64,000 nt of DNA from Brachypterus glaber. Lineage: Eukaryota > Arthropoda > Insecta > Coleoptera > Kateretidae. The position numbers and the translations under genes are program-made. Where the stretch lies: assembly GCA_958510825.1 (NCBI GenBank), contig OY294045.1, positions 93,308,988 to 93,372,987 of the forward strand, in the 5' to 3' direction. Below, one piece after another: positions 1-64,000 of the stretch (position 1 is the first letter of the stretch; each line of letters opens with the position of its first letter). The notes below the pieces were generated by a model. The model saw nothing but the letters and a program-made list of their open reading frames with translations. It did no database searches and was not told where the DNA came from.

Positions 1-115
1 TTACTCCAGGTATTTATAAACTATTCGCTTATACATAAAAATAATTTTATTTGTACACGATCCAAATATTGTTAGAAAATTTTTTAAGGCCAGTAAAAGC
101 TCTGTTTTTTATAAT

Positions 116-1175
116 TAGTACCCGGATATTTGGTATTGATTACGAGGGGCACGCGAAAGTTTAATTTTTTATGAACATGGGTGACACTTACTGAGTATAA
201 TGACACAAATTTTTAATTTAATATAAATATGTTTTAAAGCCTTTAAAATGGCTTGTGCGCGTCCTAAACGCACTACCCTAGAAACTTGGATTCAAAATAT
301 TCCCGAGCTGTAATTTAATCGTGAGGTACTTTTTCGTTTAACTTGCAAAAAAGATATAGGTTGGTTTCAGAAATGCAATGTTTTAAAGCACATCATCAAA
401 ATCTCATAAAAATTACATACAAAAAAGTTTTATTTTGATTTAGTGAGTCCAGTTGTAACATTCCGTGGATGAAAATTGAAAATCCTCAGAGTTTATAGAA
501 AACTGGAAGATGTAAAAGTACCAAGCGAGCGCACAAAGAGAAAAAAAGTACTTTAGTACAGGACAAATATATTTTTAGCATAGATGAAACCACAAATGCT
601 TCTGGTTTAAAGATTTTCCATAATATTTTCAATAGTAGACCTTTTTAATGGCAAAGAAGTTGACTTTTCTAAACTAAATATACATTCTTTAAATATACTC
701 TACTAACTTCGGTAGACATAGAACATTTCTTTTCAGATTATAAATATACTTTTGGTAAGAGAAGACGAAGCTTAATAGCCGAAAATATGGAGAGAATCTT
801 GATGATATATTTTTATTTTCAACAATAATATTACTTAATTAATTATGTTTAAAAATATGGGTACATTTAGTTTTAGAACACTAACATGTAAATATTTTGT
901 AAAATATACATAATATAGTTTTTTGTTGTTTTACCTTTGATATTTGTATAGTTATAACTCTTTTCTAATAAGCCATTATATCCTAAAAGTATAGTTATTC
1001 GCCTGTGTCATAATATTGGGATACACCTCTTTAACGTAATCGTCAAGTTACGCCACCATGAATAATAACTCCCACGGGATGGTTAAGAAAGTGTGCCATT
1101 AATCTTTGAAAACTTTTTTTTTAAATAGTAAAATTCGTGCGCCCCTCGTAATCAATACCAAATACCCGGGGTCTG
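116..1175 (+). mobile_element. hAT DNA transposon, decayed, with TIRs and 8-bp TSD
   Basis: The ends are inverted repeats sharing the core CCCGG-ATATTTGGTATTG and the following ATTACGAGGGGC block. The element is flanked on both sides by the identical octamer TTTATAAT (108-115 and 1176-1183), the target duplication length of hAT elements. The interior holds a broken transposase reading frame on the plus strand (248-830). At about 1.06 kb it is much shorter than an autonomous hAT, so it is an internally deleted, immobile copy. Confidence 0.85.
248..830 (+). pseudogene. hAT transposase remnant
   Basis: A start at 248 opens with MACARPKRTTLETWIQNIPEL-like coding sequence, and near 705-815 the frame reads TSVDIEHFFSDYKYTFGKRR then SLIAENMERI. 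The latter matches the hAT C-terminal dimerisation region (pattern S-V-E/D-x-x-F-S ... K-R-x-S-L ... E-N). The frame is interrupted between these blocks and the catalytic D-D-E core cannot be recovered, so the gene is dead. Its position inside matching TIRs and an 8-bp duplication supports the family call. Confidence 0.7.
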
Positions 1176-1439
1176 TTTATAATCGTGCAGTCCAAATAGT
1201 GGAAATTTTCTCCAATAAGAGTTATTCCCAAAAATCTATATTAAGTATGTATAATATCAACCTTTTAATAAAAAAATAATATAAGACTTAGTGTATAAGA
1301 TTGTGTTAACGAAGTAGATCGAAATATATTTTTAGTTTTTTCGGTATTATAATAGATCAAAAACTTACTTGGAATCTTTATATTGATCGACTTACTAAGG
1401 GGATCAATTTTTATACCTTTCTAGTTTAATCACAGTAGG

Positions 1440-3242
1440 CTTATAAGATAAGACCATTTGGAAGGACTTTTTACTGCCAAACATGGTCGGTTGTGCAAAA
1501 TTTTTGGGAGTCTATATCGATTCTAAACTGCTTTGGAACGACCATATCAACTATGTCTGCAAACGTCTAGGTAGTAATATCTTTCTTTTAAGAATGTTGG
1601 GTGATTGTGTTTCCTTTAAAATTTTAAAAACAGTGTTATGATCTGAATATTTTATATGTTGTTAAAATTTTAAAATAATATTTCTTTAATATTGCGCTAT
1701 GATACAATCTGGCTTCACGAGATTCGGCTTCGGAAGAGTTCGGTGTGTCGGTATAACTTAAAAGTTGTCTAGTAGTCCAAATTGTTTATACAAATTGAAT
1801 TTATGGTTAAAATGATCGTTTCAGATGTCAGAAATAGCAATTAGTTTGCAAATTGATGAGACTGAAACTCTTTTGTCGGGGTAATTAAATATGCGCGGTA
1901 TCTTTGTAGATATTTTGCGCTAATAGCATTGTCAAATAAATTTAACTAGTGACCTTCTTATTAGCTATATAAACTCATGAAAAGATTCATTTTTATCCAG
2001 TTTTAGTTAGACTGCCTCCACGCCAGTTTCAAAAGTGAAAATGTAGTTTCTGTGAGAATTAATTTTGAGATTTATTCTTGAATTAAAAATAGTTTTTAAA
2101 CTTAGAAAAATTTTGAGACTTGTATTATCCGACATGAAAATAATTGGAAACTTATAAATACTGTTAGTATGAACACTGATAGAAATTTTGACGAATATTA
2201 ATTAACTTTGAAAAATATTTTGTAAAATAATTTAAATGACTTATACGAACCAGTTTTAATATACACTAAGAAAAATGTGGACAATAAATTGGGATTTGAA
2301 AATGATTGCGAATAGTTGGGATTTCAAACATAGAATGTTTTAAGTTAGTAGTATTTAATGGAAAACTAATATATAATGGAAATTAGAATTTAAGGGCTTT
2401 GCATAGAAATAGGACTTAGAAGTAAGAATTGATCTTTCATGTTCTTGGAGAATTTATTCACATTTATTTAATATATTATTCTTAAGTTAAGAAGAAATCG
2501 TTTTATCTGTTTCCTAAGCGCCGTCTCCTAGAATACCCGGTCCGAATAAAGTGATAAGTGGTTAAGTATATTCTCCGCTCGGGTATACTTTAAATACGAT
2601 GGAAGATTGTATGGCCAACCTAACTGAGTAAGTTATAATAAAAGTTATAATTAACTGCTCGGCTATAACCGAATTATATACCATATCACAACGATAGTGA
2701 TAGAATTCGACATCACTGCATTAGAAGAAAAATATTATATATTAGAAAAAATCCACTTCACTACAACAGTTTATTTTTCCCTGAGCCACTCTATTATGAG
2801 TTACGCTATACTTGCCTGAGGTTCAGCGTCCAACTGTCATAGGGTATTTGGTTTACAGCGCCGAGCCATTAGAATACTTGACAAATTGGAATATCGTGAT
2901 GACTGCCGCATGTCCTTTAATAAGCTAGGAATATTAACTTTTCCATCTCAATATATTTTTGATTGTTTAATGTATGTCAAGATTAACATTGATAAATTTG
3001 TTTCTTATAGTGATGTTTACTCTTATGCTACCAGAAATCGCACCAGGTTTGGTACTAGGTTTTGTAGGCTAACGCGTAATCGACAAAGTCTCGACTTTAA
3101 TGCGCTAAAACTATTTAATAAACTTCCTTTCAGTGTTAAAGCCCTTTCAAACAATTTATTTAGAAACAGGACTAAGTCATATTTGATCAAAAAGGCATTT
3201 TATTCAATCGAGGAGTACCTCGTTGTTGAGCATGACTTCTAA
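1440..3242 (+). pseudogene. LINE ORF2 C-terminal fragment (reverse transcriptase tail), split
   Basis: The first part reads KFLGVYIDSKLLWNDHI (about 1496-1550), the conserved block downstream of the RT catalytic motifs. Across the LTR it continues as SYAILAWGSAS and LQRRAIRIL, then a C-terminal tail of about 118 residues ending KAFYSIEEYL before a stop at 3242. Removing 1634-2769 restores the reading frame, which shows the LTR landed inside a coding copy. The same AFYS-FEEF-like terminus recurs in other LINE fragments of this window. No catalytic RT motif survives. Confidence 0.8.
1634..2765 (+). mobile_element. Solo LTR (Ty3/Gypsy-like) with 4-bp TSD
   Basis: The segment begins TGTTATGATC, ends CACTACA (the TG...CA termini of LTRs), and is flanked by ACAG at 1630-1633 and 2766-2769. 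It lies inside a LINE reading frame that is restored if the segment and one ACAG are removed. A TATA-like TATATAAA at 1966-1973 suggests plus-strand orientation. No internal gag-pol region or second LTR is present, so it is a recombination remnant. A 4-bp duplication fits Gypsy; BEL or Copia would normally leave 5 bp. Confidence 0.75.
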
Positions 3243-3395
3243 AGGATTGCTCTCACTTGGTTCATTAATTTTTATTTAGCTTTTAAATATTGTTCTATTT
3301 CGTATTGTATTTTTTTTAAATATTGTATTTTGTATTAATAATTATTATAACTATAATTTGACGAGTGTAAATACTTTGTATCTTAACGCAATAAA

Positions 3396-3510
<115 letters not shown>

Positions 3511-3758
3511 AAAGTATCGCCAACATCTCGGTTTGTTTGTAAACAAATAGTAGGTATATTCAGGCCTGAACAATAAAAATTACCAGTAACTGTTATTGTT
3601 GTCTCTGTTAGAACAAAGCTGTGCGAGTAAGACAGACAAATGTATATGTTGGCTACGTTTTTTTGTCAGTTTTTACAAATGAAATGCCTATTCTATAGAG
3701 AAGAGTTATTAGTTCCTTGGTTTGGTGTTATAAGCTAAAAAATTTAAATAGTACTTAC

Positions 3759-3966
3759 TTGAATCAAATGCGATTTCACTAAGAAGTATCCATTTATCGG
3801 CAAAGCTAAGACGCAACTTGATAAACTTGGCGGGACGGCCCCTGAGTTCTATGGAAACATTTCTTGCATTTTCACGTTGGCGATCAGCTGATATTACTTT
3901 AACAACGGGTTTAGGTTGGTATCTCTCCCCATCCAAACTAAACCAAACTTCACACAAAAGGAACAC
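3759..3966 (-). CDS. Ddr: Discoidin domain receptor, DS-like domain exon (downstream exon)
   Basis: Discoidin domain receptors are collagen-binding receptor tyrosine kinases of the plasma membrane. This 208-bp internal exon follows a polypyrimidine tract and AG (3968-3967) and starts GTG-TTC in phase 0. It encodes VFLLCEVWFSLDGERY, a loop ending RPAKFIKLRL, then SFADKWILLSEIAFDS. That pattern matches the end of the vertebrate DDR DS-like ectodomain (FADTWMMFSEI). It ends at 3759 in phase 1 before donor GTAAGTAC (3758 downward). The phase-0 start matches the phase-0 end of the exon at 39990. The next exon towards the transmembrane segment is not found in 1-3758. An ATG is not expected here. 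Gene identity is by motif memory, not a search. Confidence 0.87.
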
Positions 3967-4010
3967 CTAAAAAAAAAACAACAATATAAATTGTAAATTT
4001 TTTAAAATAA

Positions 4011-4290
4011 TAATTATAAACAAGCCGTGAAGATATGTAATGCTACACATTTCATTATAATTTATTCACACTAAATGGTATATTGCATTTTCACAAATAC
4101 TTAAAAAAAATATATTTTCAAAAAAAATAGATTTTTTTTTAAAGTTGTTTTTTGAAAAACGAAAGTAATTTATAACGATATTAGATTTCCTGCAAACTAA
4201 AGTTGCGCCCAGACTTTCATAAATTATGCAACACTCAGGTGTATAAATGGTTGCCTATTCAAGCAAATTCCCGTTTCATAATATTTTAAA
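4011..4290. repeat. Dispersed repeat, A/T-run rich
   Basis: The block AAGCCGTGAAGATATGTAAT followed by GCTACACATT and a run of A/T homopolymers recurs at 62571-62720 with about 85% visible identity. Family unknown; no coding capacity. Confidence 0.55.
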
Positions 4291-4358
4291 ATAATAATAA
4301 TAATAATAATAACTTTATTTTAAATAGGCAAGCCTAATATACACAAGTTATTAGTTAT
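4291..4358 (-). repeat. LINE 3'-end fragment and (AAT)n, duplicated around a Penelope insertion
   Basis: Read on the minus strand this ends GCTTGCCTATTTAAAATAAA then G(TTA)n, the form of a LINE 3' end with polyadenylation signal and tail. The same stretch recurs at 5622-5707 on the other side of the Penelope-like pair. It therefore looks like an unusually long target-site duplication of about 65-85 bp. Confidence 0.6.
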
Positions 4359-4487
4359 AAAGAACTTTCACTTTCGGGTTTAGACCGTGTTAATGGATTT
4401 TCACTTTCCGACGTTTCGTCTCTTACTACTAGAGACATCTTCAGGGATTAATCTGAAACTAAGTTTCGAATCAACTTGTGTCACTAT

Positions 4488-5164
4488 TTATGACGAGTTG
4501 TGGTTATTCACCCGTGACGAGGTTTTTCCTATCAAAGACTTCCATATTGCAGGTAAGTGGTAACCAGTGTCCCGATTGATATTGTTAGGATGCTTGATGA
4601 TTTCTATCGATTCCCGTATCTTCCTTGGCATTTTTCTGTTTTCTGTTAATATTTGTTTTGTTTCAGACAAATTGATTTTATGACCTGTTTCATGTACATG
4701 TTCGGCTACTGCCGATAAGGAAATTTGTTTCTTTCTTATATTGCGCTCATGCTCTTGAAGTCTTGTAGAAATTTTTCTCTTAGTTTCACCTATGTAAACC
4801 GTACCACAGGAGCAGGGTATTTTATATACGCCTTCTGAACTCAGGGGTATTTTGTCTTTTGTTGAAGTCAAACATTGACCTAATTTTTGGTTGGACCGAA
4901 ATATAGGCTTAATATTTGACTTCTTCAAAAGTTTACCTATTTTATCCGTGATACCGCTTACATAGGGAAGTATAACTTGTGTCTGTCTGTCATTGTCACT
5001 ATTGTCCTGTTGTTTGGGTCTGGGATTTCTGTATTTGTATATGATCTTATTAATGTCTTTTTTGGTATAACCGTTCATGGTCAAGGCTTTGGTTAGTTTA
5101 AGGAGTTCTGTGTCTAGGGAATTCTTGTCTGAAATCATGAAAGCCCTATGAACAAGTGAATTAA
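4488..5164 (-). pseudogene. Penelope-like ORF C-terminus with GIY-YIG endonuclease, 5'-truncated
   Basis: The frame is open from about 5164 (VVNSLVHRAFMISDK, the RT-thumb/linker region of Penelope ORFs) to a stop at 4488, about 225 residues. The GIY-YIG nuclease is evident as GVYKIPCSCGTVYIGETKRK, with downstream R...QEHERNI, the H-containing AEHVHETGHKI and a C-terminal IWKSLI. The CxC and H-x-x-x-H residues match the zinc-binding motif of animal Penelope GIY-YIG domains. The reverse transcriptase is missing. The apparent methionine at 5138 is internal, not a true start. Confidence 0.85.
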
Positions 5165-5181
5165 CTACCGAGCGTTTTTTA

Positions 5182-5488
5182 CATAGGTGAAACTAAGAGA
5201 AAAATTTCTACAAGACTTCAAGAGCATGAGCGCAATATAAGAAAGAAACAAATTTCCTTATCGGCAGTAGCCGAACATGTACATGAAACAGGTCATAAAA
5301 TCAATTTGTCTGAAACAAAACAAATGTTAACAGAAAACAGAAAAATGCCAAGGAAGATACGGGAATCGATAGAAATCATCAAGCATCCTAACAATATCAA
5401 TCGGGACACTGGTTACCACTTACCTGCAATATGGAAGTCTTTGATTGGAAAAACCTCGTCACGGGTGAACAACCACAACTCGTCATAA
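5182..5488 (+). pseudogene. Penelope-like GIY-YIG fragment, inverted partial copy
   Basis: The second half of the same nuclease (from IGETKRKISTRLQEHERNI onward) is repeated on the plus strand, nearly identical to the minus copy. One visible difference is KQM for KQI. It lacks the GVY half of the GIY-YIG motif and cannot be functional alone. Confidence 0.85.
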
Positions 5489-5621
5489 ATAGTGACACAA
5501 GTTGATTCGAAACTTAGTTTCAGATTAATCCCTGAAGATGTCTCTAGTAGTAAGAGACGAAACGTCGGAAAGTGAAAATCCATTAACACGGTCTAAACCC
5601 GAAAGTGAAAGTTCTTTAAAT

Positions 5622-5624
5622 AAA

Positions 5625-5660
<36 letters not shown>

Positions 5661-5707
5661 TTTATTTTAAATAGGCAAGCCTAATATACACACGTTATTA
5701 GTTATAA
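5622..5707 (-). repeat. (AAT)n and LINE 3' end, right duplicate
   Basis: Second copy of the 4291-4358 sequence, with a longer (AAT)n run. It continues into unassigned A+T-rich DNA to about 6070. Confidence 0.6.
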
Positions 5708-6076
5708 AAAAAATAATACAAAGAATGGTAGTTGCAATAACTTAGTGCCGATGATTTTACAAGATGCTTTCAACTATTAATATTTTTTATTATATATATT
5801 TATAATATACAAAATAATTATAATTATAAACTATAGCCACATGTATAATAATTTACATTTTATTAAAACATTATTTTAGAAAATAAGGCTTGGGGATGTT
5901 TGGTATGATTGTGTATTGTAATTAGTGTACAGTATAATTTCAGGTAATTTAATTTCATTCGACATGAAATATGCCGAAGGCGCTTGGTTCGTACATAATA
6001 ACATCATATTGTTTTCAATTGTTTTTGGGCTTATTTTTTATTGGAAAATAAAAATAAACGAAGCATAAAGGTTATT

Positions 6077-6154
6077 TCGATGGTCTAGCTACAAATGTGC
6101 TAACTACATAAGGTTACCCTATGTACTTAGCATATTTGTACGCTAGACCATCGA
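6077..6154. repeat. 78-bp foldback hairpin (micro-MITE or hairpin RNA candidate)
   Basis: Arms TCGATGGTCTAGC-TACAAAT... and their complement pair over about 36 bp with four small differences around a TTACC-type loop. The A+T-rich flanks show no other structure. Confidence 0.6.
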
Positions 6155-7329
6155 TTTATTCTGAATATTCAGTTACAAATGGAGGTGTATTTGCTGGATT
6201 AATTTTGAAAAAAAAATTAACAATGTAAATCTTCAAAAGTAATTTGAATAAATAATTAATAATAATTTGATGTTAATTTATTTTGAAACCGATATTATGA
6301 TAGTTGAAAAAAATAGTCATATGTAATACACCAACAGAGAGGTATATTCACTTCGTGAAAATTTCGGATATATCGAAAATAAACGGAACCTGGAGGTGTG
6401 TTTGCAGGACTATTTTTTGAAACAATTTTTTAACAATTTAAATCTTCAAAAGTAATTTGAATAAATAATTAATATTAATTTGATGTTAATTTATTTTGAC
6501 ACAATAAATTCATGTTTGAGATTTTTAATTTTTGAAATAAAAAGGATCTAAATTTGTTAAATTTTATTAATATTGAATAAAAATAAGCTAATAAGACATA
6601 AAAATTGCCTTAATTGTGCATTTTAGTTGATATTTTCTTATAATATTACATTATCAAGCTTGTTACATCAAAGAACTAGAAAACTGGTATATGTTCGATT
6701 TTCTGGTATATATTCGAGACGAAAATATCCCGTCGTTATGGTAATGCCTTGTTTTTGTTGGTTGAAACCGATATTATTTTAATTATTCGCATGCATTTTC
6801 TGTAATAAACTTTGAAAAAACTGACAATTAATTGTCAAATTAATCTAACCTATTTCTTAAAATCTTACTTAAACTATAAAATAGTTAGTAAAATTGACAT
6901 TTTAGCATATTTAAATCTTGCGTTTTTTGTGGGTCCAACTTTACACCGAGAGAGAGAGGTATATTTCGATGTATCGAAAATATACGGAACCTGGAGGTGT
7001 ATTTGCAGGACTATTTTTTGAAACAATTTTTTACAATTTAAATCTTCAAAATTAATTTCAATAAATAATTAACAATTAATTTGATGTTAATTTATTTTGA
7101 CACAATAAATTCATGTTTGACATTTCTAACTTTTGTAATAAAAAAGATCTAAATTCGTAAAATTTTATTAATATTGAATAAAAATAAGCTAATAAGACAT
7201 AAAAATTGCCTTAATTTTGCGTTTTAGTTGATATTTTGTTATACATTATCAAGCTTGTTATGTTAAAGAACTAGAAAACTAGTATATATTCGTATAATAC
7301 ACCTACGTGTTGCAAAATTTATTTAAAAG

Positions 7330-7912
7330 TCTGTATCTCCAAAACGTTATATTCTAGCAAAAACTGTATATAAGATTTTTTGTAGGGCTTAAAAATAGCT
7401 TTTTTATGATATGGTTTTTTGAAATCGGTTAATAAATGAGTTATGCCAAAAAAACATATTACTTTAATATCTCGAAAACAATGTATTTTAGGAAAAAAAT
7501 ATTTATCATTTTTTGAACAATTTAAAAATATCTTTTGTATAAGTGCTAAATTAATAAAATACAATAATAATTAACTTAATTATAAACAAAAAACGCTTAA
7601 AATAGTAGTTTTACCCCATTCTTACCCCCTTACCCCCAATCGTTTACCCCTAAAATCTAATCAGCTCTTCGAAATATTATAAGAAACAATATGCAAAAAA
7701 CCGCTTGTCGATAGCTTTTTTAGAAATAGAGTTATCGAGTTTACACCCAGACAGACAGACAGAGAGACGGACGGACGCAATTTTTTTTCACTGATTTCAA
7801 CTCAAAAAGGTCTAAAACGTTGAGAAATGTGAAAAAATATGGTCATAGATTTTGACTTTTCGGCGAAGATTTCAATATATCGGCACTGTTAGTAGCACTA
7901 AGTGCCGATGTA
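7330..7912 (+). mobile_element. CATCGGCACT-family non-autonomous DNA element, left end missing
   Basis: Aligns by eye with the complete copies at 24409 and 28202. Shared landmarks are the CAGACAGACAGACAGAGAGA tract, TTTTGACTTTTCGGCGAAG, and the terminal GCACTAAGTGCCGATGTAA. The left TIR was lost before the tandem duplication. Confidence 0.7.
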
Positions 7913-8969
7913 AAAATGTACTATTTCCTACGATCCTCTATGAAAATTACATTTAGCACATGCTTTTGTTTTAGAAAACACCTTATATCACACTAGTCCG
8001 TCTTTAAACTCCAAACGAAAATAAACGGAACCTGGAGGTGTGTTTGCAGGACTATTTTTTGAAACAATTTTTTAACAATTTAAATCTTCAAAAGTAATTT
8101 GAATAAATAATTAATATTAATTTGATGTTAATTTATTTTGACACAATAAATTCATGTTTGAGATTTTTAATTTTTGAAATAAAAAGGATCTAAATTTGTT
8201 AAATTTTATTAATATTGAATAAAAATAAGCTAATAAGACATAAAAATTGCCTTAATTGTGCATTTTAGTTGATATTTTCTTATAATATTACATTATCAAG
8301 CTTGTTACATCAAAGAACTAGAAAACTGGTATATATTCGATTTTCTGGTATATATTCGAGACGAAAATATCCCGTCGTTATGGTAATGCCTTGTTTTTGT
8401 TGGTTGAAACCGATATTATTTTAATTATTCGCATGCATTTTCTGTAATAAACTTTGAAAAAACTGACAATTAATTGTCAAATTAATCTAACCTATTTCTT
8501 AAAATCTTACTTAAACTATAAAATAGTTAGTAAAATTGACATTTTAGCATATTTAAATCTTGCGTTTTTTGTGGGTCCAACTTTACACCGAGAGAGAGAG
8601 GTATATTTCGATGTATCGAAAATATACGGAACCTGGAGGTGTATTTGCAGGACTATTTTTTGAAACAATTTTTTAACAATTTAAATCTTCAAAAGTAATT
8701 TGAATAAATAATTAACAATTAATTTGATGTTAATTTATTTTGACACAATAAATTCATGTTTGACATTTCTAATTTTTTTAATAAAAAAGATCTAAATTCG
8801 TAAAATTTTATTAATATTGAATAAAAATAAGCTAATAAGACATAAAAATTGCCTTAATTTTGCGTTTTAGTTGATATTTTGTTATACATTATCAAGCTTG
8901 TTATGTTAAAGAACTAGAAAACTAGTATATATTAGTATAATACACCTACGTGTTGCAAAATTTATTTAA

Positions 8970-9555
8970 AAGTCTGTATCTCCAAAACGTTATATTCTAG
9001 CAAAAACTGTATATAAGATTTTTTGTAGGGCTTAAAAATAGCTTTTTTATGATATGTTTTTTTGAAATCGGTTAATAAATGAGTTATGCCAAAAAAACAT
9101 ATTACTTTAATATCTCGAAAACAATGTATTTTAGGAAAAAAATATTTATCATTTTTTGAACAATTTAAAAATATCTTTTGTATAAGTGCTAAATTAATAA
9201 AATACAATAATAATTAACTTAATTATAACCAAAAAACGCTTAAAATAGTAGTTTTACCCCATTCTTACCCCCTTACCCCCAATCGTTTACCCCTAAAATC
9301 TAATCAGTTCTTCGAAATATTATAAGAAACAATATGCAAAAAACCGCTTGTCCATAGCTTTTTTAGAAATAGAGTTATCGAGTTTACACCCAGACAGACA
9401 GACAGAGAGACAGACGGACGCAATTTTTTTTCACTGATTTCAACTCAGAAAGGTCTAAAACGTTGAGAAATGTGAAAAAATATGGTCATAGATTTTGACT
9501 TTTCGGCGAAGATTTCAATATATCGGCACTGTTAGTAGCACTAAGTGCCGATGTA
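8970..9555 (+). mobile_element. CATCGGCACT-family element, duplicate copy
   Basis: Second copy carried by the 1.64-kb duplication, with the same left deletion. Confidence 0.7.
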
Positions 9556-9656
9556 ACAATGTACTATTTCCTACGATCCTCTATGAAAATTACATTTAGC
9601 ACATTCTTTTGTTCTTTAGAAAACACCTTATATCACACTAGTCCGTCTTTAAACTC

Positions 9657-10137
9657 GATAACTCCATTTTTAAATAAGATATGGACAAGCGGTTTTTTGT
9701 ATATTGTTTCTTATCGTATTTCAAAGAGCTGATTAGATTTTGGGGGGTAAGAATGGGGCAAAACTCCTATTTTTAGCGTTTTTTGGTTATAATTAAGGCA
9801 ATTATTATTGTGTTTTATTAATTTAGCACTTATATGAAAGATAATTTGAAATTGGTCAAAAAATGTTACAAACAATGTTTTTCTAAAATGCATTGTTTTC
9901 GAGATATTGGCGTTTAAAGCAGTAAAACGTTTTTTTAAGTGCGATATACTTATTTATAACCCGATTTCAAAAAAAAAATATTTTAAATGAAAGCTATTTT
10001 TTTCGGCGAAGGTTGCAATACATCGGCACTCTTAGTATACTGCCTTGCTAAGCTGAAAGGTCCTATCTGTATATGTTAAACCAATGTAGATAGGACCTTT
10101 CAGCTTAGCACGGCAGTATAGTAGTACAGTGCCGATG
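9657..10137 (-). mobile_element. CATCGGCACT-family element, inverted copy
   Basis: Opposite orientation to the two preceding copies. It ends in ACATCGGCACTCTTAGTA, where an 85-bp hairpin (10036-10120) has inserted at a TA between the hairpin-forming end repeats. Confidence 0.7.
10036..10120. mobile_element. 85-bp hairpin micro-MITE inserted at TA
   Basis: Arms of about 37 bp (TATACTGCC...TAAGCTGAAAGGTCCTATCT) are nearly perfect complements. Compared with intact family members (CTTAGTAGCACTAAG) the hairpin interrupts the element at a TA dinucleotide, indicating TA target choice. Confidence 0.65.
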
Positions 10138-10322
10138 TAAATAAAAAATATGATTGTTATTATATTTAATGTACTCTGTAATTATGATTTATTAAATAAA
10201 TTGAATTGAATTAAAATAATTTTAAAATTATTTCCCCTGCACCGTGGGGTCAAATTTTCACGTTTGTTTTAAATCGTTTAACAAGTAATCACATAATATG
10301 CCTTTCCGGATTTTATTTATTA

Positions 10323-10461
10323 GGGAACGTTCAAGTATTACGTAACGCAAATTTTGATCATTTTGTAACGCTATTTTCCTATACCATTAACATGGGCGTA
10401 AATCTCTAAAATGACCCCCACCCCCCCCCCTAGGAGCGTTACGTAATATTTGAACGTTCCC
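10323..10461. mobile_element. PIF/Harbinger MITE, 139 bp, TTA TSD
   Basis: TIRs GGGAACGTTCAAGTATTACG / complement, flanked by TTA on both sides (10320-10322 and 10462-10464). A 3-bp TWA duplication is the PIF/Harbinger signature. A sister copy lies at 46252-46492. Confidence 0.85.
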
Positions 10462-10736
10462 TTACATGTTCAAACAAAAAAAAAAGTATTTTCTTTAACA
10501 AACTTATTTTAAAATTTTAAAACCACTCGTATAATTAAAAAAAAACCCTTATAAAAATAACGTCGTATTTACTTTACACTTTAAATATCCATTTTAACGT
10601 TAAATATTTAATTAAAAACTGTATTTATTTCTATAAAGTTTATGCAATATTTATTTTTCAAAAATTTTAAATTATAACTATAAATTGGGCGTACGTGGGA
10701 CAATTTAAATTAAAAGTAATCATTCACTAAGAATAA

Positions 10737-11154
10737 CACAGGTTTACAAAAAAAAAGACAGCACTATTTGACCGGACCATGGTATTCCTAAGTATTTTGG
10801 CGCCCTGAATCAGATCCCGGGGTCAGTTTTGCCCCATCACGTCAGGAAAACGAGATTTCAAGGTCATTTGAGGTCAAAATGGTGATTTTTTGGGAGCGGC
10901 GGGACAACATCTCAAGCGACCTGTTAACTTCACGGGTAACTGTGTAGGTCTTGAATACTTTCTGAACGTTGAGATGTTGTCCCGGGGCCGCTCCCAAAAA
11001 ATCACCATTTTGACCTCCAAATGACCTTGAAATCTCGTTTTCCTGACGTGAAATGGGGCAAAACTGACCCCGGGATCTGATTCAGGGCGCCAAAATATCT
11101 AGGAATACCATGGTCCGGTCAAATAGTCCTGACTTTTTTTTTTGTAAACCTGTG
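10737..11154. mobile_element. 418-bp foldback MITE, TAA TSD (PIF/Harbinger-like)
   Basis: Nearly the whole element is an inverted repeat with arms of about 175 bp. They begin CACAGGTTTACAAAAAAAAA and include GGCGCCCTGAATCAGATCCC. Both flanks are TAA (10734-10736, 11155-11157). Its base composition is clearly more G+C-rich than the surroundings. No coding capacity. Confidence 0.8.
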
Positions 11155-11513
11155 TAATTAAAGCCTTGCGTGTAAAGAACGTATCACATATCGATAACCA
11201 GAGGCCAGGAAATTGCGAGCTATTAGTCATCTTTTGTCATGTTTTTTAAATTTTGGCGTTGCTCTGTTCTACAGGGGGGACTGCCGTATTCCGTATTGCC
11301 GTGGCTTCTAATCAGTGTTGGATTGATGCGACGCTCATGAATGAAAAACAGCTCGCTAGTCCCCGGGGTATGTTCATAACAATAAAAATGTATGAACGGC
11401 ATATTAAAAAATTTCCGGCTTTTTAGTTTTTCTCTAATACCTAATATAAAAATAAAATAATCATTAGATTAGACTAGATTAGCTAAATACTTGCTTGAAT
11501 TTCATAATATCTA

Positions 11514-12196
11514 TGGTCTGTTTCTTCAAGCAAGATAGTAAATTAAAAATCGCACAGTGAATATTTTCAAAACAGATTCGAATATTGGATATGCGAATAT
11601 ACTGCCTAGTTTATTTTATAAAACGTAACTATAGTCTGTTTCATCAAGCAATAGGGTAAATTAAAAATCGCACAGTAAATATTTTCAAAACAGATTCGAA
11701 TATTGGATGTGCGAATATACTGCGTAGTTTATTTTATAAAACGTAACTATAGTCTGTTTCATCAAGCAATAAGGTAAATTAAAAATCGCACAGTAAATAT
11801 TTTCAAAACAGATTCGAATATTGGATATGCGAATATACTGCCTAGTTTATTTTATAAAACGTAACTATACTCTGTTTCATCAAGCAATAGGGTAAATTAA
11901 AAATCGCACAGTAAATATTTTCAAAACAGATTCGAATATTGGATGTGCGAATATACTGCGTAGTTTATTTTATAAAACGTAACTATAGTCTGTTTCATCA
12001 AGCAATAGGGTAAATTAAAAATCGCACAGTAAATATTTTCAAAACAGATTCGAATATTGGATGTGCGAATATACTGCGTAGTTTATTTTATAAAACATAA
12101 CTATATTCTATACACAAACATATACTATTAAAACCTGTTCTAAAGATATTTACTGTGCGGTTTTTAATTTACTATCTTGCTTGAAAAAACAGACCA
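11514..12196. mobile_element. TGGTCTGTTT MITE with five tandem copies of its left arm
   Basis: TIRs TGGTCTGTTT(C)TTCAAGCAAG sit next to TA on both sides. The standard family member is about 210 bp. Here the left 118 bp (from GTCTGTTTCATCAAGCAA to TTATAAAACGTAAC) is repeated about five times head to tail before the right arm appears. Units start near 11510, 11628, 11746, 11864 and 11982 and differ by a few bases. Confidence 0.85.
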
Positions 12197-13026
12197 TAGC
12201 ATTCATTTAAAAATTAAGGACAGTCAATTTACTACTAAAAAAATTGAAAAAAACTTTAATCTCAAAAATACATATAATACATATATTCTAAATAGAAGCA
12301 TAATATGCATTATATGAATATTGCTGAATATGCATTTTAAATTACCAAGAACATGTTAACTGTTAACAGTTATAGCCCCAAAGTATAAAACAAAATTTTT
12401 ACGGCATCATTAAAAAAACATTTTTTTATTCGATTGATTCTAAAAGAGACACTTTTTGTTCATGTTTTACGGACGAAAAGTTACTTTTTTTCGCCCGCTA
12501 ACTAAAACTTGTTATTTTTAAGCTTTCTAAAAGAATATTTTTTACCTTTACTGTAATATTTATAAAGAAATATGACCTTTAGGTCACTTTTGGTCTTGAA
12601 CTAACTATTCTTTTTGACCAGATACAGTTATTATAATCATTTCATACATTTCATAACCTCAAAATATATGTTAACTGATTAATCTGTATTCATCCACTAA
12701 AATAAATTAAAAACACAAAATTTCAATTGTAAAATCAATTTCAATATTTATAATATTCATAGAACGGTTCAGAAGTATTACTATTTTCATAACAGACCCA
12801 TTTTAACAGAAATTATTCACCAAGCTATAGCTTTTTTAATTTGAAAATGAAACCGCAAGCAAAAGAAACGATTCAATTGTTTTTTTAGCGATTTGATTGG
12901 ATAGCAATTTGTCATGGATAACTAGATAAGTAATAAAACACTAAAAAGAAATACTTTTTGCAATTTAAAATTAAGTATATTTTAATAATTTATTATTTAT
13001 TAGTAACAATCGAATAAAAAATATTG
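12197..13026. other. Unassigned A+T-rich intron DNA
   Basis: No repeat shared elsewhere in the window, no credible reading frame, no RNA-like fold was noticed. Confidence 0.5.
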
Positions 13027-13157
13027 TATAATACACGGGCAAAAACTTAAATTTCGATTTCGTAGGTTCATTACCCTCGGGCTGGCCCGATCGGCCGGCC
13101 CTCCGCTTCTAAAAACCTACTCAATCAAAAAACTTAACTTTTTGCCCTTGTATTATA
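13027..13157. mobile_element. Hairpin MITE, about 130 bp
   Basis: Arms TATAATACACGGGCAAAAAC and complement enclose a G+C-rich centre (GATCGGCCGGCC). TA lies at both outer edges. Confidence 0.6.
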
Positions 13158-13454
13158 AATAACTATTTTCTTCCCTACTTTTAAAATACCAAATGGAATC
13201 CATAAACTTAAGTATTGCCTAAGTCGAAATAAGTTAATCTTAAATAAGTTTTTATTGGTAAATACTTTTTTTAAAATATTAATCTTTGCAGAAAACCGGT
13301 GCAAATAAAAAACTCACAGTTTCATCGAAACCTGTAAGACTAGCCTGAAAACTTTTAACTAAAAACGTAAAGGGTAAAGTTCTTTGGTATAAAGTTAAAA
13401 GGGAATATATCTTTAATTTTTAACCAACTTCAAAAAAAGGAGGAGGTCATCAAT

Positions 13455-13836
13455 TCGATACCCCCAAGCAACAAAGCCGTAACTCATATATTGTCATTTT
13501 TCATGACAGCTAAATTTTTAAAATATATTTTTTTGTTATTTAAGGGTAGGAAATGATTGAAGTGGAAAAGGAAGGCATGTGATACATCATTTGAAAGCTT
13601 ATAAAATTCTCTATTAAACTGTATAAGTATTTATTGTTTGGACTTTTGTTGTTTCTGATAATATTCGAGTTTAGAATTTCTTGCTTTAGTGTTTTTAGGT
13701 AAACTTTTGGTTAAAATGGCCTGTGGAGTAATCTGAGTAGTACCACCATGTGTGTCTTTTTTCAAGGGATTTACTTATGAGAATAACTCAAAATAGGTCT
13801 AACTTGAGTTACAACCTTGTTGCATGGGAGTGTCGA
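13455..13836. mobile_element. TCGA-end MITE, copy 1 (382 bp)
   Basis: TIRs TCGATACCCCCAAGCAACAA and the complement of TTGTTGCATGGGAGTGTCGA. It shares length and interior with copies at 54908 and 58875. Non-coding. Confidence 0.75.
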
Positions 13837-13849
13837 ATTCGACGTGTGA

Positions 13850-14300
13850 CTTTTTTTTTATTTTTAATGTTAGATCACGCATAACTTTAGAACGGATGAA
13901 CAGAATTGGATAAAACTTTTTGCAACTTAAAGTTGGCATTCTTGAAGTGGTTCCGTTTCAATTTGACGTTCGGATAATGCCGGGTAAGCCGGATAATTAA
14001 GTTAAATCTAATAATTTTAACGCAATTTCACTTAAAAAGTTTAACCACCTATAACTTTTGTTTTTGGAGGGATTACTTTTAAAAACAATAGGGATCTTCC
14101 CCTCATAGAACTTGATATTTTTTGAAAATGAAAATTTCGAGCCGATAGGATTATTCGTTCTTGAGGTATCGTGTCTACAAAAAACGTGACATCGGACAGG
14201 CGGACGGGCAGACGGATATTTTCAAAGTTTTTTATTTTTTCATGAAACACATTTGTATCCAAGAGTTTTTGACTAGGGCGTTTTTAGGCGATTGTGGGAA
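13850..14300. repeat. Dispersed repeat with GGACGG-type tract
   Basis: Contains CACCTATAACTTTTGTTTTT, then GGCGGACGGGCAGACGGATA and TTTTTTCATGAAACA. The same order recurs at about 62935-63260. Likely another non-autonomous DNA family; ends not resolved. Confidence 0.5.
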
Positions 14301-14499
14301 ATTCGAAATTACCGTATAATACTATTCTATCGCTACGCGCTGTGAATAGTATAATAACAAATTCTAGTAGACATTGGATGAATATTTTTAGTTATTTTTG
14401 TAATAGGGGGCTTATAAAAAACAGCACTCTCTTGTGTAATAGAATGTTTATAAAAAACAACATCCTCTTGTTTTCATCTGACACTCAGAAAATGTCATT

Positions 14500-15215
14500 G
14501 TAATTTTAATACTAAATTTTATTTGTAAATACATATTTGTTATTTATATCGCTACCATTGGTATTTAATACTTTACTTGTGATATTAAATACTGCAATGT
14601 GTGTATTATATACAAAATGTTGTCACTAACATAGAGACCGTGCTGATACATTTGAATCCCCACGCAACATGTGTTTCTTAATACCAGCATGTTATAGCAA
14701 AAATTACTGTAAGATTTGGTAAATCATATCATACTTATAGTATAGTATACTTTGAGTTGTTGTTAAGTTGTATTACTGATCTAGTTTAAAGTATGTTACA
14801 GTATTCTGAAAAATTAACAACCGATAAATAATACCAACATTTTGATTGGTAATAATATAAAGATTGCAACCACACACAATTACACACTGATAAAATAATC
14901 GATCCTTTTTTTACTTTTCTTTGTATTATTACTAATCAAAATTTTGGTATTATTTACCGATTGTTATTTTACTAAATACTGTAACATACTTTAAACTAGA
15001 TCAATAACACAACAACTACAACTTAAAGTATACCAAACTATAACTGTGATATAATTTACCAAATGTTACAGTATTAATAAACACAAGTTGCGTGGGGAAC
15101 CAAATGTACCAGCACAGTCTATATGTTAGTATGAAAACATTTTGTATACAATACACACATTGCAGTATTTAATATCCCAAGTAAAGTATTAAATACCAAT
15201 GGTGGCGATATAAAT
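14500..15215. mobile_element. 0.67-kb palindromic (foldback) element
   Basis: Arms of about 320 bp are inverted copies, e.g. ATCGCTACCATTGGTATTTA near 14549 and its complement near 15205, closing on a 100-bp centre at about 14880. The left arm alone recurs at 21955-22315, next to the MITE array. Confidence 0.8.
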
Positions 15216-15244
15216 AAAAAATGTGTATTTATTTTTTATATATT

Positions 15245-15497
15245 ACATGTTTGTTTAACCTCGTACTATTCTACTTAATTAAGCATCCCCTAAGTCCAGG
15301 ACTTGTGTGGGCTAGTAGTAGAGGGAACCACCGGCTTATACTGACTTTCGAAGCAGTTTTTATAGGGAGTGTCCGCTTCACTTACACTTTCGCCAAATTT
15401 CAATTATTAATTAACTGAAACAGGCAAATCGGAGCTCACGCTAGTTGTAGTAGACTTGTCATGTATAGACGCGGTAGACCACTACACCAATCCTCCC
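15245..15497 (-). mobile_element. tRNA-derived SINE, copy 1
   Basis: Read on the minus strand it starts GGGAGGATTGGTGTAGTGG, a tRNA-like 5' end with box A, followed by the same 200-bp body as the copies at 31955 and 33274. Box B is damaged in this copy. Confidence 0.75.
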
Positions 15498-16599
15498 AAC
15501 AAATAACATTCATTATTGCCTGTCCCCTTACAAAGCATTAATCTTTGGAATAAATATTTTTGTTTAAAAACTTTTCCAAAAATTTTGTTCCCTTTTTGGT
15601 TTGTTTTTGAGTTTTTGATGTGAATTTGCTACCACCTCTCCAATTTAATTCCAATTACCAAGTTAAATATAAATTAATCTTTTTCCTTTTTTATGTTTAA
15701 CTACTTTTTTGCAGTTTAAAGATAATTCCTTTAGTCTGTTTGGAATATAGTTTGGATTATTTTATGATAGATGTCCCAGATTTTTATTCAATTTTAAATT
15801 TTAGATTTCATTAATTTATTTTATTTTAACTTTTTGTAGTTTTTTTTTTGTTTAAATTTTTAAGATTTTATAAAAATAATATAGTTAAGGTCAGTATGAC
15901 ATTTCTAATAATGTGTACTCAAGTTAATTTGTTTATAAATTTAAAAAGTAAGTTTTTCTAAAAGGAATTGTACCATTTTCAACCTAATTTTTCATTACTC
16001 GTAGCTTGAAAATGACTTTATGTTAAAAAAGTCGAAACAATTGTCGCTGTAATGTTTGTTTAACAATAAATTTATATTTTGGAGAGATAAAATTTTTTCT
16101 ATGGTTTATTTAAATCAAGTCCAATATGAGTAAGGATCAAGAATTTCTTAATTTAAATAACATTCAGTATTAAAAATACAACAAAATTTTTTGAGTGAAG
16201 GTAAACTTGCAGTTGCTCTTTGGACTATAAGTTATAGTCTATAACAGTTCCTTAGAGAGCTGCAGTCCAGAGTTGGGACTTAAGCGAACTCAATACTGTC
16301 CACGACAGGTAATCTTCCGGTAAGAGGCTCAACTCTTATCTGTATCGGAAGTTAGAAACCGGCTTAAAGCCTAGTAAAGTTTTCATGTGCAAAGTTTGGC
16401 AGAATTAAGTAAAGTCTGAATCAAATGTTTTAATTAAAAGCATAGCGTATACAGGGTGGTCCCCTTATCTTAAAAATCCTTAATAATATAAAGTGAGCAA
16501 CTGATTTCTTGTATGATAATTAATAATAATAATAATCATAATTGTTTGATAATTATAATTTGATTATTTTGATGGCTATACTATACACGGTGTATTTGA
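15498..16599. other. Unassigned, mostly A+T-rich
   Basis: Contains a G+C-richer patch at 16200-16380 with short inverted segments (GGACTATAAGTTATAGTC), otherwise featureless. No gene supported. Confidence 0.45.
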
Positions 16600-17127
16600 A
16601 ATAGGGTCATATATCATAAAATATGAAAAAAAGTTTCTATAAACATATGATGACATTGTATGGAATGTATATGCTTCAAAGTGTCCTGCATGTTAAAAAA
16701 CATGAACATGAATTTCTCACTTGTGGAGAGGTAAATAGGTACGTCACCAGAAGTGAGAATGTTTTATATGTCCCTGCATATAATTACCTTCAAGTAAAAA
16801 ATGGACCCACTATGACGTCCATAAGGCTATTCAACAATTTACCCCAAGACTTAAAGAACATTGGCAGCTTCAGACAATTTAAATCTGCAGCAAAAACATT
16901 TTTTAAACAAAATTGTTTCTATTCTATTAAAGAATTTTTAGATAAAAAGTTTTAATGTTTTTTTAGATATGTATTTTTTTTTTTAAATGTGCATGTATTA
17001 CATGTAATGTGTTTTTTTCTTTTTTTAATTATTTATATTTTTGTGACATTTATTCTTTGTAAATATGACTTTGTCCTAAACTTTCGTCTTATGGAAATAA
17101 AGTATTATTATTATTATTATTATTATA
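16600..17127 (+). pseudogene. LINE 3' end: ORF2 C-terminus and (ATT)n tail
   Basis: About 110 residues end SIRLFNNLPQDLKNIGSFRQ, FKSAAKTFFKQNCFYSIKEF, the C-terminal tail of a Jockey/CR1-type ORF2. This is followed by a 3' UTR with ATAAAG and (ATT)n at 17103-17126. It is a different family from the 34.8-kb LINE. 5' truncated; no catalytic domain. Confidence 0.75.
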
Positions 17128-17830
17128 TGTCCAAAAATGCGTCGTAAGGGAGCTACGCCCCTTTGAAAGTAGCTGAAAAATTCGGTTTTTATTTAATAAC
17201 TCAGGGACCCTTTGAGATGTAGCAACGAGATTTTGCACGTAAACTTATCTTAATAAGGTTCATCTTTGTGTTATTTTTATTTACTTATTTTAACCAGGGG
17301 CTTGCGAAACGGGGGGGCCTTATTAGTTTTTGTCCAAAACTGTTTACTGTGTAACTTTTTTGTAATTTTATTTTTGGTATATGATTTCTTAGATCAATAT
17401 ACATCAAAAAGTTACTCTTGAATGATGCCGAAAGAATGTGCGTTAAAAACTAAGAAAAAAACTTATATACAGGTACTTCCAAAAATCAATCCTAAGGGAG
17501 CTATGGTCTCCTAAAAATGAACCATTTTTAAAGGGCCATAGTAGTGATTTTTTATGTATTTTGACCCGAGGAATCATATTCTAAAAATAAAATTACAAAA
17601 AAGTTACACAGAAAAACGTTTGGGGCCAAAAACTGATAAGCCCTCCCCGTTTCGCACACCACTGGTTAAAATAAGTACATGAAAATAATATGTGAAGATG
17701 GGCCTTATTAAGATTAGTTCACGAGCGAAACCTCGTTGCTATGCCTCAAAAAGTTATTATGTAAATAATTCTATGACTACACCGAAAACGCGTAGATATA
17801 ACTTAGCTAATTTTTGCATAAACTAACCTT
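17128..17830. repeat. Imperfect inverted repeat, foldback element
   Basis: Left arm features (AAGGGAGCTACGCCCCTTT, GGGGCTTGCGAAACGGGG) reappear inverted near 17620-17790 (CCCCGTTTCGCACACCACTG). Divergence between arms is high, so this is an old copy. Confidence 0.55.
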
Positions 17831-18105
17831 TAAAGGACCATTCTGTAGTAAGGTGGGTGACATACCACGTTGACATTTAATTTTTTACTGCATTCAAATT
17901 TATTTATAATCACGTGAAACTTTACTACATAAACAATAGACATGTCTTTATTCTAAAGGGTGAAAATAAACAAACTGCATTAGCTTAAAAAAATATATAT
18001 TGCTTTTTAAAAGATTGCATACTGAAAATATATATATGTCCCAAATATTGCCAGGGTACTGGCAATAATGGTAAAAAAACAAACTTACTAATTTAACTAT
18101 AACTA

Positions 18106-21100
18106 TGGTCTGTTTTTTCAAGCAAGATAGTAAATTAAAAATCGCACAGTAAATATTTTTACAACAGGTTTAAATAGTATATGTTTGTGTATAGAATATA
18201 GTTAAGTTTTATAAAATAAACTACGCAGTATATTCGCACATCCAATATTCGAATCTGTTTTGAAAATATTCACTCTGCGATTTTTAATTTACTATCTTGC
18301 TTGAAGAAACAGACCATATAACATAATAAGAAAATATTGTGGCACAATAAGAATTTCAGCTGTTTTTAGGTACAATTTCGGCACTTAAATAAAAATTTTG
18401 TCGTTTCATCATCTTTACAGGCATCTTTTCGAAATAACAGATATATTGGCAGAGCCACAGACGAGGAACTAACTAGTTTAAGAGGGGGCAATATTAGGAA
18501 CATGAAAATAATTGGCTCACCCACCTTATTATGGTCTGTTTCATCAAGCAAGATAGTAAATTAAAAATCGCACAGTAAATATTTTTACAACAGGTTTAAA
18601 TAGTATATGTTTGTGTATAGAATATAGTTAAGTTTTATAAAATAAACTACGCAGTATATTCGCACATCCAATATTCGAATCTGTTTTGAAAATATTCACT
18701 CTGCGATTTTTAATTTACTAGCTTGCTTGAAGAAACACACCATATAACATAATAAGAAAATATTGTGGCACAATAAGAATTTCAGCTGTTTTTAGGTACA
18801 ATTTCGGCACTTAAATAACAATTTTTTCGTTTTTAGTAAATCCCACGCACTTTTTATGTACGTGTCAATTACAATGTCATATCGGCCTGGCAATTTTCTT
18901 TAAACAAAAATGAGAGCCAAATTTTTTAGTTATACTGGATATAGATAGGTACATCATCAAGAGGGGGCAATATTAGGAACATGACAATAATTGGCTCACC
19001 CACCTTATTATGGTCTGTTTCATCAAGCAAGATAGTAAATTAAAAATCGCACAGTAAATATTTTTACAACAGGTTTGAATAGTATATTTTTGTGTATAGA
19101 ATATAGTTAAGTTTTATAAAATAAACTACGCAGAATATTCGCACATCCAATATTCGAATCTGTTTTAAAAATATTCACTCTGCGATTTTTAATTTACTAT
19201 CTTGCTTGAAGAAACAGACCATATAACATAATAAGAAAATATTGTGGCACAATAAGAATTTCAGCTGTTTTTAGGTACAATTTCGGCACTTAAATAAAAA
19301 TTTTGTCGTTTCATCATCTTTACAGGCATCTTTTCGAAATAACAGATATATTGGCAGAGCCACAGACGAGGAACTAACTAGTTTAAGAGGGGGCAATATT
19401 AGGAACATGAAAATAATTGGCTCACCCACCTTATTATGGTCTGTTTCATCAAGCAAGATAGTAAATTAAAAATCGCACAGTAAATATTTTTACATCAGGT
19501 TTGAATAGTATATGTTTGTGTATAGAATATAGTTACGTTTTATAAAATAAACTACGCAGTATATTCGGACATACAATATTCGAATCTGTTTTGAAAATAT
19601 TCACTGTGTGATTTTTAATTTACTATCTTGCTGGAAAAAACAGACCATAGTTTGTACCCACTTCAAGTAATGTCATAATGTCAGCGATTATATTTCACGT
19701 TTATTAAAAAAATATATTGAGTAGGCAGGTGCACGTATTTTATCTAAAAGCTTTTTTATAAATTAGTTTTATAGAAGATATTGAATATCATTAAAGAGAA
19801 AGGCCTAAACGTTTTTAAAAAGCTGACATTTCAGCGTGTACAAATTAACAATCGGTAAATAATACCAACATTTTGATTATGGTACGTTTCATCCAGCAAG
19901 ATAGTAAATTAAAAATCGCACATTGAATATTTTTACAACAGGTTTGAATAGTATATGTTTGTGTGTAGAATATAGTTAAGTTTTATAAAATAAACTACGC
20001 AGTATATTCGCACATACAATATTCGAATCTGTTTTGAAAATATTCACTGTGCGATTTTTAATTTACTATCTTGCTTGAAGAAACAGACCATATAACATAA
20101 TAAGAAAATATTGTGGCACAATAAGAATTTCAACTGTTTTTAGGTACAATTTCGGCACTTAAATAACAATTTTGTCGTTTTTAGTAAATCCCACGCACTT
20201 TTTATGTACGTGTCGATTACAATGTCATATTGGCCTGGCAATTTTCTTTAAACAAAAATGAGAGCCAAATTTTTTAGTTATACTGGATATAGATAGGTAC
20301 ATCATCAAGAGGGGCAATATTAGGAACATGACAATAATTGGCTCACCCACCTTATTATGGTCTGTTTCATCAAGCAAGATAGTAAATTAAAAATCGCACA
20401 GTAAATATTTTTACAACAGGTTTGAATAGTATATTTTTGTGTATAGAATATAGTTAAGTTTTATAAAATAAACTACGCAGAATATTCGCACATCCAAGAT
20501 TCGAATCTGTTTTGAAAATATTCACTCTGCGATTTTTAATTTACTATCTTGCTTGAAGAAACAGACCATATAACATAATAAGAAAATATTGTGGCACAAT
20601 AAGAATTCCAACTGTTTTTAGGTACAATTTCGGCACTTAAATAACAATTTTGTCGTTTCATCATCTTTACAGGCATCTTTTCGAAATAACAGTTATATTG
20701 GCAGAGCCACAGACGAGGAACTAACGAGTTTAAGAGGGGTCAATAAATCGCACAATATTCGAATCTGTTTTGAAAATATTCACTGTGCGATTTTTAATTT
20801 ATTATCTTGCTTGAAGAAACAGACCATATAACATAATAAGAAAATATTGTGGCACAATAAGAATTTCAACTGTTTTTAGGTACAATTTCGGCACTTAAAT
20901 AACAATTTTGTCGTTTTTAGTAAATCCCACGCACTTTTTATGTACGTGTCGATTACAATGTCATATCGGCCTGGCAATTTTCTTTAAACAAAAATGAGAG
21001 CAAATTTTTTAGTTATACTGGATATAGATAGGTACATCATCAAGAGGGGGCAATATTAGGAACATGACAATAATTGGCTCACCCACCTTATTATGGTCTG

Positions 21101-21778
21101 TTTCATCAAGCAAGATAGTAAATTAAAAATCGCACAGTAAATATTTTTACATCAGGTTTGAATAGTATGTGTTTGTGTATAGAATATAGTTACGTTTTTT
21201 AAAATAAACTACGCAGTACATTCGCACATCCAAGATTCGAATCTGTTTTGAAAATATTCACTGTGCGATTTTTAATTTACTATCTTGCTTAAAGAAACAC
21301 ACCATATAACATAATAAGAAAATATTGTGGCATAATAAGAATTTCAGCTGTTTTTAGGTACAATTTCGGCACTTAAATAACAATTTTGTCGTTTTTAGTA
21401 AATCCCACGCACTTTTTATGTACGTGTCGATTACAATGTCATATCGGCCTGGCAATTTTCTTTAAACAAAAATGAGAGCCAAATTTTTTAGTTATACTGG
21501 ATATAGATAGGTACATCATCAAGAGGGGCAATATTAGGAACATGACAATAATTGGCTCACCCACCTTATTATGGTCTGTTTCATCAAGCAAGATAGTAAA
21601 TTAAAAATCGCACAGTAAATATTTTTACAACAGGTTTAAATAGTATATGTTTGTGTATAGAATATAGTTACGTTTTATAAAATAAACTACGCAGTATATT
21701 CGCACATCCAATATTCGAATCTGTTTTGAAAATATTCACTGTGCGATTTTTAATTTACTATCTTGCTTGAAAAAACAG
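18106..21778. repeat. Satellite-like array built on the TGGTCTGTTT MITE
   Basis: Eight full and one half MITE copies lie in one orientation series, starting near 18106, 18532, 19010, 19437, 19877, 20357, 20746 (right half only), 21091 and 21569. Most are separated by one of two spacers. Spacer A contains GCAGAGCCACAGACGAGGAA; spacer B contains AAATCCCACGCACTTTTTAT. Both end TTGGCTCACCCACCTTATTA. A third spacer (19650-19876) repeats after 21779. Repeated spacers show the array grew by unequal exchange, not by independent insertions. Identical short frames at 18366 and 19271 are non-coding. Confidence 0.85.
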
Positions 21779-22320
21779 TAATTCAAGTAATGTCATAATG
21801 TCAGCGATTATATTTCACGTTTATTAAAAAAATATATTGAGTAGGCAGGTGCACGTATTTTATCTAAAAGCTTTTTTATAAATTAATTTTATAGAAGATA
21901 TTGAATATCATTAAAGAGAAAGGCCTAAACGTTTTTAAAAAGCTGAAATTTCGGCGTGTACACTCAGAAAATGTCATTCTAATTCTAATTCTAATTTTAT
22001 TTGTAAATACATATTTGTTATTTATATCGCCACCATTGGTATTTAATACTTTACTTGTGATATTAAATACTGCAATGTGTGTATTGTATACAAAATGTTG
22101 TCATACTAACATAGAGACCGTGCTGGTACATTTGAATCCCCAAGCAACATGTGTTTATTAATACTAGCATGTTATAGTAAAAATTACTGTAACATTTGTT
22201 AAAGCATATCACACCTATAGTATGGTTTAAATTGAGTTATTGTTAAGATGTATTACTGATCTAGTTTAAAGTATGTTACAGTATTCAGAAAAATTAACAA
22301 TGGTAAATAATACCAAAATT
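21779..22320. repeat. Spacer C copy and half of the 14.5-kb palindrome
   Basis: 21779-21955 repeats 19660-19840; 21955-22315 repeats 14460-14850. The array border therefore coincides with a half copy of the palindromic element. Confidence 0.7.
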
Positions 22321-22361
22321 TTAATAGACGTAGTCCAGTCAAATAAAAAATGTAAATTGCA

Positions 22362-22634
22362 ATAAATGTACACGGGCTGATATTTTAAAGGGTAGTAGTG
22401 GATGGTAACAGAACACTCCTGTTAGTTTTTCACCGGGTGACTTGCGTAAGGGGTGTCCGCTATCTTGAATTTTGGGGGTGAGTTGTTTAATATGCGCCTT
22501 ACGATAAAAATGCATACCCCTAAAATTCAAGATAGCGGACACCCTTTACGCAAATCACCAGGTGAAAAACTGACGGGTGTATTCTATTACCATCCACTAC
22601 TACCCTTTAAAATATCAGCCCGTGTACATTTATT
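22362..22634. mobile_element. Foldback MITE, about 270 bp
   Basis: Arms of about 120 bp, from AATAAATGTACACGGGCTGA to GGGTGTCCGCTATCTTGAAT, are inverted copies. A related left half is at 60490-60591, where a hAT element has inserted. Confidence 0.8.
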
Positions 22635-22659
22635 CAATTCAATGATGATAAAAAAGTGA

Positions 22660-22810
22660 AAATCTGAAAAAAAAGGGGGGGTACACTACTGCGTTTTGGA
22701 CGTCCTTTAGAGGGTGGGGGTCTGGAAATCGGACAAAATCGGACAAGCAGGGGGGTTGTCTGAAATTCCGGAATTTTCGCGGTCGTCTTTTATGGACGGC
22801 CCCTGATGTA
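22660..22810. repeat. G/C-run rich fragment, possible Harbinger end
   Basis: On the minus strand it begins near GGGGCCGTCCATAAAAGACG, resembling GGGGCTGTCC TIRs seen at 34297. Only one end is present because a LINE abuts it. Confidence 0.35.
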
Positions 22811-22815
22811 CTATT

Positions 22816-23612
22816 TCGAAAAGAATAGAATAGAATAGAATAGAATAGAATAGAATAGTTTATTTGTGTTAAATTGATTACACGCGTTAAATTTATAATA
22901 CATGGTTTAAACATAATAATTAAAAATAGATAAAGACAAATTAGTGTACAAAAAAAAAAAAACATACACATACACATACAAAATAAATACCATATCAGAG
23001 ATGATAATATATAAATATATGATACACAAGAAAAAAGAATTAAATAATTTAAAAACAAATGCAAGTTAATAATCAAATACATTTAAAAATACACCCAGAA
23101 GCATATCTAAGATTACCAAAATTTAATTAAAAATAATCAAATTACATATCGTTAAAATTATTGGATAAAAAGTCTTCAAAACTATAAAATGCTTTAGATG
23201 CCAAGTAATTTTTAATGGTTTTTTTAAAACAAACTTTTTCCAATTGTCTCACTTCAAGAGGCAGAACATTGAAAAACTTTGAAGCATGGTATTTAATGCC
23301 AGTCTGATTTCTATTTAACCTAGTATATGCGGGACATATATTTTGATTTGACCTTGTATTGCTATTATGAGTGTTGTATTTCATAGGGTTACATTTTAAG
23401 TAAAACAGACAGTCCAATATATACAAACAAGGTAAGGTGAGAATATTAAGGGATATAAAGTAAGTTTTGCAGTCCTCTCTATACCCAATACCAGCTAGAA
23501 TTCTAACTGCCCGTCTCTGTAATTTAAAAATGCGACCCATAATACATGAGTGCCCCCAAGCTAAAAGACCATATACCAAAACTGACTGGAATAAAGCAAA
23601 GTAGGCAGCAGC
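22816..23612 (-). pseudogene. Truncated copy of the 34.8-kb LINE family
   Basis: The C-terminal 145 residues of ORF2 (from MVYGLLAWGHS) are identical to those of the full copy, with the same 3' UTR and a (TTCTA)n tail at 22817-22858. The 5' truncation is at about 23612. Relative to this copy, the full copy lacks about 42 bp of its 3' UTR between two GTA triplets. Near identity means recent retrotransposition. Confidence 0.9.
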
Positions 23613-23654
23613 TATGCGACAAATGGAGTTACTGCTTTTTAGCGTAGTAGGGCA

Positions 23655-23935
23655 GTATAGGAAATAGTTATTTATGGAACTAGGTTCGGTTTACCCATGA
23701 GTGCCATACAAGGTTTTATCCAATAAATAGCTTAGGAATTCATATTTTTATTACAAATTTTAATGACATTTACAAGAAAATAATTTTACAAGTGAAAGTT
23801 GAGTGGGTAAAATAAATAATTATCCACTCAATAAAGTAAAAGCCACGCGGGGGTTATTATTGAGTTTATCTATTTAAAATAAAGCTGGTTATTGTAGTTT
23901 ATCTGTATGTATTGGATAAATGCATTTTATTTACT
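23655..23935 (+). repeat. Dispersed repeat R, copy 1
   Basis: Shares GGTTTACCCATGAGTGCCAT, a self-complementary TGAGTGGGT...ATCCACTCA, AAAGCCACGCGGGGGTTATT and GTATGTATTGGATAAA with copies at 40143, 50095 and 51045. Confidence 0.7.
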
Positions 23936-24408
23936 TTATCATTTTTCTATTCAGTAATCTCAAATTAACAAAAAAATATTGTAAATCCTGCAGGACTCAT
24001 ATTTTTGTTTTATATAAATTTACTGTTTCCAGCAAATAAATTATTTAAAATCATTTTTAAAAACCCAACTAAAACAAAGCCAAACAAAACATCGAATTGT
24101 AAAAAATAGACTAAAGTTTATTAAAATATCATATTGTCCGAAAAATATAAAATATTTTTAGTTCAAATCCGCTTTAATCCGTTTAAAAGCAATTGTTTTT
24201 TATTTGTTTTATTTACAACTGCGGTTGGTTATTTACTAGAACCTGTATGCGTATTCCAAGTAAAATATGTCCCAAACCGTCAGCAAAAATTTTTTTTGCA
24301 GTCTATAAATTTATAAATCTTAGAAAATTAAGGTTAGGGATTTAAAATAATTCTGGGATCTTCATACTTAAGATTAAAAAATGCGCAGTGATTGAATTTT
24401 AAGTATTA
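23936..24408. other. Unassigned A+T-rich DNA
   Basis: Low-complexity intron sequence without shared repeats or credible frames. Confidence 0.5.
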
Positions 24409-25045
24409 ACTAGATGAAACGTTGCAAGCACCCTGTCAAAACATCGGCACTATTGTACACTAGAACCATCTAGTTTGCAAATTTCAAACTAGGTGTTTTG
24501 TTTGATTTTAAATTCTGTATCTTTAAAACATTATATTCTAGCAAAAAACTGTATATAAAATTTTTTATAGGGCTTAAAAAGAGCTTTTATTTAAAATATA
24601 ATTTTTTGAAATCGGGTTATAAATATGTGAGATATGCTAAACCTTTTACTGCTTTAAACGCCAATATCTCGAAAACAATGCGTTTTAGGAAAACGTTGTT
24701 TATAACATTTTTTGACCAATTTAAAATTATCTTTTATATAAGTGCTAAATTAACCAAATACAATAATAATTGCCTTAATTATAAACAAAAAACGCTAAAA
24801 ATAGAAGTTTTACCCTTTTTTTACCCCCTTACCCGCAATCTTTTACCCCCAAAATATAATCAGCTCTTCGGAATACGATAAGAAACAATATCATGTAGAA
24901 ATCGAGTTAGAGAGTTTACACCCAGACAGACACAGACAGACGGACGCAAATTTTTTTTTTACTGATTTCGACTCGGAATGGTCTAAAACGTCGAGAAATG
25001 TGAAAAAATACATTGGCACTCTTAGTAGCACCAAGTGCCGATGTA
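24409..25045 (+). mobile_element. CATCGGCACT-family element, complete copy
   Basis: Starts ACTAGATGAAACGTTGCAAG, contains ACATCGGCACT, CAGACAGACGG, and ends in the hairpin formed by the inverted TGGCACT/AGTGCC repeats and GATGTAA. About 630 bp; the short open frame inside is not conserved between copies. Superfamily unresolved. Confidence 0.75.
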
Positions 25046-25261
25046 ATAATATATTTGTTATTTATTTTTGAAACAACTTGGGTCCTTTTATAATACAAAC
25101 ATAAATATTTTACTTTTAGCTTACAAAAAAATAAAAATCATATAATTTATCCTTTTTAATCAAAAATATGGTTGTTACTATGAATAGGATTTAACACAGG
25201 TTCTGATAACCAACCGAATTCTGCCGTTCCAGCAATCCATCCCCCCCATGCGAAAAAAATC

Positions 25262-26243
25262 AATCTAACTTTATAAAAAGCACATTGTATCTTCAAAAAA
25301 ACACTCCTGGATACATACTGCGCACAGAAGCAAAATTAGTGCATACATCCTTTTATATAATTAAGCATGCCCTATTATTACTAAAAAGAATCATAGGACA
25401 ACCCTCAAAGCGCTATACAGTGATAACTCTTAACAGACTAATGGATCTAGACAACAGCAATAACAATAGTTCAAAATTTAACTGGTTTACACAATTAAAA
25501 TTAATAATTAAAAAACATTATAATCTAAGTATTGACTACAAGTATCTTACGTCAAGTGATATAACTGCTATCTTACAAAAAGTAGAATCAAGCCTTAAAC
25601 TTGCGGACTGGGATAGAATCCTTTTAAGTACTTACTGCCTAAACTATAAATTTATCACAACAAAAAGTTCTTTTAACTACGATAGTGTTAATTTTTACCT
25701 AAATTCTCAATTAAGCCTACAAGCTAAGCGTTGTATTGCAGAGCTAAGAACATCAAATATTCATAAATTTTATGTCTATATAAATAGTGTTGGATATAAT
25801 ATTAACATAGAGAAATGCACAGTTTGTTCCTTGCAGAAACTAGAAACGCTTTCACATGTTCTTTTTGTTTGTCCACTTTATAAGAATCTGCGATCTTATT
25901 GGATATCAAAAATTCTTGGTGACATAGATGAAATACTGGGAGAGGGAAACGAGCAAAGTTTATTACTGATTTACAACTATCTGGCAGAAGTAATGAAACT
26001 ACGAGCCTTTGCTTGCGACCAATTATAAATCATTCTTTTTTTAATTTTTAATTTAATTCTTATCTTTGTTAAATAAGTTTTATTCTGCATTTTATTAATT
26101 TATTTTATGTACAATTATGTTAATTTATTTTATTTATTTATTTGTAATACTAACCGAATTTATAGTGGTTACAATTCATGTTCATGTTACCCTGTAACGA
26201 TAGAACAATAAAGATATTTATTATTATTATTATTATTATTATG
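25262..26243 (+). pseudogene. LINE 3' end: ORF2 C-terminal domain with zinc finger
   Basis: An open frame of about 247 residues ends at 26028. Near its C-terminus it has CTVCSLQKLETLSHVLFVCP, a C-x2-C...H...C zinc-binding arrangement seen after the RT domain of several LINE clades. The 3' UTR ends AATAAAGATATT then (ATT)n at 26218-26242. The RT catalytic core is absent, so it is a 5'-truncated copy. The family differs from the Jockey-like tails elsewhere in the window. Confidence 0.75.
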
Positions 26244-26354
26244 AATAGGATTTACAATGAGATTTTTTAACGGTACTGATTACACAGCTCTACAAAATAA
26301 AACACATTTTAAGCTGCCTTGGTCTGTCAGCGGATTCCTAATTTACCTAATGCC

Positions 26355-26546
26355 TATGGTCTGTTTCATCAAGCAAGAGAGTAAATTAAAAATCGCACAG
26401 TGAATATTTTCAAAACAGATTAGAATATTGGATGTGCGAATATACTGCCTAGTTTATTTTATAAAACATAACTATATTCTATACACAAACATATACTATT
26501 CAAACCTGTTGTAAAAATATTAACTGTGCGATTTTTAATTTCAACT
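26355..26546. mobile_element. TGGTCTGTTT MITE, solitary copy, right end cut
   Basis: Both arms of the family are visible (TATGGTCTGTTTCATCAAGC ... ACTGTGCGATTTTTAATTT), but the last 20 bp of the right TIR is missing. Confidence 0.75.
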
Positions 26547-26666
26547 TAATATTGATATTTGCCAAATATTATTTGGTATTGCCGAGGGCAACACAGCTAT
26601 TCTACAGATGAATAGAGTTCTGAAAGTTAGTATGTCTGGTTTTAATTGACTCCCACGTATTAACTT

Positions 26667-27305
26667 TTTTATTTTTAATAAATTTATTTGTGATAAACAC
26701 TCGGAAATGAAACAAATAAAAACTTTATTGCATTACATAAGCATACCAACGTTTCACCTAATATTTAGGCTTCTTCAGGGCTAAAAAGACATAAAAATTA
26801 TAAAACTCTTTGGACATAACTTGGACATTATAAACTGATTTTTTGGAAAAAAAAATGTATATAAACAAAAATAAAAGAAATTAATAAATTAAAAACTTAC
26901 CTAAATTATTAAATATACATTAAAACAAACAAATTAAACAAAAACATTACATCAACAAACAAAATACACTGGTCATTTTTCAACAGGAGAATTCTCACTG
27001 TAGAACAATTAATTACTGACATTTTTAAAAAAGTATGTACACACAAATTTGGATAAAGTGTTGTTCCAGTGTTTAAAATAATTATATTTTGATATATTAA
27101 TTAAATATTTTTGTAAAATTATTTTAATCCACAAATAGAACATATATCACTTAATATTTTTAATTAAGTTAAAGTAAATACTACTTAAATTGCAGGTGTC
27201 AGTTTTATAGTTAATGGAGGGATTCTTTTTTATATGAAAACTTCTTTTTTTATTTGCTTCATTTCCAAGTGTTTATCACAAATAACACTAAATAAATTTC
27301 AAGAA
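26667..27305. repeat. Inverted-ended element with Penelope-type hairpin
   Basis: Ends are inverted copies: TTTGTGATAAACACTCGGAA at about 26686 and its complement at 27270. Near the left end the minus strand reads CCCTGAAGAAGCCTAA, loop, TTAGGTGAAACGTTGG, the CTGAAGA/hairpin/GAAAC motif of Penelope-like ends. No GIY-YIG or RT coding remains. Confidence 0.5.
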
Positions 27306-28201
27306 GCATCCTGTAGGAAATATTATTATTATTTTTGATAAAGTTATATTCAAGCAATGTTATTCTAATAAATTTACCAGGGCCGTGTTGGGAGGAGGTG
27401 GGGGGGGGGGCGAAGGGACCCGCCTCGAGAACCATCTACAAGGAGTATGGTGTTTCACAAAAAAAAAATCGAATAGATCGACCTAAATTTTATAACTTTT
27501 TTAAATGTTTTTCTCCGAAATCCCAGCTCAATTAAATAACGTCTACCACTAAAGCGAAAAAGACGAAAATGGGTATTAATGTCAAAATTCCTCTAAAAAA
27601 ACAAATAATTTTTTAAAAATGCCTAATTTCATCATAAAGAAATGTTTATTATACTTTTAAACTAATTTTAGTTGACATAAATAAAAATTTATAAAAAAAA
27701 ACTTAAAAAATCGAATGTTTCAGCACAAAAAATTGAAAAATCAAAACCTTAAAAAACATTTTTAAAAAATTTAAAAATGTTGGTTTAAATAGAGAATTTA
27801 AAATGATGTATCACACGACCCCCCTTTCCATTTAAAAAAATGTCCCCCCATGCCCTCCATGCCCTCCTGCCCACATTTTAAGAGCTGAAAATATCGAATA
27901 TATGCTAAAAGATAGTTTAAGTTGTCTTATTTAAAGTTCTAAATTTTGTGTCGATATCTCAACTCGTTCAAAAGTTAAAAGTGGGGGGTGGCTTTTGGAC
28001 CGCACTGTATATATCATATTTAACTTGGGTAAGTAATAAGAGAAGAAGACTAATCCACAGAACGTGCGATTTCCTGTGATCCCGGCTTTCCTTTTTATAT
28101 TTATTTATATTTATATTTATATATATTTATATGTTATATGTATTTAACTATTTTCATGATATGAGATTTTTATGATATATAGGTAGGTATATTAAATTTA
28201 G
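27306..28201. other. Unassigned DNA with G-run and A/T homopolymers
   Basis: Contains a G10 run near 27402 and C-rich patches near 27820-27875, otherwise low complexity. No gene supported. Confidence 0.45.
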
Positions 28202-28908
28202 AACTAGATGAAACGTTGCAAGCACCCTGTCAAAACATCGGCACTATTGTACACTAGAGCCATCTAGTTTGCAAATTTCAAACTAGGTGTTTTGTTTGAT
28301 TTTAAATTCTGTATCTTTAAAACATTATAATCCAGCAAAAAACTGTATATAACATTTTTTATAGGGCTTAAAAAGAGCTTTTATTTAAAATATAATTTTT
28401 TGAAATCGGGTTATAAATGTGTGAGATATGCTAAAAAAACCTTTTACTGCTTTAAACGCCAATATCTCGAAAACAATGCGTTTTAGGAAAACGTTGTTTA
28501 TAACATTTTTTGAGCAATTTAAAATTATCTTTTATATAAGTGCTAAATTAACCAAATACAATAATGATTGCCTTAATTATAAACAAAAAACGCTAAAAAT
28601 AGGAGTTTTACCCTATTTTTACCCCCTTACCCCCAATCGTTTACCCCCAAAATCTAATCAGCTCTTCGGAATACGATAAGAAACAATATGCAAAAAACCG
28701 CAAGTCGATATCTCATGTAGAAATGGAGTTAGAGAGTTTACACCCAGACAGACAGACAGACAGACGGACGCAAAATTTTTTTTTACTGATTTCGACTCAG
28801 AATGGTCTAAAACGTCGAGAAATGTGAAAAAAACTTGGTCAAAGATTTTGACTTTTCGGCGAAGATTTCAAAACATCGGCACTCTTAGTAGCACTAAGTG
28901 CCGATGTA
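28202..28908 (+). mobile_element. CATCGGCACT-family element, complete copy
   Basis: About 700 bp, the best-preserved copy. Its left end is identical to that at 24409, it has a CAGACAGACAGACAGACGGA tract, and it ends GCACTAAGTGCCGATGTAAA. Confidence 0.8.
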
Positions 28909-29043
28909 AAATGTCTAGATCAAGTAAATTCTGCAAGTAAACGTAAATATAATATACAGTTATTTTTGAATTTTCAATTTCCCTACATAAAATTTTTATA
29001 TCCGCTTTGTGGTATTGATTGAAGTTTCGTATTTCCATATATA

Positions 29044-29946
29044 GAGGAAAGTCGCCTAATTTCGGATACCATTTACAATGTATTCAATATTTAATACTCG
29101 GTATTACTTTTTGATATTTTTTTTATATAACCAGATACAACTTATTATAGCGAACCATGATTTATTATAAAATCAATTTTATTACAGTTTATTTTTTCCA
29201 AAAAACACGGTTAAAAAAAATCAGCGCATTTTTGTGCATTTGAAAAAGGGCTCCTAATTTCGGACATATCCGAAAAAATTTTTTCAAGAGTAGTTCTGGA
29301 TCCCATTGCTTATGTTTCTTGTTATTCCTTCACATTTAAGACGCAATTTAATCATTAAGCGATTTTCTACGAAATACTATAGGAACTATAATTTTAGATT
29401 CCCAATTTCGAATATCTTAGTATCTTAGGTAATTTTCGTTTTTTCAAAATTGTTTATCTTAGTTTGTTGTATCATTATAAAAAAAATAATTAATGGTTGG
29501 TTATCCTGAATAATAATTACCTTGCGGATATCCGAAATTGGGAATCAAATGCACAAAAATGGTCTATCCGAAATTAGGCAACTTTCTGCTTTTTAGATTA
29601 GAAATTTGTAGAATGTTTACGTTTTCAAATTGCTTAATTATGAATAGTGGATCAACTTAACTAACATCATAACTTACCCAAGACAGAATCACGAACTTTT
29701 ATAACGATTATTTATAAAATAAACAAGCATAATAATGCAACTGAGCACAAAACTGCCATTTGCAATATAAACGATTTGTGCTGCCATTTAAAGGGGAGAA
29801 GCTCTACCGTTATCATATTACAGGACGGATTTAGTTTGACTTTTGGCTTCGCATAAAAGTAGGTTTCTGTTTACCTTTGCAGACAGTATCTTAAATACAC
29901 TACTATCCGAAATTTGGAAACCATCCGAAATAAGGCGCATTTCCTC
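29044..29946. mobile_element. TA-target (Tc1/mariner-like) non-autonomous transposon, 903 bp
   Basis: TIRs GAGGAAAGTCGCCTAATTTC and complement of GAAATAAGGCGCATTTCCTC, flanked by TA (29042-29043, 29947-29948). A second internal copy of the TIR motif, CCGAAATTAGGCAACTTTCT, lies at about 29568. No transposase frame remains. Confidence 0.7.
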
Positions 29947-29948
29947 TA

Positions 29949-31574
29949 CGTTATGCGATTGTATTTGTAAACACATATGGAATTCTACTTTCTTGTATCT
30001 AACTAAACTGATTTTCAAACGCGGCTATTTTCTAAGCATTATCGACATTCTTTTAGACAAAAAAAACAATGATAATAATATTTTTCTTCAAAAGTCTGTA
30101 AAATGTTTTAGTTATAGCTATAAAAAACCTAAGTTTTACAGGTTTTAAAATCACTAGTTGGTATTTACTTAGCAGTATACTACTTTAAGGTGCCAGATGT
30201 TTGAAAGGAAAGAAGGGTATTGTTTTAAATAGGAGTTTTGGGTTAAATAAGAAAAATTCGTTTTTGTTTAACAAAGCGCAAAATGATGAAAAGAAATGAA
30301 AACTTGTTATTTGTTAATAAAGAACAAAAAAAAAATAAAAAATCAAGAATTATTTGTTATCGTAAACCCGACAACATCGCATTATTCTTGCGCTTAATGT
30401 GACTATCGTACTGAAAAAAAACAATATTTTTTGTTTATCTAAAAACCAACATAAATACATTTAGGTAGAATGTATAATAAAAACACTGTACAATATTAAT
30501 TAAATATATTTATTTTTAAATACATACTTTTAATAAATATTAAAAGTTAAAAGTCTATGTGTAACTTTTTCATAATGTAGTTTTAAATCATATAATGGAA
30601 ATAAACTAATTTAACATGTTAAAAGCCACATTAAATTACTTGTGTTGGGTAACACTGTCATGGAAATAATGCTTTGGGTTATCGCACGATAACTTATCGT
30701 TGAAGCTGCTGGTTTGCTTACATTGTTATTATAGTATAAATACCTCAAAAATAACTCCAAAATCGTACTGAAACTTAAGAAACTAGTCACAAAAGTCCAG
30801 CCTAATTACACATTGAATTACAGAATATTAAATCCGTAAAAAATAATAAAACACAATAAAATATTTTAATTTTATAGTCAAGAGCAGTGAACAAAACACA
30901 GACCCTTTCCTTTGGCCCCACTGCAGTGCACTGTAGTAGTTAATGTGCAAAGTTATATTTATTTTGACGAGATGACATTTGACACTTGAAGTTTCGTGCA
31001 ATGTTGCCAAATCGTACATTGACATATGTCAAAATTCTTAATTAAAATAATTAATTAAAGTATGTTCCGGGATGTAAAAAGGGCTGAAATTTTGGCTAAG
31101 TATTTATTTTTTATGTATCTATAAGCATGTAAAGTTTTATTGTTGCAGGCGATTTAGCTTAAAATGCGATACCCTCCTTTGATAGCTAATAAGTAATTAA
31201 ATAGCTTATTCCCTTTAAAAAGTCCTGCGTTGGTGGAAATATTGTATGTGCAAAAAAAGAAAATTGCAGCAAAAAAAATCTTTTCATCGCGACGCATAGG
31301 TCTCTCGGCCACGACAGCTATAGAACACTTCAAATTCAGACAAAATATTCCTTTCCAAAGTAAAAAAGGGTAAAAACTTTTTTCTTCAAGCGTACTAAAA
31401 TGTTCATATTTTATAACTGAACACACTAGTTAGAAGTGATCAATTTTTTTACAGTAAAAAAATGAGTTCATTGTTTCACGCCGTAAAAAAAAGTTAGTTA
31501 GCAAAACCACCACTGGCGGCAGCACCTGGTCTAATTTACTAACCTAATAAGTTTTATATTGTATGGTACAGATT
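29949..31574. other. Unassigned A+T-rich DNA
   Basis: No repeat recognised apart from a short GCGACGCATAG segment near 31290 that recurs at 44775. Open frames of 65-100 codons here lack any recognisable feature. Confidence 0.45.
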
Positions 31575-31757
31575 TTTTCCTACGACCTAGTTAGTATATA
31601 GTGCTCATTTTCAACCCGTTGCCATGACAGCGGTCGGGAAGTGAATATCAGTTGGTTTTACATATCTGCTGCTACCGTTAAATACATAACCTCAAACTGA
31701 CAAATTAATTTTTTGACAATTTTTGGGTTTTTTGGATGTTTAGGTCGTAGGAAAGAT
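31575..31757. mobile_element. Small MITE with TTTCCTACGACCTA ends
   Basis: Inverted ends TTTCCTACGACCTAG and TAGGTCGTAGGAAA, 183 bp apart. No clear target duplication. Confidence 0.5.
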
Positions 31758-31954
31758 AGTATACGCACCTCGACGCTAACCATTTTCATTGCACTTCGAG
31801 TGCCGTGATAGCTAGGTTCTGGTACTCGGTGCGTAATATACTATTACCTTTAATTAACTAAATTCTTTGGCGTTATATTAGACTGCCCTCTGCCATGCAG
31901 AATACCGTTATTATAATAAACTTTTAACGTACATACATTTTACATACATACATT

Positions 31955-32214
31955 TTTGTTTAACCTCGTACTATTCTACTTAATTAAGCATCCCCTGAGT
32001 CCTGGACTTGTGTGGGCTAGTAGTAGAGGGAACCACCTGCTTTAATTGACTTTCGAACCAATTTATAGGGAGTGCCCGCTTCAGTTACGCCTTCGCCAAA
32101 TTTCAATTATTAACTGAAAAAGGAAAATCGGCGCCGCAGTGATAATCGAACTCACGCTATTTGTGTAGTAAACTCGTCAAGTACGACGCGGTAGTCCACT
32201 ACACCAATCCTCCC
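31955..32214 (-). mobile_element. tRNA-derived SINE, copy 2
   Basis: Same family as 33274. On the minus strand, a tRNA-like head with box A (TGGTGTAGTGG) and a TCGAT-containing box B remnant, then the shared body ending TAACAAA-like sequence. Confidence 0.75.
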
Positions 32215-32443
32215 ACGTACACGTACAAAAGCCTTGATAAAAAAGGTAAAGTTATAATTACAACCAAAAGCCCGTATAAACGGGGATTATTTACATTTAA
32301 TTAAACGTATACGATAGAACCTAGGCTACAAAAAATCGTATACAAAGTTTGCTTTGCCTAATTAAAATAGATGTAGCAGAAACTATATAAAGTGTTTGTG
32401 TTTATAATGCTAGCTGGAAGGCCCCTTTTCTCACGGACACATA

Positions 32444-32991
32444 GGTAGAGAAACTATAGTAGGTATTAGATAAAGACAAAAACACATTAGGTGTGTAAAA
32501 TTTGGTCCACCATTTTTACCTTTTAAACGTCAAAATTTGGAAACAAAAACAAAACCTCAAAAAGGGTTTTCACATTTTTACAAGTTTTTACAAAACAAGT
32601 AATTTTTAAGTTCAAAATTTTAACACTTTAAACAAAATAAAACTATAAAGACACGCAGATACCACAAACAACGTCACAAACAAAATATCACCAATTATTC
32701 GATTTCATAACAAAACGAGTGCAGCGTTCGTTTTCGGACCATGTAAATTTACGTTTGCTTGCATTTAAACGGTTTGAATGTAAATTTATGCTGTCTTTGA
32801 GTGTTCTTATTAAAATTTGTAGCAAAATATTGGAGATTTATTGGTTTTTATAATTAAAAATTATAGACTTGAAATATAGTTGGCAACGTAGAACCGCCAT
32901 TTTTACCGTTTAGATATCAATTTTCTATGTATTGTTATTACGCAGCGCAGAACCCTGCGCAAACGTTTATTTCCTCTATATATTCTCTACC
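32444..32991. mobile_element. TA-flanked non-autonomous element, 548 bp
   Basis: Ends GGTAGAGAAACTATAG and the complement of CTATATATTCTCTACC with TA on both sides. The interior is A+T-rich, with no coding capacity. Confidence 0.5.
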
Positions 32992-33273
32992 TATATGCTC
33001 ACGGATTGTTTAAAAACAAAAATTAATTCTTTGCTAACCTTGTTTAATAAATTCCCCCCAATTAAGGGATTGAGGGAGTGATTTTTGTCTTAAATATAAT
33101 TTTTCCTTCCCATTTAAAATTGTTAAGAATATTTTACAAAGACTATAGATTTTTTACTTATGAATATCTTAGGGGAGATTATTTCGTCGTCAAAGTTAAA
33201 AGGTCACAGGAGTGAAAAGGGGACAAAACTTTTTATTTATTAATAAAAAAATGTAAAATACTATTACATACAT

Positions 33274-33540
33274 GGGAGGATTGGTGTAGTAGTCTACTGC
33301 GTCTGTACATGACAAGTCTACTAGCCAACTAGTGTGAGTTCGATTCTCACTGGCGCCGATTTGCCTTTTTCAGTTAATTAAAAATTGAAATTTGGCGAAG
33401 GCGTAAGTGAAGCGGACACCCCCTATAAAAACTGGTTCGAAAGTCAGTATAAGCCGGTGGTTCCCTCTACTACTAGCCCACACAAGTCCTGGACTTAGGG
33501 GATGCTTAATTAAGTAGAATAGTACGAGGTTAAACAAACA
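33274..33540 (+). mobile_element. tRNA-derived SINE, best-preserved copy
   Basis: The 5' end GGGAGGATTGGTGTAGTAGT carries RNA polymerase III box A (33282-33292). Box B is GTTCGATTC (33338-33346), followed by TCACTGGCGCC, which pairs as a tRNA-like 3' acceptor part. The 190-bp tRNA-unrelated body is shared with the other two copies (for example AAGCGGACACC, TTCCCTCTACTACTAGCCCA). It ends without a poly-A tail. Mobilisation would depend on a LINE partner, not identified. Confidence 0.8.
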
Positions 33541-34293
33541 TGTAATTTATTTTATTTTTAGCACAAAAAAAAGCTTATTTGAAAATTTGCTGGTCTCCAT
33601 GACACCGTACCTATTTTTTTTTTCAAGCAAATAAATAAATAGATCTCTGCGTAGATTAAAATAATTCTTTTTAAATAAAATACTGCATTTTTTATTTGGA
33701 GTTCTTGAAAGTTAGTAATAACTTCGCTTAGACTGTAACCAAACGTAATTTTAGTGTCAGCTACCGGCATTTTGTTGCATCATAGCAAAGGTGCCTTTAT
33801 AATGACTTTCTGGGCAACCAGAAAAACCTAGTAAAAAAACATTTTCTCGTTTTGTTAAATACATCAATATATTCAATAATAATCAATATTATTATTATTC
33901 TTAATCAAAAACATATTAAAAAACCATTTAAACTAGAAAATATAGTCCACGATGTACACTGTAAAAACAGTTCAAGAAGTTTTCCCGCAATTATTGTAGG
34001 CGATTTATTGCCAGAAATTGTTATAGTAAATTTAAAGCCTAACTATATTTTTAAATAGCGATTGTAAAAATACCTTAATTTTTAATTATAGTAAACTGTA
34101 AACTGTAACTGTAACTGTAAACTGTAATAAATATTGCAGTCAAACTACTATAATCAAGTAATGTAATTTTAATGTTACTGTGATTTGGACCTATTTTTAC
34201 AAGCACTTCCTGTATTTTTTAGGGATATTACAACCTAACCTAAGGTTTAATAACATTTACAGTTTTTTGTAAATTTGCTTATATGAGCTGGTA
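33541..34293. other. Unassigned A+T-rich DNA
   Basis: Includes a short CTGTAAACTGTAACTGTAA mini-repeat near 34095. No gene supported. Confidence 0.45.
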
Positions 34294-34780
34294 TAAGGGG
34301 CTGTCCATATATTACGTAACGCATCTAGGGGGGTCAGAGAAATTGTTACAGTTTGTGACAGGGGGAAGGGGGGGGATGTCTAAGTAAACGTTACGTAACG
34401 GAATTTAATAAATTTAATGTTTATTTCCTAAGCTTGGCAGATGTATTTGTATTTCAACATAAATATATATAGATTTTGCTGAGCATGGTATAAAGACGTG
34501 TAAAATTCGCTCCGTAAAAATCCTCAAGTATATAAGTTATTAAAGTTTTTAAAATAAGTGTTGTATATGTATATACTTAAGAAATTAATGATTGAGTGAA
34601 AACAATAAAAATTTTACTTAATAACAGTGAAAAAACTAAATACTTGTGATGTGAACTATTGTTGACGTTTATTATCAAAACAAACACTGATATTCCTTGC
34701 CTTGCAAAACTCAAGCATTAAGTGAATTTTAAAAAAATTATTTTATTAATTAATTTAATTTTTGTCAATACCATCGCATC

Positions 34781-36079
34781 ATGTCGGATAAAAAAATTGT
34801 TATCATGTCGGATAAAAAAATTAGGACCAGGTCAACAACTAAAAAAGAACTAACGGATTTATCTTCTCCTGACACGCCGAACCGTAAATATTTTAGTATA
34901 ATCTCCAACGAGGAAAATGACGAAGGTACATGGGATACAAGAAGAATAATAACTGATTTACGTAATAAACTGGCTTCAGCAAACAACAAAATTGACACTC
35001 TAAATGCGGAAATAGTTAAATTAGGAAACGATAAAGTGACTATGCAAATACAACTACGTGAAAAGGAAAAGATTATAAAAACCATCATTAAAACTAACTC
35101 TAAAACTTTTAATAATGCAACTACACAATATGAAATAAACTGCAATAGTCAATCTGATGGTAATACCAACCTGTTCCCCAAAGTGTATGTGAATGTGAGC
35201 TCGCAAACATCGCTCAGAAAATTCACCAAATCAAAACAAACGCAAGCAAACAGTACAACAAATACCATTTCTACGCAAACTAATAAAGAAAATACAACTA
35301 ACACCATTTCTATGCAAACTAATAAAGGAAATCAAATACCCATAATAAAAATTTCATCGGATAAAAGTGAGCCAAATCTGAACCTTAAAAAGTCATATGT
35401 CGACTTAACTAAAACAAAGAGTAAAAAAATACTTATATTAACTGATGAAGTTGGACGTGGCTTAAACAAAGTATTATACAACAAGCTAAGAAACGAATAT
35501 AAAATTCAGACAGTTATTAAACCAGGCGCAAAATTATATCAAGTGACAGAAAATGTTGAACAATTAACTAAAAACTTTAATCTAGACGATCATTTAATTA
35601 TATTTGCGGGTTCCAATGACTTTGATGATTCAAAATTTATCTCTCCACTTAAAAAACTCTGTGAAACAATCAAGCAAATTACGAACACGAATATTTTAAT
35701 AGTTTTAATTCCCTATACTGAAAGTAAAAAATCAAACGATTATATCTTTAGGTATAATCAAAATCTCTCAAACTTTGTTTTCAAAATAAATAAATTTAGT
35801 GAATCCAATATAAGTTTTGTAGATGTTAATAACAGTTATGGTAAACGAAACAATAGCGATTTGGCTGATAAATTAAAAATTAATATTTTAAGAAAAAATG
35901 TAGTGTCCAATAAAAACTTAATATTCATAACACCTAATAATGATAGCAACATACTTATCGAGGATACTATAATTAACATAACGGACACTGATCAAAATTC
36001 AACTATTGTTAAAACCTCATCAGAAAATACCTCATCTATTTTTTTAGAACTCTCAACCAACCAGATAGAACTCAATTAA
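34781..36079 (+). CDS. LINE ORF1: coiled coil plus SGNH/esterase-like domain
   Basis: 432 residues. The first ATG is at 34781, with a second in frame at 34805 in a near-repeat (SDKKI). Residues about 50-105 (RIITDLRNKLASANNKIDTL...) have the heptad pattern of a coiled coil. A polar, Asn/Thr-rich linker with two TNTISxQTNK repeats follows. Residues about 214-390 resemble the SGNH hydrolase-like domain of CR1-group ORF1 proteins: ILILTDEVGRGL, then LIIFAGSNDF, the block with the conserved Asn. The nucleophile position normally GDS is TDE here, so esterase activity is doubtful. The likely role is RNA-binding/chaperone in the retrotransposition particle, by family analogy. Its end overlaps ORF2. 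Confidence 0.8.
   Translation: MSDKKIVIMSDKKIRTRSTTKKELTDLSSPDTPNRKYFSIISNEENDEGTWDTRRIITDLRNKLASANNKIDTLNAEIVKLGNDKVTMQIQLREKEKIIKTIIKTNSKTFNNATTQYEINCNSQSDGNTNLFPKVYVNVSSQTSLRKFTKSKQTQANSTTNTISTQTNKENTTNTISMQTNKGNQIPIIKISSDKSEPNLNLKKSYVDLTKTKSKKILILTDEVGRGLNKVLYNKLRNEYKIQTVIKPGAKLYQVTENVEQLTKNFNLDDHLIIFAGSNDFDDSKFISPLKKLCETIKQITNTNILIVLIPYTESKKSNDYIFRYNQNLSNFVFKINKFSESNISFVDVNNSYGKRNNSDLADKLKINILRKNVVSNKNLIFITPNNDSNILIEDTIINITDTDQNSTIVKTSSENTSSIFLELSTNQIELN
36040..36046 (+). promoter_or_regulatory. Candidate -1 ribosomal frameshift heptamer
   Basis: T-TTT-TTA in the ORF1 frame (codons ATT-TTT-TTA at 36038-36046) is a canonical X-XXY-YYZ slippery sequence. Slipping back one base enters the ORF2 frame (next codon AGA), which is open from 36013. 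Confidence 0.6.
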
Positions 36080-38943
36080 ATGCCCAAATTAACTTACCTT
36101 CCGAAAATAATTTTACTCTTCTTTTTGCAAACATACAAGGTCTGAGAAATTATGAAAATGAACTTGAGGCTCTTCTGTCTTGCAATTCGATGGATATGGT
36201 TTGCATAGCCGAACATTGGTTTAAAGAACATGAAATTGATCATCTAGGAATACATAATTTTTACACTGCTTCACACTTTTGTCGGAAAAATTATCTTCGT
36301 GGAGGAGTTATGCAGCTTGTGAGGGAAAATCTAAAATCTAATACGGTACCATCTATTCAGTTATTATCTAAAGAATTTAACTGTGAAGTAACAGCTGCTA
36401 AAATACCTTGTTTTAATTTAATTGTTTTAACAGTTTACAGGACCCTAGAACCAAATGTGAAGGTGGATAACAAAAACCAAAAAGCCAATAAAGGTAATAC
36501 CAAAGCGAAACAATTTAAAAAGTTTCTTGAAATAATCTCTAGTGCTTTTGATAAAATTAATTTTAATGAATTTAATGTAATTATCACCGGTGATTTTAAT
36601 GTCCAATTTGGTAGTGCTTTTAATGGTTTTAAAAATGATACGGAGGCTTCAAAACTATGTGACCTTTTCAAAAGTTATAATCTGCGTAAGTTAGTGAATT
36701 TTCCTACAAGATATAAAAAAACAATAGACAATATTTTTACTAACATAAAGTTTTCTCTGGAGGTGAAACAGGTGAATACTTTAATATCAGATCACTTTGG
36801 ATTACTTCTCAAAATTAAATTTCCCAAATATCTAAAAGATAAAAAGGTAACCAATGTCTACAGGCCTATTACTCTTAAAGGTAAAATAATTTTTTACGAT
36901 ATAGTAAGTAAAATAGATTGGTCTTTTTGTAAAAATCTAAACGTAGAGTTAGCATTTGATCAGTTTATATCTGACATTGTTGCTGCTATGAACATAGCCT
37001 TTCCTGAGAAGAATGTTAAAAATAATATTTCTAAAATAAATAAAATAAGATGGTTTACACCGGAACTATGGAAAATGAGAGAAACTATAGGTCTTATTAT
37101 AGATTCTTTAAAACTTAATCCTAGTGATAACCTAAAACAGTTGTTAAAAGAACAAAAAGATAAATATAAAGTCATGCTTAATAAAGCTAAAAAACTGGCA
37201 AATGATAACTTCATTAAAGGTCGCTGCAATAATCCTAAGGCTATGTGGGATGTAATAAACAAAAATAGAAAAAATACTAGGAAGGAATATAGTTCTCAAA
37301 TCAAACCAGATGTTTTTAATGATTTCTTTAGTAAAGTAGCTCCAACAATTGTTGAATCCTTACCCATTTCCAATATAGATGCTATTGATTTATTGTCTAG
37401 GAGTAATGTACCCCTTGCGCATTCGTTTAAATTTACTGAAGTGTCATTTAATACTATTAGAGATATCATAAATAGTTTGAAAAATAGTAAGAGCAAGCAT
37501 GTGTACGGTTTAAGCGTCCCATTGATTAAAGGTATTATAGATTTAATAGTAATTCCTTTGACAATTTTAATTAATCGTTGTATATCCGAAAACAATTTTC
37601 CAAAATGTCTTAAAATTGCGTGTGTTGTACCAATTTTCAAAAAAGGCAACAAAGAAGACCCAAATAACTACAGACCCATTTCCCTACTTCCAATAATCTC
37701 TAAAATATTTGAAAAAGTATTGCATAAACAAATTACAACATACTTCGAAAGTAACCAATTATTTAATGAACATCAGTATGGTTTCAGGAATGGGTACTCC
37801 ACCACTCAGGCAATCCTTGCTCTTGCTGAAGAGCTTCACGACTGTCTGGATAAAGGAGAATATTGCTTTCTTACGTTACTGGACCTGACGAAAGCCTTTG
37901 ACTGTATTGACCCTGAAATTCTTCTACGTAAAGTAAAATTTTATAATTTTGAGGACTCAAGTTGTCAACTTCTTATGTCGTATTTATCGGATAGGTTTCA
38001 GTATGTCCTTATTAATAACTTAAGATCTGAGACCATTAAATTAACCCTTGGTGTACCTCAAGGCTCCATTTTGGGCCCTTTATTATTTCTTATTTTTATT
38101 AACGATTTGCCGTTTTTTTTAATGGTTCTCGCGGATATACTGAAATTGTTTGCTGATGATACGACATATGGTTCCAGAAGTAAATCACTTGCTGATGCCG
38201 TGGAGAAAGGAAGACAAATTCAGTTAAGGGTTGTCCAATGGTTCAGTAGTAATAAGCTTAGCTTAAATGTCGATAAAACGCAAAATATGTTAATTACTCT
38301 TCGTCAAATAAATTGCATTGTACCTCCCGTTTGTGATGACGCCAAATTTTTAGGTATCCACCTGGATAAAAAACTTCTATGGGATGCGCATGGGGATACT
38401 CTTGCCAATAAATTAGCTTCCACTTCATACCTGCTCCGTAGTCTATCAAACAACGTTTCCACGAATACCCTTAGAACTGCCTACTTTGCTTTATTCCAGT
38501 CAGTTTTGGTATATGGTCTTTTAGCTTGGGGGCACTCATGTATTATGGGTCGCATTTTTAAATTACAGAGACGGGCAGTTAGAATTCTAGCTGGTATTGG
38601 GTATAGAGAGGACTGCAAAACTTACTTTATATCCCTTAATATTCTCACCTTACCTTGTTTGTATATATTGGACTGTCTGTTTTACTTAAAATGTAACCCT
38701 ATGAAATACAACACTCATAATAGCAATACAAGGTCAAATCAAAATATATGTCCCGCATATACTAGGTTAAATAGAAATCAGACTGGCATTAAATACCATG
38801 CTTCAAAGTTTTTCAATGTTCTGCCTCTTGAAGTGAGACAATTGGAAAAAGTTTGTTTTAAAAAAACCATTAAAAATTACTTGGCATCTAAAGCATTTTA
38901 TAGTTTTGAAGACTTTTTATCCAATAATTTTAACGATATGTAA
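36046..38943 (+). CDS. LINE ORF2: AP endonuclease and reverse transcriptase
   Basis: About 965 residues if read from the frameshift site. The first ATG in frame (36190) would cut off the first endonuclease strand (LLFANIQGL with the catalytic-site Asn), so entry upstream is likely. Endonuclease motifs: AEHW, VYR, ITGDFN, TIDNIFTN and ISDHFG, all intact. RT motifs: PIFKKGNKEDPNNYRPISLL, QYGFRNGYST, LDLTKAFDCID, GVPQGSILGPLLF and the catalytic LFADDT, then KFLGIHLDKKLLWD. The C-terminus ends KAFYSFEDFL. It nicks DNA and primes reverse transcription at the nick in the nucleus. No RNase H or zinc finger was seen. The clade within CR1/Jockey is not decided. Confidence 0.9.
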   Translation, partial: RTLNQPDRTQLNAQINLPSENNFTLLFANIQGLRNYENELEALLSCNSMDMVCIAEHWFKEHEIDHLGIHNFYTASHFCRKNYLRGGVMQLVRENLKSNTVPSIQLLSKEFNCEVTAAKIPCFNLIVLTVYRTLEPNVKVDNKNQKANKGNTKAKQFKKFLEIISSAFDKINFNEFNVIITGDFNVQFGSAFNGFKNDTEASKLCDLFKSYNLRKLVNFPTRYKKTIDNIFTNIKFSLEVKQVNTLISDHFGLLLKIKFPKYLKDKKVTNVYRPITLKGKIIFYDIVSKIDWSFCKNLNVELAFDQFISDIVAAMNIAFPEKNVKNNISKINKIRWFTPELWKMRETIGLIIDSLKLNPSDNLKQLLKEQKDKYKVMLNKAKKLANDNFIKGRCNNPKAMWDVINKNRKNTRKEYSSQIKPDVFNDFFSKVAPTIVESLPISNIDAIDLLSRSNVPLAHSFKFTEVSFNTIRDIINSLKNSKSKHVYGLSVPLIKGIIDLIVIPLTILINRCISENNFPKCLKIACVVPIFKKGNKEDPNNYRPISLLPIISKIFEKVLHKQITTYFESNQLFNEHQYGFRNGYSTTQAILALAEELHDCLDKGEYCFLTLLDLTKAFDCIDPEILLRKVKFYNFEDSSCQLLMSYLSDRFQYVLINNLRSETIKLTLGVPQGSILGPLLFLIFINDLPFFLMVLADILKLFADDTTYGSRSKSLADAVEKGRQIQLRVVQWFSSNKLSLNVDKTQNMLITLRQINCIVPPVCDDAKFLGIHLDKKLLWDAHGDTLANKLASTSYLLRSLSNNVSTNTLRTAYFALFQSVLVYGLLAWGHSCIMGRIFKLQRRAVRILAGIGYREDCKTYFISLNILTLPCLYILDCLFYLKCNPMKYNTHNSNTRSNQNICPAYTRLNRNQTGIKYHASKFFNVLPLEVRQLEKVCFKKTIKNYLASKAFYSFEDFLSNNFNDM

Positions 38944-39185
38944 TTTGATTATTTTTAATTAAATTTTGGTAATCTTAGATATGCTTCTGGGTGTATTTTT
39001 AAATGTATTTGATTATTAACTTGCATTTGTTTTTAAATTATTTAATTCTTTTTTCGTGTGTATCATATATTTATATATTATCATCTCTGATATGGTACAC
39101 TAATTTGTCTTTATCTATCTTTAATTATTATGTTTAAACCATGTATTATAAATTTAACGCGTGTAATCAATTTAACACAAATAAA

Positions 39186-39213
39186 CTATTCTATTCTATT
39201 CTATTCTATTCTA
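39186..39213 (+). repeat. (CTATT)n LINE tail
   Basis: Five to six pentamers directly after ACACAAATAAA at the LINE 3' end. Confidence 0.9.
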
Positions 39214-39989
39214 ATGACTATTTAGCCCATAATTCACTTTTTCACACAAAAATTGACGAAACTATGCATATTTAAAAAATATTGTAATCAGTAAAAAAAC
39301 TGTTGACATTGATATTAAAAAAAAATCTTACGGCCCTGTTCTTGCGTGATCTTGTCGATGAATCATCGGCGATGATACATTTTCGCGCGGATGTGTACTC
39401 ACAGAACACCAGTGTGTGTACTATTTTGTGTACCTGTGCATAAACAATATACGTGTTATATGTGACACTCAGTGTAAAAAGAGGTACCTAGTATTTTTTC
39501 CCTGTGTGATATTGATTATGAATATTTTTTTAAAGTTTGAGTGATTTTTTCGTGTAAATTTTTTTCAAGGTTATGTTATACTTTATTTTAGGCTCATGTT
39601 TGTTTTGTCGAGAAAAACGAATCAATAGTGAGAATACAGTTAAATTTATTGCGAAACAAAAATTTTATATTGCTATGCGTTACACAGGGGAGGGTGTGTT
39701 GGTAAATGTGACAGTTTGTTACACAGGGGGGAGGGGGGGGGGGTCAATTTTTTTAAAAAATTGCGTTACGTAATATATGGACAGCCCCTAATTCAGTATT
39801 TCCTCCACTTTTTACAGTGTACACTTCTGCGTCTACTTTTGTCGTAGACAAAGAATTATTTTTTCTATGACTTTTGTGTTGGGTCAAATAAATGGTTAGA
39901 AGGTAAAAAAGTAAGTGTTTTACACTCGGATAGTAATATATCACAAAAAGTGGACAGTCAGTAATTCTGGACTAATAAGAATAACTCAC

Positions 39990-40123
39990 CTGCACGCCTC
40001 TGGAAAACATATTGTTGGAATGCAAATGAACTGCGGTAAATTCTCTTACGGAATCAAATTCGAAAACAATATCCAATGGTTCACCTTCCCTAGTATCGTT
40101 GTTCCAGCCAACCCATCTACTTC
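39990..40123 (-). CDS. Ddr: Discoidin domain receptor, DS-like domain exon (upstream exon)
   Basis: A 134-bp internal exon. The acceptor is TTTCTTTCTTTTTTTAG (AG at 40125-40124); the exon starts with the last two bases of a split codon (phase 1). It ends GGC-GTG-CAG at 39990 before donor GTGAGT. It encodes SRWVGWNNDTREGEPLDIVF, EFDSVREFTAVHLHSNNMFS and RGVQ, matching vertebrate DDR VGWRN...FEFDRIRNFT...CNNMFAKGV in order and spacing. The Cys seen before NNMF in vertebrates is Ser here, and a Cys appears early in the next exon instead. Joined to the 3966-3759 exon it gives an uninterrupted DS-like segment. The preceding exon was not found up to 64000, so the upstream intron probably exceeds 23 kb. 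Confidence 0.87.
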
Positions 40124-40142
40124 CTAAAAAAAGAAAGAAAAA

Positions 40143-40410
40143 ATATTTTATCCAATACATACAGATAATAAGACAATTACCAGCTTTATTTTAAATACAT
40201 AAACTCAATAATAACCCCCGCGTGGCTTTTACTTTATTGAGTGGATAATTATTTATTTTACCCACTCAACTGTCACTTGTCAAATTATTTTCTTGTAAAT
40301 GTCATTAAAATTTTTAATAAAAATATGAATTCCTAAGCTATTTATTGGATAAAATCTTGTATGGCACTCATGGGTAAACCGATATTGCCCACTAGTACCA
40401 TAAATAACTA
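40143..40410 (-). repeat. Dispersed repeat R, copy 2, abutting the Ddr splice acceptor
   Basis: Inverted relative to 23655. The repeat begins about 20 bp upstream of the exon, so branch-point sequence for that exon lies in or next to it. Confidence 0.7.
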
Positions 40411-41200
40411 TTATTCTTATAGGCCCATAAGAGGTCTCTACTTTTTTTTTCTTTTGGGTTGGCAACAGACAAAAGTCTATCTCTTCAGGTTTGCCATGCA
40501 ATTGTGAACGTCGGTTTAAAGTTTAATTTTCTACAAAACTTTTAGGTTATGTTTTACCGTGTTAAAATTGTGGCTTGGTTACTTGCAGTGGAAAAGAGAA
40601 GAAATGACTATAAAATATATCAAAATAATATTCGTTCTTAGAATTTTAAACATGGCGAAAACTGTAATGCCAATTCGAAACAAAAATCCCTAAATCAGTC
40701 ATCAATTTAAATGTAAGTTTTTTAAAATTTTAGACCAAAATAGAAAAAATTGTGCTAAACATTTGCTCATGCGAAATAAGTCACTTTCGGGAAACGTTAC
40801 GTAATATACTAATAGTTACGTTTAATAAGATTCTTTGCCCAAAAATATTTTATAATTAATTGTTTTTCTTGGGAATAGGCAGAATAAAAACTATTTGTAT
40901 ATATTTTTTTTATATAGAATCTATAATTTATTTGAGGCGTATATATATTTATAGTATTATTAATTTGAGCCATTTCGCCTCAATGACTATTTATATCGTA
41001 AAAATCTAAAACAGAAAATAAAATTAAAATGTTCTTATCAGGCGCACCTATTTCTAGATGCGCTGGTAAGGTATTGCGTTTAAAATAATACTTATCTGTT
41101 ATATCTTCTTTACCTAAAAAATATTATTAGTCAATGCCTTACCAAAGTTTAAAATTTTTGCCTAAATAGAGAATTTTCAATAAAATTCTTGATAAATCGT
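40411..41200. other. Unassigned A+T-rich DNA
   Basis: No shared repeat or credible gene; a TTACGTAA-type motif at 40797 hints at a Harbinger remnant. Confidence 0.4.
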
Positions 41201-42322
41201 TAAAATAATTAAAAAAGAACGAAAAACTGAATAAAAGTTAACTTCTAACGTTTCGGGATCTAATCTGATCCCGTTTTCAAAGAAAATTATTAGCTTTGAA
41301 AGAATTTGTGCAATATTTGGCATTATCAATCAAAATATGACAAATGTCAAAATATGTCATTTCGAGGTAATTGAAACAAAGACACCTGTAACAATAAAAA
41401 AGGTGTAGAGAAATTAATTTGGAAAAGGCGTTTTTGTTGAAAACGTGTAGAGAAGTTAATTTGGAAAAAACTTTTATTGAAAAGAGGGCAAAGTTAAGTT
41501 ACCGCGTAATACTTCATCATTAAGTATTGGTGTCCAAATATTAGATAAAGATGAAGATCATTCGCTAATACAGTTATCTCTGCATAATTTTATGAAAATT
41601 GATTCTTTTAGCTTTCGTATTTCTGTGATAGGCTCTTTAGTTAAAATTTTTGTATTATCAAATAAAAAATGGTGACAATTATTAAATGAGTGATCAACTA
41701 ATTTTGAAGAAAATATTTTTCTTTTTTGACAGTTAACTTTATGTTCTGTCAGACGGACATAATAATACATAATACTATAAATATTTTTTTTTAATTATAT
41801 TAAAAACGTTTCGGCACCTGGTTTTGGGCCATCAGCAGTTAACTAAAAATAAACAATACAATTAAAAAGTAAATAATAAGCAAAAACATTTAGGTAATAA
41901 ATTAAAAATAATGTAAAAATTATATAAATATTATGCGTAAATCTAAATAAGATTTAGTTACTTGCAAAATAGAATTAGGAAACAAATGGTAAAAATATAT
42001 ATGCAAATAGTTTTTATTCTGCCTATTCCCAAGAAAAACAATTAATTACTAATATGTTTTTCTCAAAAAGAAAAATATTAATTTTATTATGTATGTTTTT
42101 ATATTTTAACACACCATTTTTGTGACATGTCTTAAGGTTAGTGCAATTTAAATCTATCATTAATTTTTAATTTTTACATAACCTATAACCTAATGATATA
42201 TTTTCGTTCATTATGTAAACTTTTTAGCCTCCGAAGATGAAGTTATTTGTATAGAAAACTTCGAAATGCATCAGGCAACAATCTAAAATATTTTTTTCCA
42301 ACAATAAACATTGGCATTGACA
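41201..42322. repeat. Cluster of degenerate Penelope-type ends
   Basis: Three hairpin motifs with GAAAC-like flanks occur. Minus strand near 41260: GGGATC-AGATTA-GATCCC-GAAACG. Minus strand near 41830: CTGATGG...GCC-GAAACG. Plus strand 42227-42276: CCGAAGA...AACTTC-GAAAT. A 22-bp piece (AAAAACTATTTGTATATATT) is repeated inverted at about 40886 and 42000. No coding sequence is left. Confidence 0.5.
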
Positions 42323-42413
42323 ATATACAATTTAGTAAGGACAGAAATTTTTAATTTTAAACAAAATTATAAAAATATTAATTTATTATTCCATCAATCT
42401 ATTTTCCAATCAT

Positions 42414-42488
42414 CGTACAGAGTGATATTGGTAGACTGACAGTTTCGGGCTGCTGGCCCTCTTCAGTACCAAGAGTCAACTCTGCACG
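42414..42488 (-). ncRNA. Type I hammerhead ribozyme, copy A
   Basis: Minus-strand order: stem I strand CGTGCAGAGT, loop TGACTC, TTGGTA; core CTGAAGA; stem II GGGC-CAGCA-GCCC; core GAA; stem III AC-TGTCA-GT; cleavage base C; stem I strand TACCAA, loop TATC, ACTCTGTACG. All stems pair; the 45-nt core is identical to copies B, C and D. Predicted cleavage is after GUC, in the complement of 42434-42436. Confidence 0.85.
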
Positions 42489-42755
42489 CTGATTAAGAAA
42501 TTAATAAATAAATATTTTTATAATTTTGTTTAAAATTAAAAATTTCTGTCCTTACTAATTTTACGTCTAACCACCCGTTAGTGGTACTATGTGCTTGAGA
42601 CACACAAGTCTTCAACTTGCTACCATTCAAAGTCTCCAGATTAGGAGAGGTATGAGTAGTTGTCTACATCTAGAAATAGATGGCGCACAAGTCTACATTA
42701 ATCTAATGGCTATATTCCTTTTGCGAGTAAAGTCTAAAAACGTTTTCTTAATCGG

Positions 42756-42830
42756 CGTGCAGAGTTGACTCTTGGTACTGAAGAGGGCCAGCAGCCCGAA
42801 ACTGTCAGTCTACCAATATCACTCTGTACG
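42756..42830 (+). ncRNA. Type I hammerhead ribozyme, copy B
   Basis: Core CTGAAGA at 42778-42784; stem II 42785-42797; GAAAC 42798-42802; stem III loop 42803-42807; GTC 42808-42810 with predicted cleavage before 42811. Proximal stem I TTGGTA/TACCAA (6 bp) and distal stem I CGTGCAGAGT/ACTCTGTACG (10 bp, one G-U). These are separated by a 6/4-nt internal loop, where natural hammerheads make loop-loop contacts. Confidence 0.88.
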
Positions 42831-43107
42831 ATGATTAGAAAATAGATTGATGGAATAATAAATTAATATTTTTATAATTTTGTTTAAAATTAAAAATTTC
42901 TGTCCTTACTAATTTTACGTCTAACCACCCGTTAGTGGTACTATGTGCTTGAGACACACAAGTCTTCAACTTGCTACCATTCAAAGTCTCCAGATTAGGA
43001 GAGGTATGAGTAGTTGTCTACATCTAGAAATAGATGGCGCACAAGTCTTTTTATCTAATGGCTATATTCCTTTTGCGAGTAAAGTCTAAAAACGTTTTCT
43101 TAATCAG

Positions 43108-43182
43108 CGTGCAGAGTTGACTCTTGGTACTGAAGAGGGCCAGCAGCCCGAAACTGTCAGTCTACCAATATCACTCTGTACG
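43108..43182 (+). ncRNA. Type I hammerhead ribozyme, copy C
   Basis: Identical 45-nt core (43124-43168) and complete distal stem I. The LINE insertion starts immediately after the last paired base. Confidence 0.87.
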
Positions 43183-43836
43183 ATAGATAGATAGATAGAT
43201 AGATAGATATCTTTATTGTCCTTGGCTATTTTACAATAGATAGACTCGTCATTAAAATATAATATTGAGACTTAAAACTATATCACAAACATATTATTCG
43301 TATATAAAAAAAAAAAATAAAATAAAATATTTACATGCATACATAAATAAAAACACAAAAAAAAAAAATAAACGAACGATCTTATGAAAGCGATATATTT
43401 ATAACTCAAACCAGGGTAGACATATAGTTTTCGAACTCTTCGAAAGAATAAAACGTTTGTGAGAGCAATAATTTTTTAATATTTTTTTTAAAAATGTTAA
43501 TAGATGTGGCTTCTTTAATGGAATTGGGTAAAATATTGAAATAGTAGTATCCTGCATAGGCAGGAGATTTTTTAAACATAGATAATCTAAATTTATTGCA
43601 ACGAATTAGGTCTCGTTGTCGAGTGGGGTAATTATGTAGATAACCATTTGTTACAAAAAAATTACGATTATTAAAAACATATACCAATAACTTAAATAAA
43701 TAAATAGACGTCACAGTTAAAATAGAGTTATTTTTAAAATGATCACGACACGTATGGTTAAAGTCAAGGTTATAAATGACTCTTATGATTCGTTTTTGAA
43801 CTACAAGAACTCTATTAATATCACTAGAATGACCCC
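43183..43836 (-). pseudogene. Truncated LINE inserted in the retrozyme
   Basis: Minus-strand ORF2 tail: SWGHSSDINRVLVVQKRIIR near 43835, then about 100 residues ending SQTFYSFEEFENY at 43406. This is followed by a 3' UTR and an AATAAAGATA-(TCTA)n tail at 43184-43210. The retrozyme sequence resumes at 43837. A third LINE family in the window; no catalytic motifs remain. Confidence 0.8.
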
Positions 43837-43977
43837 ATGATTGGAAAATAGATTGATGGAATAATAAATATACAATTTATTTATTTTAATTACTAATAGT
43901 TACTTAATCAATAATTAATTGACTAATTCGAGAATTTTTTATTTTGTAAATAAGTAGATAATAAATAATCTTGTGCT

Positions 43978-44500
43978 TTAGATTTTAAGCTTTCACGGCC
44001 ATTAAGATATAAAGAACTTTCACTTTCGGGTTTAGACCGTGTTAATGGATTTTCACTTTCCGACGTTTCGTCTCTTACTACTAGAGACATCTTCAGGGAT
44101 TAATCTGAAACTAAGTTTCGAATCAACTTGTGTCACTATTTATGACGAGTTGTGGTTATTCACCCGTGACGAGGTTTTTTCCTATCAAAGACTTCCATAT
44201 TGCAGGTAAGTGGTAACCAGTGTCCCGATTGATATTGTTAGGATGCTTGATGATTTCTATCGATTCCCGTATCTTCCTTGGCATTTTTCTGTTTTTTGTT
44301 AATATTTGTTTTGTTTCAGACAAATTGATTTTATGACTTGTTTCATGTACATGTTCGGCTACTGCCGATAAATAGTGACACAAGTTGATTCGAAACTTAG
44401 TTTCAGATTAATCCCTGAAGATGTCTCTAGTAGTAAGAGACGAAACGTCGGAAAGTGAAAATCCATTAACACGGTCTAAACCCGAAAGTGAAAGTTCTTT
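43978..44500. mobile_element. Penelope-like element, two truncated copies head to head
   Basis: The minus copy (44383 to about 44011) and plus copy (about 44368 to 44500) are near-identical to the ends of the 4359-5617 element. They are flanked by ATAATCTTGTGCT at 43965-43977 and 44501-44513, a probable 13-bp duplication. The minus copy keeps only the last 75 residues (AEHVHETSHKINLSETKQ...), with one T inserted near its stop. Confidence 0.75.
44156..44383 (-). pseudogene. Penelope-like GIY-YIG C-terminal remnant
   Basis: 75 residues from LSAVAEHVHETSHKINL to IWKSLIGKN. The terminal residues differ from the 4488 copy because of a single-base insertion in the T run at 44175. Confidence 0.75.
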
Positions 44501-45028
44501 ATAATCTTGTGCTGTTGGAATAATAAATATTATTTAAACAAATAAACGTTAAACAAGAAATTGAACCTGTTTTTGGCTTAAAAGTGCAAATTCCTAGACT
44601 ATGTATGCAAATACTGCAGAATATAAAGACTGTAGTAAACCGCTTATATCTGGCGAATAACCTCAAAATATATAATTACCAGCCCGAAAAACAAGACGAT
44701 TGTTCCCGCTGAATAAACAAATTAAATTGTTTTCTTCCTTCTTTCAGGATATTATTCACGTTTAAATTTCCCGTCGCGACGCATAGCACTTTAACGCCAT
44801 CAAGGAAATGGTCTGACAAAATATTATTTAAATTTAAATATATCTCTTTGATTTAACAGTAGATTTTTTTAGTTTAATTCAAAAATATATCTTCATTTCG
44901 GAATATATTTTTAATTAGTAAATTAACCATAGAATTTTGGTTTAATTATTTAATAACTAAATATTAATTTAACCAATAAATGAACGTACAGTTGGACCCA
45001 CAATTCTGCCCTCTGAGAGTAAAGGGCA

Positions 45029-45116
45029 GTAAGTGACATTTGTCACATAGCGGCGTTTTCACGTCAACCCTGAGGTAATATTTTGAAAACGCTGCTACTG
45101 ACCAATGTCACTTACT
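45029..45116. repeat. Hairpin MITE, 88 bp
   Basis: Arms GTAAGTGACATTTGTCACAT...GCGTTTTC pair with GAAAACGC...ATGTCACTTAC; CACTTACT-type edges. Confidence 0.55.
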
Positions 45117-45251
45117 TTATCAGGACAGTATTAGTTTAAATATATTTCCTTACGTCTAGAAAGGGAACTACCCGTTTTTGCTTCTTTTTTTGTTATGATT
45201 TTTAAAAATATTTTTTTATTTTTTGTAAATCCAATTTTGACGAATTTGACA

Positions 45252-45366
45252 TTGGTTTAGTTTACACCATAGGTACCAAACCCTTGGTTCGCGAACCAAA
45301 TAATGTCATAACTACAAATACGCATGCGTCGTGTCCTGTTTGGTACCTACGGTGTAAACTAACCAA
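45252..45366. repeat. Hairpin MITE, 115 bp
   Basis: Arms TTGGTTTAGTTTACACCATA and the complement of TACGGTGTAAACTAACCAA, continuing through GGTACCAAAC. Confidence 0.65.
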
Positions 45367-46248
45367 AGAACTTTTACCTCAAGAAGGAACATGATTAAAT
45401 CTACCGTATGCTTTGTTTGAAGCGTGAACCAACTACGGTGAGGGGCTGGTGGGGAGTGACTAATGTTTACACATAGTACGCGTAAAGAGAGAGAAAGAAT
45501 GTGTAAACTTACAGTCTAATGTCGTAAACTTTGTCAAGCAATACAGTGTTGCCGGTTGCAACACCTGCTTTAGATATTTTATTGTAAATTTTAAGAAATA
45601 TTAGTTTTATTTGAGTTTTATATGAACTAGTAGTTTAATTTTAATAAATTTAATTATATTACATTATCAAACATAATTATAGTGTCGTAGTATAGTAGTT
45701 TTTTAAAATTTTAATGTAGGTATAAAGATTTATCCTAATGATAAAGTGAAAATTACGCAACATCGCTCTGGTCACCAGAAGGTCAAAACTAGTGATATTT
45801 ATGTTTACACCAGAAGCAGTATCGCGTACGTTTATGTAAATAAACAAACAAAAAGATGAAACCTTCATAAACATTGGTCTGAAATAACTTCTTGAGGTAA
45901 CAGTTCTTTGAAACTAACCCATTATTCTAGATATCTTTTCTTTACTTCTTTTTTCAGGAGTTGATTTTTATCAGTTATTTTTTCATTCTTTATGAAGCAC
46001 TTCCTGTTTTTAATTTTGGTCGCAACGTTTTCAAATCGCAAAATAGAATTAGAATACGAACATTTTGCGAACGTGTCTGCTCATCAGACGGCCTCATTTT
46101 GGAATCCCGATGAGCCGAGATAAGGCCCTTGGTGGCAGACCTTATCGCCGGCCGCCACAGCACACGCTTAGTCACTCCATTTAGCGGTGTTTAGAATAAG
46201 ACTATGGTCAGAAACAATAAGAATTTATAGCTTGATATGATTGGCACC
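45367..46248. other. Unassigned DNA; G+C-rich patch at 46070-46190
   Basis: The patch (GAGCCGAGATAAGGCCCTTG...CGCCGGCCGCC) has open frames on both strands but nothing I recognise. The rest is A+T-rich. Confidence 0.4.
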
Positions 46249-46251
46249 TTA

Positions 46252-46492
46252 GGGAACGTTCAAGTATTACGTAACGTAAATTTTACAAAAATTAATACAC
46301 TTCATACCCCGATTCCCGCGTTATTAAATGCTGTAGAGATTTTATATTTTCGCTACCACGCTAACACACCCCCTATTTGGAGGGGGGGGAACCAAAACAT
46401 GAAATCTTTTCAGCCTTTAATAACGCGAGAACCGAGGTATAAAGTGTATGAATTTTGGTACAATTTGCGTTACGTAACACTTGAACGTTCCC
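46252..46492. mobile_element. PIF/Harbinger MITE, 241 bp, TTA TSD
   Basis: TIRs GGGAACGTTCAAGTATTACG / complement, TTA on both sides (46249-46251, 46493-46495). Inner second inverted repeat around TCATACCCCGATTCCCGCGT / ACGCGAGAACCGAGGTAT. Confidence 0.85.
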
Positions 46493-47003
46493 TTATGAAT
46501 ATTACAAAAAATTTATAAGTGGCAAAAGAAGCCTTACTTATTAGACTATCATTGCGTATCATAAAAACTTAGGTAGCTTTTAACCATAAAAATATAAAAC
46601 TAGAAAAGTGTATTTGCGCACAATTCCCCGCCCCATGGGCAATGGTGCGCACCTGCTGGGGTATTATGCTCAAAAGATAAAAACAGAAAATAATGCAACA
46701 GTATTTATTAAACACAAGATTTGTATATAGGTTTTTAAAAACTTAATTTTTAAAAGAAAAGTTTTGGAATTTTCGATCGTTTAAAGAAAGTTTCCAAAAC
46801 CTTTCTTTGGCAATATTGGCAAAATAGCACCTGATTGTTTTAAACATTTGTTTAATTATTTTGTTTTCTACTTGTTATTCATACGCAAAATGTAATTATT
46901 AAAAAGGTTATAACTTTAAAAACTTGTTTTTTATTTAATTTTATTACTATTTAATTGATTAAGGGGAAAGCGCATCATTACCCCATCATAAACTTAAAAA
47001 TAA
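46493..47003. other. Unassigned A+T-rich DNA
   Basis: No recognisable gene or repeat. Confidence 0.45.
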
Positions 47004-47216
47004 ACTAGATGAAACGTTGCAAGCACCCTGTCAAAACATCGGCACTATTGTACACTAGAGCCATCTAGTTTGCAAATTTCAAACTAGGTGTTTTGTTTGA
47101 TTTTAGATTCTGTATCTTTAAAACATTATATTCTAGCGAAAAACTGTATATAACATTTTTTATAGGGCTTAAAAAGAGCTTTTATTTAAAATATAATTTT
47201 TTGAAATCGGGTTATA

Positions 47217-47221
47217 AATAT

Positions 47222-47260
<39 letters not shown>

Positions 47261-47263
47261 TTC
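47217..47263 (-). repeat. (TAAA)n LINE tail
   Basis: About eleven tetramers, seen as TTTA on the plus strand, at the 3' end of the minus-strand LINE. Confidence 0.9.
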
Positions 47264-47325
47264 AAAAACTCGCACAGGTTTTCCCAATTACAGAGTTTGT
47301 TATGTTAAGTAAATTAATAACAATA

Positions 47326-48492
47326 TCAGTGATCATTACCAGCAGGTGCAGCAAAAAAGTTTTTTATTTTGCAAATAGAAGTATTTAAAATATCGACCCT
47401 AGAGCAAATACTATTATAGTAATTGCACATAAGAATCACAGGTGAAAACAGATAAACATTAGTTCTGGACGTTCTAACATAAAAAAATTGAGAGATTCTA
47501 GCAGAAATTCTGGGCACGTTTATTTGCAATAAGTTTAATAGCTCTATACAGTCAATCTTATTATTGATCAATTTATACAAAAATATAATTGATGCTTGTT
47601 GACGTCTTGCAGATAACGATTGAAACGAGAAATCATTTAGCAAATTCACATTAGGTATCCCTCTAGCTGGATACTCACCATATTTCCTATGATACAGATA
47701 TTTGAGGTAACGTCTTTGAACGTTTTCTAAAGCAGTAAGAAGAACAGCATAATTAGGGCACCAAACTACCGAACAATATTCCAAATGTGATCTGACATAG
47801 GACATATAGAGCAAATTAACAGTTTTAATGCTAAAACATTTAGTATTCCTAATAATAAACCCAAGTGATTTGTAAGCTTTGGATACAATGTTGTTTATGT
47901 GTGGATGAAAAGATAATTTTTTGTCAAAAGTGACACCAAGATCCTTGATGGTATCAGGTCTGTCCAAACTGTGCCCATCGATCTTGTAGTCAAAAGTGAT
48001 GACATTTAATTTTGTAGTAAAACTGAATATGTGACATTTATCAGCATTTAAGGGTAACTTGTGTCCATTGCACCATTTAACTACAGTATCTAAGATATCT
48101 TGTAGTTGAATACAATCATTTAAACTTTGGATTATCTTATATAACTTCATATCGTCTGCGAAAAGAAGACCATATACATTAATCAGGATCATTATTAGAT
48201 CATTAATAAAAATGATAAATAACAGTGGACCCATAATGGATCCTTGCGGAACACCCGACGTTGCAATGTATATGAAGGATTTTATATCATTGGACTCAAC
48301 ATATTGCATTCTGTTATATAAATAAGTAATCATTAGACATAAGAGAGGAATTGAAAAACCGAATATGTCGAGCATCATGATAAGAATTCTGTGGTCTAGT
48401 CTTTCGAAAGCCTTAGAGAAGTCAGTGTATATACAATCAGCTTGAAGAAAATTGTCTATACACCCAGATAGAAACTGAGTGAAACAGGCAAG
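47326..48492 (-). pseudogene. Jockey-type LINE, 5'-truncated ORF2 with RT core
   Basis: The frame is open from about 48490 to the stop at 47326, about 385 residues. It reads ADCIYTDFSKAFERLDH (RT motif A), GVPQGSIMGPLLFIIFIND (motif B), LLFADDMKLY (catalytic FADD), then KDLGVTFDKKLSFHPHI, SHLEYCSVVWCPNY and QRRYLKYL. The endonuclease and the RT N-terminal fingers are lost. The frame is otherwise intact, so it is a fairly recent truncated copy. It is a different subfamily from the 34.8-kb LINE. Confidence 0.87.
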
Positions 48493-48525
48493 ATATGTGA
48501 GATATGCTAAAAAAACCTTTTACTT

Positions 48526-48756
48526 TACCCACTAGTACCATAAATAACTATTATTTTGACCATACACTTACGACCGGACCGCCGCTAGATGGAGTAACCC
48601 TACATGCTATCTTTGCTTTACTGTCGAAACGATGAATTTTAAAATGGAATTTTACAGGTGTAGGAATATTTTAAGTACTGTGCTTATCGCAGGTTAAAGC
48701 TTTAACAGACGTTAACAGTGTTATAAGTTTAAATTGACTAAGTTAATATAAAAAAC
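48526..48756. other. Unassigned DNA with a short repeat R fragment
   Basis: TTTACCCACTAGTACCATAA at 48527-48560 matches the edge of repeat R at 40388. Confidence 0.45.
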
Positions 48757-49645
48757 ACTGCCCAGTAAATGAGCTTTCCCATTTTCACCTCCTCGCGTAA
48801 AATGGATTTTTTTATTATCAGATTCACTTTCAGCAACCATAAAAACCTTAGTATACCAATTTTCACGAAAACTACCCTCTGCCCCTTTGGGAGTGAAATT
48901 AGAATTTTGTTATAATCAGATTCCCTTTCAACAACCTCATAAACCCCAATATACCAATTTTCACGAAAACTACCCCTCACCCCTCAGGGGGTGATTAAGA
49001 ATATTTTTATTATCAGATTCACTTTCAGCAACCTCAAAAAGCCCAATACACCAGTTTTCAGAAAAATACCCCCACCCCTCAGGGGTGAAATTAGGAAAAA
49101 AATATCAGATTTATATTCGTCTACCACAAAAACCCCTATACACCAATCTTCACGAAAATAATGAAAATATTTAAAAATATTTACCCCCCGACCCCCGTGG
49201 GGGTGGAGTTAAATTTTTTTTATTATCAGATTCAATTTCAGCAACCTTGAAAACCCCCATACATCAATTTTCAAATTTTTGTAAAAAAAATGTATTTTTC
49301 CTCATTTCCCCTTGCCGCACCCCAATGTTTACCAAAAACAGTCCCGAGCGAGAACTTTTGGTAACATACCTGTATGCCAAATTTCAAGTATCTAGCTTAA
49401 AGTGTTCTTAAGTTATCGTGCCCACAAGAGTTCCCGGACAGACCGATCGACCGACCGATCGACCGACCGATCGACCAACCGATCGACCGAGCGACATTTT
49501 TTTTTTTGCTCGAAATTGATTATATCGACATAAAACGTCATAAAACGCAAAAATACACAAAAAAAAAATTGAAAATTTTTGCACGAATACAAGGTTTTCC
49601 GAAATTTTGAAAATTTTCAAAATGGGAAAGCAAAACACTGCCCAG
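48757..49645 (-). mobile_element. GGGAAAGC-family DNA element with internal 100-bp tandem repeats, copy 1
   Basis: The left end is CACTGCCCAGTAAATGAGCT then TTCCCATTTTCACC; the right end is AATTTTCAAAATGGGAAAGC. The shared terminal motif is GCTTTCCCATTTT. Inside are about five imperfect repeats (TATTATCAGATTCACTTTCA, CAACCTCAAAAACCCCAATA, CCAATTTTCACGAAAACTAC, CACCCCTCAGGGGGTG) and a (GATCGACC)n tract at 49440-49500. Non-coding. Confidence 0.75.
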
Positions 49646-49960
49646 TAAAAGAGCTTTCCCATTCTCACCTCCACGCGTAAAATGGTTATTTTATTATCAG
49701 ATTTACTTTCAGCAACCTTAAAAATCCCCCGCCCTTCAGGGGCTGGAGTTACAATTTTTTTATTATCATATTCACTTTCAGCGGCCTGAAAAACCCCAAT
49801 ATACCAATTTTCATGAAAACTACCCTACGCCCCTCAGGGAGTAGATTTTTTTTATTATCATATTCACTTTCAGCAACCTCAAACACCTCAACATACCAAT
49901 TTTCACAAAAAATACCCCCCGCCCCTCAGGGGATGGAATTAGAAAAAACCCGCGTAGTTG
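49646..49960 (-). mobile_element. GGGAAAGC-family element, partial copy abutting copy 1
   Basis: A new left end (CACTGCCCAGTAAAAGAGCT) follows directly on the right end of copy 1. Three internal repeats remain, then the similarity stops. Confidence 0.7.
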
Positions 49961-50094
49961 CAACTGGCAAATTCTCAGTCGCAACTGCGCCCGTTCCGAA
50001 CCAGTTCAGAATTGCAATTTTCGAGAACCAAAACAAACCTATTATATGACAAGTAGTTCTTCTGTTACGCCAGGTTTTTCATACGATAGTTAAT

Positions 50095-50425
50095 TGTTTT
50101 ATCCAATACATACAGATAATAAGACAATTACCAGCTTTATTTTAAATAGATAAACTCAATAATAACCCCCGCGTGGCTTTTACTTTATTGAGTGGATAAT
50201 TATTTATATTACCCACTCAACTGTCACTTGTCAAATTATTTTCTTGTAAATGTCATTAAAATTTTTAATAAAAATATGAATTCCTAAGCTATTTATTGGA
50301 TAAAACCTTGTATGGCACTCATGGGTAAACCGATATTGAACTCTCGGCTGACGCCTCGAAGGTTAATTTTCTCATGGGCAATATCTTACTTTACCCACTA
50401 ATACCATAAATAACTATTATAATAA
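50095..50425 (-). repeat. Dispersed repeat R, copy 3
   Basis: Same landmarks as 40143; extends to CCACTAATACCATAAATAAC. Confidence 0.7.
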
Positions 50426-50739
50426 TTCAAACCCTAAGCTAGACATTCACCACTGATATAAATAAATATTATTTAATTAAATAAGACACTAAAAATGTTG
50501 AAATAAAACTTTTTTACAAAAAGCCGATGCCAAAATTGCAATAAAATACCTATGGTATAATATAGGGTACCGGTAAAACTTGGCGCCGAAAGAATTTTAC
50601 TTTTTTGATTTTTAGAGACTGAAGTCGGTTACATTTTTTTTCCCAAAATACGTTTAATAAGTTTAATAGTTTAATAATTTATTATCAGTAGTAATATCAT
50701 AAGTGCATGTTGAATTATCGATAATTTTTTTACTGTATT

Positions 50740-50742
<3 letters not shown>

Positions 50743-50808
<66 letters not shown>
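50743..50808. repeat. (AT)n microsatellite
   Basis: About 33 AT units, perfect. Confidence 0.95.
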
Positions 50809-50813
<5 letters not shown>

Positions 50814-51044
50814 AAATATATTATCTGAAATTAATTAGGGTTTATACCTAGGATGTTTTGGTAATAAAATAAGCATTTATATGCTTATCAATAAAAATAA
50901 ATCAACTAAAGATAAGCTTCACAGATTAAAAACACATGTTGCAAAAATATAACATTTATTAAGATGTCATTAACTGTCAGTTTCTTGTTTCCATAGTATG
51001 TTGTGTTGGCTGACGCCTCGCAGGTTAATTTTCGAGAGGGCAAT

Positions 51045-51272
51045 ATCAGTTTACCCATGAGTGCCATACAAGATTTTATCCAATAAATAGCTTAGGAATT
51101 CATATTTTTATTAAAAATTTTAATGACATTTACAAGAAAATAATTTGACAAGGGACAGTTGAGTGGGTAAAATAAATAATTATCCACTCAATAAAGTAAA
51201 AGCCACGCGGGGGTTATTATCTATTTAAAATAGCTGGTAATTGTCTCATTATCTGTATGTATTGGATAAATA
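51045..51272 (+). repeat. Dispersed repeat R, copy 4
   Basis: Begins CAGTTTACCCATGAGTGCCA; slightly shortened near the 3' side compared with 23655. Confidence 0.7.
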
Positions 51273-51735
51273 TTATTTAATTAAATAAGACACTAAAAAT
51301 GTTGAAATAAAACTTTTTTACAAAAAGTCGATGGCTAAATTGCAATAAAATATCTATTATATAGGGTACCGGTAAAACTTGGCGCCGAAAGAATTTTATT
51401 TTTTTGATTTTTAGAGACTGAAGTCGGTTACAAAGTTTTCCCAAAATGTGTTTTAAAGTTTAATAATTTATTTATTTTTTGTCAGTTCCTCAAATTTTAC
51501 TTGCATACAATTAAAGTTAGATATATTTTTTGTTTGTATACAGATTAGATATTTAATACAAAAATTCCCGTAAAAAACCTGATCAGGAATAAAAGTAATA
51601 TTCTCAATATTTGTTGATTTAGGCTAAGCCTATGATAGTTATATTAGAAAACAAAAGTAAAAATAAACAAGCAGTGAATATACATAATGCTTCGCATTAA
51701 GTAGTATACTTCACACAGTTACACCTATACCTGTA

Positions 51736-53880
51736 TTACTATAATTGTGGGGACGTCGGATTTTTACGTATCTTATGTGGACCTCGAATCTGGCAACGTA
51801 GTATTGTAGATCTGATTCTGCTGATTTTATAGCTACCTGTAAATTTTCGATACACTCCAAAAAAAACCCTTACACACTTGAAAAATCAATTAATAAAAGT
51901 CCCCACAATGTAGTGTGTAAAAATGTCCTCACAATACTTGTAACCTTTAGGTGTGTATGTATGCCCCCACAATATAATTAAATATCCGGTGTGTATATAT
52001 GTCCTCACAATAGAGGTAAACTTCAGGTGTGTGACCCCACAATTTAATAAAATATCATGTGTGTATATATGTCCCCACAATATGCTTAAAGCTCAGGCGT
52101 GTATAAAATATTTCCCGCACTTTGCTTTCTCATTTTGAAAATTTTCAAAATTTCGGAAAGCCTTATATTCGTGCAAAAATTTTCAAAATTTTTTTTTGTG
52201 TATTTTTGCGTTTTATGACGTTTTATGTCGATATAAATCAATTTCGAGCAAAAAAAAATTGTCGATCGGTCAGTCGGTCGGTCGGTCGGTCGATCGGTCT
52301 GTCCGGGAAATCTTGTGGTCATGATAACTTAAGAACGCTTTAAGCTAGAAACTTGAAATTTGGCATACAGGTATGTTACCAAAAGTTCTCGCTCGGGATT
52401 GTTTTTGGTAAAAAATGGGGTGCGGCAAGGGGGGCAAATGGGGAAAAATACATTTTTTTTAGAAAAATGAAAATTGCTATATATGGGTTTTCGAGGTAGC
52501 TAAAATTGAATCTGATAAAAAAACTTTTCTAATTCCAACCCCGAGGGGGTGAGGGGTAAATATTTTTCAATATTATTAATATTTTCTTCAAAATTGGTAT
52601 ATAGGGGTTTTTGGGGTCGACGAATATAAATCTGATAATACTTTTTTTATAATTTCACCCCCTGAGTGGTGGGGGTAGTTTTCGTGAAAACTGGTGTATT
52701 GGGGTTTTTAAGGTTGCTGAAAGTGAATCTGATAATAAAATTTTTCTAAATTCACCCCCTGAGGAGGGGGGGGGTAGTTTTCGTGAAACTTGTTATATTG
52801 GGGTTTTTGAGGTTGTTGAAAGTGAATCTGATTATAAAAAAATTCAAACTTTACCCCTAAAGGGGCAGAGGGTAGTTTTCGTGAAAATTGGTATATTAAG
52901 GTTTTTATGGTTGCTGAAAGTCAATCTGATAATAAAAAATCCATTTTACGGGCGGAGGTGAAAAATTGGAAAGGTCTTTTACAGTGTATTTTAAAATAAA
53001 ATCCGTTATACTTAGTCTATAAATATGAGTAGAACTTATTTAGAAAATCAGTTGTCCAGTGATTTTTTCCAGTAAACATCAGGTTGGGTGAAAATAGGTA
53101 AAGGTAAGTAATAGTCTCTATGTGTTTCCTTATATCCTGACCCAAATATCAAAAAAGTCTTAATTATTAAATTAAAACTGCCACCTCATATAGAAGAAAG
53201 TTTTCGCATACTTTATTTTTGTCTAAATGCAAGTTTTCGCATCTACCCGTTTCAGGTTTTTTAAATAAGCTTTTTTTATTTTACCTTAATTAGAATTTTA
53301 AAAAATATATATTAAATCATATTAAAATTTGTATTTTGTTTTATTTTATATCAATAATATTGATTGTTCCAGCAAAAATATTTACACAAAATAAATCAAA
53401 ATATAACAAATTTTAAACTTCGTCCCCATAAAAATTTATACACATAATGCCAAATTTCTAAATTTTAAATAAGATATTGTATGCAATTTAATTGCATTTT
53501 TCGTCCCCACACACACAAAATAATTTAATTATAAAATTTATTTATTTTTTACAGAGGGAGCCACATGCTTAAACTAGAACTAGTCCCCACAAGTATAGTA
53601 AAACCTAAAATTTTAACACACCAAATATTTAATAGTATTGTGGGGTCATTTAAAAAACTACTTTTTTTTCCTATTATACTTATTTGTTGTTGACAAAATT
53701 AATATTATTTAGAGATATACAAATGGGGAAACTTTCTATCTAAGAAAATTTCAAAATAGTTTAAAAATAAGGAAGCTGTGGCTAAAAATATTTATGGGGA
53801 CGTACGTAAGTCCCCACAAGTACAAAAGTCCCCACAGTCCTGGTTTAATTCAGGCGAAAATCCCCACAAGGGTGGTCTTA
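51736..53880. repeat. Cluster of GTCCCCACAA motifs
   Basis: GTCCCCACA or close variants occur about a dozen times at 51740-52085 and 53420-53875, on both strands. In 51895-52110 they form an irregular tandem with GTGTGTATATATGT every 50-65 bp. The cluster is interrupted by a GGGAAAGC-family element at 52124-53000. Confidence 0.65.
52124..53000 (+). mobile_element. GGGAAAGC-family DNA element, copy 3
   Basis: Opposite orientation to copy 1. TGCTTTCTCATTTTGAAAAT start, (GGTC)n tract at 52262-52305, conserved core TAAGAACGCTTTAAGCTAGA, five to six 110-bp internal repeats, and an end resembling GGAGGTGAAAAATTGGAAAG. Confidence 0.75.
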
Positions 53881-54110
53881 CAAACGCAAATAGTTTTTTG
53901 ATACAAAAATTGTACAAAAATAATTGATTTTAATTTTTTTTTTGTTGGGGTCCAAACAAAACGTGTGAAGTTGCGAGGAGTATAATAAGAAAACGAGACG
54001 ATAACTGAATTAGAGTCTAATCTTTTCGAACTTGTTTGTCGTTTTCACTTTCTTCCATAAAGTCGTGTAACTGAGTAGATTTAGTCCCGCGTTAAAAATG
54101 TTTCTTTATT

Positions 54111-54463
54111 GTAAGGACTTTTTAATTTTAAACAAAATTATAAAAATATTAATTTATTATTCCATCAATCTATTTTCTAATCATCGTACAGAGTGATATT
54201 GGTAGACTGACAGTTTCGGGCTGCTGGCCCTCTTCAGTACCAAGAGTCAACTCTGCACGCTGATTAAGAAAACGTTTTTAGACTTTACTCGCAAAAGGAA
54301 TATAGCCATTAGATTGATGTGGACTTGTGCGCCATCTATTTCTAGATGTAGACAACTACTCATACCTCTCCTAATCTGGAGACTTTGAATGGTAGCAACT
54401 GTCAGTCTACCAATATCACTCTGTACGATGATTAGAAAATAGATTGATGGAATAATAAATTAA
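54111..54463. mobile_element. Retrozyme, second insertion (353 bp), 10-bp TSD
   Basis: Flanked by TTTCTTTATT at 54101-54110 and 54464-54473. A minus-strand unit (54111 to about 54397) joins head to head with a 66-bp plus-strand end. Outer ends match those of the 42335 insertion: GTAAGGAC on the left and GATGGAATAATAAA on the right. Confidence 0.8.
54185..54259 (-). ncRNA. Type I hammerhead ribozyme, copy D
   Basis: Core (54199-54243) identical to copies A-C, with complete distal stem I. A 3' fragment (ACTGTCAGTCTACCAA) also lies at about 54397 on the plus strand. Confidence 0.87.
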
Positions 54464-54586
54464 TTTCTTTATTGTATTTTGGTAAATACATTTCGCATTT
54501 TAGCACAGAGTTACCTAACTGATTTTTGAAGGACCTAATTGAAGAGGTAACTACACTGCAAAAAATGGCGGTAAAATTAAAGAATA

Positions 54587-54905
54587 ATAATCCTTTATTC
54601 CAGCCCAGAGGGCCATATACAAAAAATACAAAACATACAAAATATCTATGAGAAAATTAATAATTAGTCAATATACAAAAGTTCAAAAGAGCTACCGTCC
54701 CCCCATTAAAACTCTACTGCAGGTTTGCCATAGATTGGAACGCCATAGAATTTCACTCCTCAGCAGAGCCACAATAAAGAGGTTGAAAGATTTATACAGC
54801 CGATCGCGGAACCCAAAAGCCCGAAATCTACAAATAGCTAGGAAGTCATTAACACGAGCCGTAGCAAACATTTCACTAGCACTAGAAAAAATCGGTATGT
54901 TATGT
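54587..54905 (-). pseudogene. LINE 3'-end fragment (uncertain)
   Basis: The minus strand ends CCCTCTGGGCTGGAATAAAG then GATTATTATT, like a LINE 3' end. Upstream minus-strand sequence is open and could read FRDRLYKSFNLFIVALLRSE. Both strands are open here, so coding direction is uncertain. Confidence 0.45.
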
Positions 54906-54907
54906 TA

Positions 54908-55289
54908 TCGACACTCCCAAGCAACAAGGACGTAACTCAAGTTAGACCCATTTTGAGTTATACTCATAGGCAAACGCCTTGAAAAAAGACACACATGGTG
55001 GTACTACTCAGATTTCTCCACAGGCCATTTTAACCAAAAGTTTACCTAAAAATACTAAAGTAAAAAAATTTAAACTTGAATGTTATCAGAAACAAACAAT
55101 AAATAAACAATAAATACTTATACAGTTTATAGAGAATTTTATAAGCTTTCAAATGACGTATCGCATGGCTTCCTTTTCCACTTCAATCATTTACCCACCC
55201 TTAAATAACAAAAAAAAATATTTTAGAAATTTAGCTGTCGTGAAAAATGACAATATATGAGTTACGGCTTTGTTGCTTGGGGGTATCGT
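54908..55289. mobile_element. TCGA-end MITE, copy 2 (382 bp)
   Basis: Inverted relative to copies 1 and 3 (starts TCGACACTCCCAAGCAACAA, ends GTTGCTTGGGGGTATCGT). TA lies at both edges. Confidence 0.75.
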
Positions 55290-55319
55290 TATGTTAAGAG
55301 TCTAAACGCATTATTATAG

Positions 55320-56014
55320 CACACGCGCAACTTATTTATATTTATTTTTAACTTATTCTTGTACTACGTACTATGTATTTATATTATGTGTATAATTACC
55401 AATGACAATAAAGATATTGTATTGTATTGTATTGTATTGTATTGTATTGTATTGTATTGTATTGTATTGTATTGTATTGTATTGTATTGTATTGTATTGT
55501 ATTGTATTGTATTGTATTGTATTGTATTGTATTGTATTGTATTGTATTGTATTGTATTGTATTGTATTGTATTGTATTGTATTGTATTGTATTGTATTGT
55601 ATTGTATTGTATTGTATTGTATTGTATTGAATTGTATTGTATTGTATTGTATTGTATTGTATTGTATTGTATTGTATTGTATTGTATTGTATTGTATTGT
55701 ATTGTATTGTATTGTATTGTATTGTATTGTATTGTATTGTATTGTATTGTATTGTATTGTATTGTATTGTATTGTATTGTATTGTATTGTATTGTATTGT
55801 ATTGTATTGTATTGTATTGTATTGTATTGTATTGTATTGTATTGTATTGTATTGTATTGTATTGTATTGTATTGTATTGTATTGTATTGTATTGTATTGT
55901 ATTGTATTGTATTGTATTGTATTGTATTGTATTGTATTGTATTGTATTGTATTGTATTGTATTGTATTGTATTGTATTGTATTGTATTGTATTGTATTGT
56001 ATTGTATTGTATTG
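55320..56014 (+). repeat. LINE 3' end with giant (TTGTA)n array
   Basis: 55320-55420 ends CAATAAAGATATTGTA, a LINE-type 3' end. The pentamer then repeats about 118 times to 56014, with a single T-to-A change at 55630. Long open frames through it on both strands are artefacts of the pentamer. Confidence 0.9.
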
Positions 56015-57489
56015 TAAAGTCTGATCTGGGGCACCACCAAGTCTTTGTAATTAGAAGGTCTGAACACCATGGCACAGGTTTTGATGACAAAGAGTAATGT
56101 TAAGATCAAATTATATGATTAATATGGTTTAAGGTTGATTTACCCCATTATTAACACTTTTTTAAATAAAATACCGTCGTTTCCCCACCACGTTGGCTTG
56201 TGCTTCCAAAGATCTAAGCACACAGTACAGAAAAAGTTTTGCAGTGGATAATGCCGCACTAGCACTCGGACCTGTGATACCACCCGGGGGCACCGAAAGG
56301 GAGCAGCAAGGTAGCTGTCAGGTCTGTTGACCGAGCTCACTTTAGGGACTTTCAAGCAACGGGGATCTGTACTAAGGCTGCAAGCGAAAATTATCCTTAA
56401 GCAGTTTGGCGCCGGTCCAAGTGCACTGGCAGCCATTAAACTTAAGGATCAAAGCCGCTCACTTAGCCAAAAAAGCCGACAAAACAAGGTTCGGATTCCT
56501 CGCTAAACTGTAAGTCCCGGGGTAAAACAACGAAAATTCTCGTTAGAGTAGAAAAACTAGTAACACAGGGGTAGGCAAAGAGGACTAATATGCTCTAGTT
56601 GGAAAAAGTACACATAAACAATTTTATAAAAAACTTGATAATATTCCCATTTAAAATATGTTAGGGGTAGGCAAAAAGGACCAATATGGTCTAGTTGCCA
56701 GGCTTGACCTCTCCACCATTACTACTACTACTACTAAGACTAAACTCACTAAGAATTTAATAATTCTAACATTTCAGTCTTTGGATGTTATTTGACGCGA
56801 ATGGACCGTTTCGGCGGACGTGACTTGCTATCACTTATACAGGGTTATTCCTTGAAATGGTACACCCCCCGTAAATTTTAAACGAAATGAGATATAAGTT
56901 TTAAATTTGGAATAAAACACAATAAAAATTATCATTTGCCATATTTTTCGATTTTTTAACCGGTAAGTTGATGCCAGGTGAACAAAATTTCGAACTGCAC
57001 CCTGGGTCTTGTGATAAATATATAGAATATTTATAGAATTTAAGAATTAAGTACACATAAACAATGTTATAAAAAACTTGATAATATTCCCATTATTCCA
57101 TTTAAAATATGTTCATAAAAACATTAATAAATATTAATGTGTCTGGGACAGCACATTCTAATGGAATCTATAAAAATTATCCATAAAATATATAGGTATC
57201 AAACTTTTTGCCTCCCGCAGAGGAATCATTTTTAATAAAGATAGGGCAAAAATCATTGGTGTAGCATCAGGTGCGAACCAAAGGAACATCGTTGAGGGGA
57301 TTATCAAAATTTCCCAACTAATAAACAGTCTAGACCCTTTAAAAATGTATATTTTAAAGAATTACCTGTGTTTAATTTTGACATTTGAAATTTTTATAAA
57401 CTTCAAATGACTTTAGTTAAAATGAATGCTATGTGTAATCGTTTGGATAAATGAGTGTGCATAGTTGTCATTTCATTCAAATGTGCACT
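56015..57489. other. Unassigned; G+C-rich segment 56160-56560
   Basis: The G+C-rich part (for example GATACCACCCGGGGGCACCG, GTTTGGCGCCGGTCCAAGTG) contrasts with its surroundings. It could be a 5' piece of a retroelement, but no motif is decisive. 56575-57120 contains two partial direct repeats (GTACACATAAACAATTTTAT, GATAATATTCCCATTTAAAA). Confidence 0.4.
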
Positions 57490-58045
57490 ATGTAAAGTAA
57501 AGTAAAGTAAAGTAATTTTATTGTCAGATAATGTTACAGTATAAGTAGAGTGACCCATACAAAATATGGACATTGTCAAAATTTATATAAAAATATTTAA
57601 AAACATATATTTCAATTATTTAAAAACTCTTTCAAAGAGTAATAGGTTCTGTTTATTAAAAATTCTTTTAATTTTCTGTTAAATGTGTTTTTGTTGTAGT
57701 TAGCAATTTTTTTATCTAATTGAAAAAGCTGTTTCATGCATATAACCCCTGCACAATCAGGGTTTTTTTCTGATACCTTAAGTCTTGCAATAGGTTGTAG
57801 TATATTATTTCTGTGCCAGGTGTCATAACCGTGGACTTTTTCTCTGAGTAAATGAGGTTTGGATTTGATGTATGTTAATAATGAATAAAGATAGTCCAGT
57901 GGGAGTTAAGATTCCATGTTCTTTATAATGTTCTCTGCAAGATTTTCGCTTGCTTAGCCCAAACATATATCATAGTGCTTTTTTTTGTACTGAAAAAACC
58001 TTAGCTACTTCTGTAGCTTTTCCCCATAATAGTAATCGTGCGATA
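57490..58045 (-). pseudogene. LINE 3' end with frameshift and (TTTAC)n tail
   Basis: Minus-strand reading WGKATEVAKVFSVQKKAL, then after a frame change KVSEKNPDCAGVICMKQLFQ and KEFLINRTYYSLKEFL. The tail is visible on the plus strand as four GTAAA units at 57494-57513. Another Jockey-like family with accumulated damage. Confidence 0.7.
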
Positions 58046-58411
58046 GAAAAATATCCTAACGATATATAGTGAACATGCATTTTTCTTTATTTCATATACA
58101 CTAGGTCGTACGAAAACTAAATTTTCCAAACTATTAAAACGTTTATGACTAAAAAACAGGTTATACCTCTTCAGATTGGAAAAAAACTTTAAGGACGTGT
58201 ACACAGGGGCATACAGAAGGGAAGGAATGGGGAAACCTCCCACTCCCGCCCTTAAAAGGTTGAGAAATCTGGGTTATATTTTCAAAGTTGAAAAATTGTT
58301 GTCTATTTCTGTATGCCGTTGTAAATAAAATGTTTTACATAAACGATTTGTTATTCTACAATCAGATTACCAGCTAAGTTTGGAAGTCCAAGTTAGACTC
58401 TCCAACTTAAA

Positions 58412-59602
58412 AATACACTGCCCAGTAAAAGAGCTTTCCCATTTTTCACCTCCGCCCGTAAAATGGATTTTTTATTATTAGATTCACTTTCAGAAACCAT
58501 AAAAACCTTAATATACCAATTTTCACGAAAACTACCCTCTGCCCCTTTAGGGGTAAAGTTAAAAATTTTTTATAATCAAATTCACTTTCAACAATCTCAA
58601 AAACCCCAATATAATAATTTTCACCAAAACTACCCCCCACTCCTCAGGGGGTGGATTTAGAAAAATTTTGTTATCAGATTCACTTTCAGCAACCCTACCC
58701 CTCAGGGGGTGAAATTAGAAAAAAAGTATTATCAGATACATATTCGCCGACCACAAAAACTCCTATATACCAATTAATAATATTGAAAAATATTTACCCC
58801 CTCACCCCCTCGGGGGTGAAATTAGAAAAGTTTTTTTATCAGATTCAATTTCAGCAACCTCAAAAACCCATATATCGATACCCCCAAGCAACAAAGCCGT
58901 AACTCATATATTGTCATTTTTCACGACAGCTAAATTTCTAAAATATATATTTTTTTGTATTTAAGGGTGGTAAATGATTAAAGTAGAAAAGGTAGACATG
59001 TGATACATCATTTGAAAGCTTATAAAATTCTCTATTTAACTGTATAAGTATTTATTTTTTATTTATTGTTTGTTTCTGATAATATTTAAGTTTAGAATTT
59101 CCTACTTTAGTGTTTTTGGGTAAACTTGGTTAAAATGGCCTGTGGAGAAATCTGAGTATTACCACCATGTGTATCTTTTTTCAAGGCGTTTACCTATAAG
59201 TATAACTCAAAATGGGTCTAAGTTGAGTCACAACCTTGTTGGATGGGAGTGTCGATATAGCAATTTTCAAATTTTTCTAAAAAAATGTATTTTTCCCCAT
59301 TTGTCCCCCTTGCCGCACCCCAATGTTTACCAAAAACAATCCCGAGCGAGAACTTTTGGTAACATACCTGTATGCCAAATTTCAAGTCTCTAGCTTAAAG
59401 CGTTCTTAAGTTATCGTGCCCACAAGATTTCCCGGACAGACCGATCGATCGACCGTCGACCGACAATTTTTTTTTGCTCGAAATTGATTTATATCGACAT
59501 AAAACGTCATAAAACGCAAAAATACACAAAAAAAAATTGAATATTTTTGCACGAATACAAGGCTTTCCGAAATTTTGAAAATTTTCAAAATGGGAAAGCA
59601 AT
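58412..59602 (-). mobile_element. GGGAAAGC-family element, copy 4, split by a MITE
   Basis: 58412-58874 and 59256-59602 together reproduce the order of copies 1 and 3: CACTGCCCAG end, internal repeats, GATCGACCG tract near 59445, GGGAAAGC end. Removing the MITE and one TA gives CCCATATATAGCAATTT, matching the intact copy at 52465-52490. Confidence 0.8.
58875..59255. mobile_element. TCGA-end MITE, copy 3 (381 bp), TA TSD
   Basis: TCGATACCCCCAAGCAACAA start and GGGAGTGTCGA end. TA at 58873-58874 and 59256-59257 is established by comparison with the uninterrupted host element. Confidence 0.85.
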
Positions 59603-60480
59603 ACCAACTACTTGAGTATATGTCGTTGTTGGTATTTAAATACCAACTACTTCAATATCGTTGTTGCTATTAACAACTTGGAAATTTTAGCTTAGACTTC
59701 CCCTTAGCAGGTAATCTGATTCTAGATTAGCAACATAGTTAAAAAGTCTAACTTAGAATTTCCAACTTAGAAATACCAACAACAACAATATTGTTCTTGG
59801 CATTTCCAACTTGGAAATTCTAACTAAGGCTTTCATTTTAGCTAGCTAGTAAACTGAATGTAGGACTTTTAAAATGTAACCTAGGTCTCCCAACATTTTA
59901 AGACAGGATGGAAAGGGGAGGTCCTTTGTCCCTCTCCTTCGGTACGCCTCTGTGTAGCATAAATCGAATAAGGCTACAAAATATACTCGTCAATTGATTG
60001 GAATCTTGAATTAGACATTGTATATTAAATTTTTATCAGTCATTTTTTAATTTAATAAGTTCTAATTTAGAATCTAAATGCTAAATAAAAAATATACTTT
60101 TTTTATTAATATAGTAGTTCTAAATAAATACATTTTTATTAAAAAATAGACTTATAATAGCATCGACATTTGCCAGGTCATCCCCCCTCTGCTCATTAAA
60201 AAATTTTAAGCATCCGGGGCCAAATTATAGTAAGAAGCGGGGCCATTATAATAAACTTCGGACAGCAAAAAAAAAACTATAATTTTATAAGGTTTATGTA
60301 ATTTTATATTTTTTAAATGTACATATGTAGGTACGCCTTTGGATTTAATGTTGCCGACCTGAGACCTGGAATAAATAAAGCCATCATGTCGCAAATTTTA
60401 GACGTTTTCGAAGATTAATGGGACAGTTAAAATTGAGATGTCTTATAGGCGGTCCTTCGTTCTTTTATTAGGGTAATTTT
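59603..60480. other. Unassigned; ACCAAC/TTGGAAATT-rich stretch
   Basis: 59603-59830 has repeated ACCAACTACTT, CAACTTGGAAATT and TCTAACTTAGA blocks that continue from 58360-58411, so copy 4 of the GGGAAAGC family inserted inside this region. No gene. Confidence 0.4.
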
Positions 60481-60489
60481 TTGTCATTA

Positions 60490-60591
60490 AATATAGTCCA
60501 GTCAAATAACGAGAAATTCCTATATTAAATTGCAATAAATGTGGGTACACGGACTGATATTTTAAAGGGTAGTAGTGGATAGTAACAGAAT
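60490..60591. repeat. Left part of the 22362-type foldback MITE
   Basis: TAGTCCAGTCAAATAA ... AAAGGGTAGTAGTGGATAGT matches 22327-22410. It continues at 61903 (AACAGAATACTCCTATTAGT) beyond the hAT insertion. Confidence 0.75.
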
Positions 60592-61902
60592 TAGTGTTGC
60601 CGCCTAAGGCCTATCGTCTTGCTATCGTCTCGTTATCGTTGGACAGAACGATAGCGAGAGGTGGAAAAATATCGTCTCGTTGTAACGATAACGAGAGGCC
60701 TCTCGCCCGTAACGAGACGCGAGAGCGATAACTATCGTACAGTCAGAGACAGTCGAATGTTGAAGCCACCTAAAATTAGATAAAAATATTTGACACAAAC
60801 GTCATTATTTAATTTTTGAATTTAATCATTTTTAAAATGCAAATATATTCTTTAATATGCATTATGCATCATACATTAGCACATTATACAAGGCTTTTAT
60901 CTTTAAAAATCATATTGCAGGCAGGAACCGCTTTAACATTGTCCTTTTTTTATAGCAGATACAAAAATATGATCTCCTGGCAGATGCACTAACTACCTAA
61001 CTAAGACTATAGTAAGTACGGTAGTATTTGACTAATACGAGGGGTAATTTAAAAGAAGACTAAATTCCAGATCTGGTGTGTGTAGGATTTGAGTGCTAAA
61101 CATTAATTTTAACATTGTTTATATATTTTGCTTTCCCATGTTTACTTTCTTATAAAGAAAGTATTATCATAGAAAACAAATTAAACATTTTTTTACCCAA
61201 ATCATCTTATGTTTTCCTGAAAGGTCGAGAAAAATCAAAATAATCAAAAAAATATGTTTGTCGGTCTGTCTTAAAACTTAAGAAAGCTTTGAGCTAGAGA
61301 TTTAAAATTTGGGATGCATATGTAATTTTATATTATGTTTTCCTTTTTCTTTATGAAAACATGGGAAAGCAAAATATATAAACACTGTTAAAATTGATGT
61401 TTAGCACTCAAATCCTACAAACACCAGATCTGAAATTTTTGCCTTCTTTAAAATTACCCCTCGTATTAGTCAAATACTACCGTACTTACTATAGTCCTAG
61501 TTAGGTACTTAGTGCATATGCAAGGAGTTCATGTTTTTGTATCTGTTATAAAAATAGGACAATGTTGAAGAGGTTCCTGCCTTGGATACGATTTTAAAAG
61601 ATAAAAGCCTTTTATTATGTGCTAATGTATGATGCATAATTCCTATTAAAGAATATATTTGCATTATTAAATTCAAAAATTAAATAATGACGTTTGTGTC
61701 AAATTCCTTTAACTAATATTAGATGGCTGAAATATTCAACTTTTACGCTGGAACGATAAGTATCGTTATCGCGAGAGGTAGGCGATAACGAGAGGCCTCT
61801 CTTTATCGTTTGTGCGAGACGATAATTTTTGAACTATCGTATCGTAGTTGCGATACGAGAGGTATTTATTGGCGATAACTATCGCTTTAGGCGGCAACAC
61901 TA
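60592..61902. mobile_element. 1.31-kb palindromic hAT element, 8-bp TSD
   Basis: TIRs TAGTGTTGCCGCCTAA / complement, flanked by AACAGAAT at 60584-60591 and 61903-61910. Both arms (about 530 bp) are inverted copies. The outer parts carry repeated ATCGTCTCGTTATCG / CGATAACGAGAGGCCTCTCG blocks. The centre is a GGGAAAGC-type MITE. No transposase. Confidence 0.85.
61126..61376. mobile_element. GGGAAAGC-type MITE at the palindrome centre
   Basis: Ends TTTTGCTTTCCCATG and CATGGGAAAGCAAAA. The interior has GTCGGTCTGTC and AAGAAAGCTTTGAGCTAGAG, the core also seen at 52330 and 59390. Confidence 0.65.
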
Positions 61903-61959
61903 AACAGAATACTCCTATTAGTTTTTCACCTGGTGATTTTCGTAAGGGGGCGACGAACT

Positions 61960-62125
61960 TTACAGCGAAAAACCAACCGCCAAGACCATTACCACGCAGT
62001 CCATTACCGCGACAATCCATTACCGCGCAAGTCCTTTACCGCGAAGACCATTACCGCGCAGTTCATTAACACGAACGGTTTGGCGCGGGTGGTGCGGTAA
62101 AGGGCGGCGCGGTAAATCAGGCGCG
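61960..62125. repeat. G+C-rich minisatellite, CCATTACCGCG units
   Basis: Six to seven units of 15-17 bp (CCATTACCGCGCAGT-like) at 61979-62065. Then complementary GCGGTAAA units at 62090-62120 allow foldback. Confidence 0.75.
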
Positions 62126-62570
62126 GTTTTGTCCGGCGCTGTAAAAGACCCTATCCATTTTAGATTGTTATAAAATATAAATCTAAAAAAATTCAATTCA
62201 ACAACATATTTATTTCAAAGTTAACGAGACAAAAGGCAAAAATAACTTTTAAACCAATAAAATGCACCAAATGCACCTTAAAACAATTTTCTCGTACGTG
62301 CTACACCTAAAATAATGCATTTTCGCTAGTTTTCTAAACCGAGAAAAGCTAAAATACAAGAAACGACAAAAAAGCACCGTAAATTACCCTGCAACAATTA
62401 CAAGTAGCAGAAGGATATAAAAAGAAGGGCCTAATATAAAAACTAAAGTAAAACCTCTAAATTAAATTCTTAGTTTTCTTTATCCTCCTTGAATTTTATA
62501 CATGGTTTTAGTAATTTGAGGTAATAGTAATGTGTGTTATATTTAGTATAAATACTAAATATAAAAAAAA

Positions 62571-63265
62571 CAAGCCGTGTTGATATGTAATGCTACACAT
62601 TCCATTATGTATTATTCACAGTAAATGGTATACTGAATTTTCCCAAATACTTAAAAAAATAATTTTCAAAAAAAAAAGAATAAAAAAATTACATTTAAAA
62701 AAAGATTTTTTTTTTTTTGAAAAACGAAAAATAAAAAAAAATTGCAAAAAATTCAAAAAAATTTTAAGAATTTTTATATAAATTTTCTTTATGCGAAAAA
62801 CGAGAAATTTTTGGAAAAAATTTTTTTTTTTTTAATTTTCAACAAAAAAAAATTTATTCAATTTTTTTTATTTTCTTTTTGCGAAAAACAAAAAAAAATT
62901 GAAAATGATAGTTTTTTTAGTTTTTTTTTTTAAGTTTAACCCCCCATAATTTGTTTGTTTTTTTGGGGGATTACATTCAAAATTGGTAGATCCTTATAAT
63001 AAACGTTATTTTTTCTGAAAAAGTAACGTTAATCGAAATTTTCTTTCAGCTATTTTCAATTTTTTTTTTAAGTTTAATCCCCCATAACTTTTTTGTTTTT
63101 GGTTACTTTCAAAGACAATAGTAAATGGTATATTGTATACGGACAGAGGGCCAGACGGCCAGACGGACAGACGGACAGATGGACAGATAGACGGGCATTT
63201 CAAAAAAAAACTTGCTTATTTTTTCATGAAACAAAGATTGACCGCAAAATTAGCCTCCTTTTCAA
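62571..63265. repeat. Dispersed repeats: 4011-type and 13850-type with homopolymers
   Basis: 62571-62720 matches 4011-4140. 62935-63265 carries CCCCCATAACTTTTTTGTTT, a GGACAGACGGACAGATGGAC tract and TTTTTTCATGAAACA as at 14040-14255. Between them are long A/T homopolymers. Confidence 0.55.
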
Positions 63266-63554
63266 ACATCTGTAACTTCAATGGCGATTTCTCCCGTTAG
63301 ATTAGACAGGGACAAAAGTTCTACCCAAAAAGGATAGAAGACATACATACACTCCCACTTCCACCTAACCAAACAAATTCTGTATTTGTTCTTTGTTGAA
63401 TAAATACAATATTTACTTGGCCGGGCGAAAAGTGTAACTATATTCCTTTTATTAAAGAAATTACTGGCTCCATCTAAATTTTAGTAGAATTATCTTATTC
63501 TACAGATTGAATCTGTCAGATTCACATTAGCTATGTTCGTTCGTGCCGCTCAGT

Positions 63555-63643
63555 GCTACACTTTGCGGCCAACCAAATAAATACTGTATTTGTTGTATGA
63601 AAAACAAATACAGTATTTATTTGGTTGGCTGGAAAGTGTAGCA
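63555..63643. repeat. 89-bp hairpin
   Basis: Arms GTGCTACACTTTGCGGCCAA-CCAAATAAATACTGTATTTGTT pair almost completely with their complement around GTATGAAAA. A diverged half copy sits at 63385-63435. Confidence 0.65.
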
Positions 63644-64000
63644 CAAATGAGATAGAGATAGGGTAGACGTCTTTTGTTTCATAATTCTAGTTGTAGAGAG
63701 CTCCATTGGAATTGATAAAATGTAACGTATAAGTGCTCAATTTTTTTGTCTGGTCATGAACTTGTGCAAAAACTAAGATTTATTTGTCTAGAAGCTAAAC
63801 ATCCCCTTAAACAAAGGGTTAACTAGAGGCACTTGAATTGAATTTTGTACCATTTCTCACATTTTATTAAACATAACTGACTGGATCCCTTTAACTCGAT
63901 TTGTCTTAAGATACTTTATTATTTACTACTTTTTTTGGTAGTTTAATCCTCTTTAATCCAAGGGCGTTTTTATGTTTTATATTACAGAAAAATGTGTTTT
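63644..64000. other. Unassigned DNA at window end
   Basis: No shared repeat or credible frame seen. Confidence 0.4.

Follow-up and report, generated by a model that had tools for sequence, protein, structure and literature searches.

A hammerhead retrozyme family in Brachypterus glaber with two fixed insertion ends resembling those of Penelope-like elements

Layout of the retrozyme insertions

The window is a 64,000-nucleotide stretch of Brachypterus glaber DNA, located on one contig of the 648-Mb assembly used for the genome searches. It contains two insertions of a short non-coding element, R1 and R2. Insertion ends are counted from the ribozyme cut and are described by two positions, site A (95-102 nt past the cut) and site B (49-59 nt past the cut). 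R1 is made up of the following parts.

42322-42334: R1 target duplication, left copy, 13 bp, AATATACAATTTA
42335-42500, minus strand: R1 inverted arm, outer end 99 nt past the ribozyme cut (site A)
42428-42472, minus strand: predicted hammerhead in the inverted arm, cut after 42434 (minus-strand reading)
42501-43182, plus strand: R1 direct arm upstream of the LINE-like insert, about two units
42772-42816, plus strand: R1 hammerhead, predicted cut between 42810 and 42811
43124-43168, plus strand: R1 hammerhead, predicted cut between 43162 and 43163
43183-43836, minus strand: later LINE-like insert with a (TATC)n tail, boundaries approximate, shared edge word of at most 3 bp
43837-43866, plus strand: remainder of the R1 direct arm, outer end about 49-54 nt past the cut (site B)
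43867-43879: R1 target duplication, right copy, 13 bp, AATATACAATTTA

R1 (42335-43866) is thus an inverted arm joined to a direct arm of about two units, flanked by copies of AATATACAATTTA. A preliminary description of this DNA had proposed a 352-bp tandem unit with three complete hammerheads, bounded by a 12-bp target duplication. The unit length agrees with the measured spacing of 352-354 bp, and about two direct units do lie in tandem; the last is interrupted by the LINE-like fragment at about 43183-43836, which possesses a (TATC)n tail and an open frame. All three hammerheads are present with an identical 45-nt core, two on the plus strand and the third, in the inverted arm, on the minus strand. 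The bounding duplication is also present, and its length is 13 bp rather than 12 bp. The inverted arm, the fixed ends, the LINE-like insert, R2, and the Penelope-like elements described below are additions to that description. Random pairs of window positions shared 13 bp or more in 120 of 20,000 trials.

The only open reading frame of at least 100 aa within 42335-43866 belongs to the LINE-like insert, and R1 has no long frame of its own. The GC content of the retrozyme is 35.5%, compared with 30.2% for the window. Across 60 nt, the LINE-like fragment and the LINE at 36190-38943 share 73% identity.

R2 is a shorter head-to-head insertion of the same element.

54101-54113: R2 target duplication, left copy, 13 bp
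54114-54463, minus strand: R2 retrozyme insertion, head to head, ends 96 and 56 nt past the cut
54199-54243, minus strand: R2 hammerhead, core identical to the three of R1
54464-54476: R2 target duplication, right copy, 13 bp

Several other repeats are found in the window. The LINE at 34781-38943 has two frames; ORF1 matches a GDSL-esterase below threshold (18.5 bits, cut-off 32.9) and ORF2 is an endonuclease-RT. In a LINE ORF2 search, identity was no higher than 47% among the best 120 of 818 matches. Two adjoining 1.64-kb copies at 6374-9656 are 98.96% identical. A (TATTG)n array of about 120 copies with 99% matches occupies 55415-56016, and long self-complementary stretches are located at 60648-61845, 14526-15231, and 10732-11159.

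The hammerhead ribozyme

Stem I of the hammerhead pairs UUGGUA with UACCAA and continues through an internal loop into an outer helix. The core CUGAAGA..GAA, a GGGC/GCCC stem II, and an ACU/AGU stem III complete the structure, with the predicted cut after AGUC. Loop II is present as well. The stem II and the two-part stem I of the preliminary description are retained; its 2-bp stem III can also be read as 3 bp (ACU/AGU) capped by a GUC loop. Because the stem III segment, ACUGUCAGU, is almost a palindrome, dimeric action of the ribozyme is conceivable.

The full descriptor requires the core, a stem I of at least 5 bp, a stem II of at least 3 bp, and a stem III of at least 2 bp. It has four matches in the window and none in 200 dinucleotide shuffles. 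Hammerhead patterns were also found at 21 loci in collections of viral and genome contigs, and none of the 21 passes the full descriptor. The covariance-model scan suggested in the preliminary description gives a match only below threshold. No Rfam family reaches its gathering score across the window, and no hammerhead is reported at E<=10 over 42250-43950. The best of three matches over the 111 nt of 42740-42850 is RAGATH-1-hammerhead (RF03152), in the right register and below threshold (17.2 bits vs a gathering score of 56.3, E 0.66).

Folding of the ribozyme segment without constraint favors a structure in which the core is partly base-paired (-28.3 kcal/mol vs -20.2 kcal/mol for the active form). 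Folded as a circle, the 352-nt unit reaches -87.4, below all 100 shuffles (mean -66.0, sd 4.6, lowest -77.1).

Conservation was assessed over 112 passes from 58 loci. Pairing is kept in 632/651 cells of inner stem I, 938/982 of outer stem I, 421/440 of stem II, and 321/330 of stem III. The share of deviating letters is 3.4-3.7% across the ribozyme and start region vs 5.3% at positions 101-300. Conservation of the ribozyme thus appears mild in these alignments, and covariation is nearly absent because the copies are too alike. Compensatory changes in other genomic copies, which the preliminary description had looked to for support, are likewise nearly lacking: the 112 passes hold one double change (C-G to T-A, in stem II).

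These elements could instead be dead satellite-like repeats, spread by recombination, whose decayed hammerhead no longer works. The lack of an Rfam match at the gathering score fits this view, as do the 20 of 112 passes that deviate at a core position. The remaining 92 passes keep all 12 core positions, and dispersed copies bear perfect 11-14 bp duplications, both of which speak against dead repeats and make this explanation highly improbable.

Penelope-like elements in the same DNA

Two truncated Penelope-like elements (PLEs), P1 and P2, are found in the window.

4353-5622: PLE fragment P1, inverted arms, limits approximate
4410-4444, minus strand, and 5532-5566, plus strand: P1 hammerheads
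4488-5138, minus strand: P1 open frame, 216 aa, predicted GIY-YIG nuclease fold
43965-43977: P2 target duplication, left copy, 13 bp
43978-44500: PLE insertion P2, two inverted arms, left-only tail, ends 84 and 51 nt past the cut
44062-44096, minus strand, and 44415-44449, plus strand: P2 minimal hammerheads
44501-44513: P2 target duplication, right copy, 13 bp

P2 has the inverted terminal parts, the one-sided tail, and the hammerhead of a PLE. P1 lacks a tail, and exact 56-bp direct repeats, rich in AAT, lie on its two sides (4290-4345 and 5637-5692). They are either a duplication of great length or a repeat that predates the insertion. The P1 frame is predicted to be a GIY-YIG nuclease; Foldseek alone gave no PDB match for it at E<=0.001. 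The PLE copies in view include no intact element and no PLE reverse transcriptase.

Further PLE insertions lie in L040 and L063, with 13-bp duplications, inverted arms, and a one-sided tail. The PLE in L040 (L040:1846-2402) sits inside a retrozyme, and its 13-bp duplication, ATAATAAATTAAT, is retrozyme sequence adjoining site B. A PLE piece in L079 has one end visible. The 12-mer GGAATAATAAAT of retrozyme site B recurs at 44517-44528, just outside the right duplication of P2 (chance mean 0.10 per window).

Insertions across the genome

A genome search with the 352-bp unit, as the preliminary description had advised, reveals many dispersed copies. At least 96 matches were obtained with the unit (40 of 149 candidates scored) and at least 41 with a second retrozyme query (40 of 45 candidates scored); the copies are undercounted because of these scored fractions. 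The sample of insertions consists of 58 fetched stretches, minus L062 (a near-duplicate of L061), plus R1 and R2. Four places from the second query lie outside the fetched set. In total, 65 insertion groups were mapped, of which 39 are head-to-head inverted and 26 have a single arm.

Seventeen head-to-head groups are bounded by an 11-14 bp duplication, and in all 17 one end lies at site A and the other at site B. L037 is excluded from this set, which would otherwise count 18, as its 13-bp word lies inside the element and it has a single arm. L033 and L040 are kept apart, with a 12-bp duplication only across inner foreign sequence. Under free choice of site at each end, simple arithmetic gives 17 mixed pairs out of 17 a probability of 2^-17. 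When flanks were mispaired, 36 of 4160 pairs had at least 11 bp in common.

The other 22 of the 39 head-to-head groups have no clear duplication of at least 11 bp. BLAST ends over all 39 groups are 23 AB, 9 Bx, 3 Ax, 3 xx, and 1 BB, and for the 22 groups 7 AB, 8 Bx, 3 Ax, 3 xx, and 1 BB. The BB case is L040, where the PLE has inserted inside; its true outer ends are A and B. Outer ends of the 26 single-arm groups are at A in 12, at B in 12, and elsewhere in 2. Arm junctions mostly have 0-8 shared nt or a short filler.

L083, L084, and L085 are short head-to-head pieces that resemble one another, and their outer ends lie at offsets of about 71 and 319. They are perhaps a derived element with other ends.

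Two readings of the inner ends were set aside. Four arms have inner ends at offset 1, which could be taken as ribozyme run-off; a base-by-base reading traces L049 to the palindrome of stem I, and finds L031, L047, and L068 either ambiguous or ending a few nt before the cut, so that no claim is made. The direct arm of R1 could be exactly two units through synthesis halting at its own start, but this is not general, as inner ends are spread.

The same insertion pattern is seen in three of the four PLE copies with both ends visible (P2, L040, and L063). Two random breakpoints on a 352-nt circle match the PLE offsets as closely as the retrozyme ends do in 0.65% of draws, with limits set post hoc.

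A LINE could also move the retrozyme by ordinary target-primed reverse transcription, with the inversions arising by twin priming. LINEs are present in the window, the large duplications are compatible with such a route, and the 15-bp duplications of Nematostella repeats were called LINE-like in 2016 (PMC4918200). Against a LINE route, both ends are fixed internal start sites, one of each in 17/17 groups, and the two LINE copies that were checked have simple-repeat tails and edge words of 3 and 4 bp. Mobilization by a LINE is therefore considered unlikely.

Nature of the template

Among the 17 bounded insertions, 27 of 34 arms cross the ribozyme cut and 14 exceed one unit. The usual template is therefore not a cut linear monomer. 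At six common sites, neighboring units within an arm differ in 3/27, 1/28, 2/31, 3/31, 2/34, and 6/37 comparisons vs 0.25-0.56 between loci. The two arms of one insertion differ in 82 of 1005 comparisons vs 0.156 between loci. Such uniformity would fit the repeated copying of one small circle, and equally a uniform array.

The C/T site Y in AAGTCTACATYAATC is mixed among units in 8 of 16 multi-unit arms (L031, L044, L045, L046, L047, L051, L059, and L065), while the six others show little variation within arms. Explaining this site by RNA modification, editing, or a hot spot is guesswork.

The PLE route could alternatively copy a multimeric transcript that was never cut, or several RNAs linked through template jumps, in place of a circle, with self-cleavage having a minor role. 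A multimer would equally explain the arms that cross the cut or exceed one unit. The mixed C/T site favors it, together with the 2 of 22 arms that are mixed at two or more of the six other sites. In Anolis, ribozyme mutants had no effect on PLE insertion in vitro (PMC11167929). Against a multimer, neighboring units rarely differ within an arm, as recopying of one circle would give, though a uniform array would give this too. The multimer is held to be a possible template, tentatively and at less than even chance.

Proposed mechanism

The favored reading, and one considered probable, is that this non-coding retrozyme of about 352 nt is moved by the target-primed machinery of a GIY-YIG PLE of the same genome. 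Retrozyme copies would be transcribed, perhaps from a host-gene intron as the preliminary description proposed, and the hammerhead, whose ...AGUC motif is observed, would cut the transcript after this motif. Monomers would then be closed into circles. We infer transcription, self-cleavage, and RNA circles alike for this family. The PLE protein would cut the target with a stagger of about 12-13 nt, matching the observed duplications. Both target strands would be primed on the retrozyme RNA, one per site, about 51 and 97 nt past the cut, where the fixed ends are observed. The two cDNAs would be joined head to head via the short shared letters seen at the junctions, which would leave an insertion with inverted arms and, on one side, a tail of about 45 nt.

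If applied to retrozyme RNA, PLE biochemistry would prime at two ends and yield inverted arms, fixed termini separated by about 45 nt, and a duplication from the staggered cut, which is the form observed. Arm junctions with 0-8 shared nt or short filler are expected of two cDNAs joined by repair. The insertion signature supports PLE mobilization by anatomy, beyond coexistence alone. Several observations count against this reading: the failure to find a PLE reverse transcriptase or intact PLE, the lack of sequence similarity after the cut, the differing far site of P2, the 22 head-to-head groups with no clear duplication, the form of P1, the shorter duplications published for rotifer PLEs, the free fold of the ribozyme segment, and the core deviations in 20 of 112 passes.

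A broader reading is that animal retrozymes are obligate riders of PLEs. The cut and two reverse transcription starts, about 50 and 85-100 nt downstream, would be common to both elements without sequence similarity. The sequences after the cut have no similarity in retrozyme and PLE (785 and 873 of 1000 shuffles as good), so that, if such a start module is shared, the PLE protein would read structure or the ribozyme itself. Folding of the start region is no stabler than shuffles in the retrozyme (z 0.31) and weak in the PLE (z -1.15). Both the one-sided PLE tail and the head-to-head form of the two elements would result from strands starting at the near vs the far site. This obligate dependence is somewhat favored.

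The insertion scars provide a quantitative rule: duplications of 12-13 bp, and in each insertion one end near 51 nt and the other near 97 nt. Any animal genome offers a test of this rule, as does a purified PLE protein in vitro. It suggests why retrozymes and PLEs both keep a hammerhead just upstream of the start sites. PLE machinery has so far been a suspect as the mobilizing enzyme of animal retrozymes, and the scars add anatomical support.

Comparison with known systems

The element family is a member of the animal non-LTR retrozymes, a kind that is already known; this family is new. Animal retrozymes possess a type I hammerhead, tandem repeats of 150-450 bp, low GC, and large target duplications (PMC7229834). 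They occur as many dispersed copies and coexist with PLEs (PMC7229834, Cervera and de la Pena 2020). All of these traits are found in the present family, which supports the retrozyme identity given in the preliminary description. RNA circles have been demonstrated for published animal retrozymes (PMC7229834), whereas they are presumed here. The hammerhead repeats of newt and axolotl, at 330-350 bp and with a short stem III, are similar to the present unit (PMC7229834); a point of difference is that stem III can be read here as a 3-bp helix closed by a triloop.

As a rule, the bounded copies in this genome have inverted head-to-head arms and two fixed ends, and the available part of PMC7229834 contains no such description. 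A literature search of titles and passages, mainly in open-access articles, found no two-ended insertion signature of a retrozyme. The describers of retrozymes name PLEs "a strong candidate" mobilizer on the basis of coexistence, shared type I hammerheads, and tandem occurrence (PMC7229834), and a curation guide states that animal retrozymes "may rely on PLEs" (PMC8969392).

In Anolis, the PLE protein cuts both target strands and extends them, and its reverse transcription starts at two adjacent internal sites, with the intervening stretch forming the genomic tail (PMC11167929). Rotifer Penelopes carry terminal parts in both orientations, direct and inverted, together with target duplications of 8-10 bp and, in some cases, a 31-bp tail (PMC3846280). 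The retrozyme and the PLEs of this genome share duplications of about 12-13 bp, the inverted two-ended form, and a one-sided tail; the far site lies at 95-102 nt in the retrozyme vs 84 nt in P2. There is no RT or GIY-YIG frame in the retrozyme unit, which inserts like a PLE and is not classed as one.

Compared with the Penelope/Poseidon clade, the retrozyme is protein-free, its hammerhead combines a full stem III with a long stem I, and its one-sided tail is about 45 nt vs 30-40 bp (PMC11167929, PMC3846280). Like members of this clade, it has inverted terminal parts, a target duplication, and a hammerhead upstream of the start region (PMC11167929, PMC3846280).
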